Assembly: GCF_000332075.2 (NCBI RefSeq)
Contig: NZ_ALVU02000001.1
Coordinates: 1,569,193 to 1,633,192 of the forward strand
From: Synechocystis sp. PCC 7509
GTDB lineage: Bacteria; Cyanobacteriota; Cyanobacteriia; Cyanobacteriales; Chroococcidiopsidaceae
Direction: 5' to 3'
Length of the DNA: 64,000 bases
The translations under genes and the position numbers were made by a program. The notes beneath the pieces are model-generated. The model did not search any database. It saw only the letters and a program-made list of their open reading frames with translations, and had not been told where the DNA came from. This document shows positions 1 to 64,000 of the stretch, piece by piece (positions within the stretch are counted from its first letter, which is position 1; each line of letters starts with the position of its first letter).

Positions 1-2
1 AC

Positions 3-1235
3 ATGGCTAAACTACAAAAAAGTTGGAAGTATTGGTTATTATTTCCACTCTGTTTGTGGTTATTTAGCCGCTTAGTTATTTGTATAGTCATGGTAGACTT
101 CGCCCCATTATTACCCGCACCACCGGGGGGAATTGTTGCTACAGGGGGATGGGATGTGTTTGCAGCTTGGGATAGCGACTTTTACGAACGCATTGCTATT
201 TTTGGCTACAACACGCCTCATTCTGTCGCTTTTTTCCCTTTATATCCGCTTCTGGTCAGGGGAGTAATGGCTTTAGGTTTGCCCTTTGTGGTGGCGGGTA
301 CTATAGTCAATAATTTAGCTTTTTTAGCGGCATTAATCTTTATCTACAATTGGGTAGCCAGCAGTCATAGTAAAAGCGTTGCAAGGTGGACAATAGTTGT
401 TTTAGCCTGGTTTCCACTTTCTATTTTTGGCACGGTTATTTACTCCGAAGGATTATATTTATTACTTAGTTCTGTAGCCTTACGTGCTTTTGAGCAAAAG
501 CGTTACTGGTGGGTAGTTTTGACGGGTTCTCTAGCTACTGCTACTCGTCCAACTGCGATCGCCCTAATTCCCACATTTTTAATTGTCTGTTGGCGAGAAG
601 GTCGAAAAGTAAAGGCTTACATTGCTAGTTTAGCTACGGGTTTAGGTGTATTTTTTTATAGCTTGTATTGTCAAATTTATTTTCAAGATGCTTTAGCGTT
701 TATCCACGTCCAAAAAGCTTGGCAACCAGCACAGGATTTTTTGGGTCAAGATTGGCTAAAAATGGTGATGCAGGTTGCTGTAGGTACGAGAAACTGGCAA
801 CGGGGGACAATTGTTGATGTTTGGCATCCCCTAATATTTGTAGTTATTTGCGTTAGTGGTTGTTCATTGTGGAAGTCAAGTTTTAAGCTACGCGGTTATA
901 GTTTGTGCTTTTTGGGGTTTGTTTTATGGTTAGTTGCGGGGAATCCGTTACTTAATAGCGCGATTACTTTTGGTGGTATTTATTTACTATGGTATTGTCG
1001 CTCTTTACTTAGCAATACCTTAGTTACTTACGGGATTTGTAGCTATGCTTTGATTTTGAGTACCGGGCGAACAACTTCTATTGAGCGTTATGTTTATGCA
1101 ATTGTCAGTGTGGCGGTTTCTCTAGGAATATTATTGTCGCGCTATCCTCGCTATGGATATATAGTTAGCGCTTTTTTTGCTTTTTTGCTTATTCTCTACT
1201 CTTTGCGCTTTGCACAACACCTGTGGGTAGCTTAG
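3..1235 (+). CDS. PIG-V-like mannosyltransferase, integral membrane
   Basis: A 410-residue, very hydrophobic protein with about ten predicted membrane segments. Near the N-terminus a WDSDFYERIA stretch (residues 56-65) and FFPLYPLLVR (77-86) match the arrangement in bacterial members of the PIG-V mannosyltransferase family, which transfer sugars from polyprenyl-phosphate donors at the membrane. In that fold the acidic residue of the first loop (Asp57 or Asp59 here) is the likely catalytic site. The ATG lies two bases from the window edge, so an upstream start cannot be excluded. Acceptor and sugar are unknown. The following gene starts 282 bp later and need not be cotranscribed. Confidence 0.75.
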   Translation: MAKLQKSWKYWLLFPLCLWLFSRLVICIVMVDFAPLLPAPPGGIVATGGWDVFAAWDSDFYERIAIFGYNTPHSVAFFPLYPLLVRGVMALGLPFVVAGTIVNNLAFLAALIFIYNWVASSHSKSVARWTIVVLAWFPLSIFGTVIYSEGLYLLLSSVALRAFEQKRYWWVVLTGSLATATRPTAIALIPTFLIVCWREGRKVKAYIASLATGLGVFFYSLYCQIYFQDALAFIHVQKAWQPAQDFLGQDWLKMVMQVAVGTRNWQRGTIVDVWHPLIFVVICVSGCSLWKSSFKLRGYSLCFLGFVLWLVAGNPLLNSAITFGGIYLLWYCRSLLSNTLVTYGICSYALILSTGRTTSIERYVYAIVSVAVSLGILLSRYPRYGYIVSAFFAFLLILYSLRFAQHLWVA

Positions 1236-1517
1236 AAAAATTGCTTTGCTTCTAGCTTATTCCAGTTTGGTTGGGCGATCGCTCCCAACAATTGTTCCTT
1301 TGTTAAGAAGTTTTACATAACCTCCCATCCTTCCGAAAAATAGAGATGAAAATCTGATTCCTAGTTTAGGGAGCAAAACATTAACTTGTGATTGCTCAAG
1401 CATGACTTGAGAACGCATCTTTCTACCTTGGTTCAAATCTCATAAGCCTATAAATACTTTACTGATTACCTCGATTAAATAAAACCATCAAATTACACCC
1501 TTTAGGGAGAATTAATT

Positions 1518-3143
1518 ATGAGGGATACATCTAAAGACGGGTTTAGAAATAAACTAGAAACCTATGCTTTGACTCACTTTAAGCCAATTTGGAACTTAAT
1601 TCAAAGCAACGATACTCTCAAAAAAAAAGTTAATAAGTTTCTTGTCAACAACGCCATTTATAAAGTTCCTACTCGCCCTTATCCGTTTAGTACCATGTCT
1701 CCCTACACTTCTTGGGATTCATTGAGCGATCGCACTTATAGCGGGCTTCATCTTCCACCCCTTGATTGGCAACCTTTAACTAATGAAAATCATTTAAAAC
1801 TTAAGTTGGCTGATACGAAAGACTTTGAGAAAAAGCTACCAGCTATAGAAGATTTGCGGGGGTTATATCGCAAATCTGGCGAAACAAAATACTCGCCCAA
1901 ATCTACCTTAATTTTTCCTTATTTTGTTCAATGGTTTACCGATAGTTTTCTCCGCACAGATCGCCATAATCATCGTAAAAATACTTCCAATCACCAAATC
2001 GATCTCTGTACTGTCTATGGATTAAATGCAAAAATTACTCACTTGCTGAGATCCTACCAAGGAGGTAAATTAAAAAGTCAAATTATTAATGGCGAAGAAT
2101 ATCCACCTTTTTATTATGACGAAAAAGGAGAAGCAAAAAAAGAGTTTATTGGTTTACCACATCAATTAGATAATGATGGTAATCCAAAAGCTGATACTTT
2201 TCCTCTCGACAAAAAACAAAAGTTGTTTGCAATGGGAGTTGAAGTAGAAAGATCCAATGTTCAAATTGGTTATGTGATGCTAAATGTTCTGGCTTTAAGA
2301 GAACACAATCGCTTGTGCGAATTATTAGCAAAAACTTATCCAAGTTGGGATGATGAAAGACTTTTTCAAACCGCTAGAAATATTTTGATTGTGGAAGTTT
2401 TGAGAATTGTAGTAGAGGATTATGTCAATCACATTACCCCTTATCACTTTCAATTTATTACCGATCCTCTGACTTTTAGTAATGAAAAATGGTATCGCCA
2501 AAATTGGATGACGGTAGAATTTACTTTAGTCTATCGTTGGCATAGTATGCTACCAGATACTTTAATTTATAATGGGCAAAAAATCCCCACTTATGAGACG
2601 CAGTGGAACAATGAAATGATAATTAAGCAAGGATTAGGAGCTTTGTTTGAAGAAAGTTGTTCCCAACCATGCGCCCAACTGAGTTTATTTAATACTCCTG
2701 AATTTCTAATTCCTGTGGAGTTGGCGAGTGTTCGTTTTGGACGAGAAGTAAAGTTAAGAAGTTACAACGATTATCGCCAATTGTGTAAGTATCCACGCGT
2801 AACAGATTTCGATCAAATTAGTAGCGACAAGAACATTCAAAAAGAACTACAACGGCTCTATGGTCATGTAGATAATATTGAATTGTATGTAGGAATTTAT
2901 GCCGAAGATTTACGCGAAAACTCTGCTTTACCTTCTTTAGTTGGGCGATTAATTGGCATTGATGCTTTTTCACAAGTTTTAACTAATCCCCTACTCGCTG
3001 AAAGTGTTTTTCATCCCGAAACTTTTTCTCCCGTTGGCTGGGAGGAAATTCAAAATACTAAAACTCTTTCCCAATTACTACATCGCAATCTTCCTCCATC
3101 CGATAAAAAGTATAGAGTTTCTTTTGATCGCGCTTCAACTTAG
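1518..3143 (+). CDS. cyclooxygenase-like haem peroxidase
   Basis: A 541-residue animal-type haem peroxidase that aligns by eye along most of its length with the catalytic domain of prostaglandin synthase (COX). The motif EFTLVYRWHSMLPDT holds the equivalents of the COX catalytic tyrosine (Tyr339) and proximal haem histidine (His342). REHNRLCELL, DERLFQTARNILI and IEDYV-like segments also match. The distal segment reads QWFTDSFLRTD: the glutamine is kept (Gln138) but the distal histidine is Asp142. There is no EGF domain and no signal peptide. A GGGAGA ribosome site precedes the ATG. By family it would oxygenate a polyunsaturated fatty acid; the exact product cannot be read from sequence. A lipase and a GMC oxidoreductase lie downstream on the same strand. 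Confidence 0.85.
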   Translation: MRDTSKDGFRNKLETYALTHFKPIWNLIQSNDTLKKKVNKFLVNNAIYKVPTRPYPFSTMSPYTSWDSLSDRTYSGLHLPPLDWQPLTNENHLKLKLADTKDFEKKLPAIEDLRGLYRKSGETKYSPKSTLIFPYFVQWFTDSFLRTDRHNHRKNTSNHQIDLCTVYGLNAKITHLLRSYQGGKLKSQIINGEEYPPFYYDEKGEAKKEFIGLPHQLDNDGNPKADTFPLDKKQKLFAMGVEVERSNVQIGYVMLNVLALREHNRLCELLAKTYPSWDDERLFQTARNILIVEVLRIVVEDYVNHITPYHFQFITDPLTFSNEKWYRQNWMTVEFTLVYRWHSMLPDTLIYNGQKIPTYETQWNNEMIIKQGLGALFEESCSQPCAQLSLFNTPEFLIPVELASVRFGREVKLRSYNDYRQLCKYPRVTDFDQISSDKNIQKELQRLYGHVDNIELYVGIYAEDLRENSALPSLVGRLIGIDAFSQVLTNPLLAESVFHPETFSPVGWEEIQNTKTLSQLLHRNLPPSDKKYRVSFDRAST

Positions 3144-3217
3144 GCGTAATACACCTATACAAAATTAGGTGCTAAAACTTGCAGCTTTAAAAACTAATAA
3201 AAAGTGAGCATTTTAAA

Positions 3218-4375
3218 ATGAACAAACATTGGCTTTTAAAAGTAATCGCTTTGTTGCTTGGGTGGCTGTTATTTATTACTCCCGCCTATGCTTCCGATCA
3301 TCAAGATTCACCCAAAATCCTTAGCACTCCAGTATTAGACATTTCGGATCTTTTCGCCTTTACTAATCCAGAACAACCAAACCATTTAGTAATGGTAATG
3401 AATACATTACCCCTCGCCAGCGAATCGGCGTGGTTTGCAGATGCCTTTGAATATAATATTGTTGTAAAACCCATAAGTATTGCGGGGACTGGATCGCAAG
3501 CGGGTTTTAGTGTAGGCGATCGCGAATTTCGGTTTACTTGCAAATTTAAAACTCCAAAGGTGGGACAGCTCGGCACTTGCACCGCTCCAAAAGGGATCTC
3601 TGTACCTGTAAAAGTAAACGATGAAGACGGCACGCAAGGGGCGGGAATGCGTGTATTTGCAGGTCGTCGTTTAGATTCGTTCTTTTTGGACTTTAAACGG
3701 ATTGCTGAAGGTAAACTCGGCGCTGATGCGGAGGGGAAAAATTCGCTGCAAAACAAAAATGTCCTCAGCATTGTAATTGACGCAGACATGGACAAAGTGT
3801 TTGGGACAGACAATGGTTCGATGTTTGCAGTAGTGGGAGAAGTAAATACGATCGCCAAACCAACAATCCGCATCGATCGTCAAGGGCGATCGGAAATGAC
3901 TAATATTACCCTCTCTTTTAAGCAATTTGACCAAGTAAATAAAGACTTGGATGTGCGGGACTTGTACAACCAGGAAGATACTTTTAAGCCATCAAAAGAC
4001 TACATTGGAGCTTATCGCGCCCGGTTTAACGCCAATCTCGGCTTTTGGGACAACTTCGATCGCCAAATTGACTGGCAAATTAAAGAAAACGGTCAACATC
4101 CCCTCACAGACTTGCTATTGAATGACATTTTAGTTATCGATACCGCTAAACCTTGTACCGAAAAAGGCTACTTAGAGATTGAAAAAGCAATTTTGAAAGG
4201 TCAGCCCTACGCAACTTGTGGCGGACGAATGCCCAATGAGGACACCGTAGACGACACCATCAGTTTGTACATCAACAAAGGCAATGGAGCGCATTTCGGT
4301 GATGGAGTTAACCAACCCACTCAGTTAGCTGGCAACACTTTTCCTTATTTAGCACCACCCTATAGCGCCAAATAA
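3218..4375 (+). CDS. DUF4331 family exported protein
   Basis: 385 residues. It starts with a clear signal peptide: basic NKHWLLK, a hydrophobic core, and a cleavage site after AYA at about residue 25. The mature protein opens with SDHQDSP, the hallmark start of DUF4331 proteins, followed by LDISDLFAFTNP. These are secreted proteins of unknown activity; the acidic/histidine opening suggests metal binding (inference). It is probably periplasmic or outside the cell. It lies 74 bp after the peroxidase and 4 bp before the cation transporter, so cotranscription with the latter is likely. Confidence 0.85.
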   Translation: MNKHWLLKVIALLLGWLLFITPAYASDHQDSPKILSTPVLDISDLFAFTNPEQPNHLVMVMNTLPLASESAWFADAFEYNIVVKPISIAGTGSQAGFSVGDREFRFTCKFKTPKVGQLGTCTAPKGISVPVKVNDEDGTQGAGMRVFAGRRLDSFFLDFKRIAEGKLGADAEGKNSLQNKNVLSIVIDADMDKVFGTDNGSMFAVVGEVNTIAKPTIRIDRQGRSEMTNITLSFKQFDQVNKDLDVRDLYNQEDTFKPSKDYIGAYRARFNANLGFWDNFDRQIDWQIKENGQHPLTDLLLNDILVIDTAKPCTEKGYLEIEKAILKGQPYATCGGRMPNEDTVDDTISLYINKGNGAHFGDGVNQPTQLAGNTFPYLAPPYSAK

Positions 4376-4379
4376 ACCT

Positions 4380-5327
4380 ATGCACCATCACGATAGTTAC
4401 ACCCATACACACGGCGCAATTTCTCCCGAAATTGTGACTTCTGAGCGCGGAATTTGGGCAGTTAAATGGTCATTTATGGGACTGCTACTAACGGCTTTGT
4501 TGCAAGTTGGGGTTGTCATCCTTTCCGGTAGTGTAGCTCTCCTTGCCGATACAATCCATAACTTAGGCGACGCTGCAACGGCAATTCCTTTATGGATAGC
4601 TTTTTCTCTAGCCCAATGGAAACCCAATCAACGTTTTACCTACGGATATAGACGGGTAGAAGATTTAGCGGGAGTGGCGATTGTCGGGATTATCTTGCTA
4701 AGTGCGGCGATAACAGGCTATGAGGCAATAGAGCGATTTTTGCATCCCCAAGCAATTACTCACTTAAGAGCCGTTATGGTGGCGGCGGTGATTGGCTTTT
4801 TGGGTAACGAGGCAGTGGCAAGATTTCGGCTCAAAGTTGGGCAAGAAATTGGCAGCGCGGCTTTAGTAGCAGATGGCTACCACGCGCGAGTTGATGGGTT
4901 TACAAGCCTGTCAGTCTTTTTAGGCGCAGCTTTGACGGGGTTGGGGTTTCCTTTAGCCGATCCAATTGTGGGGTTATTAATTACTGTAGCGATCGCCCGA
5001 ATTGTCATCCAATCGGCGCAAACAATTTTTACCCGCTTGCTAGATGGAGTTGAACCGGAAGTAATTGCTGACCTTCATCATGCTATTAGCCATGTCCCAG
5101 AGGTACTAGAAATTAACAGTATCAAAGCTCGATGGACAGGTCATTGTCTCCAAGCAGAAATCGCCATTGCTGTTAATCCAGAACTTTCTGTAGTTGAAGC
5201 GCAAAAAATTGCTACTTCTGTGCGATCGCAATTGTCTAGCCATACGCACTTAGTCGAAGCAACCGTTTGTGTTGAACCACAACTAATCGCTAAATATAGC
5301 CTCCATCGACCGTTAGTTGTTTCCTAA
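4380..5327 (+). CDS. cation diffusion facilitator (CDF) transporter
   Basis: A 315-residue divalent-cation efflux protein. The N-terminus is histidine-rich (MHHHDSYTHTHG). Two membrane metal-site motifs are visible: ADTIHNLGD in TM2 (Asp57, His60, Asp64) and ADGYHARVD in TM5, the usual HxxxD pair of CDF zinc/iron exporters. About six membrane segments precede a cytoplasmic C-terminal domain of some 90 residues. The gene starts 4 bp after the DUF4331 stop, which suggests translational coupling. The metal is not predictable with certainty; zinc or ferrous iron are usual. Confidence 0.9.
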   Translation: MHHHDSYTHTHGAISPEIVTSERGIWAVKWSFMGLLLTALLQVGVVILSGSVALLADTIHNLGDAATAIPLWIAFSLAQWKPNQRFTYGYRRVEDLAGVAIVGIILLSAAITGYEAIERFLHPQAITHLRAVMVAAVIGFLGNEAVARFRLKVGQEIGSAALVADGYHARVDGFTSLSVFLGAALTGLGFPLADPIVGLLITVAIARIVIQSAQTIFTRLLDGVEPEVIADLHHAISHVPEVLEINSIKARWTGHCLQAEIAIAVNPELSVVEAQKIATSVRSQLSSHTHLVEATVCVEPQLIAKYSLHRPLVVS

Positions 5328-5359
5328 ATAATTTTGTTTAAATTACTGATTTCAAACCT

Positions 5360-7315
5360 ATGAATAGCAACATTGAAGACACCCAAATCTATGATTACAT
5401 CGTTGTTGGTTCTGGAGCGGGGGGCGGCCCTTTAGCAGCCAATTTAGCCAAAGCAGGTTACAGCGTCCTGTTACTAGAAGCTGGGGGCGATCCTTTGCAA
5501 ACCGATGATGGGAAACCAATGGAGCGTTACAGCTACTCAGTTCCGGCTTTTCATCCCCGCTCAACCGAAGACGACGATTTGCGTTGGAGTTTCTTTGTCA
5601 AGCACTATGCAAATGACGCAAAACAACGCCGCGATAGCAAGTATCACAAAGAACAAAAAGGGATTCTCTACCCCCGTGCGGGGACGCTTGGTGGTTGCAC
5701 GACTCACAACGCCATGATTACGATTTATCCTCACAACAGCGACTGGGATAAACTCGCCGAAATTACCGGGGATTCGTCTTGGCAAAGCGACAATATGCGT
5801 AAATATTTTGAGCGCTTAGAACAATGCAGATATATCGAGCGTCCCCAAAGTATTGAAGATAACACCAGTCGGCACGGGTTTGATGGCTGGCTGGCGACAT
5901 CACTCGCCGATCCTAAACTTGCAGTGCGCGATCGCCAATTATTAGGCACGATTGTTAAAGCTGTTTTAACTACCTTGCAAGACAAAGTACCCAATTTTTT
6001 CCAGCGAATACAGTATCTATCTTCCCAACTCAGTAACAGCTTTTTCTCAATCCTCAAAGGCGAAACGGCGCTCAAAGATATCATCGATCAATTGCTCGAT
6101 CCCAACGATTGGCGAGTAGTGCAAAACCGCCCGGAAGGGGTATTTATGATTCCTTTGGCCACTAAAGATGGTCGGCGCATTAGTACCCGCGACTATATCC
6201 GAGCAGTGGAGCGCCAGCACCCCGACAAGCTAAAGGTACAAACTCATGCCTTGGTAACTCAAGTGCTATTTGAACCCGATGAAGGCAAATACAAAGCGAT
6301 CGGTGTGGAATATCTAGAAGGGAAACACCTATACGGGGCAGATCCTAGAGCTTCCCAAACCAATAACTCTACAGCGCCAAAGCGTCAATACGCCAAACGA
6401 GAAATTATCCTCTCTGGGGGTGTATTTAATACGCCTCAATTGCTCAAGCTCTCTGGTATTGGTGCAGAGGAAGAATTAAAGCAGCTTAATATCCCTGTAA
6501 AAGTTAACTTACCTGGAGTAGGAGCAAACTTACAAGATCGTTATGAGGTGGGCGTTATTAGCCAAATGAAAGAAAATTTTGTCCTCCTAGAAGGCGGTAC
6601 TTTCAAAGAACCCGAATCAGCAGACGCACCCAAAGATCCGCATCTCCAAGAGTGGGAAAAATCCAAGTCTGGCTTATATACCAGCAATGGGGCGGTGATT
6701 GGAATTATCAAAAAATCCGATGAAAAGCTGAATGATCCTGACTTATTTATCTTTGGCTTACCGCTTCACTTTAAAGGGTATTTTCTCAAATACGCTGACG
6801 AAATTGCCGCCAAGAGCGATCGCTTTACCTGGGCAATTCTTAAAGCTCATACCAACAATACGGCGGGGACGGTAAAATTGCGTTCCACTAATCCCCAAGA
6901 CGTACCAGAAATCAACTTTCATTATTTTGATGAAGGTAACGACACCAAGGGCGAAGATTTGCAAGCGGTAGTCGAAGGGGTCAAATTTGTTCGGGAATTA
7001 ACCGACCAATCGGATTTATTTATTAAAACCGAAATGTTACCCGGCGGTGAAATTGACCAAGAGGACGAAGTTAAGCAGTTTATCAAGGATGAAGCCTGGG
7101 GACATCATGCTTGTGGAACTTGTAAAATTGGACGACCAGAGGACAAAATGGCAGTTTTAGACAGCAATTTTCGCGTGTATGGAACGCAAAATTTGCGCGT
7201 AGTCGATGCTTCGGTATTTCCTTTTATTCCTGGCTTTTTCATTGTTGCCCCCATCTACATGATTAGCGAAAAAGCCTCGGATGTAATTATTCAAGCTGCC
7301 CAAAATCAGCCTTAA
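5360..7315 (+). CDS. GMC family FAD-dependent oxidoreductase
   Basis: 651 residues. The dinucleotide-binding motif VVGSGAGGGPLAANLA (residues 15-30) with acidic Glu40 at the end of the second strand, the GMC signature GTLGGCTTHNAMITI, and the C-terminal HHACGTCKIG (His582/His583) plus NLRVVDASVFP identify the glucose-methanol-choline oxidoreductase family. These enzymes oxidise alcohols using FAD. At 651 residues it is longer than the usual 500-550, with extra sequence between the FAD and substrate domains, as in cholesterol-oxidase-like and fatty-alcohol-oxidase-like members. The substrate is unknown. Position between a CDF transporter and a patatin-like lipase suggests a lipid alcohol or hydroxy fatty acid (inference). 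Confidence 0.88.
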   Translation: MNSNIEDTQIYDYIVVGSGAGGGPLAANLAKAGYSVLLLEAGGDPLQTDDGKPMERYSYSVPAFHPRSTEDDDLRWSFFVKHYANDAKQRRDSKYHKEQKGILYPRAGTLGGCTTHNAMITIYPHNSDWDKLAEITGDSSWQSDNMRKYFERLEQCRYIERPQSIEDNTSRHGFDGWLATSLADPKLAVRDRQLLGTIVKAVLTTLQDKVPNFFQRIQYLSSQLSNSFFSILKGETALKDIIDQLLDPNDWRVVQNRPEGVFMIPLATKDGRRISTRDYIRAVERQHPDKLKVQTHALVTQVLFEPDEGKYKAIGVEYLEGKHLYGADPRASQTNNSTAPKRQYAKREIILSGGVFNTPQLLKLSGIGAEEELKQLNIPVKVNLPGVGANLQDRYEVGVISQMKENFVLLEGGTFKEPESADAPKDPHLQEWEKSKSGLYTSNGAVIGIIKKSDEKLNDPDLFIFGLPLHFKGYFLKYADEIAAKSDRFTWAILKAHTNNTAGTVKLRSTNPQDVPEINFHYFDEGNDTKGEDLQAVVEGVKFVRELTDQSDLFIKTEMLPGGEIDQEDEVKQFIKDEAWGHHACGTCKIGRPEDKMAVLDSNFRVYGTQNLRVVDASVFPFIPGFFIVAPIYMISEKASDVIIQAAQNQP

Positions 7316-7360
7316 ACAAGCGATACAACCTGTCAATTTATAAATTAGGAAAAATATATC

Positions 7361-9091
7361 ATGGCTCAAAAACTAGCGATCGCCATTAGTGGTGCTGTTT
7401 CTTTAGGTAGCTTCGAGTCTGGGGTAATGTACGAGATTATTGAAGCTATTGCTCAACACAACTTGCACCCAAATACCACCGAAGACCAAAAAATTGTTAT
7501 TGACGTAATTACTGGAGCATCCGCCGGAGCAATGACGGCGGCGATTGTCGCTCAAAAACTGCTGTTTGAAGCTGATAAACTCCGAGAACCTCTCCACAAC
7601 GATATTTACCGCGCCTGGGTAGAAGAAGCTGACATTCAAACGCTACTTCAGTTTGGAATGGAAGATAATCCTGATATGGCGATTTTGTCCTCTGGCTTTG
7701 TGCAGCAAGTTGGCAACAAGTATCTGTTGAATCGCTATAACTCTAATGCTCCAACAAGTATTGCTAAACGCCACCCGGCGGTAGCTAAGAGTATTCAGCT
7801 AGGAATTGCTTTATCTAACCTCAATGGGTTTGACTTCAAAATTAACTTAACTAACATCCAAGGACAACTAAATTCAGACAACCAGCAAAACAATGCTTTT
7901 ACCTACACAAAACATAAAGATTGCTATATCACCCAAATTCAAAGCGACAAAGATGATAACTATAATCTTTGGGAATTAATCAAGCGTATTGCGATCGCTT
8001 CTGGTTCGTTTCCCTTCGCCTTCCAAGTACAGGAAGTTGACAGAATAAGCTCTGATTCAGCTTATAAAGGCTCAGAATTTTATACTGAGCCAGAACCCGG
8101 AAAAGAGCCGAATAAACAACCTTTTGCCTATACCGATGGCGGTGTTTTTGAAAATGAACCTTTAGGTATGGCAATTAGTCTAGCCAAAAAACTCGATAAA
8201 TCCCCCCAAGATTATGAAAAACGCTTTTTCCTCTATGTAGCTCCAGGGCCGAAAAGTTCTAGCATAAATAAGGATTTTACTGCGGCTAAAGCTTTCTATG
8301 TGAATACAGCCTTCGCTTTAGCTGGAGGAATTTTTACTCAATCACGCTTTCAAGATTGGATTCAAGTTAGCGATGCCAATGAATCGGTGGAAAAGTTTAA
8401 CAATCAAGCTCTGTTTTTAAGAGACTTACTTAAGCAACATCCAGAAAAATATTCAGAGTTTGCCGAAGTTGCCGAAAAACTTTTAAACACTCTTTATACA
8501 GATATCAAATACAGAGAAGCGGACGAAAAGCGACTAAAGCAGCAGTTTGAGGAAGAAGTGCAACAACTTACTAGCTTGGGAGAAAATGGCAAAGCGATTG
8601 CTAGTAGTTGGTTGAAGGCTGTTCAAGCTCTAGAAAAAGCGGCTAACCTTGGCGCTAAAGAGCTTTTGACCGTTTATGCTATTACTGCCAAAGATGGAGA
8701 ATTAGCTGGAGAAAAATTATCAGCTTTTGGTGGTTTCTTCGATCGCAAGTTTCGCGATTACGATTACTATATTGGGCGTGAAAAGGCTGCGGAGTTTCTG
8801 AGAAATCTTCAAAAGCAAAATAGTCAAGGTGGTAAAAAAACAGGTCAAATTTATTTGCTTAACTGTAATCCTGGACAAAATTTACAAAAACCTGCCGTTC
8901 ATTTGGGAGACGTAGAACTAGATAACGTTGACCGAAAATTGCGTAAGCAAGTTAAAAGTCTGCTTTTGGAACGTTTGGGGAGAATTATTGATTCTGTAGA
9001 AAAACGACCATTAATTGCCTTTCCTTTGAAGTTTTTTGTCAAAAAAATGGCTGAAGATAAACTAGAGGAAATTTTGCACTTGAAGCGATAG
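7361..9091 (+). CDS. patatin-like phospholipase
   Basis: A 576-residue patatin-fold acyl hydrolase. Visible are an oxyanion-type glycine region (ISGAVSLGSFESG, residues 9-21; more divergent than the usual GGGxxG), the nucleophile elbow GASAGAM with Ser54, and the dyad aspartate in YTDGGVFENEP (Asp259). The C-terminal ~250 residues are helical and charged with no recognised domain. No signal peptide, so it is probably cytoplasmic or peripheral to membranes. It lies 45 bp downstream of the GMC gene. By family it releases fatty acids from membrane lipids, which could feed the COX-like peroxidase upstream (inference). Confidence 0.88.
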   Translation: MAQKLAIAISGAVSLGSFESGVMYEIIEAIAQHNLHPNTTEDQKIVIDVITGASAGAMTAAIVAQKLLFEADKLREPLHNDIYRAWVEEADIQTLLQFGMEDNPDMAILSSGFVQQVGNKYLLNRYNSNAPTSIAKRHPAVAKSIQLGIALSNLNGFDFKINLTNIQGQLNSDNQQNNAFTYTKHKDCYITQIQSDKDDNYNLWELIKRIAIASGSFPFAFQVQEVDRISSDSAYKGSEFYTEPEPGKEPNKQPFAYTDGGVFENEPLGMAISLAKKLDKSPQDYEKRFFLYVAPGPKSSSINKDFTAAKAFYVNTAFALAGGIFTQSRFQDWIQVSDANESVEKFNNQALFLRDLLKQHPEKYSEFAEVAEKLLNTLYTDIKYREADEKRLKQQFEEEVQQLTSLGENGKAIASSWLKAVQALEKAANLGAKELLTVYAITAKDGELAGEKLSAFGGFFDRKFRDYDYYIGREKAAEFLRNLQKQNSQGGKKTGQIYLLNCNPGQNLQKPAVHLGDVELDNVDRKLRKQVKSLLLERLGRIIDSVEKRPLIAFPLKFFVKKMAEDKLEEILHLKR

Positions 9092-9305
9092 AGTTTTTGC
9101 TTGTTACTACCTAAAAAGTGGTTTTTGCATAAAACTGTTTTTTTTAAAAGGCGATCGCATTTCCAGAGCAGTTTATCATCGCGGCTACGGCTGATTGCTA
9201 GTAGCCTCCTTCACCTTAATGATGAGAAAAAATCGCTTTCTAGCTATAGCTCAACGGTGCTGTGTCAAAATGACTGTAAAAGTAATTCCTTCCTAAACCC
9301 CAATC

Positions 9306-10013
9306 ATGGCAGATACTACTCCAAATAATTCCCCTGAAGAACAAGCACCGACTGGGAAAACTGCGGGAGAAAATGCCCCACCAAGTACCGTAGACCAGCA
9401 AGCTCCAAGTATAGTTGAGGAGCATCTTCATAGTACATCCGAGGCAGAGGCTACCGATATTCCTACTGCCAATGCGCCCGATCCTACGGCAGTAGATCCT
9501 GAAATTAATCCTAACGCCAGCAAAGAAAAACCCACCTCCGAAGCTTCTACTCCTGACGAATCCGCCTCCCAAGCTAAACCACCCAAAAAGAGCGCCCCCG
9601 CCGACAAAGCAGATTCACCCGCCGCCAAAAAAGAAAAAGCTCCCGCCGTTGAAGACAAGCCTTTTGCGGAATTTGTACAGCAACACTATTTACCAGCATT
9701 GCAAAAAGCCTTCGCAACTCAAGGAGTACCAGAAGCAAATTTAAAGTTTGAAAAACAAAAAGTTGCGATCGCAGGTTATGATTCTAGCGAGTGTTGGCAA
9801 GTCAAAGGCAGCTTATACAACGGTTTGCGTCAATTTAGCGTTTATTTCCCTCAAGAAAATATCCAAGGACAAAGAGCTTTTTCCTGTAACGAAGGCTCTA
9901 AACCAAGTACCCTAGAATCGTTTTTGATTGACGAGCGCAAAGTAACTTTAGATTTGCTAGTATTTGGCGTAATTCAGCGCTTAAATGGTCAAAAATGGCT
10001 GGCAAGAAACTAG
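9306..10013 (+). CDS. DUF2996 family protein with long disordered N-terminus
   Basis: 235 residues in two parts. Residues 1 to about 115 are low-complexity, rich in Ala, Pro, Glu, Ser and Lys (for example KAPAVEDKP), and should be disordered. From PFAEFVQQHYLPAL to the end is a compact domain that I recognise as DUF2996, a cyanobacterial family of unknown function. It has no signal peptide or membrane segment. The stop overlaps the stop of the convergent TM2-domain gene by 4 bp. No good ribosome site is visible at the ATG, but upstream starts are not evident. Confidence 0.7.
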   Translation: MADTTPNNSPEEQAPTGKTAGENAPPSTVDQQAPSIVEEHLHSTSEAEATDIPTANAPDPTAVDPEINPNASKEKPTSEASTPDESASQAKPPKKSAPADKADSPAAKKEKAPAVEDKPFAEFVQQHYLPALQKAFATQGVPEANLKFEKQKVAIAGYDSSECWQVKGSLYNGLRQFSVYFPQENIQGQRAFSCNEGSKPSTLESFLIDERKVTLDLLVFGVIQRLNGQKWLARN

Positions 10014-10519
10014 CTCAATTCTAAAAAGTGATAGATAACCACTCCAGTATCGGGGTGGTTGTCTATTGCTACATAACCAGTTTTCAGCATTTCTCTTAAA
10101 GTTGCTTCAACTTCAGCAAAACTAGCTTCTGTATCCATGACAGCTTGAGTAACGGAGAGCTTTCCTCCTCTACGCTCCGCCGCTAGAAGCAATTTCATCA
10201 TTAATTGCGATCGCGTATATTTGGAACTAATAACGCTACTAGCAACTACAGGCTGATACAACGGAATCCCAACTTCCGATACTCCTAATCTGGCTCGTAG
10301 TTTTGTATTATGCTCGTCTACCATATTGGGAATCAACAATAAATCTACTAATTGTCCAACCCCAAATAAACCCAAAGTGCAAAGCCACAACAAACCTGTA
10401 AAAACTTTGCCATTGTACAACCGATGCAATCCATGTAACTGTAGTAAGCAAGCAAGCCAGAGAAAATAAGCGCTGGATACTTTCGTCTCTGGCGGTGTTG
10501 GTGGTTCGTGGTTCATCAT
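10010..10519 (-). CDS. TM2 domain-containing protein
   Basis: 169 residues. The first half holds two hydrophobic segments joined by a short polar turn (YFLWLACLLQLHGLHRLYNG, then GLLWLCTLGLFGVGQLVDLL), the TM2-domain arrangement with its aromatic/glycine-rich pattern. The second half (from about residue 100) resembles a small winged-helix-like region: KLLLAAERRGGKLSVTQAV and an ATLREML helix. Function is unknown. The gene is convergent with the DUF2996 gene, overlapping it by 4 bp at the stops. Confidence 0.75.
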   Translation of the reverse strand: MMNHEPPTPPETKVSSAYFLWLACLLQLHGLHRLYNGKVFTGLLWLCTLGLFGVGQLVDLLLIPNMVDEHNTKLRARLGVSEVGIPLYQPVVASSVISSKYTRSQLMMKLLLAAERRGGKLSVTQAVMDTEASFAEVEATLREMLKTGYVAIDNHPDTGVVIYHFLELS

Positions 10520-10763
10520 TTAGCTGCCTAAAATTAGCGCTTGATAGATATATTTTCGCGCTACTGCTTCTTTAGTGACAACACATATTTGGGCTTTAGT
10601 TCCGATATCAGTTAAAGATTAGTTACAAAATTTGCCTCAATGTTGCAACTCTTAACGTAATAACTGAGAAACTTCGCCTTTAGGATTGCTAAACTAAATT
10701 CCATAAAGAGCGTATTTGCAGCATTAGCACGCTACCTTTCGTCAAAAGAGATTAAAAAAAGAC

Positions 10764-11840
10764 ATGGTAGATTCCCTCAAAAAACCGAGCTTTGAAGAAA
10801 TGCGTCCGGGGGTAAAAGTCCCCTCCAAGGAAACCCTACTTACACCTCGGTTTTACACCACCGACTTTGAAGAAATGGCGCAAATGGATCTCTCGGTAAA
10901 TGAAGCCGAGCTAAGAGCGCTGTTAGCAGAATTTCAGACAGATTACAACCGCACTCACTTTACCCGCGATGCCGAATTTGAGCAATCTTGGGAACATATA
11001 GACGGCGAAACTCGCCAAGTATTTGTAGAATTTTTAGAACGCTCTTGTACGGCGGAGTTTTCGGGCTTTTTACTTTACAAAGAACTCAGCCGTCGCTTAA
11101 AAGACAAAAACCCTCTACTAGCGGAGTGTTTTAACCTCATGTCACGCGATGAAGCGCGTCATGCTGGCTTTTTAAATAAGGCGCTATCAGACTTTAATTT
11201 GTCGTTAGATTTGGGATTTTTGACGAAAAGTCGCAAATATACCTTCTTTAAGCCTAAGTTTATCTTCTACGCCACTTATTTATCCGAAAAAATTGGTTAT
11301 TGGCGATATATCTTGATTTACCGTCATTTAGCCGCTCATCCTGAAGATCGGATTTATCCTATATTCCGCTTCTTTGAAAATTGGTGTCAAGACGAAAATC
11401 GGCACGGCGACTTTTTCGATGCGATGATGAAGTCTCAACCCAAAATGTTGAATGATTGGAAAGCTCGGTTGTGGTGTCGGTTCTTCTTGCTGTCAGTATT
11501 TGGGACAATGTATCTCAATGATATTGGGCGCTCGAAGTTTTATGCAGCCATTGGTCTAGACGCGCGCGATTACGACAAGCAGGTAATTGAAAAGACTAAC
11601 GAAACGGCTGGGCGAGTGTTCCCGGTGATTTTGGACGTTAAAAAGCCAGAATTTTATGATCGCCTAGAAACTTGTACTCAGAATAACGATAAATTGAGTG
11701 CGATCGCTAGTTCCTCTACTCCCAAGTTTCTGCAACTATTCCAAAAACTGCCTTTATACATTTCTAATGGTTGGCAATTTGTGCGCCTGTATTTTATGAA
11801 ACCTATTGACATGGCTTCTGTGCAAGGTAAAGTTCAGTAA
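10764..11840 (+). CDS. acsF: Mg-protoporphyrin IX monomethyl ester oxidative cyclase
   Basis: A 358-residue aerobic cyclase that forms the fifth (isocyclic) ring of chlorophyll, turning Mg-protoporphyrin monomethyl ester into divinyl protochlorophyllide with O2. The ferritin-like di-iron ligands are visible: SRDEARHAG (Glu130, His133) and CQDENRHGD (Glu211, His214). The N-terminal stretch [11 protein letters not shown] and the length agree with cyanobacterial AcsF/ChlE. The first ATG fits the family N-terminus. A 244-bp region separates it from the divergent TM2 gene. It acts at the thylakoid or plasma membrane. Cyanobacteria often carry two copies; only this one is in the window. Confidence 0.95.
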
Positions 11841-11858
11841 ATTTTAACCGTTTGGTGC

Positions 11859-11895
11859 TATGAGTGACTTTGCTTGAAGCGGAGTCACTTTTTTT
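11859..11895 (+). terminator. putative rho-independent terminator after acsF
   Basis: AGTGACT and AGTCACT form a 7-bp stem (11861-11867 and 11883-11889) and are followed by a run of T residues. The position, 20 bp after the acsF stop, fits a transcription terminator. Confidence 0.6.
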
Positions 11896-11914
11896 TGGGA
11901 ATTTACGCTAAATA

Positions 11915-12571
11915 ATGAATTATTGCCTATTTGCTTTGATTTCTACAAGTCTTTGCTTGCCTATGGCTGTTAAAAGTGCGCCACTACCAAGTACTGCTAA
12001 AGATTTAAGTATTGAAAATAGCCCAGTTTTTCAACGTTGGCAGCGTCAAATACCAAATATTTTAGAAGATATTAAAAACGATCCTAGTTTTCGGACTCGT
12101 TTGCGGCTAGGTTACAATCTTTTTTCCACCGAAAACGGCGTAAATATTGGCGTAGAAGATGTATTTATAGGGCGAAGCAGGTTAACAGTCAGTGGAGAGT
12201 ATCAGCAAGCTTTTAGAGGGGATAATACTAGCTATGGTGGCGATTTGCATTACTACTTGCGTCCTTTGGGTAGCTATGTAAATATTGCGCCGCTTGTAGG
12301 CTATCGGCATCTGCAAAAGGACGAATATTCACTAGATGGCGTTAATGTTGGTGCGAGGTTGCTATTAGTATTATCTCGCGGCGGTGCGGCAGATATTGCT
12401 TTAACTCAAAGCTGGGTTTCTCCCGGTACGGCGGAGGAAGTGGGATTAACTACACTTTCTTTTGGTTATGCTGTTACTTCCAATTTGCGATTATCTACAG
12501 ATATTCAAAAGCAAAACTCTAGGCATAGTAAAGATAATCGGGTGGGAATTGTTTTGGAGTGGATGCCTTAA
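11915..12571 (+). CDS. exported protein, putative beta-barrel, unknown function
   Basis: 218 residues. It begins with a short signal peptide (MNYCLFALISTSLCLPMAVKSA) and continues with FRTRLRLGYNLFS, RLTVSGEYQQAF, VNIAPLVGYRHL and LRLSTDIQKQN: alternating polar/non-polar stretches with aromatic ends, as in small outer-membrane barrels. I do not recognise a named family. The final GIVLEWMP ends on an aromatic strand, as barrels often do. It lies 74 bp after acsF on the same strand, and the gap holds an AGTGAC/GTCACT hairpin with a T-run (a likely acsF terminator), so it is probably transcribed separately. Confidence 0.6.
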   Translation: MNYCLFALISTSLCLPMAVKSAPLPSTAKDLSIENSPVFQRWQRQIPNILEDIKNDPSFRTRLRLGYNLFSTENGVNIGVEDVFIGRSRLTVSGEYQQAFRGDNTSYGGDLHYYLRPLGSYVNIAPLVGYRHLQKDEYSLDGVNVGARLLLVLSRGGAADIALTQSWVSPGTAEEVGLTTLSFGYAVTSNLRLSTDIQKQNSRHSKDNRVGIVLEWMP

Positions 12572-12681
12572 AGTAATAAAAGTGCGATCGCTCAATACGC
12601 AATCTAGGTAAAATACTACCTAATTTTTAGTTGGCTGAATTAACCCACGATGATTTGACTTCTAGCAATTATGTTATGCTC

Positions 12682-12703
12682 AACACAACTTTTTTGTTGT
12701 GTT
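12682..12703. promoter_or_regulatory. inverted repeat upstream of the DUF6932/XRE pair
   Basis: AACACAAC and GTTGTGTT form a perfect 8-bp inverted repeat around six T residues. It lies 14 bp upstream of the first gene, just after a TATGCT hexamer that could be a -10 box. An operator for the XRE protein encoded two genes down would fit this place (inference); a short RNA hairpin is the alternative. Confidence 0.5.
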
Positions 12704-12717
12704 AGGATTGTGAGGAG

Positions 12718-13157
12718 ATGATTCCACCATTTAATTCCAATGGTAACCTGCCACCAGGAATTCATTTTTGCTCCTGGGAAGAATTTGTAGCGCGATTTGG
12801 AAGTATACAATATCGGTTAAACCTGATAGCAGGACTCAAAATTGCAATGGAACAGTTACAGACAGCAGGTTGTTCAACTATTTATATTGATGGCAGCTTT
12901 GTAACTAACAAGTTAATTCCAGGTGACTTCGATGCGTGTTGGAGTGGCAATGGTGTGGATATGAACAAGCTAATATCTATTGCTCCTACTTTGATCGTAA
13001 GCGTGAGGCTCAAAAAGCTGAATACGGAGGAGAATTTTTCCCTGCTGAGTCGGAAGCGGATGGCGATGAAACTCATTTTCTAGAGTTTTTTCAAAACGAC
13101 AAAGATAGAAACCGAAAAGGGATAATAGCTATAGATTTATTGAAGTGGCAGCCATGA
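12718..13157 (+). pseudogene. DUF6932 family gene, frameshifted (toxin-antitoxin-like)
   Basis: Two overlapping frames together make one DUF6932-type protein of about 147 residues. Frame 1 from 12718 gives MIPPFNSNGNLPPGIHF, then YIDGSFVTNKLIPGDFDACW, the typical first half. The second half lies in another frame: FDRKREAQKAEYGGEFFPAE, then THFLEFFQNDKDRNRKGI, ending at 13157. The change falls at about 12990-12994 in a TTT run; one extra T there would restore the frame. GSFVTxK and GDFDACW resemble the nucleotidyltransferase-type core. A sequencing error, a real mutation or -1 slippage would all look like this. GAGGAG directly abuts the ATG, and the stop overlaps the next ATG. Confidence 0.7.
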
Positions 13158-13642
13158 TTAAGAATGAGAGACAGTACCGTATTACTAAGGCTCAAGCGCA
13201 AAAGTTTCAGCAAGCACTGACAAAACTGACAGAATACTCAGAAGAAGCAAAACAGGTCAATCCCTTGTTATGGCAAGCTAAGAAGTCAGCAATAGAAAGT
13301 CAGTTAAATGAATTGCAGGAGGAAATTAAGGAGTACGAAAGACTTGCTAAAAGTTCTTCTAGTAAGTCGATAGCGTTAGCAGGTGGATCGATAGAAGCAT
13401 TACCAAAAGCTTTGATTGAAGCGCGTATAGCTGCGAAAATCAGCCAGAAAGAATTAGCTGCTCGACTGGGAATTAAAGAACAGCAAATCCAGAGGTACGA
13501 AGCGACAAACTATGCCTCTGTAAAACTGTCACGAGTTATAGAAGTAAGTCAAGCTCTTGATATTAAGTTGCCATCTATAAGAAGAATGGTAATAGCGAAG
13601 TCAAAAAAACTCCCTTCTAAAAGACTGGAACGTTCAGTTTAG
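13154..13642 (+). CDS. XRE-family HTH protein, partner of the DUF6932 gene
   Basis: 162 residues from the ATG that overlaps the DUF6932 stop as ATGA; a GTG nine bases upstream is less likely. The N-terminal half is a charged helical, probably coiled-coil region (KFQQALTKLTEY through ELQEEIKEYERL). The C-terminal half is a Cro/CI-type helix-turn-helix: ARIAAKISQKELAARLGIKE then QIQRYEATNYASVKLSRVIE. Pairs of a DUF6932 gene followed by such a regulator are seen in bacteria as toxin-antitoxin-like modules. The XRE protein would be the antitoxin and autorepressor (inference). The inverted repeat upstream of the pair is a candidate operator. Confidence 0.75.
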   Translation: MIKNERQYRITKAQAQKFQQALTKLTEYSEEAKQVNPLLWQAKKSAIESQLNELQEEIKEYERLAKSSSSKSIALAGGSIEALPKALIEARIAAKISQKELAARLGIKEQQIQRYEATNYASVKLSRVIEVSQALDIKLPSIRRMVIAKSKKLPSKRLERSV

Positions 13643-13702
13643 AATTAAAAGCACTTAAGTATAGTGGATGCCTTAAAGTTATATAAATCGCCAAAAATTA
13701 GT

Positions 13703-13909
13703 TTAAATCTGGGTATAGATAGTTCCTGTAACTATGCAATTAACTGGGACTCCATGAAAATTTGTGGGGATTTGCTTCTTAACTTCCTCATTATTCGTGT
13801 AAATATTCAAAGAGCGATCGCTAATTCCAAATCCTTCTATTCCTGAAATATCACCAAGCTCTTTTTTTGCGGCTGCCTTAATAGCCTGCATATCTATTTC
13901 TTCTGACAT
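13703..13909 (-). CDS. small protein resembling a domain of trypsin-like proteases
   Basis: 68 residues with a strong ribosome site (GGGAGGT, six to eight bases before the ATG). The sequence GIEGFGISDRSLNIYTNN followed by IPTNFHGVPVNCIVTGTI resembles the small alpha/beta segment found N-terminal to some bacterial trypsin-like domains (pattern G-hG-lxVYV ... lP..hdGVPVxVxxTG). No protease domain follows, so a free-standing domain or a fragment are both possible. It is convergent with the XRE gene. Function unknown. Confidence 0.6.
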   Translation of the reverse strand: MSEEIDMQAIKAAAKKELGDISGIEGFGISDRSLNIYTNNEEVKKQIPTNFHGVPVNCIVTGTIYTQI

Positions 13910-14031
13910 TTAGACCTCCCAAGCCCTATATAGTTTTGCCTAAGTTATAGGATATCAATATTAATAAAAACATGGGCTAAGATACTTAAATAAGTACAAA
14001 GGTACTTGTTGGAATTTACTCAAATTAGCAA

Positions 14032-14934
14032 ATGTACACTCCCGAACAACTTAGCCAACTTTTTGACGAAGAGTCTCTTCGGTATATACATAACAAAAAT
14101 AGAGGTGGTAGTAGTGCAGCAAAAGGCAATACCTATGAAAACTTTTTTGCTATTTATCAAATAGCTCTGCGATCGCAACAAGTAATTGAAAGCAACAAAG
14201 AAATCATACTTTCAAGCCAGATTGTTGCTTTTGTTGAGGACTTGATCGTTGATTGCCAAGATGCAAATCCCCTCCAACACTATCAATTAAAAAATAGTGA
14301 AAATGAAAGCTGGGGACAAGGACTGAGAAGTATATCTGATGATTTTATAAAACAATACGATCTCAATAGGTCTATATCCAAACAATCACATATTTACTTG
14401 GTTGTTTCTTCTCGAATACTCAAAAATAAATTAGAATCAACTATGCCCTTAGCTATTCAGAAATATAGCCAAGTAATTTATTTTTCTTACGATGCCGAGC
14501 TAGTCAAGTTAATTACGTTAGAACCTGAGTTTCAACAAGCTATAGAGTATCTCAGTGCTTACGATCGACCTGCTCCTGATAAGATTGAGTGTGTAGCAAA
14601 GGTACTACTGGGCGCGTGGGCTTCTAGCGCTAAAACACAAGTATCTATTATGGAGATACTAAAAAAAGCTCAAGATATGACTCCCTGCTTCATCCGCTCG
14701 TTTAGCAAGGATTTGAAACTAGATCCTGCTGTTGAAAATATTTTAGCTAGTATCGCTGATTTTACCTATAATTTGACAAAGGGTTTTCTATATTGGCAGT
14801 TCAAAGATGGACTTATGGAGGGTACGTTACCTTTTAGCATGGAGACAAGCCAGTTCAAACAATTCCAAGAACTCCTAAAGAAAAATCCTCCAACTTGCTT
14901 TGAGGAACTTGAGGTTTACTTACCTATTGATTAA
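14032..14934 (+). CDS. DUF4297/Cap4-like putative nuclease
   Basis: 300 residues. RGGSSAAKGNTYENFFAIYQ (24-43), then VEDLIVDCQ (68-76) and YQLKNSENESWGQGLRSI (84-101), is the pattern of restriction-endonuclease-fold proteins of the DUF4297 / Cap4 N-domain type: a glycine/lysine entry motif, Glu36, Asp70 or Asp74, and Gln85-x-Lys87 as the PD-(D/E)xK-like core. Residues from about 130 on are helical with no domain I recognise. Such nucleases act in phage defence and plasmid restriction. One base separates its stop from the next ATG, so the two proteins are probably made together. Family assignment is by motif only. Confidence 0.6.
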   Translation: MYTPEQLSQLFDEESLRYIHNKNRGGSSAAKGNTYENFFAIYQIALRSQQVIESNKEIILSSQIVAFVEDLIVDCQDANPLQHYQLKNSENESWGQGLRSISDDFIKQYDLNRSISKQSHIYLVVSSRILKNKLESTMPLAIQKYSQVIYFSYDAELVKLITLEPEFQQAIEYLSAYDRPAPDKIECVAKVLLGAWASSAKTQVSIMEILKKAQDMTPCFIRSFSKDLKLDPAVENILASIADFTYNLTKGFLYWQFKDGLMEGTLPFSMETSQFKQFQELLKKNPPTCFEELEVYLPID

Positions 14935-14935
14935 T

Positions 14936-15634
14936 ATGACGAGAAGCTATTCAAACCTCGTAAATGAAAATATCAAAGATTTGCTCGGCATTCTAGCCGA
15001 TAAAAATGTTGCACCCGATATTTACAAAGATACGATGACTAAGCTTGGTATGTTTTTGGGTAATGCAATTCTAAATCATATCGACAAAGAGCATTGCAAT
15101 GTTTACCTTGCTTGCACCGTTGAGGATGCGGATTTTCTTAGCTTAGGAATGCTCTTAACTCTAGAAAAAAAAATTAAAAAAGTTGGTTTCGCCTGTTTTT
15201 GGAATCAGCGTTTTTCACCTTTTGAAATTGAAGATATAAAAGTAGCGCCAATTTTAAAAAAATACCAAGAACCAGCAAACCTACCTACCAATTATTTGAT
15301 TATTGTAAAATCAATCATTTCTGGAGCTTGTATAGTGAGAACAAACCTTACTGATTTAATTCAAAAAATTGAACCTGAGAAAATATTTATAGCTGCTCCA
15401 GTAATATATGTAGAAGCAGAACAGAAACTTAAAAATAGCTTTGAAAAACCTATATATGATAAATTTAATTTTTTCTACTTTGCTAAAGATGATAGGCGCA
15501 CAGATGACGGTGAAGTAATCCCTGGTATTGGTGGAAACGTTTACAATCGGCTCGGTTTTGATGGACAAGATTCTAAAAATAAATATATTCCTGAAATTGT
15601 TAAAGATAGGCGCTCTAAATTCATAAAAAGTTAG
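14936..15634 (+). CDS. degenerate uracil-phosphoribosyltransferase-like protein
   Basis: 232 residues from the ATG one base after the previous stop; an upstream TTG inside that gene is less likely. The fold signs of uracil phosphoribosyltransferase are visible: a C-terminal GEVIPGIGGNVYNRLGF (192-208) parallels the PGLGDAGDRLFGT tail of Upp, and LIIVKSIISGACIVRTNLTD (121-140) occupies the place of the PRPP loop. The acidic and small residues of that loop are replaced (KSIISGA), so classical salvage activity is doubtful. It may bind a nucleotide ligand as a sensor for the upstream nuclease (inference). Codon use is AT-rich, like its partner. Confidence 0.55.
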   Translation: MTRSYSNLVNENIKDLLGILADKNVAPDIYKDTMTKLGMFLGNAILNHIDKEHCNVYLACTVEDADFLSLGMLLTLEKKIKKVGFACFWNQRFSPFEIEDIKVAPILKKYQEPANLPTNYLIIVKSIISGACIVRTNLTDLIQKIEPEKIFIAAPVIYVEAEQKLKNSFEKPIYDKFNFFYFAKDDRRTDDGEVIPGIGGNVYNRLGFDGQDSKNKYIPEIVKDRRSKFIKS

Positions 15635-15706
15635 AGTGTATATCTCAAAAATTAGAGATTTATGGCGAAACAGTGATGAAGTGCGATCGCGCTACAAAAA
15701 AGCTGC

Positions 15707-16627
15707 TTAACCGAGATAAAATATAGTTGCAATGCCAAAAATTGCTACTCCTGCCCCTAAAATTGCTCTAATACTAGGCTTTTCTCCAATAAAAACAGAA
15801 ATTGGCAAGATAAATATTGGTGCAGTATTGGTTAAAGTTAAAGCAATTCCTACCTCTGTAAATTTGATTGCTGTTTGCTGCAACCAAATTCCTAAATAAG
15901 TCCCCATAAAAGCAGCTAACCCAATCCCTGCAAAAACTCGTGGCGTTGGCTTGTAAGCAAAACTATTTTGTTGAAGGCGTAAAAATGGTAATAAACTAAC
16001 AACTGCGGCACTTATCCGCAGTAATGCCGCCCATAGAGGAGAAATACTGTTATTGGCGATCGCCGCCCGCGCTAAAATCCCCCCAATTGCTAAAGAAATC
16101 GCGGCAATTATGCCAAATATAATTCCTTTACGCAGATATACGGGGCGACCTTCGGTAGCTGGGGTACGTTCGGTTACAACCCAAGCAACTCCGGCAACTG
16201 TTAATAAAATACCACCCCAAACACTAGCTTTTAAACGTTCTTGTAGAAAAATTAGTGCCAAAATTGCTGTAATGGGCGGGGCTAAAGTTTCCATTAATAA
16301 AGCACGACGCGCACCTAAACAATTTAACGCTGCAAAAAATGCCGTATCGCCTAAACCAATGCCGATACTACCGCTTAGTAATAGTAAGCATAAGTTAGTT
16401 GCTGATACAGTAGGGAATAACTCGCCACGCACTAATAAAGTTAAACCTAGTAAAATAATTGCGATCGCGCCTTTAAATAAGTTTAAGTACATTGGTGAAA
16501 TTTCTCTCCCCAAACTCCCATAAATCACCGACGACACCGCCCAAAGACTTGCAGCACTGAGCGCGGCGATTTCTCCTGGATACTTTACTAGCCAAGAACT
16601 TGATATCTGTTCTATTGCGATCAACAT
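15707..16627 (-). CDS. EamA/DMT family transporter
   Basis: 306 residues with ten predicted membrane segments in two five-helix halves, the drug/metabolite transporter arrangement. The first half includes AALSAASLWAVSSVIYGSLG and METLAPPITAILALIFLQERL; the second repeats it with TLTNTAPIFILPISVFIGE. The P-I-(I/T)-x(6)-(F/E)-x(2)-E ends of helices 4 and 9 are typical. Substrate unknown; family members move amino acids, nucleosides or other small metabolites. It stands alone, divergent from the urt operon. Confidence 0.85.
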   Translation of the reverse strand: MLIAIEQISSSWLVKYPGEIAALSAASLWAVSSVIYGSLGREISPMYLNLFKGAIAIILLGLTLLVRGELFPTVSATNLCLLLLSGSIGIGLGDTAFFAALNCLGARRALLMETLAPPITAILALIFLQERLKASVWGGILLTVAGVAWVVTERTPATEGRPVYLRKGIIFGIIAAISLAIGGILARAAIANNSISPLWAALLRISAAVVSLLPFLRLQQNSFAYKPTPRVFAGIGLAAFMGTYLGIWLQQTAIKFTEVGIALTLTNTAPIFILPISVFIGEKPSIRAILGAGVAIFGIATIFYLG

Positions 16628-16786
16628 TTAGCTAAGTACAAACATTTATGCATTGGTAAAAATTAAGTGTAATTTTACTAAATTATTTTGGGTATTCTTA
16701 AGCTGGACATGGTTTTGTTTATTAGTCTGAACGCCTGAATTTACCGACGAGTTTACGTTGAAAATAGACTAAATCTTTAATAAAAT

Positions 16787-16800
16787 GTATCCAAAGTAAC
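16787..16800 (+). promoter_or_regulatory. weak candidate NtcA site
   Basis: GTAtccaaagtAAC matches the NtcA consensus GTAN8TAC except for one base. The urt operon is NtcA-controlled in other cyanobacteria. The -10 element expected about 22 bp downstream is imperfect (TAATCC), so this is only a candidate. Confidence 0.25.
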
Positions 16801-16946
16801 AACACAGATAAAAAATTTTGTGGTAATCCTAACACTTAAGTTTAATAAGGCGTTGTAGTGAACCAAGGTCAAGGATCGAAAAAGTGTTGCTATTGCTAGG
16901 TTGTCAGACACAGTTAGTTTGGTTTGGAGATTAGAAGTTACTTATA

Positions 16947-16969
16947 AGTTTGAGATAAAATCTCAAACT
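16947..16969. promoter_or_regulatory. perfect palindrome in the urt leader region
   Basis: AGTTTGAGAT, three A residues, ATCTCAAACT: a 10-bp perfect inverted repeat 130 bp upstream of the urtA ATG. No T-run follows, so a terminator is unlikely. It could be a regulator site or a structured 5' leader. Confidence 0.5.
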
Positions 16970-17099
16970 CAATTAGTTTAGCCCCGTCTGACTACCGATA
17001 ATAAATCTATGGAATTAGTTTACGACCAACTAGAAAAACTTAGCCATAGCACCTATTTTGTAAAGCCTAGTGAAGGCAGATAAAGGAGAGTTTAATTTA

Positions 17100-18488
17100 A
17101 TGACATCGCGCGAACCCATAATTATCGTTGGTGGCATCAATCGCCGTAAATTTATCAAGTATGGCTCGTTAGCCCTTGGTAGTGGCGTGCTTGCAGCCTG
17201 CTCTGGTGGCGAACAGCCTTCAGCCCAAAGCCCCGGTAGTGATGCTAGTCCCGCCGCTTCTGGGGGCGATGGCATCAAAATTGGAGTGATGTATTCGACG
17301 ACTGGAACAATCGCCATTGTGGAGAAGTCTTTGCAGGATGCTACTTTTCTAGCGATCGATCAAATTAATGAAGGTACAGGCCCTTGGAAAGGTGGAAAAG
17401 GGATTAAGGGTAAACAGTTGCAACGAGTCGTAGTTAACCCCGATTCTAACTGGGACTTGTACAACCAAATGTCCAAACGCTTAATTGATGAAGATAAAGT
17501 TGCCTGCGTTTTAGGTTGCTATACTTCCGCAAGTCGTAAATCGGTACTACCAGTTTTTGAAGAAAAAAACGCCATCCTCTATTACCCGGTTTACTACGAA
17601 GGTAATGAATGCAGTTCTAATGTATTCTATACGGGTGCTGCACCCAACCAACAAATTACCGATTCTATTCCTTATTGTGCCAAAAACTTTGGCAAAAAAG
17701 GCTTTTTCATTGGTTCAGATTACATTTATCCCAAAGAAAGCAACCGCATCGCTAAAGCAGAATTAGTTAAATCTGGCGGTGAAGTTGTTGGGGATGAGTA
17801 CGCGGCTTTGGGAACTACCGAATTTATTACTATTATTAATAAAATCAAGCAAGCAAAGCCAGATTTTGTTTTGAGTAACTTAGTCGGTGACAGTATTCCA
17901 GCTTTTTACAGACAGTATAAGGATGCTGGGATTACTTCGGCGGACACTCCGATTATGGCTTACCCCACTACTGAAGAAGAAATTCAAGCGATGGGTCCAG
18001 AATACGCGGAAGGTCACTACAGCAGCTTTAACTACTTCCAAAGTGTAGATACGCCAGAAAATAAGGCATTTGTGGAGCAGTTTAAGGCAAAATTTGGTCA
18101 AGATCGCGTAACGAATGGCGTTATGGAAGCGGCTTATTTGCAAACTTTCTTTATGGCGCAAGCAATGGAGAAATTACTAAATGAAGGCAAAGAAATTACT
18201 CCTGACAACTTACGGGAAGCAACTCGCGGTCAAGTTTTTAATGCTCCCCAAGGTACAGTAAAGAGTGATCCCGATAACTACCATACTTACTTGTATTCAA
18301 GAATTGGGAAGTGGAAAGCTGATGGTCAAGCAGAGATTGTATTTGCCACCCCGGCGGCGGTGAAACCGATTCCTTGGAGTCAGGCACTTTACAAAGGTCG
18401 TACTTGCGTTCATGGTTCGCCTGATGGGCGTACTAACTCAATTAAAGAAACAGGCGCAGACTTAAAAGTTGAGTACCTGAAGATTTAA
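17100..18488 (+). CDS. urtA: urea ABC transporter substrate-binding lipoprotein
   Basis: 462 residues from the ATG that follows AAAGGAGAG; an upstream in-frame GTG precedes that ribosome site and is rejected. The N-terminus carries a twin-arginine-like signal (NRRKFIKYGSLALGSG) ending in the lipobox VLAAC, so the protein is probably exported and lipid-anchored. The mature part (KIGVMYSTTGTIAIVEKSL, NQITDSIPY, YSSFNYFQSVDTPENKAF) is the UrtA type of periplasmic amide-binding protein. It captures urea for UrtBCDE. It is the first gene of the operon, and a hairpin follows its stop. Confidence 0.93.
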   Translation: MTSREPIIIVGGINRRKFIKYGSLALGSGVLAACSGGEQPSAQSPGSDASPAASGGDGIKIGVMYSTTGTIAIVEKSLQDATFLAIDQINEGTGPWKGGKGIKGKQLQRVVVNPDSNWDLYNQMSKRLIDEDKVACVLGCYTSASRKSVLPVFEEKNAILYYPVYYEGNECSSNVFYTGAAPNQQITDSIPYCAKNFGKKGFFIGSDYIYPKESNRIAKAELVKSGGEVVGDEYAALGTTEFITIINKIKQAKPDFVLSNLVGDSIPAFYRQYKDAGITSADTPIMAYPTTEEEIQAMGPEYAEGHYSSFNYFQSVDTPENKAFVEQFKAKFGQDRVTNGVMEAAYLQTFFMAQAMEKLLNEGKEITPDNLREATRGQVFNAPQGTVKSDPDNYHTYLYSRIGKWKADGQAEIVFATPAAVKPIPWSQALYKGRTCVHGSPDGRTNSIKETGADLKVEYLKI

Positions 18489-18505
18489 GTAGTTAGACTA
18501 ACTTG

Positions 18506-18537
18506 AAATCTCTAATCTTTAAACAGGTTAGAGATTT
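18506..18537 (+). terminator. hairpin between urtA and urtB
   Basis: AAATCTCTAATC and GGTTAGAGATTT form a stem of twelve pairs (one G-T) with an 8-base loop, 17 bp after the urtA stop and followed by TTA. A partial terminator or a 3' end stabiliser would give more UrtA than membrane components, as is common for binding proteins. Confidence 0.65.
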
Positions 18538-18566
18538 TTACTAATTTAATCGGGCAATAATTTGTA

Positions 18567-19514
18567 ATGTATTTATCCATAATTGAATTACTAGCACAAG
18601 CTCCTACTGCCAAAAGCTTAGATTTAGTAACCTTTACTAACCAACTTCTGAATGGAGTTGGTATTGTGGGAGTTTTATTATTAACGGGGTTGGGATTAGC
18701 GATTACTTTTGGAGTGATGCGAATAATTAACCTAGCTCATGGTGAATTCATCATGTTAGGCGCATACACTACTTTTGTAATGCAATCCACTTTCAAGATG
18801 GATTTAGTGCTAACTATTCCTTTTGCTTTTTTATCTACAGCAATTATTGGGGCAATTATTGAGCTAACTATAATTAGGCGGCTTTACGGTCGCCCTTTAG
18901 AAACTTTACTTGCCACTTGGGGTTTAAGTATTGTGCTTCAAGGAGTTGTTAAATTAATTTTTACAGCGCAGTTAAAGTATGTAAAAGCTCCCCGTTATAT
19001 ATCAGGAAACTTAAACGTATTTACTAGCGCCGATGGTGGGTCAAGTATTACAATTTCCTACTATCGTTTGTTTATTGTAGCGATCGCATTAGGGCTACTA
19101 GCACTGACAGCTTACTTACTTTACGGTACGGCTTTAGGGCGACAAATTCGCGCTGTGACTCAAAATCGAGATATGGCGAAATGTTTGGGCATTAATACAA
19201 GTTTCGTTGATATGGTGACCTTTGCCTACGGTTGCGGACTAGCGGGGGTTGCTGGTGCGGTACTTTCTTCGCTAAAAAGCGTTGCGCCACCAATGGGACA
19301 AGATTATTTAGTTGATGCTTGGATGGTAGTTGTAACCGGCGGTGTAGATAAGCTAGTTGGAGTTTTGGCGGGAGCATTTTTAATTGGCGAATCGAACGCA
19401 GCGATCGCATTTTTGCTTAACGATCCTTTAGCGCGAGTGATCGTATTAGCGGCGGTAATCATCTTAATTCGCTATCGTCCTGAAGGCTTGTTTACTGTCC
19501 AAAAACGAGCTTAA
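18567..19514 (+). CDS. urtB: urea ABC transporter permease UrtB
   Basis: A 315-residue LivH-type inner-membrane permease with about eight membrane segments. LGLAITFGVMRIINLAHGEF and MLGAYTTFVMQ at the N-terminal third and GVLAGAFLIGESNAAIAFL near the end are typical of UrtB. It pairs with UrtC to form the urea channel. It lies 78 bp after urtA, with the hairpin between them, and 35 bp before urtC. Confidence 0.93.
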   Translation: MYLSIIELLAQAPTAKSLDLVTFTNQLLNGVGIVGVLLLTGLGLAITFGVMRIINLAHGEFIMLGAYTTFVMQSTFKMDLVLTIPFAFLSTAIIGAIIELTIIRRLYGRPLETLLATWGLSIVLQGVVKLIFTAQLKYVKAPRYISGNLNVFTSADGGSSITISYYRLFIVAIALGLLALTAYLLYGTALGRQIRAVTQNRDMAKCLGINTSFVDMVTFAYGCGLAGVAGAVLSSLKSVAPPMGQDYLVDAWMVVVTGGVDKLVGVLAGAFLIGESNAAIAFLLNDPLARVIVLAAVIILIRYRPEGLFTVQKRA

Positions 19515-19549
19515 TTATTAAGTTGTAAATATTTAGAGCAAATAAGCAA

Positions 19550-20626
19550 ATGACTGATGTATTAGGGGGCGTTCAACGGGCTACTATTCCTGTTAAGTTG
19601 TTGGTAACAACGGGAATTATTCTTTTACTATTTATAATTTTGCCTTTTGTATTAGGAGAATTTCAAACGGCTTTAATGGCAAAGCTGTTATTGTTTGGGA
19701 TTTTAGGGATTTCTCTAGATTTAGTTTGGGGATTTACAGGCATTTTGAGTTTTGCTCACGGGGTTTTCTTTACCCTTGGTGGTTACGCTATGGCGTATTA
19801 TTTAAAACTCAATTTGTCATCAACGGCAAATACTTACGGCGGCGAATTGCCGGACTTTATGGTGTGGAATGGGTTAAAAGAATTACCTTGGTTTATTGCC
19901 CCATTAAAGTTTTTTCCCATCGCCGCCATTGCTACAATTGCTGTACCCGCAGCTTTTGCTTACATTATCGGTTGGTTTATTTTTCGCTCTAAAGTGAGCG
20001 GAGTTTACATCACTATTATTACTTTAGCGATCGCATCGGCATTAACTACATTTTTTGTCAGCCAGCAAGCTTTCACGGGTGGGACGAATGGCATTACTGA
20101 TGTTTCTCGTCTCAGTTTTTTTGGTGTAAATATTCCCTTAATAGGTTTGTATTACATCATTCTTGGTTTTACTACTTTAGTTTTATTTGGTAGTTGGTTA
20201 CTGACAAAATCTAACTTTGGCTTAATTTTGCGATCGATTAAAGAAAACGAGCAACGAATTTCTTATTTAGGTTACGATGTCGCCAGCTTCAAGATTTTTA
20301 TTTGGACACTATCGGCGGGTATAGCAGGTTTAGCTGGGGGATTATTTGTACCGCTAAATAGATTTATTTCTCCAGTATATTTAGCCGTAGCTTTTGGTAC
20401 GCAAGTTGTGATTTGGGTAGCAATTGGTGGGAGAGGAACTTTAATTGGCCCGATATTTGCGGCTATTTTACTAGGTCAAGTTCAAAACTACGCCGAAAGA
20501 GTAACCCAAGATTGGCAATTAATCGTGGGCATTTTGTTATTAGTTGTCGTGCTATTTGTCCCGGATGGCTTAATGAGTTTAATTCCCAAAAAATTCAACT
20601 TATTAAACACCCGCAACAACCAATAA
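19550..20626 (+). CDS. urtC: urea ABC transporter permease UrtC
   Basis: A 358-residue LivM-type permease. LLFGILGISLDLVWGFTGIL, then SFAHGVFFTLGGYAMAYY, is the signature of this half of the channel, and QAFTGGTNGITDVSRLSFFG fits UrtC. About ten membrane segments. The start is an ATG 35 bp after urtB. Length matches cyanobacterial UrtC (about 360-390 residues). Confidence 0.93.
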   Translation: MTDVLGGVQRATIPVKLLVTTGIILLLFIILPFVLGEFQTALMAKLLLFGILGISLDLVWGFTGILSFAHGVFFTLGGYAMAYYLKLNLSSTANTYGGELPDFMVWNGLKELPWFIAPLKFFPIAAIATIAVPAAFAYIIGWFIFRSKVSGVYITIITLAIASALTTFFVSQQAFTGGTNGITDVSRLSFFGVNIPLIGLYYIILGFTTLVLFGSWLLTKSNFGLILRSIKENEQRISYLGYDVASFKIFIWTLSAGIAGLAGGLFVPLNRFISPVYLAVAFGTQVVIWVAIGGRGTLIGPIFAAILLGQVQNYAERVTQDWQLIVGILLLVVVLFVPDGLMSLIPKKFNLLNTRNNQ

Positions 20627-20708
20627 AAGCAGTGAATTTATCATGTAACAATTGCAACAAAAAACAACTTCAATTCATGCTACTGTAACCAAAAACTATA
20701 AAACCAAT

Positions 20709-21464
20709 ATGAATACAATACTTGCTGTTAAAGACTTAAAAGTAGTCTTTTCAGGATTTCAAGCTCTCAAAGGAATAAATTTAGAAGTCGGCGAACGAGA
20801 AATTGTCACGATTATCGGCCCGAATGGTGCGGGGAAAAGTACGCTTTTAGATGCAATTGTTGGTAAGTCTCCAGTAGCTTCTGGTCACGTATACTTTCGC
20901 GGTAAAGAAATTACTAATAAAAATCGTTATGAAATTGCGCGTATGGGAATTGGACGTAAGTTTCAAAATCCAAATGTTTATAACGATCTAACAGTATTTG
21001 AAAATATCTTATTAGCACTTAAAGGAACTCACTCAGTTTTAGCTTCAATTAAATCGAAGTTAACGAGAGTAAAAAAAGCAAAAATCGAAGCAGTTTTAGA
21101 ACGAATTGGGTTGTTAGATAAAGCTTATACCAAAGTTTCATCGCTTTCTCACGGACAGAAACAATGGGTAGAAATTGGCATGGTAATCGCTCAAGATCCA
21201 ACAGTGGTATTGTTAGATGAACCAACGGCGGGGATGACTTCCGACGAAACCCATTTGACAGGAGAAATTATTAAATCTATCTCCGAAGATCATTCCGTAA
21301 TAGTAATTGAGCATGATATGGAATTTGTTAAGCAAATTGCTCAAAAGCTTGTAGTTTTACATCAAGGCGAAAAACTAATTGAAGGATCGGTTCAAGAAGT
21401 TCAAAATAATGCACAAGTTATCGAGGTTTATTTAGGTCGTGAACGAATTGATGTCGCTGCTTAA
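20709..21464 (+). CDS. urtD: urea ABC transporter ATP-binding protein UrtD
   Basis: 251 residues from ATG 20709 (MNTILAVKDLKVVFSGFQAL), which matches UrtD N-termini; a longer frame beginning at a TTG 57 bases upstream is unlikely. Walker A GPNGAGKST, signature LSHGQKQWVEIGM and Walker B VVLLDEPTAGM are all present. The LSHGQKQW signature is characteristic of the LivG/UrtD branch. It energises urea uptake with UrtE. Its last 14 bp overlap the urtE start. Confidence 0.92.
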   Translation: MNTILAVKDLKVVFSGFQALKGINLEVGEREIVTIIGPNGAGKSTLLDAIVGKSPVASGHVYFRGKEITNKNRYEIARMGIGRKFQNPNVYNDLTVFENILLALKGTHSVLASIKSKLTRVKKAKIEAVLERIGLLDKAYTKVSSLSHGQKQWVEIGMVIAQDPTVVLLDEPTAGMTSDETHLTGEIIKSISEDHSVIVIEHDMEFVKQIAQKLVVLHQGEKLIEGSVQEVQNNAQVIEVYLGRERIDVAA

Positions 21465-22152
21465 GCTTACAGATGTATCGGCGGGTTACGGGCAAACTCC
21501 TGTTTTAGTTAACGTCAATATGGTAGTAGAAAAAGGAGATATTGCTTGCATATTGGGTCGCAATGGTATGGGAAAAACTACCCTTTTGCGGAGCATTATT
21601 GGTTTAAATAAAGTTATTAAAGGCGATATCGTTTTTGATGCGGATGATATAACTAATATCCCAACTTATAAGAGGTCGCGTTACGGGATTGCTTTTATTC
21701 CCCAAGGGCGCGAAATTATCCCTTATCTGTCGGTTTTAGATAACTTAAAATTGGGATTAGCCGCGAGTAAGAAAAAACTCAAGAAAATACCCGATGAAAT
21801 CTTTGAGTTTTTCCCCATGCTAACGCAGCATCTCAAGCGCCAAGGGGGATTACTAAGCGGTGGACAACAACAGCAACTAGCGATCGCACGGGGGCTAATG
21901 TGCGACCCCCAAATTATGCTCTTAGACGAGCCTACCGAAGGCATCCAGCCCTCTATTGTCCAAGAAATAGATGAAACCCTAAAACGAATTAATCGTGAAA
22001 AAGGGATAACTTTATTGGTGGTAGAACAAAAAATCGATTTTGCCAAACAACTAGCGCAAAAGTTTTTTATTATGGAGAAAGGGGCGATCGCTGCAAAAGG
22101 TAACACTAGCGATCTGACAGATTCCTTGGTACGGCGATATTTGACTGTTTAG
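21451..22152 (+). CDS. urtE: urea ABC transporter ATP-binding protein UrtE
   Basis: 233 residues from ATG 21451 (MSLLKLTDVSAGYGQTPVL), inside the end of urtD; a GTG 12 bases upstream is possible but less like the family. Walker A GRNGMGKTT, signature LSGGQQQQLAIAR and Walker B IMLLDEPTEGIQPS fit the LivF/UrtE branch. Last gene of urtABCDE. A palindrome (22215-22242) and a strong bidirectional terminator (22285-22323) follow. Confidence 0.92.
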   Translation: MSLLKLTDVSAGYGQTPVLVNVNMVVEKGDIACILGRNGMGKTTLLRSIIGLNKVIKGDIVFDADDITNIPTYKRSRYGIAFIPQGREIIPYLSVLDNLKLGLAASKKKLKKIPDEIFEFFPMLTQHLKRQGGLLSGGQQQQLAIARGLMCDPQIMLLDEPTEGIQPSIVQEIDETLKRINREKGITLLVVEQKIDFAKQLAQKFFIMEKGAIAAKGNTSDLTDSLVRRYLTV

Positions 22153-22214
22153 GCTAGTTTTTTAAGGATGTAGCGTTTCCTAAACCAGTAAGGTGCGTAA
22201 AATTTATCATTCGT

Positions 22215-22242
22215 GTAAGGGCGCAATGCATTGCGCCCTTAC
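22215..22242. repeat. 28-bp perfect palindrome
   Basis: GTAAGGGCGCAAT and its exact complement meet at a GC centre, so all 28 bases are self-complementary. Similar GGGCGCAATGCATTGCGCCC palindromes are common as dispersed intergenic repeats in cyanobacteria. It lies 62 bp after the urtE stop. Confidence 0.75.
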
Positions 22243-22284
22243 AAATGTAACTCGCTCAATTGAGAACCTTTATAAAACTTTTAT

Positions 22285-22323
22285 AAACTTGATTAGGTAG
22301 TCAATTGCTACCTAATCAAGTTT
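22285..22323. terminator. bidirectional terminator between urtE and the FmdB gene
   Basis: AAACTTGATTAGGTAG and CTACCTAATCAAGTTT form a perfect 16-bp stem with a 7-base loop, followed by TTATTT on the + strand. It sits between two convergent genes and ends 4 bp before the FmdB stop. Confidence 0.8.
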
Positions 22324-22327
22324 TATT

Positions 22328-22600
22328 TCAGTGACCAATTGCCCAAGGTCGTCCGTGATGATGGTTGTGTTTGTGGGCCAAATGGTTGTGCTGAGTTGTG
22401 CGTTGAACTACGCGCGGTTCGGCGCTTTGCTCAACTCGCTTACTTAATTGCGTTGGTGTCTTAAGTATTCCCACCGCAGAGATCAAGCGTTTGGCTACAG
22501 CCTGACAAGTTGGGCAAAACATCGGATCGTTTGCTGTTTGCATACTCCGGCTTTGTTCAAACACGCCACAAGCTTCACAGCGAAAATCGTACAAGGGCAT
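22328..22600 (-). CDS. FmdB-family zinc-ribbon protein
   Basis: 90 residues. The opening MPLYDFRCEACG with Cys8, Cys11, Cys29 and Cys32 is the single zinc ribbon of the FmdB family (CxxC ... CxxC). The last third is histidine-rich (HNHLAHKHNHHHG), which may add metal binding. Family members are usually encoded next to amidase genes and are thought to regulate or assist them. Here it lies 23 bp after the formamidase gene on the same strand. Confidence 0.85.
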   Translation of the reverse strand: MPLYDFRCEACGVFEQSRSMQTANDPMFCPTCQAVAKRLISAVGILKTPTQLSKRVEQSAEPRVVQRTTQHNHLAHKHNHHHGRPWAIGH

Positions 22601-22623
22601 TATTTGTCATCTCCTTAATTATT

Positions 22624-23799
22624 CTAGGTAGGCAGCACATTACGCTCAAAAATTGCCGTTGGGACAGCAATCGTACAGCAAGCGTTGGGAATGTCTACAA
22701 TGCCGCTAATTCGTCCTTCTACGGGCGCAGAACCTAAAAGCAAATAAACTTGTTCGCCAGTATAACCAAACTTCTTGAAATAGGCGATCGCATTCAAGCA
22801 AGCGCGACGATAGGCAACATGAGCATCTAAATAGTACTGTTTGCCAGAAAATTCATCTACAGAGATGCCTTCAAATACCAAAAATTCTGAGTAATGAGGT
22901 TGAACCGGGCCGGGCTTAAATATCGGGTTAATTAGCCCATATTTTTCTACACCACCTTTGATGAGTTCTACGTGCAAATCTAAATAGCCAGCCATCTCAA
23001 TCGCGCCGCAAAAAGTAATTTCGCCGTCACCCTGGGAAAAGTGAATATCCCCCATTGAAAGCTTTGCTCCTTCAACATAAACGGGAAAATAAACCTTTGA
23101 GCCTTTAGATAAGTTTTTAATGTCGCAGTTTCCGCCATGTTCGCGGGGGGGAATTGTGCGACAAGCTTCTTGAGCTATGCGGTCAAATTCCGCGCCTTTG
23201 AGAGAACCTAATATTGCATCCTTTGGATTTGGGAGTAAAGCTAATGCTGGTACGCGATCGGGATCTGTTGCTACTAATTCCGCTTCGCGCTTATTCCAAG
23301 TAGCCAGCAATTCATGAGAAGGAGCGCAGCCAATTAGTCCGGGGTGAGGAATCCCCGCAAACTTTACATCGGGAATGTGACGACTACGCGCGTAAATTCC
23401 TTGTAAATCCCAAATTGCTTTTTGAGCAGTCGGGTAATGTTCAGTTAAAAATCCGCCGCCATTTTCTTTAGCAAAAATCCCTGTAAAACCCCACTCATAG
23501 TTAGGCAAAGTTCCCACATCTAAAATATCGACAACCAGCAAATCGCCAGGTTCTGCACCATTGACGTGAATGGGCCCACTGAGAACGTGAGGAATAGTTA
23601 AATTAACCGTGCGGATATCTTCAGGACTATCATTGTTGTGAATTTGTCCATCCGTCCAATCTTTGCACTCAATCCGAAATACTGTACCAGGATTAACAGA
23701 AGCTACCGCCGGAATATCAGGATGCCAGCGATTATGCCCAACAGCATCTTGTTCCGTCATTGGCTTATTTAAGTCAACTTTAAACAGCACTTCTGGCAT
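22624..23799 (-). CDS. fmdA: formamidase / acetamidase
   Basis: 391 residues from the ATG preceded by GAGGAG (MPEVLFKVDLNKPM); an ATG 30 bases upstream is not supported by the family. The fold signs of the FmdA/AmdA family are present: GHNRWHPDIPAV, IHVNGAEPGDLLVVDIL, NGGGFLTEHYP, HPGLIGCAPSHELL and EHGGNCDIKNL. It hydrolyses formamide (or short amides) to ammonium and the acid in the cytoplasm. It sits convergent to the urea transporter genes with an FmdB gene behind it, which suits use of organic nitrogen. Confidence 0.92.
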   Translation of the reverse strand: MPEVLFKVDLNKPMTEQDAVGHNRWHPDIPAVASVNPGTVFRIECKDWTDGQIHNNDSPEDIRTVNLTIPHVLSGPIHVNGAEPGDLLVVDILDVGTLPNYEWGFTGIFAKENGGGFLTEHYPTAQKAIWDLQGIYARSRHIPDVKFAGIPHPGLIGCAPSHELLATWNKREAELVATDPDRVPALALLPNPKDAILGSLKGAEFDRIAQEACRTIPPREHGGNCDIKNLSKGSKVYFPVYVEGAKLSMGDIHFSQGDGEITFCGAIEMAGYLDLHVELIKGGVEKYGLINPIFKPGPVQPHYSEFLVFEGISVDEFSGKQYYLDAHVAYRRACLNAIAYFKKFGYTGEQVYLLLGSAPVEGRISGIVDIPNACCTIAVPTAIFERNVLPT

Positions 23800-24250
23800 A
23801 ACTTTCTCCTCTTTGCCTGCTTGTAACAAGTTAGTTATTTTGAAAGAAAATTAAGCAAGGGCAGCCTAATTTTTCTCAATAATATTATTAATTAGCAGTT
23901 AAATAAAGTAAATAAATTAATTATTTAAAACACTATTTTTCAACTGCTAAAAAATTGTATATGTTCAATAAAAGCAAAAATATATCAAGTAGATTGTATT
24001 GATTAATACAAAAAATAAAATAAACTTACAATACTTATGTAACTAGGCTTGCAAAAGCGAAAAACTTATATTTTACAGATATGACTCTGGTTTGCAGGGG
24101 GTTTGGGGGAGGCAACTCGTCCCCCAATGGGGGGTTTGGGGGGCAGACCCCCCATATCTTGGTTTTTATGCAGGTAAAATTTTAGATTAGAAATAGTAGT
24201 TATTCAAGCAGATATTTTGCTTGCTCAACAAAAGACATAAAAGAACAAAT
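23800..24250. other. intergenic region between aroB and fmdA
   Basis: 451 bp without a gene. Most is AT-rich, including the stretch just upstream of fmdA that should hold its promoter. The G-rich direct repeat at 24097-24153 is listed separately. I see no other structure. Confidence 0.6.
24097..24153. repeat. G-rich direct repeat with hairpin potential
   Basis: GGGGGTTTGGGGG (24097-24109) recurs as GGGGGGTTTGGGGGG (24129-24143). A CCCCC run lies between the copies, and CCCCCC follows the second, forming a 6-bp stem with a CAGA loop (24138-24153). G-rich runs like these are common intergenic repeats in cyanobacteria. Confidence 0.6.
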
Positions 24251-25342
24251 TTACTGCATTTCTTGTAAAACTTGATGAATTAAATCTGTATGTACTTGGT
24301 CAGTTATTTCTACTGCACCAATTTGAGTAGGTAGCACAAATCGAACTTTACCCGCTTTAACTTTTTTATCAGTTTGTAAAGCATCAATAATCGCATCAAT
24401 ATTTATTCCTGACGGCAATTTAGTTGTCAGTCCAGCTTTTTGAATTAGTTTGATTTGCTTTGCTTGAGAATCTGCATCCCACAGATTAAGTTTGAGTGCG
24501 AGTTGTCCCGCCGCTACCATCCCGATCGCTACAGCTTCGCCATGATTAACTACTTGATAGCCTGTCAAGCTTTCTACCGCATGACCGATAGTGTGACCGT
24601 AGTTAAGAATAGCTCTTAATCCCGCTTCTTTTTCATCTTTGCTGACAACATCGGCTTTCGCTTGACAAGAACGCGCCAAAATAGTTTGTAGCAGGCTTTG
24701 AGAAAGATAACGCATTTCGTCTAGGCGATCGCACTTTTCCATTTGTGCAAACAAGTCCAAGTCCCAAATTATCCCGTATTTAATTACTTCTGCCATCCCT
24801 GCTTGAAATTCTCGCACGGGTAAAGTATCCAATACTTGCGGATCGATTAGTACCAATCGCGGTTGATGGAATGCGCCAATTAGATTTTTACCCTGGGGAT
24901 GATTTACGCCCGTTTTACCCCCAATAGAAGCATCCACCATTGACAACAGTGTTGTGGGTACTTGGATAAAATTAACCCCTCTTAGCCATGTAGCCGCCGC
25001 GAAGCCTGTCATATCGCCAATTACGCCCCCACCCAAAGCAACCATAGTTGAGGAGCGTTCTAGACGGTTTTCTAGGGCTTTGTCGTAGATTTGCTGGATA
25101 GAGGTTAAATTTTTGTATTGTTCGCCATCTTTGAGAATGCTTGTTGTGACATCAAAACCAGCATTTTTCAGAGCTAATGTTGCTCTTTCCCCATAATGAC
25201 CAAAAACTACAGGGTTAGATACTAATAAAACTTTTTTACCTAGCTTGAGGGTAGCCATTTTTTCGCCCAGCAAATCCAAGTTGCCTGGTGCGATCGCAAT
25301 GTCGTAAGACTCGGAAGGTAGATTTACACTAATAACAGGCAT
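24251..25342 (-). CDS. aroB: 3-dehydroquinate synthase
   Basis: A 363-residue NAD-dependent enzyme, second step of the shikimate pathway. Family signs: [18 protein letters not shown], the glycine motif [38 protein letters not shown], and zinc ligands in [12 protein letters not shown] with a further histidine in [11 protein letters not shown]. Length and start fit AroB. Upstream it is divergent from the tiny petL gene, 88 bp away. Confidence 0.95.
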
Positions 25343-25430
25343 AGCAAATACTTCAATCGGCGACTCTACGCTGCAAGTTACTGCAACTAATGTTTCAATA
25401 TTCTTTATAACTGATAACGGGGAAACACAA

Positions 25431-25526
25431 ATGTTTGGAGTTATTTCTTACGTCTTGCTATTAGGCGGATTTTTTGCCCTGGCTGTAGGGTTACTTTTCG
25501 GTCTACGTGCGGTTAAATTGCTGTAA
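25431..25526 (+). CDS. petL: cytochrome b6f complex subunit PetL (31 residues)
   Basis: A 31-residue open frame coding for a single membrane helix: [15 protein letters not shown], then [16 protein letters not shown]. Length, the central FF-A-AVG-LFG pattern and the basic KLL end match PetL, a one-helix subunit of the cytochrome b6f complex in thylakoid membranes. A GGGGA ribosome-like site lies about ten bases before the ATG. It is followed at once by a hairpin terminator, so it is probably monocistronic. Other single-helix photosynthetic subunits are the alternative. Confidence 0.75.
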
Positions 25527-25533
25527 TTACTGG

Positions 25534-25564
25534 GTTGGGCGCATAGGTGTAGGATGCGCCCAAC
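25534..25564. terminator. terminator between petL and the radical-SAM gene
   Basis: GTTGGGCGCAT and ATGCGCCCAAC form a perfect 11-bp stem with a 9-base loop, 7 bp after the petL stop and 8 bp before the stop of the convergent gene. Confidence 0.75.
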
Positions 25565-25572
25565 GTTTAAAA

Positions 25573-27174
25573 TTAGCTAACTAAAGCTGTGACATTTACT
25601 TGGGAAGTTTGAGCTTTTATTTTTGCTTCTTCTGCCAAATATTCGGCTAACTGAGTTTCAATTTCGACTTTGACAATTTCTCGGTACTCTAGAAAATGCT
25701 CGATTTGGGCGCAAGTTGACAAGTAACTGCTAATACCACCGCGATTGAAGCGATACATATTGAACAAGTTACGCCAGAAAGCATAACGAGTTTTGCGAAC
25801 TACCCCTTGTCGCCAGCAAATTGTCAAAAATGCCTGAATTACCTTTGAGTCAACCCCAGTTTTAGAAGAATTGCCTTTATCGGGATATTTGGCTTCGCCT
25901 AAAATGCGGAAGTGGCGATAGGTACGATCTAAAAACTTCTCTGGATCGTACAATTCCCAAAAAGCTGCAATATATTCCGTGGCTATTTCTTCCAAAGGAC
26001 GAGTGGGGACATAGTTCATCAACGTAGTTTGGTTGATGTTACCGTCTTTCGATCGCAGTCTGCCTTCTTTTTCGAGACGAATAGTTAAAGCTGTATCGGG
26101 TAATGCTTGCAGCATACTAAATATAGCTGTAGGAATTGAAGTTTTTTCGACAAATTTAACTACGCGATCGCCCGCGCCAGATTTTTCGCCATCAAAACCA
26201 ATAATAAACCCTGCCATAACTCTAAGCCCAGTGCGGGTTATAGCATAAACAGAATCGGTTAAGGAATCGCGGGTATTTTGAAACTTTTGCGTCAAAGTCA
26301 AGCTTTCTTCGTCCGGGGTTTCAATCCCCAAAAACACCGAACCAAAGTTACAATCAACCATCATATCCATCAATTCTTGGTCTTTTGCTAAATCAATTGA
26401 TGCTTCAGTAGCAAAAGAGAAAGGATAGCGTTTTTCTACCATCCATGGTTTTAAGTCTTTAAGAAACAACTTCACATTGCGTTTATTGCCAATAAAGTTG
26501 TCGTCTACCATAAAAATACTGCGTCGCCAGCCAAGCTCATAAAGATATTCTAATTCAGCGATAATTTGCGCCGGGGTTTTAGTCCGAGGTTTGCGTCCGT
26601 AAAGTACGATAATGTCGCAAAACTCGCATTGAAACGGACAACCGCGCGAAAACTGTACCGACATTTCCGAATAAGCGTCAAATTTTAGCAAGTCAAAGCG
26701 GGGAGTTGGCGTATTGCTGACATCGGGTTTTTCGCCATTAACAGCCCGGAAAGTGCCGCTTTTTTCCCCTCTTTCAACGGCTTCTACAAACATCGGCAGG
26801 GTAATTTCCCCCTCATCCAAAATCAAAAAGTCTGCTCCCGCACCTTGGGCTTCAAGAGGTAAGGCTGTAGGGTAAGGGCCGCCCACCGCTACTAATTTAC
26901 CGCGTTTTTTTGCTTCTAGCACTTGGGCAAGCAAGTCTTTTTTCTGGACAATCATCGCCGAAAGAATCACCAAATCAGCCCATTGCCATATATCTTCGGT
27001 TATTTCGCTGACATTGCGATCAACTAGCTTAAATTCCCATTCTTGGGGCAAAATTGCCGCCACTGTAACCAAACCCAAAGGTGGTAACATGGCTTTTCGC
27101 CCTAACAATTCTAAAGTTTTTTCAAAAGACCAAAAGCTTTTAGGAAACAAGGGATATAAAAGTAAAACTTTCAC
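25573..27174 (-). CDS. B12-binding radical SAM protein
   Basis: 533 residues from a GTG (VKVLLLYPLFPKSFWSFEK) with GAGG upstream; family members begin at this point, although an ATG 54 bases upstream is in frame. The N-terminal ~130 residues form a B12-binding-like Rossmann domain; the radical-SAM motif is SRGCPFQCEFCD (Cys179, Cys183, Cys186), followed by FMVDDNFIGN. The C-terminal part corresponds to DUF4070. Such proteins modify lipids, hopanoids or other metabolites; the reaction here is unknown. A remnant of a second copy lies just upstream at 27303-27506. Confidence 0.85.
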   Translation of the reverse strand: MKVLLLYPLFPKSFWSFEKTLELLGRKAMLPPLGLVTVAAILPQEWEFKLVDRNVSEITEDIWQWADLVILSAMIVQKKDLLAQVLEAKKRGKLVAVGGPYPTALPLEAQGAGADFLILDEGEITLPMFVEAVERGEKSGTFRAVNGEKPDVSNTPTPRFDLLKFDAYSEMSVQFSRGCPFQCEFCDIIVLYGRKPRTKTPAQIIAELEYLYELGWRRSIFMVDDNFIGNKRNVKLFLKDLKPWMVEKRYPFSFATEASIDLAKDQELMDMMVDCNFGSVFLGIETPDEESLTLTQKFQNTRDSLTDSVYAITRTGLRVMAGFIIGFDGEKSGAGDRVVKFVEKTSIPTAIFSMLQALPDTALTIRLEKEGRLRSKDGNINQTTLMNYVPTRPLEEIATEYIAAFWELYDPEKFLDRTYRHFRILGEAKYPDKGNSSKTGVDSKVIQAFLTICWRQGVVRKTRYAFWRNLFNMYRFNRGGISSYLSTCAQIEHFLEYREIVKVEIETQLAEYLAEEAKIKAQTSQVNVTALVS

Positions 27175-27302
27175 GAAATATTTAACCTCTAATTTTGTTT
27201 TTAAACCAATCTGCTTTTTGTTGTTCAACCAAAAAGCGCTTTACGGGAAGTTCCAAAAATCCCCATCTTTGTTAATAACGTTATTGCACATATACACATA
27301 TA

Positions 27303-27506
27303 TTAGTGCTGCAAGGCGGCGGTTTTACTGGGTACAGCAGATTTTAGTTGTACCTCAGCTTCGTGAGTAAGAAACTCCTCAAGCTGACTTTCAATTTTTT
27401 GATCGCGCACGATTTGGCGGTACTCCATAAAATGCTCAATATGAGCGCAAGCCGCCAGATAATGTTCCGCAACTCCTGGATTGCGTTTAATTATATATAA
27501 CCTCAC
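27303..27506 (-). pseudogene. C-terminal remnant of a second radical-SAM gene
   Basis: The frame gives YLAACAHIEHFMEYRQIV followed by IESQLEEFLTHEAEVQ. This matches the last ~55 residues of the neighbouring radical-SAM protein (YLSTCAQIEHFLEYREIV, then IETQLAEYLAEEAKI). The B12 and radical-SAM domains are missing, so it is what remains of a tandem paralogue. The first ten residues of the frame (MRLYIIKRNP) are partly outside the homologous part. Translation is unlikely to give an active protein. Confidence 0.75.
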
Positions 27507-27739
27507 ACTATACTTTTTAGACGAGCTTAAAATTTATAGGCGCAAACTTGATTTAGGTTTGTAATTGTTTGTGAAATTGCTTCGTATTATAGGCGACTGA
27601 AGCCCTAATCGGTTAGCTAATCCTAGGCGATTTTAAGGGAAAATATTTATACAATTGTTACTTTAGATAGATGACAAAAATCTTAATCACTTTTTGGGTA
27701 TTTTAGATCCGCCAATCACAGGTATTTTTTTGGTAGCAA

Positions 27740-29020
27740 TTAGGCTTTTTTAGCTAACAGTGGGGAAGTAGCCAGTAAAGTGAGTTGCGCTTTTTGCCAT
27801 TGAATGCCAATTAAACTAATCATAAAGAGCATATAACCTGGTTCTTCCATCCAAGAAAAAATTGCTCCGTGAACGAGTATTGTGACTAGAAAAAATTGAG
27901 ATAGAGTATCGGGGCAAGTTTTCCATACTAAAACCCAGAGATATAGATAAACTCCAAGTCCAATAATTCCCAAGTCTCCCCATACACCCGCCCAAGAAAA
28001 GGTTAAGGAGAACATACTACTACCAGTAATTTTGTTGGTTAAAGGATGTGTATCATTGACAAGAAAAATAGTTTCTGCCACTTCAGGGTTGGAAGTTATA
28101 CCTAATGGTTGCAAAAGTTCTTGATAATCTGGAATTAACCAAGCTAATCGCCCAATAGAATGACCAGGACCAATACCAAACAACCAGTCTAGAGGCGAAC
28201 TGTAATAAGAATTAATAATCGGAAAAACTGAAAATTTTACGCCAATTCCCTGCAAAATTCTATCATCTTTACCCCAAAAAGACAAAGATGAAGAAAACGC
28301 AATTTGGGCAAACCAATAGGTTAAACCAATAATAATTATTGCGATCGCTAAGTATTTTATTATCTCTCCTAAATTTTTGAGTTTTGTAAAAATTATAATT
28401 ACAAAAGAAACTACAAACACAATTAATACTTGTTTGGAGTCAGAAAAGCTAATATCCGCAGCAAAAATAACGCCTACTAATATTCGCAGCCACAGAGCTA
28501 ACTTAGGATAAGTCATCACAAAAAAGACCGCCACAGCTAAAGCGATCGCCCCACCAACATGATGACCTGCTCCTTGTCCAGTAAAAACCCCTTGTACATC
28601 GTCGGGATCTGGAGAACGAATAATAAAAAATTGGTAATAAATAATAATAATGTGAATAGCGCTAAAAATCATCAGCCATGTTTTAAATTGCTCGTTACTG
28701 GTCTGAGATATAGGGATACTTGTAATTACCATCAACAACAAAAATGGTTCAGCAAGCAGCAAAAAACTTAAAACTATATTGAGAAAACCAGCATTGTTAA
28801 TAAGGGCGCTAGCAGTAATTGTAGTAAATAAAATGAATAGACCAATAAAAAATTTTTTTGAGGTCAAAGTTGTAATTTTAGGAACAATCGAACCAGTAAG
28901 CAATAATACAAAAGGAAAGTGAAGAAAGTTAATTAATGCTGGCGCTCCCATTGCTGTTAGAATACGCGGAAAAAAAACTACGGCGATAAAGATTATTATT
29001 AAATTAGAAATCTTAATCAT
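27740..29020 (-). CDS. Wzy/O-antigen-ligase-like membrane protein
   Basis: 426 residues with about eleven membrane helices and a longer hydrophilic loop (from about residue 265 to 345) between late helices, the topology of polysaccharide polymerases and O-antigen ligases. Sequence signs are weak, as usual for these proteins; DISFSDSKQVLIVFVVSF resembles the central helix. It would join repeat units in the periplasm. It is the last gene of the - strand exopolysaccharide run, 118 bp after a GT4 gene. Confidence 0.6.
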   Translation of the reverse strand: MIKISNLIIIFIAVVFFPRILTAMGAPALINFLHFPFVLLLTGSIVPKITTLTSKKFFIGLFILFTTITASALINNAGFLNIVLSFLLLAEPFLLLMVITSIPISQTSNEQFKTWLMIFSAIHIIIIYYQFFIIRSPDPDDVQGVFTGQGAGHHVGGAIALAVAVFFVMTYPKLALWLRILVGVIFAADISFSDSKQVLIVFVVSFVIIIFTKLKNLGEIIKYLAIAIIIIGLTYWFAQIAFSSSLSFWGKDDRILQGIGVKFSVFPIINSYYSSPLDWLFGIGPGHSIGRLAWLIPDYQELLQPLGITSNPEVAETIFLVNDTHPLTNKITGSSMFSLTFSWAGVWGDLGIIGLGVYLYLWVLVWKTCPDTLSQFFLVTILVHGAIFSWMEEPGYMLFMISLIGIQWQKAQLTLLATSPLLAKKA

Positions 29021-29138
29021 TTGTTGGCAGATACTATTATCTGTCGTCTTGGATATAAGCGATTCATTAAGCTTTACAAGAATCGATAGTTTGCTAGAAA
29101 ATTAGTTAGTTGAAGCTTTTTTTGAGAAATTGCTATAG

Positions 29139-30302
29139 CTATTGCCTCCGAATTGTGGCATATATTTCCATTATTCTCCTATAGTTTTCTTTGGCAGTGT
29201 ACTTAGTTTCAAATTCATTTCGAGCCTCTTGCCGCATCTTTGCCATTTCCTGGGAATGGGTCAAAGCCCACTCAATTTTAATTGCTAGATCCTCTGCGTC
29301 GCCAGGACGAAAGTGTAATCCATTGCGGTCAGATTCTACTAATTCAGAAATCGCCCCTACTTGAGAAGCAATAACTGGAGTTCCCTTGGCAAAAGCCTCA
29401 ATCGCTACTCGTCCAAAAGTTTCATAGCCAATAGTCGGAAACACTAAAAACGTGGCATTGCCGATCAGTTCGTAGACTTCGGGCAAAGGTTTACGTCCCA
29501 GCCATTCGATACCTCGATCTAAATTCACCGCTTCAGCTACTTGTGCCGCTAACGGCCCTTCGCCAACAATTTTGAGTGGAACTTTTTTATCTAACTTTTG
29601 CCATGCTGATAGCAAAGTGCTAATGCCTTTTTCTGGCGATAAGCGCCCGACATAAAGAGCATAACCGCCGCGTCCGTCTCCAATAGTCGGGTCGGGATGA
29701 ACAAAGTTAGGTTTAACAGCGATTTTCTCTTTAGGAAAACCTGCTTGAATAAACTTATCGCGGGCAAACTCGCTAAGGGTAATATACTTATCTACCATTT
29801 GATTCCAAGTAGGTAGAATTCGGTGGGTTGTTAGCATGGTAGTTAGTACGCTAGTGGCGGCGCGGCTACCTCGGTAGCAGGAATGCAGCACCGCCGGCCA
29901 AGGCACAAACTTACCCAAACAGTCCTCACAAACGCGATCGTCGCGGAAAAAGAAGCCGTTAGGACAAAGCAGGCGGTAGTTACGGAGAGTTTGAATAACT
30001 GGTACTCCCTCAGCCTTGGCTGCATAGTGGACTGAAGGCGAAATCAAGGGGAAAAAATTTTGGACGTGGACTAAATCGTAAACCTGTTCTTTGAGCCGAT
30101 GTCTCAGTGTATTGTAAGCTTCGGTAGACCAAACTGTTTTGATTGCCGTGGAAATTGCTCCTAAATCAGCTACGCGATCGTTATTTTCCTCGTAAGTCTC
30201 AACTACATGACCATTTTGCTGCAAAAGCTTTTCCTCAGCTTCACGGGATTCATCTTCTCCACCACGAATCTGATAGCGATTATGCACGCTTAAGATACGC
30301 AT
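29139..30302 (-). CDS. glycosyltransferase family 4
   Basis: 387 residues, GT-B fold. The second domain begins at ALYVGRLSPEKGISTLL and holds the E-x7-E donor motif in YETFGRVAIEAFAKGTPVIA. The first domain has the cysteine cluster RLLCPNGFFFRDDRVCEDC and a further cysteine, typical of a GT4 subgroup and possibly zinc-binding. It uses a nucleotide sugar to extend a lipid-linked oligosaccharide at the inner membrane face. Sugar unknown. Confidence 0.88.
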   Translation of the reverse strand: MRILSVHNRYQIRGGEDESREAEEKLLQQNGHVVETYEENNDRVADLGAISTAIKTVWSTEAYNTLRHRLKEQVYDLVHVQNFFPLISPSVHYAAKAEGVPVIQTLRNYRLLCPNGFFFRDDRVCEDCLGKFVPWPAVLHSCYRGSRAATSVLTTMLTTHRILPTWNQMVDKYITLSEFARDKFIQAGFPKEKIAVKPNFVHPDPTIGDGRGGYALYVGRLSPEKGISTLLSAWQKLDKKVPLKIVGEGPLAAQVAEAVNLDRGIEWLGRKPLPEVYELIGNATFLVFPTIGYETFGRVAIEAFAKGTPVIASQVGAISELVESDRNGLHFRPGDAEDLAIKIEWALTHSQEMAKMRQEARNEFETKYTAKENYRRIMEIYATIRRQ

Positions 30303-30362
30303 TTTTTCTAATCCCCCTTTAAAACTGATATTACTTTTACCGTCACGAAAGCCAAACAGAAA

Positions 30363-31637
30363 TTAAGTAGGGACTTTAACTTTGTCCAAATTGAGAACAT
30401 CGTCATAGAGGTTAAGTAAAAACTGACCCTTGGCTTCCCAGCCATAAGCTTCAACTATACGTTTTTGTCCCGCTTGCCCCATCTGCATCCGCAAATCTGC
30501 ATCTTGAGCTAGACGAGTCATAGCTTCAGCTAAGTCTTGTACTACTTGCTCCGGTGTGTGGGCGGAAACTTTGAAGCCAGTTTCTTCGGTAACTTGGATC
30601 GCTGGACCTCCTAAATCCAAACAGATTACTGGGCGGCCGGCGGCCATTGCTTCCAAGGAAACCCATCCCCCCGAATCGTGCAAGCTGGGATGGACTAAAG
30701 CTGTACACTCTCCTAGCCTTTGTAAGGTTTGATCGCGAGGTAGCTTACTCCAGAACTTAACTTGCTCAGTAATACCTAATTCTTCGGTAAGCTCTTGAAG
30801 TTGCTTTGCTTCTGGCCCATCACCAATAATCCAATACTCAGCATCCGGTAAATTAGCCTGCGCAAAAGCTCGGATTCCCAAATGAAAGCCTTTCCAGTGT
30901 AAAAGCCTACCGATGGAAATAAAACGAGGTTTTTGGCAGACAACGGGTAGTTGCATCAGGCAATTAAAATCAGCTTCGGGTAAACTTGCTACCTCACATA
31001 GTTCTACTCGTTTGCAACCCAAAGCAGATAAACGTTTGGCTGTATCCTGCGTAGCTGCTAAAGCCACAACACTTCGTCGAGCAGTAAGGTTTACAAGTGG
31101 ATCGCGCTCTCCCACCCACCTAGCAATGTCTCGCAAAGTTTCGTAAGTTTTCCCACGCAAGCCGAAATCTTGCCAAAAAGCTTTTGGTGCAGATTCTCCA
31201 CCGCCCACAGGGCCCCAAACAAAAGGTACTGGCAGCAGCGCCAGGAAACTAGGTCCCCAATATTTTACATAAGTTACATGGTGGCTTAGGTCAAAGCCAA
31301 TTTCAGATTGAAGCTGGCGCGCTAATCCGTAAGCTCCAATCTGCCATAGATAGTAGTGCAACTGTACTCCTTTTTGTTCCCGCTTCCACCATTGCACCCA
31401 CGCAGGCAAATCGTAATATACGAAGTGAAGTTGAGGAATTGGATTAATAGCTAACTCCGCTTCAATAAATGGGCGATTATCATTCCGGGTAATTGCCCAG
31501 ACTTGATGCTGCTTAACCAATTCCCGAACTGTGTTCCATCCTATGCCTGGATCAGAGCCATTGCCTGGTCTACAAGCATAAGTTGAGATCAGCACTTTTA
31601 AGGGTTTTGTTTTCTCCTGAATTTGGATAATTTGCAT
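30363..31637 (-). CDS. glycosyltransferase family 4
   Basis: 424 residues, GT-B fold. The first domain opens with VLISTYACRPGNGSDPGIGW, an acceptor-side glycine motif. The second domain begins at RFISIGRLLHWKGFHLGIRA; the donor motif is HDSGGWVSLEAMAAGRPVIC. The opening and the VWGPVGGGE segment place it with GT4 enzymes of cyanobacterial capsule clusters. It lies 60 bp upstream of the next GT4 gene in the same direction. Confidence 0.88.
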   Translation of the reverse strand: MQIIQIQEKTKPLKVLISTYACRPGNGSDPGIGWNTVRELVKQHQVWAITRNDNRPFIEAELAINPIPQLHFVYYDLPAWVQWWKREQKGVQLHYYLWQIGAYGLARQLQSEIGFDLSHHVTYVKYWGPSFLALLPVPFVWGPVGGGESAPKAFWQDFGLRGKTYETLRDIARWVGERDPLVNLTARRSVVALAATQDTAKRLSALGCKRVELCEVASLPEADFNCLMQLPVVCQKPRFISIGRLLHWKGFHLGIRAFAQANLPDAEYWIIGDGPEAKQLQELTEELGITEQVKFWSKLPRDQTLQRLGECTALVHPSLHDSGGWVSLEAMAAGRPVICLDLGGPAIQVTEETGFKVSAHTPEQVVQDLAEAMTRLAQDADLRMQMGQAGQKRIVEAYGWEAKGQFLLNLYDDVLNLDKVKVPT

Positions 31638-31697
31638 TTTATAGATTGCCTCTAGGGATTGTTAATTAGGTTTTATGATTTAACTGAACTTGGATTG

Positions 31698-32825
31698 TTA
31701 TCTTATTTGACCGATCATTTTTTCATATTCTGTGGCGATCGCCTTAGCGGTTGCTTCCCATGTAAAAAGTTTTGCTCTGTTTAAGCCTTTTTCTCTCAAC
31801 GATTGACGGTAATTAGAGTCTTGATAAAGACGCTCTACCGCCGCTACCATTGCTGACACATCCGTTGGTTCTGTTAATACTCCCGCATCGCCTACTACTT
31901 CCGGTAAGGATGTAACATTTGCCGCAATAACTGGCGTACCACAAGCCATTGCTTCGATGACAGTCATCCCAAAGCCTTCGTAATGGGAGGGCGACAATAG
32001 TACGTCCGCAGCATTATATATTTCAACTAAAGTTTGTTTGTTTGGCTTACCTAAATAACTGACAGATGTTTCTAAAGCTTGAGTTTGAATGAAAGTTTTT
32101 TGTTCTTCAGTAAAATCTGCACCTACTTTCCACAAATGAATAGAGAATCCTTGAATTTTTAAAGCGGCTAGAAGTTTTAAAATTGTAGAAACATTCTTGC
32201 GTGGATGGTTAGAGCCAACGTGAAGCAAACACATTGTTTCTGCCGAAATATGGTGTTGAGAGCGAAAAAATGCCACTTTGTCTGCGGCCAGAGGATGAAA
32301 TAAAATTTCAACCGCATCAGGCACAATAGCTATTTGCTCTTTGTTTATATCAAGTTGTTGGACTATATCTTTTGCTGTGTGAGCAGAGACAGCAATAATG
32401 CGATCGGCTTTTTTTAGACCTTGAACTGCATATTTCCAAACTGCCATGCTAATCGCCGGAATACGTGCTTGATTAGTAACATTTTCTGGGTTAACAAGGT
32501 TGATTAAATCGTGACAAGTTACTACTATAGGCTGATGGTTTTTTTTCAACCAATAAATCAAATGCCCGTCGCTATGGTCGATCACATGAAATAGGTCTGC
32601 TTTTTTTTGTTTGAGAGTCAGGGGATAGCGCCAATAACGTTCGTAGTATTTCTCTAACCCCGTTAACCAAGAATTATTTTTTTGCTGTTGCCGATCGTCC
32701 ATTGGTGCTATTTCAACAATTTCCCACTCTGGCCTAGATGCTTTAAGTCCTGCAACTAAACCATCGGCATAAACATCCATGCTGAAAGAAGCTCCCGCCG
32801 CCCTACGCAAAATTGCTACACGCAT
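31698..32825 (-). CDS. glycosyltransferase family 4
   Basis: 375 residues, GT-B fold. The second domain has LLHVGSNHPRKNVSTILKLL and the donor motif HYEGFGMTVIEAMACGTPVI. The N-terminal domain contains HVIDHSDGHLIYWLKKN, typical of mannosyltransferase-like GT4 enzymes. The start codon overlaps the stop of the previous gene by one base (TAATG), a sign of translational coupling. Confidence 0.9.
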   Translation of the reverse strand: MRVAILRRAAGASFSMDVYADGLVAGLKASRPEWEIVEIAPMDDRQQQKNNSWLTGLEKYYERYWRYPLTLKQKKADLFHVIDHSDGHLIYWLKKNHQPIVVTCHDLINLVNPENVTNQARIPAISMAVWKYAVQGLKKADRIIAVSAHTAKDIVQQLDINKEQIAIVPDAVEILFHPLAADKVAFFRSQHHISAETMCLLHVGSNHPRKNVSTILKLLAALKIQGFSIHLWKVGADFTEEQKTFIQTQALETSVSYLGKPNKQTLVEIYNAADVLLSPSHYEGFGMTVIEAMACGTPVIAANVTSLPEVVGDAGVLTEPTDVSAMVAAVERLYQDSNYRQSLREKGLNRAKLFTWEATAKAIATEYEKMIGQIR

Positions 32826-34030
32826 TATTGTTGCCCCTCAGAATCTTTCTGCTTTATAGCTTTGCGCCATAGTTCCAGCGATCGCTCGGCAATGCGTTCG
32901 TGAGTATAATTTTCTTTGGCTCTAGTCAGGCTATCTTGTTCTAATTGTTGCCGCCAAGGGCGATCGCCTATCATCCGCTCTAAAATCGCTGCTAGTTGCC
33001 CCGCATCTCCTTCGCTAAACACTAAGTCCGGTCGTCCAATCACGTTAGGAATCTCGCCGCAACTAGAACCGATAACGGGTATGCCCATTGCCATCGCTTC
33101 AATAAGTACGTGACCAAACTGCTCTTTCCATTCTGGGACACTACGCGAAGGCAGAACTAAAACATCAAACTTGCTCATTTCTGCTGGTACTTCGTCGTGG
33201 CGCACGCCGCCTCTCCAGGTAATTAGATCGGCTACATTTTGCTTTTGCGCTTCTTGACGCAGCATTTCCTCCTCCGCTCCCGATCCACACAGGACAACTT
33301 GACACTCTAAGGCGCGATCGCGCAGTTGACTTACCGCCGCTATCAACACGTCAATGCCTTTTTGGTGTGCTAGTCTACCGACAAAGCCGACAATCAACGG
33401 GCGATCGCTTGGCGGCGGACGCAAACCTGGATGAAATAGGGTTGTATCTACGCCCATTTGGGGCATGACTTCAATTAGTCCGGTGTAACCCCATCGGCGC
33501 AATAATTCTTCCCCATCAAGATTTCCCGCAATGATTAGTTGGGCGGTATTCAAGACAAACTGACGCAGTTGGGTACGAACTATTGATAACTGGCGATCTC
33601 TATTTTCCCAACAAAAAAGCACTAAGGGTTTACCTGTAAACCTAGCCCAAAGCGCAAATTCAAAAGCTGCTAAAGAGAATACTTCTTGCTCGACTTGAAT
33701 TATATCAGGACAAAAATCGGCGATCGCCTGCCCCATTACCCAAGGTGGATAAAAGTATGCACCAACTTTCCCTTCAAACCACACTTTTGCTGGATATAGT
33801 TGGATATTTGGATAGGGTGTTTCAACTTCAAACCGCTTTCCCCATGCCTTCGCTTGCCATTTTTGGGGGACAAGCAAGCCAACGGTTGCTTGATTTGTGG
33901 CGGCGATCGCATTTAATTTGCCTTGATTTACTCCTACTACATAAGTATGGCTAACAAAAAGTACGCGTAAGCCGGAATTGGTGGGACTGTTTGTTTGAGT
34001 CTCATCTTTACAAATATCGGTGCTATTCAT
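32825..34030 (-). CDS. glycosyltransferase family 4
   Basis: 401 residues from the ATG that overlaps the upstream stop by 8 bp; a start 24 bases further upstream is also in frame. The second domain begins at LIVGFVGRLAHQKGIDVLIA; the donor motif is WKEQFGHVLIEAMAMGIPVI. The N-terminal domain has LRVLFVSHTYVVGVNQGK. Overlaps with both neighbours place it in a tight operon. Sugar specificity cannot be read. Confidence 0.88.
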   Translation of the reverse strand: MNSTDICKDETQTNSPTNSGLRVLFVSHTYVVGVNQGKLNAIAATNQATVGLLVPQKWQAKAWGKRFEVETPYPNIQLYPAKVWFEGKVGAYFYPPWVMGQAIADFCPDIIQVEQEVFSLAAFEFALWARFTGKPLVLFCWENRDRQLSIVRTQLRQFVLNTAQLIIAGNLDGEELLRRWGYTGLIEVMPQMGVDTTLFHPGLRPPPSDRPLIVGFVGRLAHQKGIDVLIAAVSQLRDRALECQVVLCGSGAEEEMLRQEAQKQNVADLITWRGGVRHDEVPAEMSKFDVLVLPSRSVPEWKEQFGHVLIEAMAMGIPVIGSSCGEIPNVIGRPDLVFSEGDAGQLAAILERMIGDRPWRQQLEQDSLTRAKENYTHERIAERSLELWRKAIKQKDSEGQQ

Positions 34031-35162
34031 ATCGGTTTCCTTTTGCTTCTTCAATGCCTTTGAGTATTGCCAAAGCTGTTTGCTCCCAAGAAAACAACCT
34101 CGCTACTCGTTCTCGACCAGCCAAACCCATTGCAAAGGTTTTTTGTGGGTCTTCCATAGCCGCGATCGCCGCCCCAGCGAGTAAATCTACCCGATCGAGC
34201 GGTACTAACCAACCTGTAACATCTTTTTCAACTATTTCTGGCACCGAACCAACATCGTAGGAAATCACTGGTAGTCCCGCCGCTTGTGCTTCGGCGATCG
34301 CTCTCCCAAAGGATTCCGCATGAGATGGCAATATAGCTAAGTCTGCGCTTTCCAACTCGCGGGCTAAAGCTATTGAATCCAATCGTCCTAGTAAAATAAC
34401 TTTGTCTTCAATACCGCGATCGCGGGCTGCTTTTTTTACTAATTCTTCATTGCCCCACCCGGCTATTTTCAGTGTCCAGGAATGTTGACTTTGAGCAGCT
34501 ACAGTTCCCAATGCTTCAATAACATCAAAAACTCCTTTTAAAGGCGCTAAAGATCCATAAAAAATTAGTTGAGATACTTCTCCTCTATAGATTCGTTGCA
34601 CTTTGCCAAATACTGTATCTATGCCGCGATGGATAGTTTTAATTCGTTCCGGTGCGACTTGAAATAAAGTTATTAATTCGTTTCGCGTAAAATTTGACGA
34701 TACAAATACTACGTCCGCAGATTTCAATGGTCGCCAACGAAACCAGGCATCGGTTACTGCTTTAACAAGCGGTAGCTTAGTTTTTCTCTTTACCCAAGTT
34801 TCGTAGGAGGGAGAAGATGCGATCGTGCCAAATACAATGTTTTTTGCCTGTAAAAGTTTAGGCAGAAAAGCAGCCTCGTAATCCCAACTCAACACTGCGT
34901 CTATATTTTTATTTGCAATCAGCCTTTGCACGCTTTTTGCTACATTTATGCCGTTGAATAAGTAATGTATCCGGCTGGGTGGTACGGGCATAACTTGAGC
35001 TGAACTAGCTTTTAGTTCTACCGTTGGATCGTTCGATACAGGTACGAGGAATACATCGACACCTAATTTTTGCAAATGTTGAGCAATTTGCAGGCAACTT
35101 AGCGTCCCACCTCCAGGACTACTTAGGGAATGTTGATGGGTAATAACAATGCACTTGCTCAT
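34023..35162 (-). CDS. glycosyltransferase family 4
   Basis: 379 residues, GT-B fold. SSPGGGTLSCLQIAQHL at the N-terminus is the acceptor-side glycine loop. The second domain begins at QLIFYGSLAPLKGVFDVIEA and the donor motif is HAESFGRAIAEAQAAGLPVI. It starts 166 bp after the GT2 gene, so a separate promoter is possible, and it overlaps the next gene by 8 bp. Confidence 0.88.
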   Translation of the reverse strand: MSKCIVITHQHSLSSPGGGTLSCLQIAQHLQKLGVDVFLVPVSNDPTVELKASSAQVMPVPPSRIHYLFNGINVAKSVQRLIANKNIDAVLSWDYEAAFLPKLLQAKNIVFGTIASSPSYETWVKRKTKLPLVKAVTDAWFRWRPLKSADVVFVSSNFTRNELITLFQVAPERIKTIHRGIDTVFGKVQRIYRGEVSQLIFYGSLAPLKGVFDVIEALGTVAAQSQHSWTLKIAGWGNEELVKKAARDRGIEDKVILLGRLDSIALARELESADLAILPSHAESFGRAIAEAQAAGLPVISYDVGSVPEIVEKDVTGWLVPLDRVDLLAGAAIAAMEDPQKTFAMGLAGRERVARLFSWEQTALAILKGIEEAKGNRYE

Positions 35163-35327
35163 TCACTTTTAATCACTCTAACGACATAATCCATAGTTAT
35201 TTTACTTAAGATGAGAATATTATTTAATTATGATAATTATGCTACATATTGTTTGACTGGCAAGTCTTTAACTATACAATATTGAGATTTTCTGATAGTA
35301 GTAGCTAATATAAACAATCGTTATGTT

Positions 35328-36302
35328 TTATACTTTTGATTGATTAATCTTCTTCAAGTAGTGATAGCAGGCTCTAGCATAAATTTCTAGTTTTTCCAGT
35401 GGAGAGCTAGTAGACAAGTAATTTTTAACAACATCTTGGTATTTAGGATCGATGCCACCAATTGCCCAGTAAGAACTGATACCCATTCCTAACATTTTGT
35501 TGGCAAGTTTTGCTAAAACTGGAAACTTAGCTTTTACCCAATAACCTGTAAGAATAAAAGATTTAGCTGCTACCCATTGCTTATCATCTCTAAGCGTATA
35601 AGCGTTATTATTGTGTATTCGATGAAAAGTTAAGACTTTCCCCAAGAAACAACCGCAATCGAGAGCTACAGCTACATATTTAAGATAGCGATCGGCGGAA
35701 GTACCGTCAGATTCAAACATAGGTAAAATCTGCTGAAGGAGAGTTTTTTTAAAGCAAAGTGCAGAAGTAGCCGGCAATGGTGGAGGTAGTTTCCCTGCTT
35801 TCATAAGCGCTCTAAAGTCGCATTTTTGCGATGAGCGCTGAGTGCTAGTTTGGGGGAGCGGCTGAGTATTTTCATCTACCCACTGTTGATTGTGAAAACA
35901 CCAACCAATGTCTTTGTTCTCAGTAAAGACATTTACAACTTCAGCAATTTTTTCGGGCAGAAATACATCGTCTGAATCCAAAAAGCAAATAATTTCTCCC
36001 TGACTAGCGGCAAATCCAGCATTAAAAGTTGATGCCTGACCGCCATTTTTTTTCAATACAGGGATGATTTTATCGCCGTATTTAGTAATAATTTCCTGGG
36101 AATTATCGGTAGAGCCATCGTCTACAACAATAATCTCAATTCGCGGATAAGTTTGGTTTAAGGCGCTATCTATAGCTTGGCGAACAAAGCGATCGTAGTT
36201 GTAATTGTTAATTAAAATACTAACTAAAGGTTGCGTTTCAAGATTATCTATTTGATTAGCGATCGCGCTATCGTCCTTTGATAAAGTATCATGTTCGTCC
36301 AT
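35328..36302 (-). CDS. glycosyltransferase family 2
   Basis: 324 residues from the ATG preceded by GGAG at ten bases; an upstream ATG (36335) inside the previous gene is possible. The GT-A fold is plain: PLVSILINNYNYDRFVRQAI, VVDDGSTDNSQEI, and the metal-binding FLDSDDVFLP with the DxD motif. About 70 residues beyond the fold have no recognised domain. The start lies inside the end of the interrupted GT4 gene (14-bp overlap). Confidence 0.88.
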   Translation of the reverse strand: MDEHDTLSKDDSAIANQIDNLETQPLVSILINNYNYDRFVRQAIDSALNQTYPRIEIIVVDDGSTDNSQEIITKYGDKIIPVLKKNGGQASTFNAGFAASQGEIICFLDSDDVFLPEKIAEVVNVFTENKDIGWCFHNQQWVDENTQPLPQTSTQRSSQKCDFRALMKAGKLPPPLPATSALCFKKTLLQQILPMFESDGTSADRYLKYVAVALDCGCFLGKVLTFHRIHNNNAYTLRDDKQWVAAKSFILTGYWVKAKFPVLAKLANKMLGMGISSYWAIGGIDPKYQDVVKNYLSTSSPLEKLEIYARACYHYLKKINQSKV

Positions 36303-37452
36303 TGCCCGCCTTCTCCATAACTTCGCCATAGACATGAACCATAGACTGTGTCACTTTAGACCAGGTAAAACGGTTTTCGATCAGTTGTCTTGCCGAGTTG
36401 CTCATAGATGTGTAATTTTCTGGCGTAGTATCAACCAGTAATTTTATTCCTTGAGCAATCTGTTCGGGGTTTCCCAGAACTACAATACCAGCTTTGTCTT
36501 GCTGCACTACGTCCCCTAGATTAGTTTCTGGTGTAATTAAGGCTGGACATCCTACAGATAAAGCTTCCAAAATTGCAAAAGGCATCCCCTCCTAACGAGA
36601 GGTCTGCACAAAAGCATAAGCACTTTTTAACAGTATCCACTTATCCTCGCCAAAAACTGGCCCTGGAAAAGATACGCGATCGCTCATTCCCAAAGAACTA
36701 ACAAGTTTATTTAATAAATCTTTGTCGCCTCGATAGTCTGGGCCAGCTAAAATTAAATGAGTTTCTCGATCTCCTGTATTTTTGATAAACAGGCTATAGC
36801 CTTGGAGCAATCGATCCAATCCCTTATGATCCATTGCCAAACGTCCCAAAAATAGCAAGTTTTTCTTCTGGGGAATATCTACGCTGCTAGACAAATTCTT
36901 CAACGGGTTTATAGCATTGGGAATGGTTTTTACCATTACATTATCAAAAAGTTTTTCTAATTGTTCGCTTTCCGATTGGCTCACGGCATGAATTAATGAG
37001 GCTTTGCGGATGTATGCCTGTTCTTGAAGTTGAAGCCAAGCGGCTTTAAACCATCGGTTGCGGAGATTTTTTCCTTGCAACACTCTTGAGCTATATCCGC
37101 CGTGCGGCGTTACTATATAAGGCCGTCGTAAAATTGCCGCTAATTCTATGTTGTGCGGCATAAAAACTGAGTGTAAGTGCATTAGGTCTATTACCTGTTG
37201 CCGTTGTTGGACAAAATTTCTGGCGGCGGGAGTAAGTTTCAATAGAAAGTTCCAGGGGCGACGGTAAGCTGGAATATCAAAGATTTGCATTGAATCTACA
37301 CTACGTTCTCGAACTGTGTCTACTTTGGTGGTAAAGTGCCATGCTTCAACCTCTACGCCGTATTGTGGCAACCAAGACATTAATCCTGCCACTGTTTTAT
37401 CTACACCTATAGAACTTTCCGTTATATAGTTACCGACATGAACTACCCGCAT
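36289..37452 (-). pseudogene. glycosyltransferase family 4, interrupted by an amber codon
   Basis: One frame of 388 codons with a TAG at 36592-36594. Upstream it codes a GT4 acceptor domain and half the donor domain (start MRVVHVGNYITESSIG with a GGAGG site; NLLFLGRLAMDHKGLDRLLQ). Downstream it continues directly as EGMPFAILEALSVGCPALIT, the donor E-x7-E motif. The family reads SRWEGMP here, so TGG to TAG is the likely change. The stop codon creates AGGAGG two bases before an in-frame ATG (36585), so the 98-residue C-terminal piece might be made separately. Without that, the enzyme lacks its donor site. Confidence 0.85.
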
Positions 37453-37930
37453 CTTCACCTCCAAATAAACCTTTTTTCTTGAAACCAATTATTAAAAATG
37501 CTTTGTTGTAATACTGAACTGCAAATTATCAAAGGGCAATTTATTTAAAATACAATTTTTATTTAATATGAAGTTTTTTAAATAATTAATCTCAAAATTT
37601 TAGAGCGCATAAAGTTTTATATTTCTCAAACCTTAACTGTAGTTAATTTTTTCAAGTTCTAGATGCATAGGAACTCTAACGGCTTTTATGAGCTATAGTT
37701 GCTTAACTAAATTGATTAACTACTGGCTTTATATTTTCTTTTGAATCATTATCCCCCACAATTATTTCATAAAGGTTCTGCGATTAAGTTTGCTTTTGGA
37801 ACATTTTTAAACAATTTTCTAAGCGTTTAGAGTCATTGAAAACTGGAATTATTACAGTTACAAAGGGATTGGCTAGTTTAACCATAGCTAGGTTAAATAA
37901 CTTAATTTACAATGATGAATTGTTAAGAGA
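37453..37930. other. region holding a GT2 remnant
   Basis: 478 bp with no intact gene. The right part contains the decayed start of a family 2 glycosyltransferase gene, listed separately (37655-37885). The left part is AT-rich and shows nothing recognisable. Confidence 0.6.
37655..37885 (-). pseudogene. decayed N-terminus of a glycosyltransferase family 2 gene
   Basis: Read without any shift from ATG 37885, the - strand gives MVKLANPFVTVIIPVFNDSK, then RLENCLKMFQKQT, a TAA, QNLYEIIVGDNDSKENIKP, VVNQFS, another TAA, ATIAHKSR, a TAG and SSYASR. This is the beginning of a GT-A fold protein (VIIPVFND, the QKQTYP-QNLYEIIVVDN strand, then SSYASRN), with three stops in frame. The rest of the gene, including DxD, is missing. 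Too short and broken to be listed as a gene by length alone. Confidence 0.8.
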
Positions 37931-39040
37931 TTATTGTTGATATACTTGCAGGGTTTTATTTGCAACATAATTCCAACTCCATTGTTCAACTATTTGCCTA
38001 TTATGTTCACCCATATTTAGCACTTCACTTTGGCGTTGGATTGCGCAATCCATTGCTTGCAATAAACCATCGGCAATATCTGGATTGTAAAAAAATGCTC
38101 CTGACTCATCTAATACCTCTGTGAAACAGGACATACGCGGCGCAATACAAGCTCTACCAAAAGACATGGCTAGAAGTACCGCACCAGATGTCAAAATGTC
38201 TAAATACGGAAACTCAACCACATCACAAGCATTCATATATACTTGGATTTGTTTGTCAGGTACAAAGCCAGATATCAATTGAATATTGTCCTCCCCTGCT
38301 ATTTTCTGCTTAAGCAGATTTTCTAATTCTTTAGTCTCTATTTTGCCAGCAATTACGAGTTGCGCCTCTTTATTATTCAACTGCTTGAAGGCATCAATCA
38401 TTTCTACAACTCCCTTATAGCCCTCAATCCGACCTAAGAATAAAAACATTAAGCTCGAAGATGGAATACTTAAAGCTCTTCGCGCTTCAATACGATCAAT
38501 TTTATTTTCATAATAGTCTATATAATTGCCGTGTGGAATTACAAATATTTTGTCTTCATTTTTCAACCCTAATGTTGTAATAACCTCGCGCTTTGCCACT
38601 TCGTAGTGAGTAATGATTTTATGAGTAAGCATCATAAAAAGTGTAGTTCCGAACCGATCTATTTTTAAGTATTGGCTGCTGTGACTTTTAAGGTCGTGTA
38701 CTGTCCAAATAATCTTTGTGCCTATCAACCGCAAAGCAAACACTTGGCCAAGGAATACAACTAACTTGACTAGGGACTTAAGTCTACTTGAAGTCAAGAA
38801 AAATGAATGTAGTGAGTGAAAGTGTACAAAATTCGGTTTTTTATGCTTGAGTAATCTTGGCAAAAAAATAGTGGGGCAATTAAGCTCTTCTATCTCGACT
38901 CCCATTTTTGCTAAATGTTCAACCAACAATTTTTGATATGGATTAAATTTCCACCGAGACAGCAGAACTAATTTTGGCTTGTTAGTTTTGGACTGATTTT
39001 GTGCTAATTGTTTAATCGGGTTTACTTCCAGCTTATCCAT
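37931..39040 (-). CDS. glycosyltransferase family 4
   Basis: 369 residues with a good ribosome site (TAGGAGATC) before the ATG. GT-B fold: the first domain has KIIWTVHDLKSH; the second has LMFLFLGRIEGYKGVVEMID and ends in EFPYLDILTSGAVLLAMSFG, where the usual E-x7-E region is modified to D-x-LTSGA, as in a subgroup of cyanobacterial GT4 proteins. Sugar unknown. It is 41 bp downstream of the next GT gene. Confidence 0.85.
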   Translation of the reverse strand: MDKLEVNPIKQLAQNQSKTNKPKLVLLSRWKFNPYQKLLVEHLAKMGVEIEELNCPTIFLPRLLKHKKPNFVHFHSLHSFFLTSSRLKSLVKLVVFLGQVFALRLIGTKIIWTVHDLKSHSSQYLKIDRFGTTLFMMLTHKIITHYEVAKREVITTLGLKNEDKIFVIPHGNYIDYYENKIDRIEARRALSIPSSSLMFLFLGRIEGYKGVVEMIDAFKQLNNKEAQLVIAGKIETKELENLLKQKIAGEDNIQLISGFVPDKQIQVYMNACDVVEFPYLDILTSGAVLLAMSFGRACIAPRMSCFTEVLDESGAFFYNPDIADGLLQAMDCAIQRQSEVLNMGEHNRQIVEQWSWNYVANKTLQVYQQ

Positions 39041-39081
39041 GTTGATCTCCTACTAATTTATTGCAGCTAGACTGCTTTTAA

Positions 39082-40284
39082 TTATCTGTCCAGACGCGCC
39101 AAAAGAGAATTTAGCTGTAAATTGAGATTTTTTCTGTAACTGAGAAAACACGCTTTGGATGCTTCTTGATAACTCTCTAGAGAAGTTTGATTAACGTAAA
39201 GATTATCTAGATGATTTATTAGTTCCTTGAGGTTGGGGAAATTATGAAATTTGTATGTGCTACCTGTACCAACAGAGCCGATCTCCGTTGAAAGTAAGGG
39301 AACACCATAGGAAAAAGCCTCTAGCGTTTTTATTTTAATTCCAGTTCCTACAATCATGGGATTTATATATAAATCTGCAAGATTGTAAAAATGCTCTAAA
39401 TAATCTATTTGTCCTAAAATAACTACGTTAGGTAACGAACAAGAAATTTTTCCAGAAACGCTTCCAGCAATATATATTTTTATTGAGCTTAAGTTTTTTG
39501 TCTCAACGATTAAATCTAAAAATGATTGAACTGAGCGAACATTGATAGGATTAGAACTTGCAATTATGCCGACAGAAGTTAGAGAGTTATATTGCTTATA
39601 AATAAACTTTTCTTCTTCTAAATGAGTTAATTCAATAACTTCTGAAGTAGTGCGTTCTTCAAAGTATTTTTTTTCTTCTTCTTGTATAGCTATAACCAAG
39701 TTTGATCTGTTAAGTCCCTTTATTTCTTCTTTGGGTGAGGTGGTGAAAAATCTTGAATTAATTGTATTTTTGAACATATAAAGATTTCTATTGGCAAACA
39801 CATCATGAGTATCTATAACTTTGAATATATTGGCGGGTAAAAATTCAAGTAGCTTGCTTAAAAAAACATACTCTACAAAAACTGTTGAGATAGCAAAATT
39901 TTTGCACTTCCAATTTACAAAATTAATCAAAGCATCACTGCACCAGTCATCAATTTTGTACTGTATGGGAAGATAAATACCTTTTGAGGCAATAGCAGAA
40001 TAACGGGGAGAATTGAGAAGTTTTGTTCTTAAATTCCCAAAACCTTTATGGCGATCGCTACTAGGGAGAAGGAAATCAAAATAATCCCATTCTGCGCTCA
40101 TAGCGTCGTAGGTTGACTCGTCGCAAGTATAGCCATTGCCATGGACATCGTACAATAAATAATGAATTTTAAAAGATTTTGTTTGAAGAAACTTAAAAAG
40201 ACTGTAAATTCGTTTTTTATTACCTGCATCCTGCGGATGGGATGGAACTGGACTAACTACAAGTAAGTCTTTGGAATGAGGCAT
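39082..40284 (-). CDS. glycosyltransferase family 4
   Basis: 400 residues. The N-terminal LLVVSPVPSHPQDAGNKKRI is the glycine/arginine acceptor loop of a GT4 group that often opens so. The donor domain contains MIVGTGIKIKTLEAFSYGVP, with a glycine/lysine version of the E-x7-E motif. It is very AT-rich compared with its neighbours, as many capsule genes are, which may reflect transfer. It lies 22 bp after the truncated pyruvyl-transferase-like gene. Confidence 0.82.
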   Translation of the reverse strand: MPHSKDLLVVSPVPSHPQDAGNKKRIYSLFKFLQTKSFKIHYLLYDVHGNGYTCDESTYDAMSAEWDYFDFLLPSSDRHKGFGNLRTKLLNSPRYSAIASKGIYLPIQYKIDDWCSDALINFVNWKCKNFAISTVFVEYVFLSKLLEFLPANIFKVIDTHDVFANRNLYMFKNTINSRFFTTSPKEEIKGLNRSNLVIAIQEEEKKYFEERTTSEVIELTHLEEEKFIYKQYNSLTSVGIIASSNPINVRSVQSFLDLIVETKNLSSIKIYIAGSVSGKISCSLPNVVILGQIDYLEHFYNLADLYINPMIVGTGIKIKTLEAFSYGVPLLSTEIGSVGTGSTYKFHNFPNLKELINHLDNLYVNQTSLESYQEASKACFLSYRKNLNLQLNSLLARLDR

Positions 40285-40306
40285 TTCAATAATATTTACT
40301 AAAGTT

Positions 40307-40963
40307 TTAAAAATTCAAATCTGATAAAGCTTGGACTTTTGCCAAATTGGTTTGAACTATTTGACGGATATCATCACTTTTGGAAATTATATCTGTTAGA
40401 AAACTAGCTAGAGTGCCGGTTTGAAAGGCTTTTTCTGGAGCAATAGTCATTCCTTGCAGACTAAAGTGATTAAAAAAAAACTCAAATTTACCTTGATAAG
40501 TAACGCCAGCTACAGGTACTCCTTGACCTAAACAAGCGATCGCTAAGGGCATCCTACCAGTAAAAACCAAGTCTAAATCGGCACCTATAGATTTGATTTC
40601 GGCGGCGTTACAAAGAGTTGGAACTTTAGTAGAGCAGCAATCCTTCCAGGAGTTACAAAGGAAATAACCCCCTAAATTAATCGTGTCTGTAACCAGATCC
40701 AGGTTTTCCCAGCAAGCACTAGATTTTAAATTGACTATCCCTAGGCGCTTAATACCTTGGTCAGCAAGATGTTTCATGCTTTCTAGTAGCATAACTTTAT
40801 CTCCTAGACTGCTAGGAGCGGTAGGTGGCAAAAATAGTGCTGATACGGGATGATTGCTGGCTGCGATCTGCTTGAAAACTCTTAATGTATGAGCGTAAGC
40901 ATTTAGCAATTGAGATAAGATTTGTTCTTTGACACTTGATTTTTGCATTAACCCAAATCTCAA
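40307..40963 (-). CDS. shortened polysaccharide pyruvyl-transferase-like protein
   Basis: 218 residues where about 300-400 are usual. The start of the fold is present (LPPTAPSSLGDKVMLLESMK) and so is its end (DLDLVFTGRMPLAIACLGQG, then VPVAGVTYQGKFE). The middle part between LGGYFLCNSWKDCC and EIKSIGADLD is too short, so an internal deletion is likely. The conserved histidine of the GRMH motif is proline here. It may be inactive. Family enzymes add pyruvate ketals to sugars or do related transfers in exopolysaccharides. Confidence 0.65.
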   Translation of the reverse strand: MRFGLMQKSSVKEQILSQLLNAYAHTLRVFKQIAASNHPVSALFLPPTAPSSLGDKVMLLESMKHLADQGIKRLGIVNLKSSACWENLDLVTDTINLGGYFLCNSWKDCCSTKVPTLCNAAEIKSIGADLDLVFTGRMPLAIACLGQGVPVAGVTYQGKFEFFFNHFSLQGMTIAPEKAFQTGTLASFLTDIISKSDDIRQIVQTNLAKVQALSDLNF

Positions 40964-41053
40964 CTATTTTTACAGGCATCTGGCTATTAAGGAATCTAAG
41001 GCTCTAAGCATCAGACGGCGATCGCGCTCTATTTGCTTTCACTGGGTATAGGT

Positions 41054-42904
41054 TTAACTTACTTTTCCTACTTCATACTGCATTTGGTGGTACTTCCACA
41101 GCTTGCCACGCTGTTCTAGTAGCTCTTGATACGTCCCCTGTTCTACAATCTGACCTTGTTCTAGCACTACTACTTTATCGGCGCGAATAATTGTAGACAG
41201 TCTATGGGCGATCGCAATTACAGTTCGACCTACCGCCAGCTTTTCTAAAGATGCTTGAATCAATCGTTCGGAAACAGAATCTAGCGCACTGGTGGCTTCA
41301 TCCAAAATGAGAATGTCTGGATTGCGCAGCAAAGCGCGGGCGATCGCAATGCGCTGACGCTGACCTCCAGATAACCGAACTCCCCGATCTCCTAGTTGGG
41401 TGTCAAAACCATCAGGCATCTCTGAAATAAATTCTAGGGCGTTAGCTAACTGCGCTGCTTCTATAATTGCCTTTTCATCCGCCTCCTCCGAACCGTAAGC
41501 AATATTATTTTTAACAGAATCGTTGAAAATAAATGTATCTTGACTAACAATCGCTAGTTTTTGACATAGAGATTTGATGTTTAACTTGCATAGATCGACT
41601 CCATCAATCAGAATTTCACCTTTTACAGGATCGTAAAATCGTGGAATCAAGTCTACTAAAGTTGATTTTCCAGCCCCAGAGGCTCCCACTAAAGCGGTCA
41701 TTTCTCCTTGCTTGATAGTGAGGTTAATATTTCTTAGAATCATGTTTTCCATGTCATAACCAAAATCTACCCCCACAAAATCGATAGTTTTTTTCAACCT
41801 ATTAAACTCAACGTTACCGTTGTGCAAATAGATTTTGTCATCTGTCCTAAGAAGGTTTTGAATATTTTCTAAAGAGCCTTGAAAACTATTAAGTCTTGCC
41901 CAAGATCCATTTAATTGCGACACCAACGGGCCTAAGCGTAGCAGCACAAACAAAAATGTTAACAAAGAAGCTATTTGCAGCCTCCCATTTTCCCCAGTAA
42001 TTGTTACCGCTAGTACAACTATGACCAACAAAATTGTGGCAGCTACTCCCTCGGTGATAGGCTGAACCATTGAACCTGCGGCGGCTGCTTTAATATTTGC
42101 CTTCTCGACCTGTTCGCAAGCTTGATAAAATTTTCTTTGCTCAAAATCTTGAGTTGCAAAGGCTTTAACTGTGCGAATGCCAGTAATAAATTCCATTGAC
42201 ACCGAACTAAAATGACTGCCAGCTTTGGATATTTCAAAGCTAACTTCCCGCACCCATTTCACCAAAGTAGAAAGGCTTGCTGCTAGTAGACTAAATAACA
42301 GTACCGATATAATAGTTAGCTGCCAAGATATCCAAAACATTGCAACTACGTACACAAATAATGTTAGACCCTTGGCAATAAAAGCCGCCGCTACGTTACA
42401 AGCTGTTTTTATTTGGTTGATTTCGTTATTAATGCTATGAAACAGTTCCCCGGAACGTTTTTTGGCAAAATAGCTTAAACTTAGTTTTTGCAACTGATTG
42501 AATAAGCTTTTCCGCAAACGATCTCCCAAGTACAGTTCCGATAGTTTGATGTATAAGTTTCCTAAATATACAAAGCCAGAACGCAACCAAACTGCTATAA
42601 ACACAAGCAAGCCTAGGCGGTAAAGCCGACTTGTAAAAGAGGCATTTGTTCCCAAAACCCAAATATCAAACCAACTAATCCCTGTCTGTAGAGGTGGGAT
42701 GTCAGGATTGGTAAAACTTCTCAAGAAAACTGAGATTAATCCAATGGTAAAACCTTCAAAAATTGCTGACAACAATGAAAATACTAAAGCTAGGACAGCA
42801 ATTTTACGAAAGTACTTAAACTCTCGTAAAATCAGATGGTTATCTCGCCAAAAACTCGTAGCCTTCATTAGTTGGGATAGCCAAATGGGGAGTTTGAGAC
42901 TCAT
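41054..42904 (-). CDS. HepA/MsbA-like ABC exporter, fused permease and ATPase
   Basis: 616 residues: six membrane helices in the first ~330 residues, then an ATPase domain with Walker A GASGAGKSTL, signature LSGGQRQRIAIARAL and Walker B ILILDEATSALD. The N-terminus (WLSQLMKATSFW, LILREFKYFRKI) is close to what I recall of HepA, the exporter needed for heterocyst envelope polysaccharide in Anabaena; that likeness is from memory. As a homodimer it would export or flip a polysaccharide or glycolipid. It heads the long - strand glycosyltransferase run. Confidence 0.87.
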   Translation of the reverse strand: MSLKLPIWLSQLMKATSFWRDNHLILREFKYFRKIAVLALVFSLLSAIFEGFTIGLISVFLRSFTNPDIPPLQTGISWFDIWVLGTNASFTSRLYRLGLLVFIAVWLRSGFVYLGNLYIKLSELYLGDRLRKSLFNQLQKLSLSYFAKKRSGELFHSINNEINQIKTACNVAAAFIAKGLTLFVYVVAMFWISWQLTIISVLLFSLLAASLSTLVKWVREVSFEISKAGSHFSSVSMEFITGIRTVKAFATQDFEQRKFYQACEQVEKANIKAAAAGSMVQPITEGVAATILLVIVVLAVTITGENGRLQIASLLTFLFVLLRLGPLVSQLNGSWARLNSFQGSLENIQNLLRTDDKIYLHNGNVEFNRLKKTIDFVGVDFGYDMENMILRNINLTIKQGEMTALVGASGAGKSTLVDLIPRFYDPVKGEILIDGVDLCKLNIKSLCQKLAIVSQDTFIFNDSVKNNIAYGSEEADEKAIIEAAQLANALEFISEMPDGFDTQLGDRGVRLSGGQRQRIAIARALLRNPDILILDEATSALDSVSERLIQASLEKLAVGRTVIAIAHRLSTIIRADKVVVLEQGQIVEQGTYQELLEQRGKLWKYHQMQYEVGKVS

Positions 42905-43772
42905 GAGTGTTTTCCAGCAACAGTTGTAAATTAGTCAGAGCTAAATATGAAACAGCTTTGACTAGCGGCAATTGCTGTTCATTTTAGCAGTATCTATTTT
43001 TTTACTTAGCTAGTTTAGATAAGAAATCTGATTTATTTTCATTAACAAAAACTCACCTCAAAGTTATCTAAACTATCTAAAGCCAGCCATCATCTACAAA
43101 GCGCGATCGCTCTATATTTCACATAGCCCTCATCAATTTTACTGAACAGAAGTTTGTAGCTTTTAGTCAAAAGCCTATCTTAGCTACTCCAAAATGTCTA
43201 GTCTTTTAAATTTATTTGTCTATCTCGTTACAATTAGGTAAAACATAACGAAATATGGTATAAGCATAAGCCTTTGCTTATTTCAGACGATGCCACTGCT
43301 AACCAATTGTTGAAAATACTCTTTTGCTCAATGCCCGCAATTAATAGTATTACCTGGGAAGCGATCGCTACGAAAATATTGCACTACTGTAGTATCAAAA
43401 TATACTATTAGCGACTAATAATCTAGCTAGTGTCAGTAAAAACTCTAAGTTCGCAAAAAATTACGGTGAAAAGTTCAGTAGTGTAAAACATTAAAAGTCG
43501 TAATTCTACTGACGATAGTATTAGTGATTAATGGTTAAAATCAATGAAGCAAAATAGTTATTAAGTTTTTTCTTGCTTCAAAATTGCGCCGCTAATCTTT
43601 ATTTAGCTGGTAGCTTTTCAAGAATTTGGACAACGACATATTTTTGTTTGAGCCTTGTTGCAATTAAGCAAATAAGGTTCGCAAATTCCTGTGGAAGCTT
43701 AACAGCAACCAGACAATTTTCTGTTGCTCAAATTTTGCCTATCTTACTTTTAGTGTACTACCAAAAAATATA
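42905..43772. other. intergenic region between the divergent ABC exporter and beta-helix genes
   Basis: 868 bp, AT-rich, with two HIP1 octamers. It must hold the promoters of both divergent genes. Translated frames here are short and show no known family. I see no repeat, RNA gene or terminator. Confidence 0.55.
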
Positions 43773-45632
43773 ATGAGCAGTAAAATTAACTTTCAAAAAA
43801 TAGTCGGGCAATCTATAGCAATAATACTTATTCATGGATGTATAGCTGTACAGCAATGTATTGCCCAGCCATTACCTGCAAACTCTGGCATTATTAATGT
43901 CAAAGATTATGGTGCAAAAGGCGATAGTATTACTGATGACACGCAAGCGATTCAAACAGCAATTCAATCAGTAAATCGTAATAACTCCAAACACGTAACA
44001 ATCTATTTTCCTAATGGTACTTATGTAGTTAGCAACTCACTAAAATGGTTAGATAGCCAAGGAAAATGGTGGCCGTATCTAAGTTTTGAAGGTGAAAGTC
44101 AGGCTAAAGCAATTATTAAATTAAAGAATTATGCTCCTGGATACAATGATCCAAATTATGCCAAAGCTGTTATTATTACCGGTTCGCAAAATCCTAAATT
44201 AGATGGTGGTGGCAACGAGGGATTTCGTAATTCTATTTACGATCTAACTGTAGATACGGGAATTGGTAATTTGGGAGCAATAGGAATCGATTATATTGCC
44301 AATAATAAAGGGGCGATTCGTGATGTAATAATTCGCGGACAGGGGAAATACGGTTTAAATTTGTCAAGAGAATGGCCCGGACCAAACTTAATTAAAAATG
44401 TCATTATTGATGGTTTCGACTATGGGATTGCCTCTCTTAATCATTACCAATATGGGATTACTTTTGAACACATTACTTTAACAAACCAAAAGTTGGCTGG
44501 AATTACTAATAAAAATAATGTGTTATCTATCCGGGGCTTGACAAGCATTAATTCTGTCCCAGTAATTCAAAATACATCCAAGTATGGTTTTGTGACCCTA
44601 CTTGATAGCAAATTCAGTGGTGGTTTGTCAACAGTTAGTGCCGTAGAAAATACTGGTACGCTTTATGCACGAAATATAACAACTACAGGTTATCAATCAG
44701 CCATCAAGAACAAAGGCGTTGTCTTGGCAGGTACAACGGTTGCTGAATTTGCTTCTACTCCGTTCCAAAGTTTATTTTCATCACCGCAAACATCTTTAAA
44801 TCTCCCAATCGCAGATCCGCCCTCATTTTCTGAAGATGTCAGTCAATGGGTGAGTGTAACAGCCTTTGGCGCAAAACCTGATGATAACAACGATGATACG
44901 GCAGCAATCCAAAGAGCAATAGATTCAGGTAAATCAACGGTTTACTTTCCTACAGGAGTTTATAACATCAGTAGTACCTTGCGCATCCGCAATAATGTTA
45001 GAAAGCTGATGGGGATGGAGTCGTTTTTGAAGCCGAGAGTAAATCAGATTATGCCTAGCCCAGCCATCCGATTTGAGCCAGGTAATTATGATGGTGTAAC
45101 AGTCGAACGCCTTAATGTTAAAGGTGTGTGGGAGCATTCATCTCCCCAAACATTAGTTTTGCGTGATTGCGCTTATGGTAGTTATCAAGGTAGCGTGGGT
45201 GCAGGTTCGCTGTTTGGCGAAAATGTCATGATTGGTAAGTGGCAGTTTTCGCCAGGTCAAAAAGTTTGGCTACGACAGTTAAATACAGAGTTTACAAATG
45301 CGACTCGGCTAATCAATAACGGAGCCAAGTTGTGGATATTAGGGATTAAAACCGAAGATCCCTATACCGTTATAGAAACAAAAGGAGGGGGACAAACAGA
45401 AGTATTGGGTGGTTTACTATATCCTGGTCATGGTAATGTCGTTCCTACTACTGACGTAGCTTTAGTTAACAATGAATCTCAAGTTTCTTTTGTTTACGCA
45501 ACCGCCGCCGATGCGACGAATCAAGATTATACGATCCATGTTCAGACAACAAAAAACGGAGTCACAAAAACTTTAAGAAAAAGTGCTGTTCCCTCTCGTG
45601 GTAATGGCTCTGTTATTTTATATCGTGACTAA
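43773..45632 (+). CDS. secreted beta-helix protein, pectate-lyase-3 type
   Basis: 619 residues with a signal peptide ending near IAQPLPA (about residue 36). Two copies of the pectate-lyase-3/GH28-related opening are seen: IINVKDYGAKGDSITDDTQA (near residue 40) and WVSVTAFGAKPDDNNDDTAA (near 360), each followed by a TIYFPNGTYVVS-type segment. The rest is a right-handed parallel beta-helix with many Asn/Gly turns. Such proteins cut or edit extracellular polysaccharide. It ends 8 bp from a convergent paralogue. Substrate unknown; the surrounding capsule genes suggest the cell's own polymer. Confidence 0.82.
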   Translation: MSSKINFQKIVGQSIAIILIHGCIAVQQCIAQPLPANSGIINVKDYGAKGDSITDDTQAIQTAIQSVNRNNSKHVTIYFPNGTYVVSNSLKWLDSQGKWWPYLSFEGESQAKAIIKLKNYAPGYNDPNYAKAVIITGSQNPKLDGGGNEGFRNSIYDLTVDTGIGNLGAIGIDYIANNKGAIRDVIIRGQGKYGLNLSREWPGPNLIKNVIIDGFDYGIASLNHYQYGITFEHITLTNQKLAGITNKNNVLSIRGLTSINSVPVIQNTSKYGFVTLLDSKFSGGLSTVSAVENTGTLYARNITTTGYQSAIKNKGVVLAGTTVAEFASTPFQSLFSSPQTSLNLPIADPPSFSEDVSQWVSVTAFGAKPDDNNDDTAAIQRAIDSGKSTVYFPTGVYNISSTLRIRNNVRKLMGMESFLKPRVNQIMPSPAIRFEPGNYDGVTVERLNVKGVWEHSSPQTLVLRDCAYGSYQGSVGAGSLFGENVMIGKWQFSPGQKVWLRQLNTEFTNATRLINNGAKLWILGIKTEDPYTVIETKGGGQTEVLGGLLYPGHGNVVPTTDVALVNNESQVSFVYATAADATNQDYTIHVQTTKNGVTKTLRKSAVPSRGNGSVILYRD

Positions 45633-45640
45633 CACTTTAG

Positions 45641-47641
45641 TTACTTCTTATCCGCAATAAAGCCTGTATACAAAGGTACGCTTGCCCCTTCTCCCCGACT
45701 AGGAACGTTTTTACTAGCAAGTTGCCGCCACTGACCGCGCCGACGCTCTTTTACTTGGACTGCGTACTTTTGCCCACTTATAGCATAGCTGACCGCCAAG
45801 CGCCCCTCATCGTTAATGAAGGCGGGTATGCTGGCAGGGACGTTATGCAACGGGTATAATAGCGCTCCCAATAACTCTGTTGTGCCACCTACGGTTTCGA
45901 TCGCCGTCACCTTGCCTTCGGTCTTCATGCCTAAAATCCAAACAGTTCCACCGTGATTTTGAACTAATGGTACTTTGCCAAACTCGGCGTTAAGTTGACG
46001 CGCCCAAACCTTTTGGGGACTGTTGATTTGATAAGGAGAGCCGATCGCATCTTCTACAAATAACTTGCCTGTACCGTTGCTAGTGTTGCGGTAGCCGCCA
46101 ATATCTATGTGTCGCATCGCCAAGGTTTGGGGGGAAGCGTGTTCGACAATCCCACCAATCCGTAAATGTTCGAGAATGGTGGGATTAGTGCTGTTGCCTT
46201 CAAAGCGAATTAATGTATTACCTTTAAAGCCCTTTTTCTTTGTAAGTGATGCTTGCATACCTAGGAACTTACGGACTTTGCCTCGGAGAATAATTGTTTG
46301 TCCCACATGATATTGACCTCTGGGCAGATAGACGATCGCGTGATTGGAGTCGATGGCGGCTTGAATTGCTTGGGCATCATCGTTTGAGCGATCATCGGGG
46401 GTAGCGCCGCCAGATACAACGTTCTTCCACTGGCGGAAGTCATTGCTATGAAACTCTGGTGTCTCCTCAATCGGCAACAAAAGCGATCGCCCTGGGCTAT
46501 CAGACAAACTTGCTACTTTTTTGGAGGTGTATTCCTCCACTTCGGTCGTTAAGGCATTGGTAGGGATATCTCGGTTGGCTTTGGTGCGATCGTCAACAAC
46601 CTTTCCATAGCCAGTGCTAGTAATATTACGGATAAATATTTTGCCCTTAGTGGCGATCGCGGCGTTATTAGCTGCACCGCCATTGAAATTGCTATCTAAA
46701 AGCGTAATTTGACCATTACTACTAACAGACTCAATGGCTGGTACTGAGTTATTACTGACTAAATCTCGAATGTTCAAAACGTTTTCTTGATTAAAGATGC
46801 CAGCAATCTTTTGATTTTTTAACCTTAAGTGTTCAAAGGTCATGCTGTACTCGTAATTGTCGATCCATACGCCATAATCAAAACCTTCAATACTGGTGTT
46901 TTTCACCAGTGCTGGGCCTGGGGCATAACGTTTCATTAATATTCCGGCGTAGCCTTCGCCCTTCTCTGAACGAATGTTAACGTCTTCAATCGCACCCCGG
47001 TTATTGGCGAGATAATCAATGCCTACTGCTCCGTAGTTGCCGCGCCCTACGTCGATTGTCAAGTTGTAAATTGAATGGCGAAAAGCCCGGTTGCCAGCGC
47101 CGCTAGGGTTAGATTTGGTATCTTTCTCAGAACCAGTTTTGATTACTGCAAGGGGTTTTTTGGGATTGGAGAAAGCGACAAGATCGTTTGCTAGCTTGAT
47201 TACTGTTCCATGACTACTTTCTCCCATCAAAATCATTCCCGCTCGCCACCCATCGCTCCAGCCGCCGCTCCCAATACGGCTTTCTAGTTGATTACTAATG
47301 TTGTACGTGCCTTTAGGAAAATAAATAAATGGTAAAGCCGAGTAGCGTGATTTAGATTTTAGTGCCGTAGCGATCGCTAATTGGATATTCGCTGTGTCGT
47401 CTACGCCATCGTTAGGCTTGGCTTCATAATCCGTCACGTTGAAAATGCCCGCATCAGGGGGGAATTGGAGGTCTGGCTTTAGTTGCTGGACAATCTTACT
47501 GTTTGCTTTTCCTATTTTTCCCGCCGGATTAGAGTTGCTGATAGGCTCGCTGTTATTGGTTATCTGCTCAATTTTATTGTGCGTCACCACCACAGCACTT
47601 ACTAGCAATAGACTAAAAGTTAGCAACCATAACTTAAACAT
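45641..47641 (-). CDS. secreted beta-helix protein, paralogue of the preceding gene
   Basis: 666 residues. The N-terminal hydrophobic stretch (LWLLTFSLLLVSAVVVTHNK) is a signal peptide or anchor, followed by a linker. It shares the same two-block layout as the convergent gene: GIFNVTDYEAKPNDGVDDTA then FIYFPKGTYNIS, and VSGGATPDDRSNDDAQAI then VYLPRGQYHVGQ. Shared segments such as VRKFLGMQASL against VRKLMGMESFL show common descent. The gene lies 56 bp after the Wzc-like kinase on the same strand, so it is probably cotranscribed with capsule genes. Confidence 0.82.
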   Translation of the reverse strand: MFKLWLLTFSLLLVSAVVVTHNKIEQITNNSEPISNSNPAGKIGKANSKIVQQLKPDLQFPPDAGIFNVTDYEAKPNDGVDDTANIQLAIATALKSKSRYSALPFIYFPKGTYNISNQLESRIGSGGWSDGWRAGMILMGESSHGTVIKLANDLVAFSNPKKPLAVIKTGSEKDTKSNPSGAGNRAFRHSIYNLTIDVGRGNYGAVGIDYLANNRGAIEDVNIRSEKGEGYAGILMKRYAPGPALVKNTSIEGFDYGVWIDNYEYSMTFEHLRLKNQKIAGIFNQENVLNIRDLVSNNSVPAIESVSSNGQITLLDSNFNGGAANNAAIATKGKIFIRNITSTGYGKVVDDRTKANRDIPTNALTTEVEEYTSKKVASLSDSPGRSLLLPIEETPEFHSNDFRQWKNVVSGGATPDDRSNDDAQAIQAAIDSNHAIVYLPRGQYHVGQTIILRGKVRKFLGMQASLTKKKGFKGNTLIRFEGNSTNPTILEHLRIGGIVEHASPQTLAMRHIDIGGYRNTSNGTGKLFVEDAIGSPYQINSPQKVWARQLNAEFGKVPLVQNHGGTVWILGMKTEGKVTAIETVGGTTELLGALLYPLHNVPASIPAFINDEGRLAVSYAISGQKYAVQVKERRRGQWRQLASKNVPSRGEGASVPLYTGFIADKK

Positions 47642-47697
47642 ATTTAAAATTTTAAGTATAGATAGTTCTCTGCCCTTGCTGTCTTTTATGCAGCAGA

Positions 47698-49866
47698 TTA
47701 AGAATTACCCAAATTTTTTCTAGAGTTGAGTGCTAAGGTTTTAGATAGTTTCAAATCTTCACCATTGTAGTAATCTTTTACAGTGTAAGAACTGTAATGA
47801 TTATTGTCAGAACTCATGCCGTTAATCACTAAACCTAGAACATTTTGACCGGAATGCTCTAGAAATTCTTTAGCAGTGGTAGCACTAGCAGAATTTACTA
47901 CTCCAGGGCGAACTACTAATAAAATGCCATCAGCTATCTTACCTAAAATAGCTGCATCGGCTCCAATATTTAAGGCTGGAGTATCAATAATCACAAAATC
48001 ATAACTGTCTGAAAAATGATCTATTAATGAAGTCATGCGCTTAGATTCAAGTAAAGGCATTGGGTTTGGAGGTATAGCTCCCGCCGGAAGTACCGATAAA
48101 TTAGGCATAACTTTTTTAATTGCTGTTTTTAAATCTGCCTTATTGACAAGCACATTACTTAATCCAACTTGATTGACCAAGTTCCAAATTTTATGCTGAG
48201 AAGGCTGGCGTGTATCTGCATCTATTAATAAAACTCTCCGCTCTGATTGAGCCATTGTTACAGCCAAGTTGGCGCATAGGGTTGATTTGCCTTCTTGAGG
48301 TATAGAACTTGTGACGACAACAACTTTTAGTTCTTTGTCAGAACTTAGAAAATTCAAGTTAGCTTGAAATGTTCTGTAGGCTTCACTAATAGATGAACGA
48401 GGCAAATCTCTTGCCACGATTATAGGAATATCTTGATCTAAATCTTTCTTACCAAAAAACGGAATCAACCCCAGCAAAGTACCTCCAAATACTTCCCTTG
48501 CCTCTTTGACTGTTTTGATTGAAGTATCTAGGGCATCTAAAATCAAAGCTGTACCGACTCCCAGCAATATTCCTAATAAAACTCCTAGGGCTATGGTTCT
48601 TTCTTCATTTGCGCCTACAGGTTTTTCTGGAACCTCTGCTACTTCTATCAGCCTAGCGTTTCCAACTACTCGGTTTTCTTCAACTCTAATTTCTTCAAGT
48701 CTACGCAAAAGAGTTTCATAAGTTGATTGGGCTGCTTTTACTTCTCGTTCTAGTTCCCCTTTACGTTGCTTTAATCCAGGTAAAACATTCGCCCGTTGTT
48801 TGTAACTTGCTAGTAAATTAGACAAAGCAGAAACTTGACTTTCTAAACCTAAGCGTTGTGTCTCTAGTTGAACGAGATTTGTAGTAAGTTGTTGTTTAAG
48901 CTGTCCCACCTGCAAGTCTTGGCTTACGGCGTTAGTAGGAGCGCCTATGACTTGTTCAACTCGTCCTTGCAATAGAGATTCTAGAGATGCTTTTTTACTT
49001 TGTAGATCGATTATTTTAGGATGAGTCTCTTGATAGATAGTTAGTCCGGTTGCTAACTGGCTTTCTACTTGCTGTAATTCTTCTACTGCCTTTTGTACGC
49101 CGGGTGATTGGCTAACAGAACTTGCAACTATAGCTTGTTGTGAACCCATGCCCAATAAGTCATTTTGCAATGTTTGAGATTGAGTAGTGGTGTCTGCAAG
49201 TTGAACTTGGGCAGTGCTAAGTTGACTTTCTAAGTTAGCAATTTCTGATACTGCTGACTTGGCTTCGCCTTCCAAATCTACAATACTGTTTTGTTCTTCA
49301 AATCTGCGCAAAAGTTCTTCCGCTTGACGGACTATAGCTTCAGTTTTGGGCAACTGCTTGACAATAAATCGGCGTGCCGTCGCAGCTTCGGAGCGATTAT
49401 CTACTACATTATTAGCCAAGTAAAAATTTACAACTTCGTTGACTGCCAAAGCCGCTACTTTCGGATCGGAGTTTTGATAGGAAATTTCTAGGATGTCCGT
49501 TTTGCCAATTCTGAGTATTTTGAGGTCGTCTAAAAACGCTTGAGGCTTAATGTTTAGATTCAGTGTCGATATAGTTTTGCGGGCGACGGGGGTGGAACGA
49601 ATAAGCTCGATTTCTGTAATTAAAGGGTCGCTTTGCGACCCTACAGAACTTAAACCTCCTATTTCTTCTCCTTGGGTGATGGCAGAAGTAACATTACTTG
49701 ACTTTTTGATTAATATTTTGCCTTTTGCTTCATAGACGGGCTTTTGCAAAAACACATTCAAGAGTGCTAGTCCCACAACACAAGTAAAAATAGCTGTCGC
49801 TGGTAGCCAACGTCTTTGGATGGCTAGTAAATATTGCCGAAAGTCTATGTATTCTGTTGATTTCAC
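47698..49866 (-). CDS. Wzc-like chain-length regulator with tyrosine kinase domain
   Basis: 722 residues. The N-terminal third is a Wzz-type domain with a first membrane helix (WLPATAIFTCVVGLALLNVF), a long periplasmic coiled coil (residues about 170-410), and a second helix (ALGVLLGILLGVGTALIL). The C-terminal domain is a BY-kinase: Walker A VTSSIPQEGKST (about 520), Walker A' VLLIDADTRQPS, Walker B DFVIIDTPAL. The tail has a tyrosine cluster, NHYSSYTVKDYYNGE, for autophosphorylation. It controls polymer length and export. It follows the WecG-type gene by 62 bp. Confidence 0.9.
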   Translation of the reverse strand: MKSTEYIDFRQYLLAIQRRWLPATAIFTCVVGLALLNVFLQKPVYEAKGKILIKKSSNVTSAITQGEEIGGLSSVGSQSDPLITEIELIRSTPVARKTISTLNLNIKPQAFLDDLKILRIGKTDILEISYQNSDPKVAALAVNEVVNFYLANNVVDNRSEAATARRFIVKQLPKTEAIVRQAEELLRRFEEQNSIVDLEGEAKSAVSEIANLESQLSTAQVQLADTTTQSQTLQNDLLGMGSQQAIVASSVSQSPGVQKAVEELQQVESQLATGLTIYQETHPKIIDLQSKKASLESLLQGRVEQVIGAPTNAVSQDLQVGQLKQQLTTNLVQLETQRLGLESQVSALSNLLASYKQRANVLPGLKQRKGELEREVKAAQSTYETLLRRLEEIRVEENRVVGNARLIEVAEVPEKPVGANEERTIALGVLLGILLGVGTALILDALDTSIKTVKEAREVFGGTLLGLIPFFGKKDLDQDIPIIVARDLPRSSISEAYRTFQANLNFLSSDKELKVVVVTSSIPQEGKSTLCANLAVTMAQSERRVLLIDADTRQPSQHKIWNLVNQVGLSNVLVNKADLKTAIKKVMPNLSVLPAGAIPPNPMPLLESKRMTSLIDHFSDSYDFVIIDTPALNIGADAAILGKIADGILLVVRPGVVNSASATTAKEFLEHSGQNVLGLVINGMSSDNNHYSSYTVKDYYNGEDLKLSKTLALNSRKNLGNS

Positions 49867-49928
49867 AAAAGTATTTGTAGTTAAATAAAGTACTTAGAAA
49901 TTTGCACCCAAGCGCGATCGCTCTATAG

Positions 49929-50804
49929 TTAGCTTTTTTCTCCTATTTTTAGCATATTTATTGCTTGGTATTTTGAAGCTACTAGCTGTCTTACACTCAA
50001 CCATAGGAAAGGCGGAATTGTGAAGGCATATCGTCTCCAAAGTCTACGCGGTTCTTGAATTAATCTGTACAACCATTCCAATCCTAAGTTCTGTATCCAT
50101 AAAGGCGCTTTTTTGTGAATTCCCGCCAGTACGGGGAAAACTCCTCCTAGCCCAATCATTACCGCCTGAATTTTATCTTTATGTTCGGACATCCATATTT
50201 CTTGTTTAGGGCATCCCAAGGACACTAATACTAACTTTGCTTTACTTTGGTTGATTTTTTGCACGATCGCCTCATCCTCAGTAGGTGTCAAAGGTCTAAA
50301 AGGTAGTGAAACCATATCGGCAATTTCTAGGCTAGGAAATTGCTGTTTTAAATTCGCTCTCATTTTTTTCAGTATTGATTCTTCAGAGCCTAGGAAGAAA
50401 ATACTAATATTTTGCTTGGTCGCAAGTCGGCATAACTCCATCAATACATCCATTCCAGCCACGCGATTTTGCTGGCGAATCCCCATTAATTTCATCATCC
50501 AAACTAAGGGCATTCCATCTGGGGCAACCATATCTGCCTTTTTTAAAATCAAGGAAAACTCTGATTTCCAATACGCTTCCATTAGCATATGAACATTGGC
50601 AACACAAATAAATCTACTTTCATAATTACTAGCCCATTCTAGTATTGTTTTTATCTGTGTATCAAATGATAACGCCGTCACCGGAGAACCGAGTAAGTTG
50701 ACAATGGGCTTGACTGAGTCCGCGTTTTCGTCCTCTTTTTTCAGGTCTAAAAACTGTTGTGAATTTCCATCATTTAATTTTTTTGTATCAATTTTTGCCA
50801 TCAC
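49929..50804 (-). CDS. WecG/TagA/CpsF family glycosyltransferase (GT26)
   Basis: 291 residues. The family signature is complete: VNLLGSPVTALSFDTQIKTI, then ICVANVHMLMEAY, KADMVAPDGMPLVWMMKLMG, and LVSLGCPKQEIWMSEHKDKI with GLGGVFPVLAG. Members add a sugar such as N-acetylmannosamine(uronic acid) to a lipid-linked precursor early in wall or capsule polymer synthesis. The C-terminal half shows basic/aromatic residues for membrane contact. It is the first gene of the WecG-Wzc-beta-helix unit, with an AT-rich leader of 870 bp behind it. Confidence 0.92.
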   Translation of the reverse strand: MMAKIDTKKLNDGNSQQFLDLKKEDENADSVKPIVNLLGSPVTALSFDTQIKTILEWASNYESRFICVANVHMLMEAYWKSEFSLILKKADMVAPDGMPLVWMMKLMGIRQQNRVAGMDVLMELCRLATKQNISIFFLGSEESILKKMRANLKQQFPSLEIADMVSLPFRPLTPTEDEAIVQKINQSKAKLVLVSLGCPKQEIWMSEHKDKIQAVMIGLGGVFPVLAGIHKKAPLWIQNLGLEWLYRLIQEPRRLWRRYAFTIPPFLWLSVRQLVASKYQAINMLKIGEKS

Positions 50805-51678
50805 TTTCCCTCACTCTAATCAACTTAAAGTCACAAAGAACCAAACTATAAAGACATTTACAAATTAAAGTCTTGTATGAAAAAATACCTAAAAGCTCAA
50901 TATTCCTACAGCTTTTTAGAGGCTTGAATCGATCATGGATTATCTTCAAGTCCGGTCAGGAGTAGAATCTCATTAACTTTTATTTACATTATCTATGCAT
51001 AGTAATCACTTAGGTAGTTGTTCAATTTTAATGTTTGAAATTTAGCAATTGAGGTCTAAATCCATAAAAATCAATGCCAAACAGAAATTTTACTAATTCT
51101 GGTGCAGTGTATATTAATTTTTTTAAATAAAGTGTTTATTTTTATACAAAAAATATGAATCTCTCAATCGAGATGATTATAATATGCAGTATAAAAAAAT
51201 ACATCAATAAATTTTATATTGAAGTATGTTATTGACTATCGATAGATTTATTTTTGGGAAATTTTACTGTGTCAAGTTTTCAAAATTTACAAGGGCTGTT
51301 GCTATGCTTATATTGTTATTTGGCTATCAATGTTAATTGGTTATCTTAGAATTTAATCGCTATAATTTGGCTTAATTAAAATTACATAAGCTTTTTTGTT
51401 ATTAAGTATATAAAATTACTCAAAATTAAAAATAAAAACTGTAACTAGATATAAAGCTGCTAAAGCAGAATAGAGGAACAAGAGCGATCGCCCAATTTTA
51501 GGATCGTTTGACAGTGAGAACAACAGTTAACTTCTCTCTTTTTTTAGTTATTGCTAGTCTTTTGGTGACTTTTTTCTAGATTTTAATTTTTTCAGTGGTA
51601 AAGAACTGATAAGATCCGGCTACCCTAAAAAGGAATCAACCCTTACTAAACTCATAGTGCATTAACCCGTTAAATTTT
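50805..51678. other. AT-rich intergenic region upstream of gnd
   Basis: 874 bp between divergent genes with no credible reading frame. Very AT-rich with several A/T runs; one HIP1 octamer at about 51483. I find no tRNA, known RNA or repeat. It should contain promoters for gnd and the WecG-type gene. Confidence 0.55.
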
Positions 51679-53175
51679 ATGGCACAACAAAGTTTTGGCG
51701 TAATTGGTCTAGCAGTTATGGGTGAAAACCTAGCGCTAAATGTCGAGCGTAATGGCTTCCCAATCTCCGTTTATAATCGGACTCCCGAAAAAACCGATGC
51801 TTTCATGCACACGCGGGCGCAAGGCAAAAATGTCCACGCTGCTTACTCCCTTGAGGATTTTGTCGCTTCTTTGGAGCGTCCGCGCAAAATCTTAATTATG
51901 GTTAAAGCGGGTGCGCCCGTAGATGGTGTTATCGACGGGCTTAAACCCTTACTCGATGAAGGTGACATCATTATTGACGGCGGTAATTCTCTGTATGATG
52001 ATACTGCCCGTCGTACCCGCGAACTTGAGCCAATGGGCTTTAGATTTATTGGTATGGGTGTTAGTGGTGGCGAAGAAGGGGCTTTAAATGGCCCTAGCAT
52101 GATGCCGGGAGGCACAAAAAGCTCTTACGAGTTTCTAGAGCCAATTTTAACTAAAATCGCCGCTCAGGTAGAGGATGGCCCTTGTGTAACTTATATTGGC
52201 CCTGGTGGCGCTGGTCACTATGTCAAAATGGTCCACAATGGCATTGAGTACGGCGATATGCAGCTAATTGCGGAAGCTTACGACCTATTGAAAAATACTT
52301 TAGGTCTAAATCATCAGCAGTTACACGAAATTTTTGCGGAGTGGAATAAAACCGACGAACTCAATTCATTTTTAATTGAGATTACCGCCGATATTTTTAG
52401 ATACATTGACACTGATACAAATCAACCTTTGGTAGATTTGATTATGGATGCCGCCGGACAAAAAGGTACAGGACGCTGGACGGTACAAAGTGCTTTAGAA
52501 CTTGGGGTGTGTATTCCCACGATGACGGCGGCGGTTAATGCCCGGATTATGTCTTCCTACAAAAAAGAGCGGGTGTCAGCTTCGCAAATTCTTACCGGCC
52601 CGACAGGTAAATATGAGGGAGACTCAAAAGCGTTTATTGATGCTATCCGCGATGCTCTCTACTGCTCTAAAATCTGTTCTTACGCTCAAGGAATGGCGCT
52701 ATTAAGTACGGCATCTAAAGAGTATTCCTACGATTTGAATTTGAGCGAAATGGCTCGCATTTGGAAAGGTGGCTGTATTATTCGGGCGGGATTTTTGGGT
52801 AAAATTCAAAGTGCTTTTATCGAAAACCCAGCGCTACCTAACTTGCTGCTTGCGCCAGAATTTAGACAGACAATTTTGGATAGACAAACCGCTTGGCGGG
52901 AAGTTTTATCATCGGCGGCAAAATTAGGGATTCCTGTCCCAGCTTTTAGCGCCTCTTTAGACTACTTTGATAGTTATAGACGCGATCGCTTACCTCAAAA
53001 TCTTACTCAAGCTCAACGGGACTATTTCGGCGCTCATACCTATGAGCGCACTGATAAAGAGGGCTTTTTCCATACCGAATGGACGCAATTTTCGGAAGAC
53101 TCGGTACAAACTTCGACTCCAGAGCAAATGCAAGCGGATCAGGCGACTACTCCCCCAACTTCTACCTCTGTGTAA
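51679..53175 (+). CDS. gnd: 6-phosphogluconate dehydrogenase, decarboxylating
   Basis: 498 residues. NADP site GVIGLAVMGENLALNVERNG at the N-terminus; substrate site in GPGGAGHYVKMVHNGIEYGD (Lys and His-Asn-Gly-Ile-Glu-Tyr), and DAAGQKGTGRWTVQSALELG. It makes ribulose 5-phosphate, CO2 and NADPH in the oxidative pentose phosphate pathway, used at night and under stress. The last ~25 residues are a low-complexity Thr/Pro/Gln tail. It stands alone and is followed by a palindromic terminator. Confidence 0.95.
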   Translation: MAQQSFGVIGLAVMGENLALNVERNGFPISVYNRTPEKTDAFMHTRAQGKNVHAAYSLEDFVASLERPRKILIMVKAGAPVDGVIDGLKPLLDEGDIIIDGGNSLYDDTARRTRELEPMGFRFIGMGVSGGEEGALNGPSMMPGGTKSSYEFLEPILTKIAAQVEDGPCVTYIGPGGAGHYVKMVHNGIEYGDMQLIAEAYDLLKNTLGLNHQQLHEIFAEWNKTDELNSFLIEITADIFRYIDTDTNQPLVDLIMDAAGQKGTGRWTVQSALELGVCIPTMTAAVNARIMSSYKKERVSASQILTGPTGKYEGDSKAFIDAIRDALYCSKICSYAQGMALLSTASKEYSYDLNLSEMARIWKGGCIIRAGFLGKIQSAFIENPALPNLLLAPEFRQTILDRQTAWREVLSSAAKLGIPVPAFSASLDYFDSYRRDRLPQNLTQAQRDYFGAHTYERTDKEGFFHTEWTQFSEDSVQTSTPEQMQADQATTPPTSTSV

Positions 53176-53183
53176 TTAATTTA

Positions 53184-53210
53184 TAGAGACGTTGCACTGC
53201 AACGTCTCTA
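53184..53210. terminator. 27-bp palindrome between gnd and purK
   Basis: TAGAGACGTTGCA, one C, TGCAACGTCTCTA: 13-bp perfect arms. It starts 8 bp after the gnd stop, and its last three bases are the purK stop codon on the other strand. It can terminate both transcripts. GAGACGTTGCAACGTCTC-type palindromes recur widely in cyanobacterial intergenic DNA. Confidence 0.75.
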
Positions 53211-54326
53211 CAATTGGGCGTACCAAATAGATTCGACTTGTTGAGCGACTTTCTCTACAGCTTTTGTACTATCTAACAACACTGTGACATGACCTAACTT
53301 TCTGCCCAGGCGGGAAGTTTTTTTGTCATACCAATAAACGTAGGCGTTAGGTAAAGCGGCTAATTGTTGGCGTTTAACTAAATAATCATTTTCCGCGTCT
53401 TCATAACCTAATAGATTTACCATTACTGCCGCCGGAGCGCGTAAAGCAGCGTTACCTAGAGGCAAATCGCAAACAGCGCGTAAATGCTGCTCAAATTGGG
53501 AACATTCGCAAGCATCTAAGGTAAAATGCCCGGAATTGTGAGTGCGGGGAGCAATTTCATTTACTAATACTTGGCGATCGCTCAGTAAAAATAACTCTAT
53601 CCCAAATATTCCCACCGCTTGCAAACTATTTAGTAATTTGTGGGCGATTTCCTGAATTTGGGTTGCAACTTCGGTGCTAATCTCCGCCGGAGCAATGACA
53701 CGATGGCAAACTTGGTTTTTTTGTTGAGTTTCTACTACTGGATAGGTGACAATTTCACCATTGGGCGATCGCGCCGCAATTATCGCTAATTCTTCAACAA
53801 AAGGTACAAACTCCTCCACTAAAAAAGTGTCTATACTCGCACTGGCGACAATTTGCTGCAAAGTATCCGCGTCAGAGACAATAAACGTCCCTTGTCCATC
53901 GTAGCCATGACGACGAGATTTTAAAACTAAAGGAAACTGGTAAGGTGCAGCATCTTCTAAAGTGGCAAACTTGGGTACAGGTAAGCCGATTTGTTGCAAA
54001 TAACAGCGCTGATGGTATTTATCTAACAACGGTGATAAAACTTGTAAACTGGGACGAAAACATACACCGCGATCGGCTAAGGGTGCTAAAGCTTTTAAAT
54101 CGACAAACTCATTTTCAAAAGTAACAACATTGCAGCGCGTCGCCAAGGTGGCTGTAGCTGTGGCATCATCTACAGGGGCAAAAATCGTCTCGGAGGCGAT
54201 CGCAACGGCTGGATCGTCATGGTGTGGCGTTTGTACGACTAATTCTATATCTAGCTTCTCGGCGGCTGTTGCCATCATCCAAGCTAGTTGTCCCCCACCA
54301 ATTACACCAACGCGCTTTATCGACAT
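53208..54326 (-). CDS. purK: 5-(carboxyamino)imidazole ribonucleotide synthase
   Basis: A 372-residue ATP-grasp enzyme of purine synthesis that carboxylates AIR to N5-CAIR with ATP and bicarbonate. Family signs are VGVIGGGQLAWMMATAAEKL, SRRHGYDGQGTFIVSD, LVEEFVPFVEELAIIAARS, NEIAPRTHNSGHFTLDAC. The first ten bases overlap the end of the upstream pentapeptide gene, suggesting coupled translation. Confidence 0.94.
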   Translation of the reverse strand: MSIKRVGVIGGGQLAWMMATAAEKLDIELVVQTPHHDDPAVAIASETIFAPVDDATATATLATRCNVVTFENEFVDLKALAPLADRGVCFRPSLQVLSPLLDKYHQRCYLQQIGLPVPKFATLEDAAPYQFPLVLKSRRHGYDGQGTFIVSDADTLQQIVASASIDTFLVEEFVPFVEELAIIAARSPNGEIVTYPVVETQQKNQVCHRVIAPAEISTEVATQIQEIAHKLLNSLQAVGIFGIELFLLSDRQVLVNEIAPRTHNSGHFTLDACECSQFEQHLRAVCDLPLGNAALRAPAAVMVNLLGYEDAENDYLVKRQQLAALPNAYVYWYDKKTSRLGRKLGHVTVLLDSTKAVEKVAQQVESIWYAQL

Positions 54327-54805
54327 CCTAAAGAGTAACGAGTTTCAACACCAGTCTTGGGATTTACACCACTTGCTTTAGCGCACAATTCTTTAATTTG
54401 CGCCCGATCTAAAATCGCATCGGTAAAATCAGCATTAACAATACTAACATCATCAAAAATTGCTCGTAGCAGCAGCGCTTCGGTTAAAACCGCATCGCTA
54501 AGATCGGCTTTGGTTAAGTTTACTTGATCGACCATCGCATTACTCAAATCTGCGCCGTGCAAAGAAGCGCCCGTCATTACCGAAGCGCTAAAAACTGCGC
54601 CGCGTAAGTCTGCATTAGAAAAATTAGCTAATTCCATATTGGCATTAGAAAACTCTGCCGCCCTTAAAGTTTGTCCCGAAAAATCCCGACTTTTTAATTC
54701 AGCGTTACTAAAAGACAATGGTGGCGGATAATCTGTTGCTTGGGCTGGCATTGCCCCGAAAAAAAGCACTAATATCAAAATAAAGCCTGTAAATTGCCGC
54801 CACAT
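54317..54805 (-). CDS. exported pentapeptide-repeat protein
   Basis: 162 residues: a signal peptide (WRQFTGFILILVLFFGAMPAQA), then about 17 pentapeptide repeats of the A(D/N)LXX type (AEFSNANMELANFSNADLRG, ADLSNAMVDQVNLTKADL), forming a right-handed square helix. A short C-terminal part has two cysteines (LCAKASG and LGCR). Such proteins are frequent in the cyanobacterial thylakoid lumen or periplasm; function is unclear. Its stop overlaps the purK start by 10 bp. Confidence 0.88.
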   Translation of the reverse strand: MWRQFTGFILILVLFFGAMPAQATDYPPPLSFSNAELKSRDFSGQTLRAAEFSNANMELANFSNADLRGAVFSASVMTGASLHGADLSNAMVDQVNLTKADLSDAVLTEALLLRAIFDDVSIVNADFTDAILDRAQIKELCAKASGVNPKTGVETRYSLGCR

Positions 54806-54886
54806 ATAAAAATTTAACTATTGAGGTGGGAATGCTGCTATTAAGCTTACAAGACTTTTCGATCCAATTTTTGAGAGAATGAGTAG

Positions 54887-55234
54887 ATGCCGGAATTTTT
54901 GATTACTTGGTTGATTGCAACCGTAGCTTTGATGGTTACAGCTTATATAGTTCCAGGCTTTTTCGTCGCCAATATTATTAGTGCCGCGATCGCCTCGGTT
55001 ATTCTAGGGCTAGTAAACGCTATCATCAAGCCGTTATTAGTGGTTTTAACTTTACCGCTAACTTTGCTAACCTTTGGCTTGTTTTTGTTTGTTATCAATG
55101 CCATTGTAATTTTGCTGGCAGGGAGACTGACACCGGGTTTTGTCGTTAGCGGATTTGTCCCGGCTTTAGTTGGTTCAATTGTTTTAACTTTAATTACGAG
55201 CGGGTTAACAATGTTGGTGGGTAAAAGAAGTTAA
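54887..55234 (+). CDS. phage-holin superfamily IV membrane protein
   Basis: 115 residues with four membrane helices: ITWLIATVALMVTAYIVPGF, then ASVILGLVNAIIKPLLVVLT and LPLTLLTFGLFLFVINAIVI. The NAIIKPLL and LTLPLTLLTFGLF segments are diagnostic of the 4-TM holin-like (PF04020) family, common in bacterial genomes outside prophages. No phage genes surround it, so a prophage origin is not implied. Role unknown. Confidence 0.85.
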   Translation: MPEFLITWLIATVALMVTAYIVPGFFVANIISAAIASVILGLVNAIIKPLLVVLTLPLTLLTFGLFLFVINAIVILLAGRLTPGFVVSGFVPALVGSIVLTLITSGLTMLVGKRS

Positions 55235-55243
55235 ATTGCAGAG

Positions 55244-55271
55244 ATAGCGAAAAGCAAGGTCTTTTCGCTAT
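55244..55271. terminator. terminator between the holin-like gene and prfC
   Basis: ATAGCGAAAAG and CTTTTCGCTAT make a perfect 11-bp stem with a 6-base loop. It begins 10 bp after the holin-like stop and ends 12 bp before the stop of convergent prfC. Confidence 0.75.
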
Positions 55272-55283
55272 AAAGTTCTGAGC

Positions 55284-56900
55284 TTAACTGCTGGAAAGAA
55301 GAGGCGAAACTGCACTTAACTTTAATTCTGGACAATCCCCTTCTACCTGCTGACAATTCCACTCATTGCGAAATAATAATACTGGTCGTCCCAAGCTATC
55401 TTTAACTGTCACAGTATTAAACAATCTTCCAGCTTTTTCTAGTGCTTCCCAACCCGCCGTCACCCAACGAGCAACAGTATAAGGTAAGGTATCCAACAAC
55501 GTTTCTACCCCGTATTCTTGCAGCAAGCGAAATTGTACTACTTCAAATTGTAGTTGTCCTACCGCCGCTAAAATGGGTTCGCGCTTCATTTCATCGGCGG
55601 AATACATGATTTGTACCGCACCTTCTTCGCGCAATTCTGAGACACCTTTTAAAAACTGCTTAAATTTGGAAGGGTTAGGATTGCGTAAACTTGCAAATAA
55701 TTCGGGAGAAAAGCTCGGAATCCCTTCGTACTCTATTTTTTGACCGTTATAAATAGTATCGCCGATCGCAAATACACCCGGATTATTTAAACCAATCACA
55801 TCGCCAGGGTAAGCATAGTCAATAGATTCTCGATCTTGAGCAAATAACTTTTGCGGACGCGATAAGCGAATTGTTTTACCTGTGCGGGAATGACTCACCG
55901 TCATATCTTTTTCAAACTTACCCGTACAGACGCGAATAAATGCTACGCGATCGCGGTGTTTGGGATCCATATTCGCTTGTAACTTAAATACAAACCCCGA
56001 AAACTCTGGATAAGTAGGCTGCATTTCCCCCAAATTACTATTACGAGCGCCAGGTTTGAGCGCATAGTCCAGAAAAGTATCTAAAAATAGCTCTACGCCG
56101 AAGTTCGTCATAGCGCTACCAAAGAACACCGGGGTCATTTTTCCTTGGTGGACTAAATCACTATCTAGCTCTGGCCCAATGCCTTCTATTAGCTCTAAAT
56201 CGTCCTTAAATTGATGATATAGGTCTTTATCTAGCAATTGTTCAATGCGGGGATCGCCCAAATTTATAACCGTGCTAATAGCTTCACGGCTACCATGAGC
56301 GCTACGTTCAAATAGATGGATTTGTTGATTGCGGCGGTCAAATACACCTTTAAAGCGATCGCCTGTACCAATGGGCCAATTTACAGCATAGGTTTGTAAG
56401 CCTAATTCTTGCTCAATTTCATCTAATAATTCCAGTGGTTCTCGTCCTGGGCGATCGAGCTTATTTACAAAGGTAAAAATCGGCAACTTTCGCAGTTTGC
56501 AAACTTCAAATAACTTGCGCGTTTGGGGTTCTAAGCCTTTAGCCGCATCAATTAGCATCACGGCATTATCCGCCGCCGCCAAAGTGCGATAAGTATCTTC
56601 ACTAAAGTCTTGGTGTCCGGGAGTATCGAGCAGATTAATTTGACAATCGTGATACTCAAATTGCAACACGGTAGAAGTGATCGAAATACCCCGTTGCTGT
56701 TCCATCGCCATCCAGTCAGAAGTTGCTTTACGCTGCGCTCTCCGAGCTTTAACCGCGCCAGCTTCATGAATTGCACCCCCGTACAATAACAGCTTTTCAG
56801 TCAGTGTAGTTTTACCCGCATCGGGGTGAGAAATAATTGCAAAATTGCGTCTATGCTCAACGGCTGTCTGCAATTCCGCCTCAAGGTCAGTGAATATCAT
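55284..56900 (-). CDS. prfC: peptide chain release factor 3
   Basis: A 538-residue translational GTPase. G1 [21 protein letters not shown]2/G3 region [13 protein letters not shown] and [17 protein letters not shown]4 [17 protein letters not shown]3-specific insert and C-terminal domains follow ([20 protein letters not shown]-like segment, [19 protein letters not shown]). It recycles RF1 and RF2 from the ribosome after peptide release. Start and length fit RF3. Confidence 0.95.
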
Positions 56901-57033
56901 GAAGTTTAGCTAGTAGGATGTTACAGGAGTCAATAATTAAAGTAAAAACGAGAATAAGCTTAGTTTTTAGGTAACAATCGGTAATATAGGTTGAAAACTA
57001 GAAACAACTTATTTTAAAGAGGTCATTATCATT

Positions 57034-57378
57034 ATGTACGATGCAGATCAGCGAAAACTACTTTCAGCACTAGCTCACGGCTCAATCTTTTTTAGCGCTG
57101 CATTAGTATCTATAGGCATACCGATCGCAATTATGCTTGTATCTACCGATCCAGTGGTTAAAGAAAACGCCAAAGAAGCTATCAATTTCCATTTTAACGT
57201 TTGGCTGTACGGGCTTGTAGTTGGAGTAATTACTTTTATTACTTTTGGTTTACTTGGGTTTGTACTTTTCCCCGTTTATTTCCTTTTCCATTGGGGATTA
57301 GCAGCTTACGCGGTTTACCAGACTCTAACTAATTTTGATGTCGCTTTCCGTTATCCTTTTATTTTTCGCGTGCTGTAG
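57034..57378 (+). CDS. DUF4870 family membrane protein
   Basis: 114 residues, three membrane helices. DQRKLLSALAHGSIFFSAAL, DPVVKENAKEAINFHFNVWL and FHWGLAAYAVYQTLTN show the family pattern (LAHLS..., ...A..A.NF.L.). It is a small widespread membrane protein without known function. A GAGG-like ribosome site (AAAGAGGTC) precedes the ATG by about nine bases. Confidence 0.8.
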   Translation: MYDADQRKLLSALAHGSIFFSAALVSIGIPIAIMLVSTDPVVKENAKEAINFHFNVWLYGLVVGVITFITFGLLGFVLFPVYFLFHWGLAAYAVYQTLTNFDVAFRYPFIFRVL

Positions 57379-57721
57379 TTTTTAAAGATGCGAAGCCCGT
57401 TACCGGGCGCGCTTGCACTATCGCGCTTTTTAGTGCAGACAACTGAAATTTACTAAAGATGCGATCGCACTTCCCAAAGTAAAATCTATGAATATTGAAA
57501 ATAAAGATTGCTTTTTTGCCCCAAAAACTCCATCAGGATACGAGCCTAGTTTTGAGAAAATAATTGAAGTGGCAGGGCGAGGAATAAAAAAGCATCGAAA
57601 TGCTTTGATTGAACTGGCTAAACAATAATCACTTTTTGACTAGACAAGCACAAAATTTGTGTTATTCAAAGTGAAATTATGGTAAATTCCCGCTTTATAA
57701 ATAGTTAAACGATAGTAGTTG
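57379..57721. other. short region with a small frame and hairpins
   Basis: 343 bp. TGCACTA (57414-57420) and TAGTGCA (57431-57437) pair around a T-rich loop, preceded by GCCCG/CGGGC; one of these may terminate the DUF4870 transcript. A possible 46-residue gene at 57488-57628 is listed separately. Confidence 0.45.
57488..57628 (+). CDS. possible 46-residue protein beside the Fic gene
   Basis: The frame gives MNIENKDCFFAPKTPSGYEP, then SFEKIIEVAGRGIKKHRNAL and IELAKQ. The mixed charged/hydrophobic pattern with a C-terminal amphipathic helix looks like a real small protein, but no family is recognised and no strong ribosome site is visible. It is convergent with the Fic gene, 93 bp from its stop. 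It could be a remnant of a longer gene. Confidence 0.35.
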   Translation: MNIENKDCFFAPKTPSGYEPSFEKIIEVAGRGIKKHRNALIELAKQ

Positions 57722-58870
57722 CTAAGAGTCCTTAAAAACATCTAGGAACGGGGCATAAGAAAAGACTCGATTACGTTTTTGCCCGGTAATTTCTTCTAGA
57801 AGACCTATATCGCAAAGATCCCTAACTAGCTTGTTGGCGTTGGGGTAAGACAAATTAGAAATTGTTTCAGCGTGTTCTATAGTAAAAATTGGTCTGAAAT
57901 AAAGACTCTCAAGTAACCCTATGGCATTTCCCGATCTACCCTTCATTTTATTGAGTATCAGTTGGCGGTGTTCTTCTTTCATATTGACTATTTTGCGAGC
58001 ATTCGCTGAGGCTTCCTGAGCAACTTCATCAACTCCACGCAGAAAAAACTTAAGCCAGCCTTCCCAGTTCCCACTATCTCTAACAGCTTGAAGACGGTCG
58101 TAGTATTCAGCACGATATTTTTTAAAATAGTGGGAGATATAAAGTAACGGACGTTTCAGTATATTTTGTTCGCATAGCAAAAACGTAATTAATAAGCGCC
58201 CTGTTCTGCCATTACCGTCGAGGAAGGGGTGAATTGTCTCAAACTGAGCATGAGCTAGTCCAATTTTGATTAGCGCGGGAATTGGTGTTGAATCGTGGAG
58301 AAACTTCTGCAAATTATCCAGAGATTGATTCATCTCGTATTCTGGTGGTGGTACGTAAGTAGCCTGTGTTAAGGAACATCCTGCTGGGCCAATCCAATTC
58401 TGAGTGCGACGAAATTCTCCTGGATCGTGTTCAGCACCTCTTACTCCTTGCATTAATTCCTTATGAATTTCTTTAATTAATCGCAAAGATATGGGTAAAG
58501 TCTTTAATCGCTCAAGACCATAGTTAACCGCAGCGACATAATTTACTACTTGCGCCACGTCTTGAGGATTATCTGGTTGCAAAGTTTGGGATTCAAATTC
58601 TAGAACATCTATTAAAGATGCCTGCGTTCCCTCAATCTGACTAGATAAAACAGCTTCTTTACGGACGTACATAAATACAAACAAGTCAGGGTTGGGCAGA
58701 GCATCTGTTGAGCCGTCTAGCCGACCCAGCGCACGGTCTGCTTGAGACAAAAGATGCCACATTTCTCCATCCATAACGAGTTCAGGTAAAGGTGGTAGAG
58801 AATTAGGTATAAAGGCTTTGTATCCCGTGATCTGTTCTACATATCGACCTGCTCTAGTAGCGCTGACCAT
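57722..58870 (-). CDS. Fic family AMP-transferase-like protein
   Basis: 382 residues. The catalytic motif HPFLDGNGRTGR (214-225) is complete (HxFx[DE]GNGRxxR), so AMP transfer to a target hydroxyl is likely. The N-terminal domain (LSQADRALGRLDGSTDALPN) carries SSQIEG (76-81), the class II autoinhibitory helix motif, with Glu80 the likely blocking residue. The C-terminal ~80 residues form a winged helix (TIEHAETISNLSYPNANKLV), implying DNA binding. Targets unknown. Such proteins are common mobile regulators or toxin-like enzymes; no separate antitoxin is needed with the built-in inhibitor. Confidence 0.88.
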   Translation of the reverse strand: MVSATRAGRYVEQITGYKAFIPNSLPPLPELVMDGEMWHLLSQADRALGRLDGSTDALPNPDLFVFMYVRKEAVLSSQIEGTQASLIDVLEFESQTLQPDNPQDVAQVVNYVAAVNYGLERLKTLPISLRLIKEIHKELMQGVRGAEHDPGEFRRTQNWIGPAGCSLTQATYVPPPEYEMNQSLDNLQKFLHDSTPIPALIKIGLAHAQFETIHPFLDGNGRTGRLLITFLLCEQNILKRPLLYISHYFKKYRAEYYDRLQAVRDSGNWEGWLKFFLRGVDEVAQEASANARKIVNMKEEHRQLILNKMKGRSGNAIGLLESLYFRPIFTIEHAETISNLSYPNANKLVRDLCDIGLLEEITGQKRNRVFSYAPFLDVFKDS

Positions 58871-59276
58871 TGTTATCGATTCCGTTAATACTGAATAATC
58901 TCTAAAAGTATATTATTAATATTAAACTTTTTCGTTAATAAAAAACTTTTTTGTAGATTATGTGACCGATGTCCGACTCATTTAAAGCCAAACCTGTAAC
59001 TTAATTCTTCATTGGAGGAAAAAAATAAATATGGCAGTAATGAGGCATGGGTAGGATAAGCGATCGCCTCCACCAAAAAATAACTAATTACTTTACTCAA
59101 TTAATCGTTTTGTAATCCGATGGGTTACAGCCGTGTTCCCCATGCGATCGCACTGCATTTAGAGATTAGATAAATACGATCGCACTATTACACCGCTAAA
59201 GCGATCGCACAGTTCTTTATACTATTAAGGCAGTCAAAATACGCTTCTTGGCGTAGAAGCCTAAAATAATATTCAA
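58871..59276. other. intergenic region with clustered HIP1 sites
   Basis: 406 bp holding three perfect GCGATCGC octamers (59060, 59144 and 59201) and one near-match. GGAGG at 59014 precedes an ATG at 59031 with only seven sense codons (to 59054). No other gene is visible. It contains the promoter of the PsbP-like gene. Confidence 0.55.
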
Positions 59277-59822
59277 ATGTTGAAAAAAATTGCCGCTTTT
59301 TTGCTAGTAATAACCGTTACGTTTAATTTGACGGGTTGCGTTACCGCCGGGGCAGGACTCAAAAGCTATGTAGATGCCATTAGTGGCTATGAGTTCTTAT
59401 ATCCTAACGGCTGGCAGCCAGTAAAAGTTGCGAACGGTGCAGATGTTGTTTTTCATGATTTGATTGAAATTAGCGAAAATGTATCTGTGGTAGTTAGCCC
59501 GGTTGCCAATGGTAAAACTTTAGCTGAACTTGGCACTCCAACAGAGGTAGGCTACAAATTAAGCAAAAGCGCGATCGCACCTCCAGATTCCGGGCGAGAA
59601 GCAGAACTTGTTAATGCAGCTTCGCGGGAAGTAAAAGGCAAAAAATACTACCTTTTGGAGTATGCTGTCAAACTCCCCAATCAACAAGAACGCCACAATT
59701 TAGCAAGTGTTGCTGTTAGTCGCGGCAAACTTTATACTTTTAACGCTTCCACACCCGAAAGACGTTGGCAAAAAGTACAAAAACAGTTTGAATCAGTTGT
59801 TGATTCTTTCTTAGTTTATTAA
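59277..59822 (+). CDS. PsbP-like photosystem II lipoprotein
   Basis: 181 residues. The N-terminus is a lipoprotein signal ([18 protein letters not shown]; lipobox LTGC). The mature part shows the PsbP fold: [60 protein letters not shown] and [17 protein letters not shown]. It matches cyanobacterial PsbP (CyanoP), which helps assemble photosystem II on the lumen side. The maf gene starts one base after its stop. Confidence 0.9.
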
Positions 59823-59823
59823 T

Positions 59824-60423
59824 ATGCCCTTGCCCCAGTTTGTCCTTGCTTCTGCTTCTCCTGCCCGTCGCCGCTTGCTGCAAATTGCCGGAATCGATCC
59901 AGTAGTCAAGGTAAGCAATTTTGATGAGTCGCAAATTCAAAGAAGCGATCCGCGTCAATTAGTCGAAATTCTTGCCAAATGCAAAGCCGAGAGAGTTGCA
60001 AGTCAATTTGATTCGGCTGTGATTTTGGGTTGCGATTCAGTATTGCTAGTGGATGGCGAGATTCATGGAAAACCCGCAAACTCTACAGAAGCGATCGCCC
60101 GGTGGCAAAAAATGCGCGGTAAAGTCGGCGAACTATATACTGGTCATGCTTTGATTGACTTAGCTCAAAATCGCACTGTTAGCCGCCCACAGATGACACA
60201 AGTTTATTTTGCTCAAATTAGCGATCGCGTTATTGCCAATTATGTCGCTACAGGCGAACCGCTCCTTTGTGCTGGGGCTTTTGCTTTAGAAGGTTATGGC
60301 AGCTTATTTGTAGACAAAATTGTTGGCTGCCATACTAATGTTATTGGCTTGAGTATGCCTTTACTGCGGCAAATGCTAGAACAGCTAAATTACGATGTTA
60401 CGGATTTTTGGCAAGCAAGTTAG
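59824..60423 (+). CDS. maf: Maf-like nucleoside triphosphate pyrophosphatase
   Basis: 199 residues. [16 protein letters not shown] (the N-terminal substrate loop), [20 protein letters not shown] (with the catalytic aspartate) and the later [20 protein letters not shown] are the Maf family signature. It hydrolyses non-canonical or modified nucleoside triphosphates such as dTTP/UTP or methylated forms, limiting mis-incorporation. It lies one base after the PsbP-like gene, probably one transcript, and overlaps the stop of the convergent small gene by 4 bp. Confidence 0.92.
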
Positions 60424-60665
60424 GTAGGATAAAAATCACGGGCATCTAATACAGTTTCTCCATAATTGGGAATCCACGCCACCCATTTATCTGCGCCCAG
60501 ATCGCACAGTAGTAGTGCTTCGTCATAACTATATTCGTTGGGCAATTTTAGTAAGTGTACCCAAGTGTCGGACGCAAGCGTTAAGTTGCAGCTAGTTTTA
60601 TTTGCCCAGTCAATTTGTCCTACAGGTACAATACAAAAGTTTGGCTGATAGTAATTTACTGGCAT
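60420..60665 (-). CDS. conserved small protein, unknown function
   Basis: 81 residues from the ATG preceded by AAGGGGAAG; an upstream ATG 18 bases away is less likely. [20 protein letters not shown] and [20 protein letters not shown] suggest a compact soluble domain, probably conserved in cyanobacteria, but I cannot name a family. Convergent with maf with a 4-bp overlap. Confidence 0.6.
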
Positions 60666-60785
60666 TGTTTCTTCCCCTTGCACAATTAACTTAAGACTTC
60701 TGTAGTCTATGTTACATATCTTCTTATTTATTTGGCTACAAGTGTTGAATAACTTTACTTAATGCCGCAATTAAAAAAAATACCT

Positions 60786-61520
60786 ATGTCAACAAAAATT
60801 TCTTTGAGATCGCAACAACACCCTTTGATTTGTAAGTTAGCTAATGTAATTGAAGGCAGTTGGCAGCAATACTTAGACTTGTCACCTTACCCTATGCCCG
60901 CCGAATTAGGCTATGTAGAGGGCAAGCTAGAAGGGGAAAAGTTAGTAATTGAAAACCTCTGCTACCAAACCCCCCAGTTTCGCAAGCTGCATTTGGAACT
61001 AGCAAAAGTAGGCACAATGCTTGATATATTGCATTGCGTAATGTTTCCGCGCCCCGAATACGCCTTGCCCATGTTTGGTTGCGATTTGGTGGGAGGAAGG
61101 GGACAAATTAGCGCGGCGATCGCTGATTTATCGCCTTTGAATGCCGAACGCTTGACAACTCCTGAATATAGCAGCCAAATAAAAGCATTACCTACCCTCG
61201 ATTTTAGTAATAACCGCGAGTTGCCAGAGTGGGGAGATATTTTTTCGGAGTTTTGTATTTTTGTGCGCCCAGGTTCGCCCGCCGAAGAAACCATGTTTTT
61301 GCAACGAGTAGAAGCATTTTTAGCTATACATTGCCAAAATGCGATCGCCTCTATTCCCCAAAGTCCCGAAAAAAAAGCAGAAATTGTTGCCGCACAGCAC
61401 TACTACTGTACTAAGCAGCAGCAAAATGATAAAACTCGCAGAGTTTTAGAAAAAGCTTTTGGCAACCAATGGGCAGAACATTATATGACTACTGTTTTGT
61501 TCGATTTACCAGATAGCTAG
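60786..61520 (+). CDS. pcyA: phycocyanobilin:ferredoxin oxidoreductase
   Basis: 244 residues from the second ATG (MSTKISLRSQQHPLI); a start 24 bases upstream is also open. It turns biliverdin IX-alpha into phycocyanobilin, the chromophore of phycobilisomes and phytochromes, by four-electron reduction from ferredoxin. The catalytic Glu71, His83 and Asp100 have the exact spacing (12 and 17) of Glu76, His88 and Asp105 in the Synechocystis enzyme; they lie around MLDILHCVMFPRPEYALPMF and GCDLVGG. Confidence 0.95.
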   Translation: MSTKISLRSQQHPLICKLANVIEGSWQQYLDLSPYPMPAELGYVEGKLEGEKLVIENLCYQTPQFRKLHLELAKVGTMLDILHCVMFPRPEYALPMFGCDLVGGRGQISAAIADLSPLNAERLTTPEYSSQIKALPTLDFSNNRELPEWGDIFSEFCIFVRPGSPAEETMFLQRVEAFLAIHCQNAIASIPQSPEKKAEIVAAQHYYCTKQQQNDKTRRVLEKAFGNQWAEHYMTTVLFDLPDS

Positions 61521-62101
61521 AGATGGCGAAAATAAGCTTTTCAATGAGAAAAAAATTCTATCTTTACTTAGGTTTGATTTAGGATTTGTGGCGGGTGGAG
61601 AGAATAAAATTACTATTTAACCCCTAGCGATCGCTAAATTGAAAAGAGAATACTTCTAAACCCAAGCTTTCTAGTTAAAGTCAAAGAAATAATTAATTAA
61701 CATTGTATAACTAAACTATTGCTGCCTTAAAAACTGTTATTTCTGAACTTGGTTTCAAGTTGTTCAACACATAACTGGCGTTTAGGTAATGGTTACTTAG
61801 TAATAAATCCGCTCGAATTTAAAGGTGTAAAAAAATTGACGCGATCGCCTAGATATATTTCCTCTACCAAAGGTTTGAATTTACCAATGTAAATATTTTT
61901 TTAGACAAGTTAAGCTCGTAAAATATTTTTGCAGTTCAATTAAACAACATACTTCATAAATTAAATCAACCGGATGGTGAAGAATTGAAAGTAGATGCTA
62001 TATTGACCTAAGTAAATAAATAGTGATGGCAATTTATTCAATTAATTTGCTACTGTTAAAGTTAAAAGTGTCGTCAAAAAACGAATAATAGAGAGAATAC
62101 T
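61521..62101. other. intergenic region between pcyA and the ferredoxin gene
   Basis: 581 bp, AT-rich, with two HIP1 octamers (about 61627 and 61841). No gene, repeat or hairpin terminator was recognised. It should hold the ferredoxin promoter. Confidence 0.55.
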
Positions 62102-62326
62102 ATGCCACATACAATTGTTACAAATATCTGTGAAGGCGTTGCGGATTGCGTAGATGCTTGTCCTGTAGCTTGTATTCATGAAGGTGCAAGCAAAAATACT
62201 AAGGGTACAAATTGGTACTGGATTGATTTTGCTACTTGTATAGATTGTGGCATTTGCATTCAAGTTTGTCCGGTAGAAGATGCGATTCTGCCTGAAGAAA
62301 GACCAGATTTGCAGCAAACACCGTAG
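62102..62326 (+). CDS. bacterial-type two-cluster ferredoxin
   Basis: 74 residues, eight cysteines: Cys10, Cys16, Cys20 and Cys24 in CEGVADCVDACPVACIH, then Cys46, Cys49, Cys52 and Cys56 in CIDCGICIQVCPV. The second set is a classical CxxCxxCxxxCP. The first has five residues between the first two cysteines, as in 7Fe ([3Fe-4S][4Fe-4S]) ferredoxins, so one cluster may be 3Fe-4S. It transfers low-potential electrons in the cytoplasm. A GAGAG-like site precedes the ATG. The partner is unknown; it is not the plant-type ferredoxin of photosynthesis. Confidence 0.85.
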   Translation: MPHTIVTNICEGVADCVDACPVACIHEGASKNTKGTNWYWIDFATCIDCGICIQVCPVEDAILPEERPDLQQTP

Positions 62327-62459
62327 AAAATATATAGTATTAAAAATCATCGATGTTAGTTAAATTCATTAGCTTAACTAATCCAGCGCCTTCCTAGAAC
62401 TTCACCAATAATGATTGTAAAATTGCAACTAATTTCTCCGATAAGCTAAATATTAAAGT

Positions 62460-63191
62460 ATGAAAAATTCCGCTCCTTTATTAGAGGTTGAAGATGTCTG
62501 GGCAGGTTACATTAAAGACCTAGATATTTTGCAAGGCATCAATTTTCATATTTTGCCTGGAGAATTAGTTGCGGTAATCGGGCCTAATGGTGCGGGAAAA
62601 TCTACTTTAGCTAAAACAATTTTTGGCTTATTGACTCCTCACAAAGGAAAAATTACTTTCAAAGGGGAAAAGATTGCTGGATTGAAGTCTAATCAAATTG
62701 TCCGCCAGGGGATGTGTTATGTTCCCCAAATTGCTAATGTGTTTCCGTCTCTAAGTGTGGAAGAAAACCTCGAAATGGGTGCTTTTATTCGGAATATTTC
62801 TTTAGGTAGTCTAAAAAATAAAATCTATGATATTTTTCCTGGTTTAGCCAATCGGCGACAGCAAAAAGCCGGAACTTTATCAGGGGGAGAAAGGCAGATG
62901 TTGGCAATGGGCAAGGCATTGATGTTAGAACCAGATTTATTATTGTTAGATGAACCAAGCGCGGCTTTATCTCCGGTACTTGTAAGTAGTGTATTTGCCC
63001 AAATTCAACAAATAAATCAAAGCGGTACAGCAATTGTTTTAGTAGAACAAAATGCCCGCAAAGCCTTGTCAATGGCGCATAGAGGGTATGTATTAGATAC
63101 AGGACGCGATCGCTTTACAGGCAATGGGCAAGACTTACTTAACGATCCTAAAGTAGGAGAATTGTATTTAGGTGCAGGGATGGCTTATTAA
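62460..63191 (+). CDS. LivF/NatE-like ABC transporter ATPase
   Basis: 243 residues. Walker A GPNGAGKST, signature LSGGERQMLAMGKAL, Walker B LLLLDEPSAALSPV and the H-loop area (VLVEQNARKALSMAH) place it in the LivF family, near NatE of the cyanobacterial neutral amino acid transporter N-I. No permease or binding protein gene is adjacent in this window, so it works with components encoded elsewhere. The JAMM protease gene starts 3 bp downstream. Confidence 0.85.
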   Translation: MKNSAPLLEVEDVWAGYIKDLDILQGINFHILPGELVAVIGPNGAGKSTLAKTIFGLLTPHKGKITFKGEKIAGLKSNQIVRQGMCYVPQIANVFPSLSVEENLEMGAFIRNISLGSLKNKIYDIFPGLANRRQQKAGTLSGGERQMLAMGKALMLEPDLLLLDEPSAALSPVLVSSVFAQIQQINQSGTAIVLVEQNARKALSMAHRGYVLDTGRDRFTGNGQDLLNDPKVGELYLGAGMAY

Positions 63192-63193
63192 GT

Positions 63194-63670
63194 ATGGTTT
63201 TGCAGCTTTCTAAGCATCATTTTGAAGCTATACGTCAGCACGGGGAAAGCACTTATCCTAACGAGTGTTGCGGTTTGTTGTTAGGAACACTCAGTAATAA
63301 TAGCAAAACTGTAGTAGAAGTTAGAGCGGTTGAAAATGTTTGGAATGCGGAGGCGGCGGAATTATTTAGCATTGGAGAAGAAAAAAGAAGCATCAATAAA
63401 CAGAGCAATTATGCGATTTCTCCTCAAACTCTCCTAGCAGTGCAAAAAGAAGTCCGCGATCGCACTTTGCAGATAGTCGGCATTTATCACTCCCACCCCA
63501 ATCATCCAGCAATTGCGTCAGAGTGCGATCGCGCTCTAGCGTGGGAACAATACTCCTATATGATCGTGTCGGTAATTGAAGGCAACGCTCAAGAATTTCT
63601 CTGCTGGCAGTTAGATAGCGATCGCATCTTTCAAGCCGAGGAAATTATGATAGTAGATAACTTAGTTTGA
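63194..63670 (+). CDS. Mov34/MPN/PAD-1 family (M67) metalloprotease
   Basis: 158 residues. The JAMM zinc site is complete: Glu24 in [10 protein letters not shown] and [14 protein letters not shown] (His99, His101, Ser109, Asp112; HxHx7Sx2D). In prokaryotes these enzymes trim the C-terminus of ubiquitin-like sulfur carriers and sit beside E1-like enzymes; here moeB follows 73 bp later. The start lies 3 bp after the ABC ATPase stop, so they may share a transcript. Confidence 0.9.
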
Positions 63671-63743
63671 ATGTTTAGCAAAATATAAAACTAAAGTAGG
63701 TTGTTTTTGGATAGGATCTTATTTCGTTCCTCAATTAGTTGCC

Positions 63744-64000
63744 ATGCGAAATCCTAATTTGGATGAAATTCAGTTAACCAAAGAAGAATACGAACGCTAT
63801 TCTCGCCATATTATTTTGCCAGAGGTGGGGCTAGAAGGGCAAAAACGCCTGAAAGCTGCCAGCGTCCTATGTATTGGGACAGGAGGTTTGGGTTCTCCAT
63901 TACTGTTGTATTTAGCGGCAGCAGGAGTGGGGCGCATTGGAATTGTTGATTTTGATGTGGTGGATAACTCTAACTTGCATCGCCAAATCATTCACAGCAC
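63744..64000 (+). CDS. moeB: MoeB/ThiF-like E1 enzyme, cut by window end
   Basis: The first 85 codons of an adenylyltransferase: [20 protein letters not shown], then [20 protein letters not shown], with the ATP-binding glycine loop, and [17 protein letters not shown], the conserved Asp/Asn/Arg/Gln metal-nucleotide site. In cyanobacteria such proteins usually continue for about 390 residues and end in a rhodanese domain, which lies outside the window. It activates a small sulfur carrier (MoaD/ThiS type). It is paired with the JAMM protease upstream. Confidence 0.9.

Follow-up and report, generated by a model that had tools for sequence, protein, structure and literature searches.

The open reading frame at 1518-3143 of the window (the whole stretch of 64,000 nucleotides of Synechocystis sp. 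PCC 7509 that was analysed) probably codes for a fatty-acid dioxygenase of the bacterial linoleate 10S-DOX family, which would be activated by peroxide through a haem pocket of Gln, Asp and Arg. A probability of about 0.7 is given to this reading. The distal Asp in this pocket is a real, ordinary and fixed trait of a bacterial family, and it is already in the literature for 10S-DOX. What is new here is that the usual lyase partner was not found genome-wide and that the gene heads a mobile-looking DOX-DUF4331-CDF-GMC-patatin run, common to two other genomes. The gene and the residues which matter for the argument are as follows.

1518..3143, + strand: COX-like fatty-acid dioxygenase of the bacterial 10S-DOX family, 541 aa (PF03098, alignment and Foldseek)
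1929..1931, + strand: Gln138, equivalent of COX Gln203, invariant in the alignment
1932..1934, + strand: Trp139, in the place of the leading His of QHFTH in COX, the same in 62/62
1941..1943, + strand: Asp142 (GAT), codon 142, at the position of COX distal His207 (phmmer and alignment)
2250..2252, + strand: Arg245, at COX Val291 (alignment; PMC13049297)
2532..2534, + strand: Tyr339, equivalent of COX catalytic Tyr385 (alignment)
2541..2543, + strand: His342, proximal haem ligand, equivalent of COX His388 (alignment)

The protein matches PF03098 (An_peroxidase) of Pfam with 171.9 bits against a cut-off of 25. This score above the curated cut-off and the invariant proximal His342 place it in the peroxidase-cyclooxygenase superfamily. 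In a phmmer search against PDB, COX-2 aligned with residues 15-525 at an E of about 1e-68, and the distal helix 'vqwftdsflrtd' lay over 'aqhfthqffktd' of COX-2 without a gap. Thus, Asp142 falls over the distal His207 of COX and Trp139 over the neighbouring His. The protein was further aligned with its bacterial relatives and murine COX-2; the bacterial set consisted of 62 distinct sequences from Cyanobacteriota and Actinomycetota, the window protein included. Gln138, Trp139, Asp142, Arg245, Tyr302, Tyr339, Arg340 and His342 were identical in all 62. The first-pass annotation had reported that the distal His is replaced by Asp142 and the other His by Trp139, while Gln138, the catalytic Tyr339 and the proximal His342 are kept, and the translation and alignment bear this out in every part. 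Its span of 1939-1947 does hold the Asp142 codon (1941-1943), although it is off the codon boundaries. Two further replacements, Val291 to Arg245 and His386 to Arg340, both invariant in the 62, were overlooked in that reading.

His150 or His152 had been named as residues which could take the distal position instead. Neither is conserved, and both can be ruled out: position 150 is H, Q, N, Y or E and position 152 is K, R, H, P or N across the relatives, while 142 is Asp in every one. His159, His263, His305 and His342 are kept in 62/62, but COX-2 has a His at each of these positions as well, which leaves none as a substitute for the distal His. In ordinary peroxidases of cyanobacteria (QFIDHD) and in alpha-DOX-like proteins (QFQTHDW) the step from Gln to His is four residues, as it is in COX, and this common spacing shows that Asp142 occupies the place of the His. 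A shift of register which would put Asp142 on the haem-ester Asp of the MPO-type QxxDH is ruled out likewise, because Gln and Asp are four residues apart here. Sequencing error, chance or a lone mutation is ruled out by the invariance of Asp142.

Arg245 lies sixteen residues ahead of the R of REHN, and the catalytic Arg of ordinary peroxidases, for example in VRANE...REHN, has an equal spacing to REHN. As predicted from the aligned sequences, the pocket is Gln/Asp/Arg, as against Gln/His/Val in COX and Gln/His/Arg in ordinary peroxidases. Two homologues from Ruegeria (L179 and L180) keep the distal Asp and have Asn in place of Arg245, so the Arg is not universal. It was also observed that codon 457, equivalent to COX Tyr504, is Tyr in the window protein and in 43/62 bacterial sequences, and Phe in 18, the NpDOX type included.

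An AlphaFold2 model, built from 21 sequences and free of haem, was of middling confidence (mean pLDDT 73.5, pTM 0.80). Its closest folds in PDB were COX-2 and COX-1, at a TM of about 0.78 by Foldseek, with COX-2 the best. Gln138 and Asp142 are carried on a helix formed by residues 132-144, and residues 233-244, directly before Arg245, have a pLDDT below 50. The geometry of the Asp142-Arg245-iron pocket is a putative one, derived from homology.

The linoleate 10S-DOX of Nostoc punctiforme (NpDOX; UniProt B2J5P4, 542 aa, Tyr342) is a characterised member of this family and is described in a 2026 review (PMC13049297). The review gives the distal helix as F143-t-d-s-F in 10S-DOX and F205-t-h-q-F in COX, and names distal His207 and Val291 as sites where the two are not alike, with a conserved Arg at the latter (PMC13049297). 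NpDOX converts oleic and linoleic acid into 10S-hydroperoxides (PMC13049297) and has been used in the preparation of 10(S)-HPODE (PMC9579011). Since NpDOX yields hydroperoxides with the same Asp, an enzyme can have the distal Asp and still act as a dioxygenase. Proteins from two genomes (L116 and L119) fit every tested motif and number printed for B2J5P4; full-length identity between the window protein and the NpDOX-type group in which they lie is about 57%, and the window protein's own group shows 74-81% identity to it.

That the Asp could define a clade had been suggested earlier, and it was found that the Asp group is supported with mainly cyanobacterial outgroups and that the whole family carries Asp. 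With the 62 Asp rows and these outgroups the residue is explained by one change (SH-aLRT 96), and the window protein and NpDOX-type sequences form one group of the tree, apart from alpha-DOX and ordinary peroxidases. The equivalent of Asp142 is present in seven additional homologues on plasmids; plasmid homologues with Asp occur in Acaryochloris, Paracoccus, Rhizobium, Sinorhizobium, Methylobacterium and Ruegeria. In a tree which included plasmid homologues and left out the distal columns, the Asp group together with animal COX had a support of 100/99. When Ruegeria was kept in, COX joined it with 87/76, both on long branches; when Ruegeria was left out, the Asp group was one side of a branch (95/94). 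An AU test that kept Ruegeria did not reject a single Asp clade (p-AU 0.42). It is conceivable, but improbable in our estimate, that the Asp/Arg pocket came first on the COX branch, with animal COX nested inside the Asp-bearing bacterial family and the His regained as an efficient peroxidase evolved, and that the window operon is a novel and transferable pathway to oxylipins, with GMC in place of the lyase.

The gene is followed on its own strand by four others.

3218..4375, + strand: DUF4331 protein with a signal-peptide-like N-terminus (Pfam), a conserved neighbour in G332 and G703
4380..5327, + strand: CDF cation efflux transporter (Pfam), a conserved neighbour
5360..7315, + strand: GMC-family flavin oxidoreductase, best solved relative alcohol oxidase 8rpf, a conserved neighbour
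7361..9091, + strand: patatin-like phospholipase (Pfam), a conserved neighbour

The run occupies 1518-9091 with short gaps, DUF4331 starting 75 bases after DOX. Promoter and terminator scans of the window gave no clear excess over shuffled sequence, so the operon is called from spacing and conservation only. G703 (L194; 81% identity in DOX) has an identical gene set with one extra ORF of 708 aa, and G332 (L136; 75%) has the order DOX-GMC-DUF4331-CDF-patatin. DUF4331 of the window type was found in the window's genome (G000), G332 and G703 and not in seven others tried. Both DOX and GMC are absent from five further genomes in the genus of the window, some of them incomplete, which suggests gain as a unit, and the whole run has the look of a module that can be transferred. 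The second catalytic His/Asn position of the GMC protein is apparently Phe (PGFFIVAP, against NRGHTMAP of alcohol oxidase 8rpf), and its active site may therefore be unusual.

At most of the examined Nostocaceae loci DOX is flanked by a Tle1-like lipase (PF09994) on one side and, on the other, by a catalase-related protein, which is very likely the 10S-hydroperoxide lyase. A lipase neighbour is a conserved feature: it is Tle1-like in Nostoc, and patatin in the window, in G332, in G703 and beside alpha-DOX-like genes. GMC and patatin genes stand beside an alpha-DOX-like gene on a plasmid of Calothrix PCC 6303 and in G481 and G490, and this gene matches the rice alpha-oxidase structure 4kvj (E 1e-120). 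GMC and patatin thus appear to form an accessory pair to fatty-acid dioxygenases from two distinct subfamilies. The pair, with the GMC about 66% identical, was observed beside a distal-His homologue of plant-type alpha-dioxygenase at NC_019727.1 51310-59234 (L201), L196 and L197. Other arrangements were also seen. On plasmids of Rhizobium etli and Sinorhizobium medicae (L176 and L177) a cytochrome P450 gene adjoins the Asp-type dioxygenase, recalling fungal DOX-CYP fusions; in Mycolicibacterium (L051 and L052) the gene after the dioxygenase codes for an AlkB-like/FA_desaturase membrane protein; and at L135 (G277) the dioxygenase gene is in two pieces with an ORF of 399 aa inserted, apparently a broken copy.

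A variant of the main reading is that the enzyme has a substrate or product other than 10S-hydroperoxy-linoleate, the GMC, DUF4331 and CDF proteins then making up a distinct pathway. The catalase-related lyase had no match anywhere in the genomes G000 and G332 (E 0.001), while 21/32 genomes searched had one, and the sole catalase found in G000 is full-length. Among the genomes searched the operon occurs as a unit in G000, G332 and G703 only, and GMC and patatin also adjoin alpha-DOX-like genes. These observations are in keeping with a different product. However, the Tle1-like lipase and catalase-related genes flank not only NpDOX-type genes but also most of the examined Nostocaceae relatives which are nearest to the window protein (77% identical), and this suggests the same chemistry. 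The variant is held to be possible, on the unlikely side.

For the peroxide-activated 10S-DOX reading, the following course of events could be proposed. A hydroperoxide would convert the haem to Compound I; in this step Asp142 would accept a proton from the peroxide and Arg245 would stabilise the cleavage of the O-O bond, the two together doing the job of COX His207. The haem would then oxidise Tyr339 to a radical, which would take an allylic hydrogen from a C18 fatty acid freed by the adjoining patatin lipase, and addition of O2 would give the hydroperoxide. A weak peroxidase site would leave this product largely unreduced for a separate partner enzyme, which would be the catalase-related lyase in Nostoc and is here probably the GMC oxidoreductase, acting on an alcohol or carbonyl derivative. 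By analogy only, with dye-decolorising peroxidases, Asp142 and Arg245 may between them make enough Compound I for the Tyr339 radical; we expect weak peroxidase turnover. COX mutants of the distal His lose most of the peroxidase activity but keep the cyclooxygenase activity if hydroperoxide is supplied. We take it that the oxygenation of even oleic acid by NpDOX needs a strong protein radical. Because the identity to NpDOX-type proteins is only 57%, the position of the product could differ; the exact product of the window enzyme is likewise putative, as are the functions of GMC, DUF4331 and CDF.

It had been proposed in the first-pass annotation that the protein is a dioxygenase activated in another way. 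The dioxygenase part stands well, for the protein is COX-like with an oxygenase Tyr and an altered peroxide pocket, and the characterised member of the family is a dioxygenase; activation in another way is not supported, as the Asp is accompanied by invariant Arg245 and Gln138. A rival reading is that the peroxidase site is dead and that activation bypasses the COX-type peroxide cycle, for example through an outside radical source or a partner such as GMC or DUF4331, where the GMC flavoenzyme may be a maker of H2O2. The distal His is indeed missing in the whole family, the Nostoc enzyme does release its hydroperoxide, a GMC flavoprotein is among the operon partners here, and there is little information on the peroxidase activity of DOX according to the review (PMC13049297). 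The invariance of Gln138 and Arg245 alongside Asp142, however, would be unexpected in a dead pocket, and the GMC partner is missing from most members of the family. Moreover, in dye-decolorising peroxidases (DyPs) an Asp/Arg pair does cleave peroxide, the distal Asp deprotonating H2O2 and the distal Arg keeping the shape of the pocket (PMC6153280). A dead site is considered doubtful, more so than a different product. That the protein is a true cyclooxygenase or an ordinary peroxidase with its distal residue altered by drift or sequencing error has next to no chance and is refuted by the alignment, since all 62 homologues, and plasmid homologues from Alphaproteobacteria as well, have the Asp, and COX Arg120 and Ser530 are replaced too.

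With a natural, family-wide Asp/Arg pocket in working relatives of COX, one can test cleanly what level of peroxidase activity a tyrosyl-radical dioxygenase needs for its self-activation. The GMC operon in turn gives a handle on bacterial products of these hydroperoxides other than the lyase products such as 1-octen-3-ol.

Among known systems NpDOX is like the window protein in family, length, distal Asp, Arg at COX Val291, catalytic Tyr, proximal His and the Tyr348 equivalent, and the window protein thereby has the residues which define the 10S-DOX family (distal Asp, Arg at Val291 and the equivalents of Tyr348, Tyr385 and His388). It differs from NpDOX in having Tyr457 where NpDOX has Phe at COX Tyr504, in a two-residue insertion ahead of Arg245, and in that no lyase partner was found in its genome. 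With animal PGHS-1/2 it shares the fold (Foldseek TM 0.78) and the equivalents of Tyr385 (Tyr339), His388 (His342), Tyr348 and Gln203. The distal His207, Arg120 and Ser530 expected of a cyclooxygenase are not there: His207 is Asp, the carboxylate anchor Arg120 is Ala46 and Ser530 is Ala483, and in addition Val291 and His386 are both Arg. Plant and cyanobacterial fatty-acid alpha-dioxygenases belong to the same superfamily and some have GMC and patatin neighbours, but they branch as a clade of their own and have retained the distal His (QF-x-x-HDW). Dye-decolorising peroxidases resemble the window protein in using a distal Asp and Arg as the pair which cleaves peroxide (PMC6153280), by analogy only. 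They are an unrelated superfamily with which no homology is claimed; Pfam gives only An_peroxidase for the window protein, and its fold matches COX.

Follow-up and report, generated by a model that had tools for sequence, protein, structure and literature searches.

Cap4-type nucleases occur in CBASS, Lamassu, Avs and HerA-DUF4297 systems. Nucleases of the Cap4/DUF4297 type are activated by ligands or by partner-driven oligomerisation (PMC11291478; PMC10586767). Proteins of the phosphoribosyltransferase (PRTase) family have been described in defence and conflict settings as well, namely in DprA-PRTase (PMC9122126), the type III retron (PMC12548924) and Ter systems (PMC5512222), and the PRTase has been suggested there to be an effector or a nucleotide maker. 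Here, a two-gene unit from Synechocystis sp. PCC 7509 was analysed, in which a predicted nuclease (protein A) is followed by a protein with the fold of uracil phosphoribosyltransferase (UPRTase; protein B). The observations concern the folds and remote homology of the proteins, the conservation of their motifs, the pairing and co-divergence of the genes, their mobility and defence neighbours, and B genes that are orphaned or borne by phages. We give about an even chance to the view that A-B is a mobile module, either for defence or of a toxin-antitoxin-like kind; A would be a DNase held inactive by B, and phages would escape by carrying B alone.

The window (the whole stretch of DNA analysed, 64,000 nucleotides) contains A and B as two intact open reading frames, head to tail on the forward strand with one base between them, exactly where the initial annotation had placed them (Table 1). 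The assignment of the locus to an accessory island was borne out by a same-genus genome (G814), which matches the window at 88–89% over 9225–12618 and 15663–22151 and carries approximately 1.7 kb of other DNA in place of the intervening segment. At the spot of the A-B pair, G814 encodes a 394-aa protein with an HSDR_N (type I restriction) domain (L139:7487-8671), which suggests that nuclease-type genes are swapped at this site. The neighbours that had been read as a toxin-antitoxin-like pair are present as an HTH gene (13145–13642) and, upstream of it, a DUF6932 gene (12718–13157, forward strand; PF22014, E = 6e-28, covering the first 88 residues only), but the latter is distributed over two frames (12718–13083 and 12936–13157) and is therefore probably broken.

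Table 1 Features of the A-B locus, in window coordinates
Feature	Position	Strand	Description
Gene A	14032..14934	+	300 aa; predicted PD-(D/E)xK nuclease of Cap4/DUF4297-like type; C-terminal half family-specific
Gene B	14936..15634 (ATG 14936, stop ends 15634)	+	232 aa; UPRTase fold, PRPP site remodelled
Gene B, proposed role			Restrainer/antidote or sensor of A
A Glu36 codon	14137..14139	+	Helix 1, candidate catalytic acid; E in 30/30 rows covering the column
A Asp70 codon	14239..14241	+	Candidate catalytic acid; D in 31/31 rows; aligns with D of Cap4 'HHED'
A Gln85-x-Lys87 codons	14284..14292	+	Predicted QxK catalytic motif; Q85 and K87 in 31/31 rows; aligns with Cap4 'QVK'
B residues 61-66, T-V-E-D-A-D	15116..15133	+	Probable place of the PRTase pyrophosphate-binding loop, from strand/helix order
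B residues 125-132, K-S-I-I-S-G-A-C	15308..15331	+	Replaces UPRTase PRPP loop D-P-M-L-A-T-G-G
B residues 196-207, PGIGGNVYNRLG	15521..15556	+	Retained uracil-site-like tail
Variable segment	12618..15663	n/a	Contains A-B pair, HTH gene and broken DUF6932 gene

For protein A, the proposed restriction-endonuclease-type motif set was traced through the family alignment. E36, D70 and the QxK at 85–87 are fully or almost fully conserved (counts in Table 1), together with Q63, F67, W94, D104, F105 and Q108, whereas D74, which had been counted among the motif residues, varies across the family. The AF2 model (pLDDT 91.5) was searched against the PDB with Foldseek and gave a sole match below 0.001, LmuA of Lamassu (9nxx; E = 1.1e-4, probability 1.00, 280 columns, TM 0.36/0.29); restriction enzymes, other LmuA structures and, weakly, HerA-DUF4297 stand lower in the list. 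Because the TM score is low (0.36), the likeness to LmuA is one of the core and not of the whole chain. Thirteen Cap4/DUF4297 sequences were collected from loci in cyanobacteria, proteobacteria and plasmids; profile against profile, A was matched to them at E = 3.5e-4 (reverse direction 1.2e-3), with D70 and Q85-x-K87 in register with the Cap4 D and QVK. A plain sequence search of the PDB returned no match to A, the C-terminal half matches nothing known, and the PADLOC LmuA model met one A member at E = 0.0096, which is below threshold. A nuclease core in A, as first supposed, is well supported, since the structural match to LmuA, the in-register Cap4 alignment and the conservation of the motifs come together. 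The label 'DUF4297-like' holds with regard to the Cap4 alignment but not at the level of the Pfam family, as the window protein does not reach the PF14130 gathering cut-off and the best of 31 A members has E = 0.065; judged from sequence, A appears to be a remote member of Cap4/DUF4297, below the Pfam cut-off.

The AF2 model of B (pLDDT 89.6) has a strand at residues 55–61 followed by a helix at 64–79, and its top 26 PDB matches are UPRTases or structural-genomics entries of UPRTase fold (E 6e-11 to 2e-7; TM 0.66–0.69 for the best at E = 6e-11). A profile of 38 B proteins found the Sulfolobus UPRTase at E = 2e-4 and, in profile-profile comparison, cyanobacterial Upp at E = 1.2e-7 (3.1e-6 in the other direction), so that the phosphoribosyltransferase fold ascribed to B was upheld by structure and by profile alike. 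In the alignment with Upp, K125-S-I-I-S-G-A-C-V lies over D-P-M-L-A-T-G-G-S. The PRPP loop D-P-M-L-A-T-G-G is absent from the B family, K-S-I/V-I-x-x-x-C being found in 38/38 rows, with K125, S126, I128 and C132 invariant at the site. T61, E63, D64, A65 and D66 are likewise invariant (38/38), and residues 61–66 would, according to the model, fall where PRTases bind pyrophosphate. At the C-terminal end, the tail PGIGG...RLG is kept (P196, G197, G199, G200, Y203 and R205 in all 38 rows), but without the Asp that comes after PGxG in Upp. The initial annotation's description of a protein with a conserved UPRTase tail and a lost acidic PRPP loop was therefore confirmed.

Because the PRPP aspartate and the TGG phosphate loop are lost, UPRTase activity of B is very unlikely, and from its sequence B is almost certainly not a UPRTase. 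Identity of B with the Upp of the host was ruled out, as a canonical Upp is present elsewhere in the Synechocystis sp. PCC 7509 genome. On the other hand, a dead relic would not require replacement residues as conserved as these, which argues that the pocket or surface of B has a job. This job could be new chemistry, with the rebuilt UPRTase site making or destroying a nucleotide signal that controls A: T61, E63, D64, D66, K125, S126, C132, Y203 and R205 are conserved in 38/38 rows in the manner of an active site, with a Lys in place of the PRPP Asp, an acidic E-D-A-D at the presumptive place of the pyrophosphate loop and an invariant Cys. Binding of a ligand or contact with A could also account for this conservation, however, and to our knowledge no PRTase works with this set of residues, so that we regard an active enzyme as decidedly improbable.

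When the two window proteins were compared with Pfam, NCBIfam, PADLOC and PHROGs, neither had a match above threshold, and B left a weak sub-threshold UPRTase signal (E = 0.01); both are without a name in these libraries because no match exceeds a curated cut-off. Neither A nor B was found in the INPHARED phages. Among open papers (a scope outside which subscription papers, preprints and supplementary tables fall), none was found that links a phosphoribosyltransferase to DUF4297 or phage defence systems to UPRTase. The initial annotation named no described system for the pair, and the combination is indeed absent from the libraries and open papers searched.

Among 386 cyanobacterial genomes, B is present in 8 (one of these has an additional weak match, which is its real Upp) and intact A in 5, each time with B directly after it (5/5). 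A tblastn search of plasmids found A and B side by side in plasmid pA of Chroococcidiopsis sp. CCNUC1 and among the few cargo genes of the 10.4-kb Geminocystis plasmid pGM3709_06. With the B profile, 40 loci were found in 84,980 species genomes; most are cyanobacterial, and the other hosts include Marinobacter, Neptuniibacter, Methyloprofundus, Nitrosomonas, Paraburkholderia and a Bacteroidetes MAG. In 321 genomes sampled from the Marinobacter class, the pair was present in the centre genome only, and the module is accordingly rare in that class.

A survey of how often the two families co-occur, as had been recommended, gave a clear answer: at 34 loci, a full-length B is immediately preceded, in the same orientation, by a full-length A (at least 250 aa), a pairing far beyond chance. 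The genes overlap by 4 bp (ATGA) in 24 of the 34, and the distance matrices of A and B over these loci are correlated with r = 0.94, a value reached in 0/2000 permutations, or 0.91 when only deep pairs are used. For paired genes, dN/dS is 0.12–0.20 in B and 0.11–0.21 in A, indicating purifying selection on both. No conserved third gene stands beside A-B, the next commonest cluster (integrases among those checked) occurring at 9/52 loci; as no other gene family recurs, the A-B pair is taken as the functional unit. A metabolic or repair pair with no function in conflict would agree with the descent of B from a salvage enzyme, but hardly with the patchy distribution (8/386 cyanobacterial genomes), the mobile contexts, the lost PRTase residues and the canonical Upp in the same genome, and we consider it very improbable.

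The closeness to known defence genes, whose examination had also been advised, was likewise evident. At least 17 loci lie near RM, DruE/DpdE/DrmMI, BREX, DISARM, DSR2 or PifA genes (a raw count, with no background rate), and RM, Druantia/DISARM-like and BREX genes often stand beside A-B; several of these neighbours are directly adjacent and in the same direction. Type I RM genes are near the pair at L017, L037, L039 and L043, type III RM genes at L047 and L048, DSR2 at L049, BrxHI at L026, DrmB at L031, and PifA and a GajB-like helicase at L054, besides others. Three loci (L010, L020 and L025) have DruE-, DpdE- and DrmMI-like genes beside A-B, and a related helicase is found at L014, L015, L027 and L057. 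In the former three, A-B is flanked by DpdE/DrmD- plus DrmMI-like genes on one side and a DruE-like helicase of ~1700 aa on the other; this composite defence island matches no single named system.

The two genes are not lost symmetrically. When 386 cyanobacterial genomes, plasmids and viral contigs were searched with A, every intact A proved to be accompanied by B; the large genome scan was led by B and would under-count loci with A and a broken B. Isolated A fragments without B (L077, at G129:C11:83236-83460, and L076, in G366) are remnants of decayed copies. Intact B was found next to an A remnant (L014, L015), next to a split A (L022) and next to an A cut by IS-like inverted ends (L036). 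At the two ends of the L036 contig (8879-9457 and 120-533), inverted sequences resembling one another (GGYTCTTCCGAACTT) are present, a pattern expected if an insertion sequence had been collapsed by the assembler. At L017, L024, L035, L039 and L043, B is intact and A absent from the locus, and no A was found elsewhere in the genomes of L017, L024, L039 and L043. Between the orphan B genes of L039 and L043, dS is about 0.5 and dN/dS 0.215, similar to paired B genes; since these orphans are still under constraint, B has value without A.

B was further found in five viral contigs, one of which also holds A. In the tailed-phage contigs L061–L064, L142 and L143 (the last two belonging to longer contigs of 77.9 kb and 16.2 kb), B follows a tRNA-Tyr gene and A is reduced to approximately its final 25 bp; matches to phage tail tape-measure, tail, Rha/antirepressor and RecT families lie nearby. 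In L061:7869-8705 and L064:765-1604, tRNA-Tyr precedes the A remnant and B by ~20–25 bp, and a tRNA-Met gene follows further on. The place at tRNA-Tyr may be used by the phage for cargo exchange; integration there was considered for the phage contigs, but neither an empty site nor a second junction turned up. The phage-contig B genes differ from the B of the plasmid-like L036 at 1–3 of 705 nt, and in L064 B is shared at 3 nt, yet parts of its flanks are only 73–90% identical to those of L060. The latter contig has A and B together beside the same phage tail gene and is the only viral contig in which A was found. It could be a genuine hybrid, but also a chimera of the assembly, since the near-identical B of plasmid and phage offers a point at which an assembler may have fused the two; for this reason it was not counted as proof that phages carry A-B.

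Plasmids and islands might instead use A-B as an addiction module that has no direct part in anti-phage defence. This reading would be in keeping with the pair on plasmids, with its place in the window beside the HTH/DUF6932 pair and with the decay of A where B is retained. The frequent closeness to RM, Druantia/DISARM-like, BREX and DSR2 genes and the B genes in phages speak against it, and we hold it to be improbable. It differs from defence by a restrained nuclease in selection only, not in biochemistry.

In the favoured mechanism of a restrained nuclease, A would be a Cap4-type DNA nuclease dangerous to the cell, and the pseudo-UPRTase B would bind A and keep it inactive. A nucleotide or phosphoribosyl compound that changes on infection might, more speculatively, loosen the hold of B through its remodelled pocket, so that infection, or loss of B, would free A. 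By analogy with Cap4/DUF4297 nucleases, the freed A would cut DNA, and either the infected cell would die or the phage genome would be destroyed; phages bringing their own B alone would be spared. The contact between A and B, the inhibition, its trigger and the anti-phage effect are what we infer from the observations above. A narrower proposal, which we put forward only tentatively and consider somewhat less than likely, is that a UPRTase-fold pseudoenzyme, possibly with a charge-inverted PRPP site, acts as a ligand-tunable antidote of a Cap4-like nuclease and that cyanophages carry B alone as anti-defence.

A restrainer or antidote is preferred over a pure activator because orphan B is under selection, phages have B without A, and no intact A without B was seen. 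Several points count against restraint: an antidote is usually encoded before its toxin, and the order of A and B is the opposite; orphan B could persist through a job unrelated to A; and the Cap4 likeness of A falls short of the Pfam cut-off, with a C-terminal half that has no known match. Alternatively, B could be a sensor-activator: once bound to a nucleotide or a phage product, it would assemble A or switch it on, and A alone would be weak or inactive. Cap4 is switched on by second messengers in CBASS and DUF4297 by HerA (PMC11291478, PMC10586767), B has an invariant pocket, which a pure plug would not need, and A is first in the operon. A phage would gain nothing from an activator, though, and phage contigs carry B without A; moreover, orphan B is maintained and intact A without B was never seen. 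We therefore judge an activator to be unlikely, while taking it seriously.

If the restrained-nuclease module is real, it would add a compact defence or toxin-antitoxin unit to the Cap4 nucleases, with a salvage-enzyme fold turned regulator, and would tie nucleotide-pool sensing to nuclease control with neither a cyclic-nucleotide cyclase nor an ATPase. Phage capture of the regulator alone, out of a system of two genes, could then be studied on a concrete and testable case. New in this analysis are that no intact A was found without B, that B stays intact and selected without A, and that phages have B without A.

Compared with described systems, A resembles Cap4/DUF4297 (PF14130) in having a helix with a conserved acid, followed by D and QxK on successive strands, but its partner is a UPRTase-fold protein and not an ATPase or cyclase, and its C-terminal half is unmatched. 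For Lamassu (LmuA-LmuC-LmuB), LmuA is the best structural match of A, but at a TM of only 0.36, and the A-B loci have neither the SMC-like LmuB nor LmuC and only A and B recur. Assignment to Lamassu or another ABC three-component system was ruled out, as there is no conserved ATPase neighbour. B shares with Upp (PF14681) the fold, the N-terminal helices and the PG(I/L)G tail, but D-P-M-L-A-T-G-G-S has become K-S-I-I-S-G-A-C-V and PGxGD has become PGxGG. Like the PRTases of DprA-PRTase, the type III retron and Ter, B is a PRTase-superfamily protein in a small conflict operon; it is set apart, by the descriptions of those systems and not by sequence, in being UPRTase-like, without the PRPP residues and paired with a nuclease. 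Finally, A-B is like two-gene toxin-antitoxin systems in its overlapping two-gene operon (34 loci) and in an antidote-like gene that also occurs alone and in phages, and differs from them in that the proposed antidote, B, follows A in the operon and folds like an enzyme.
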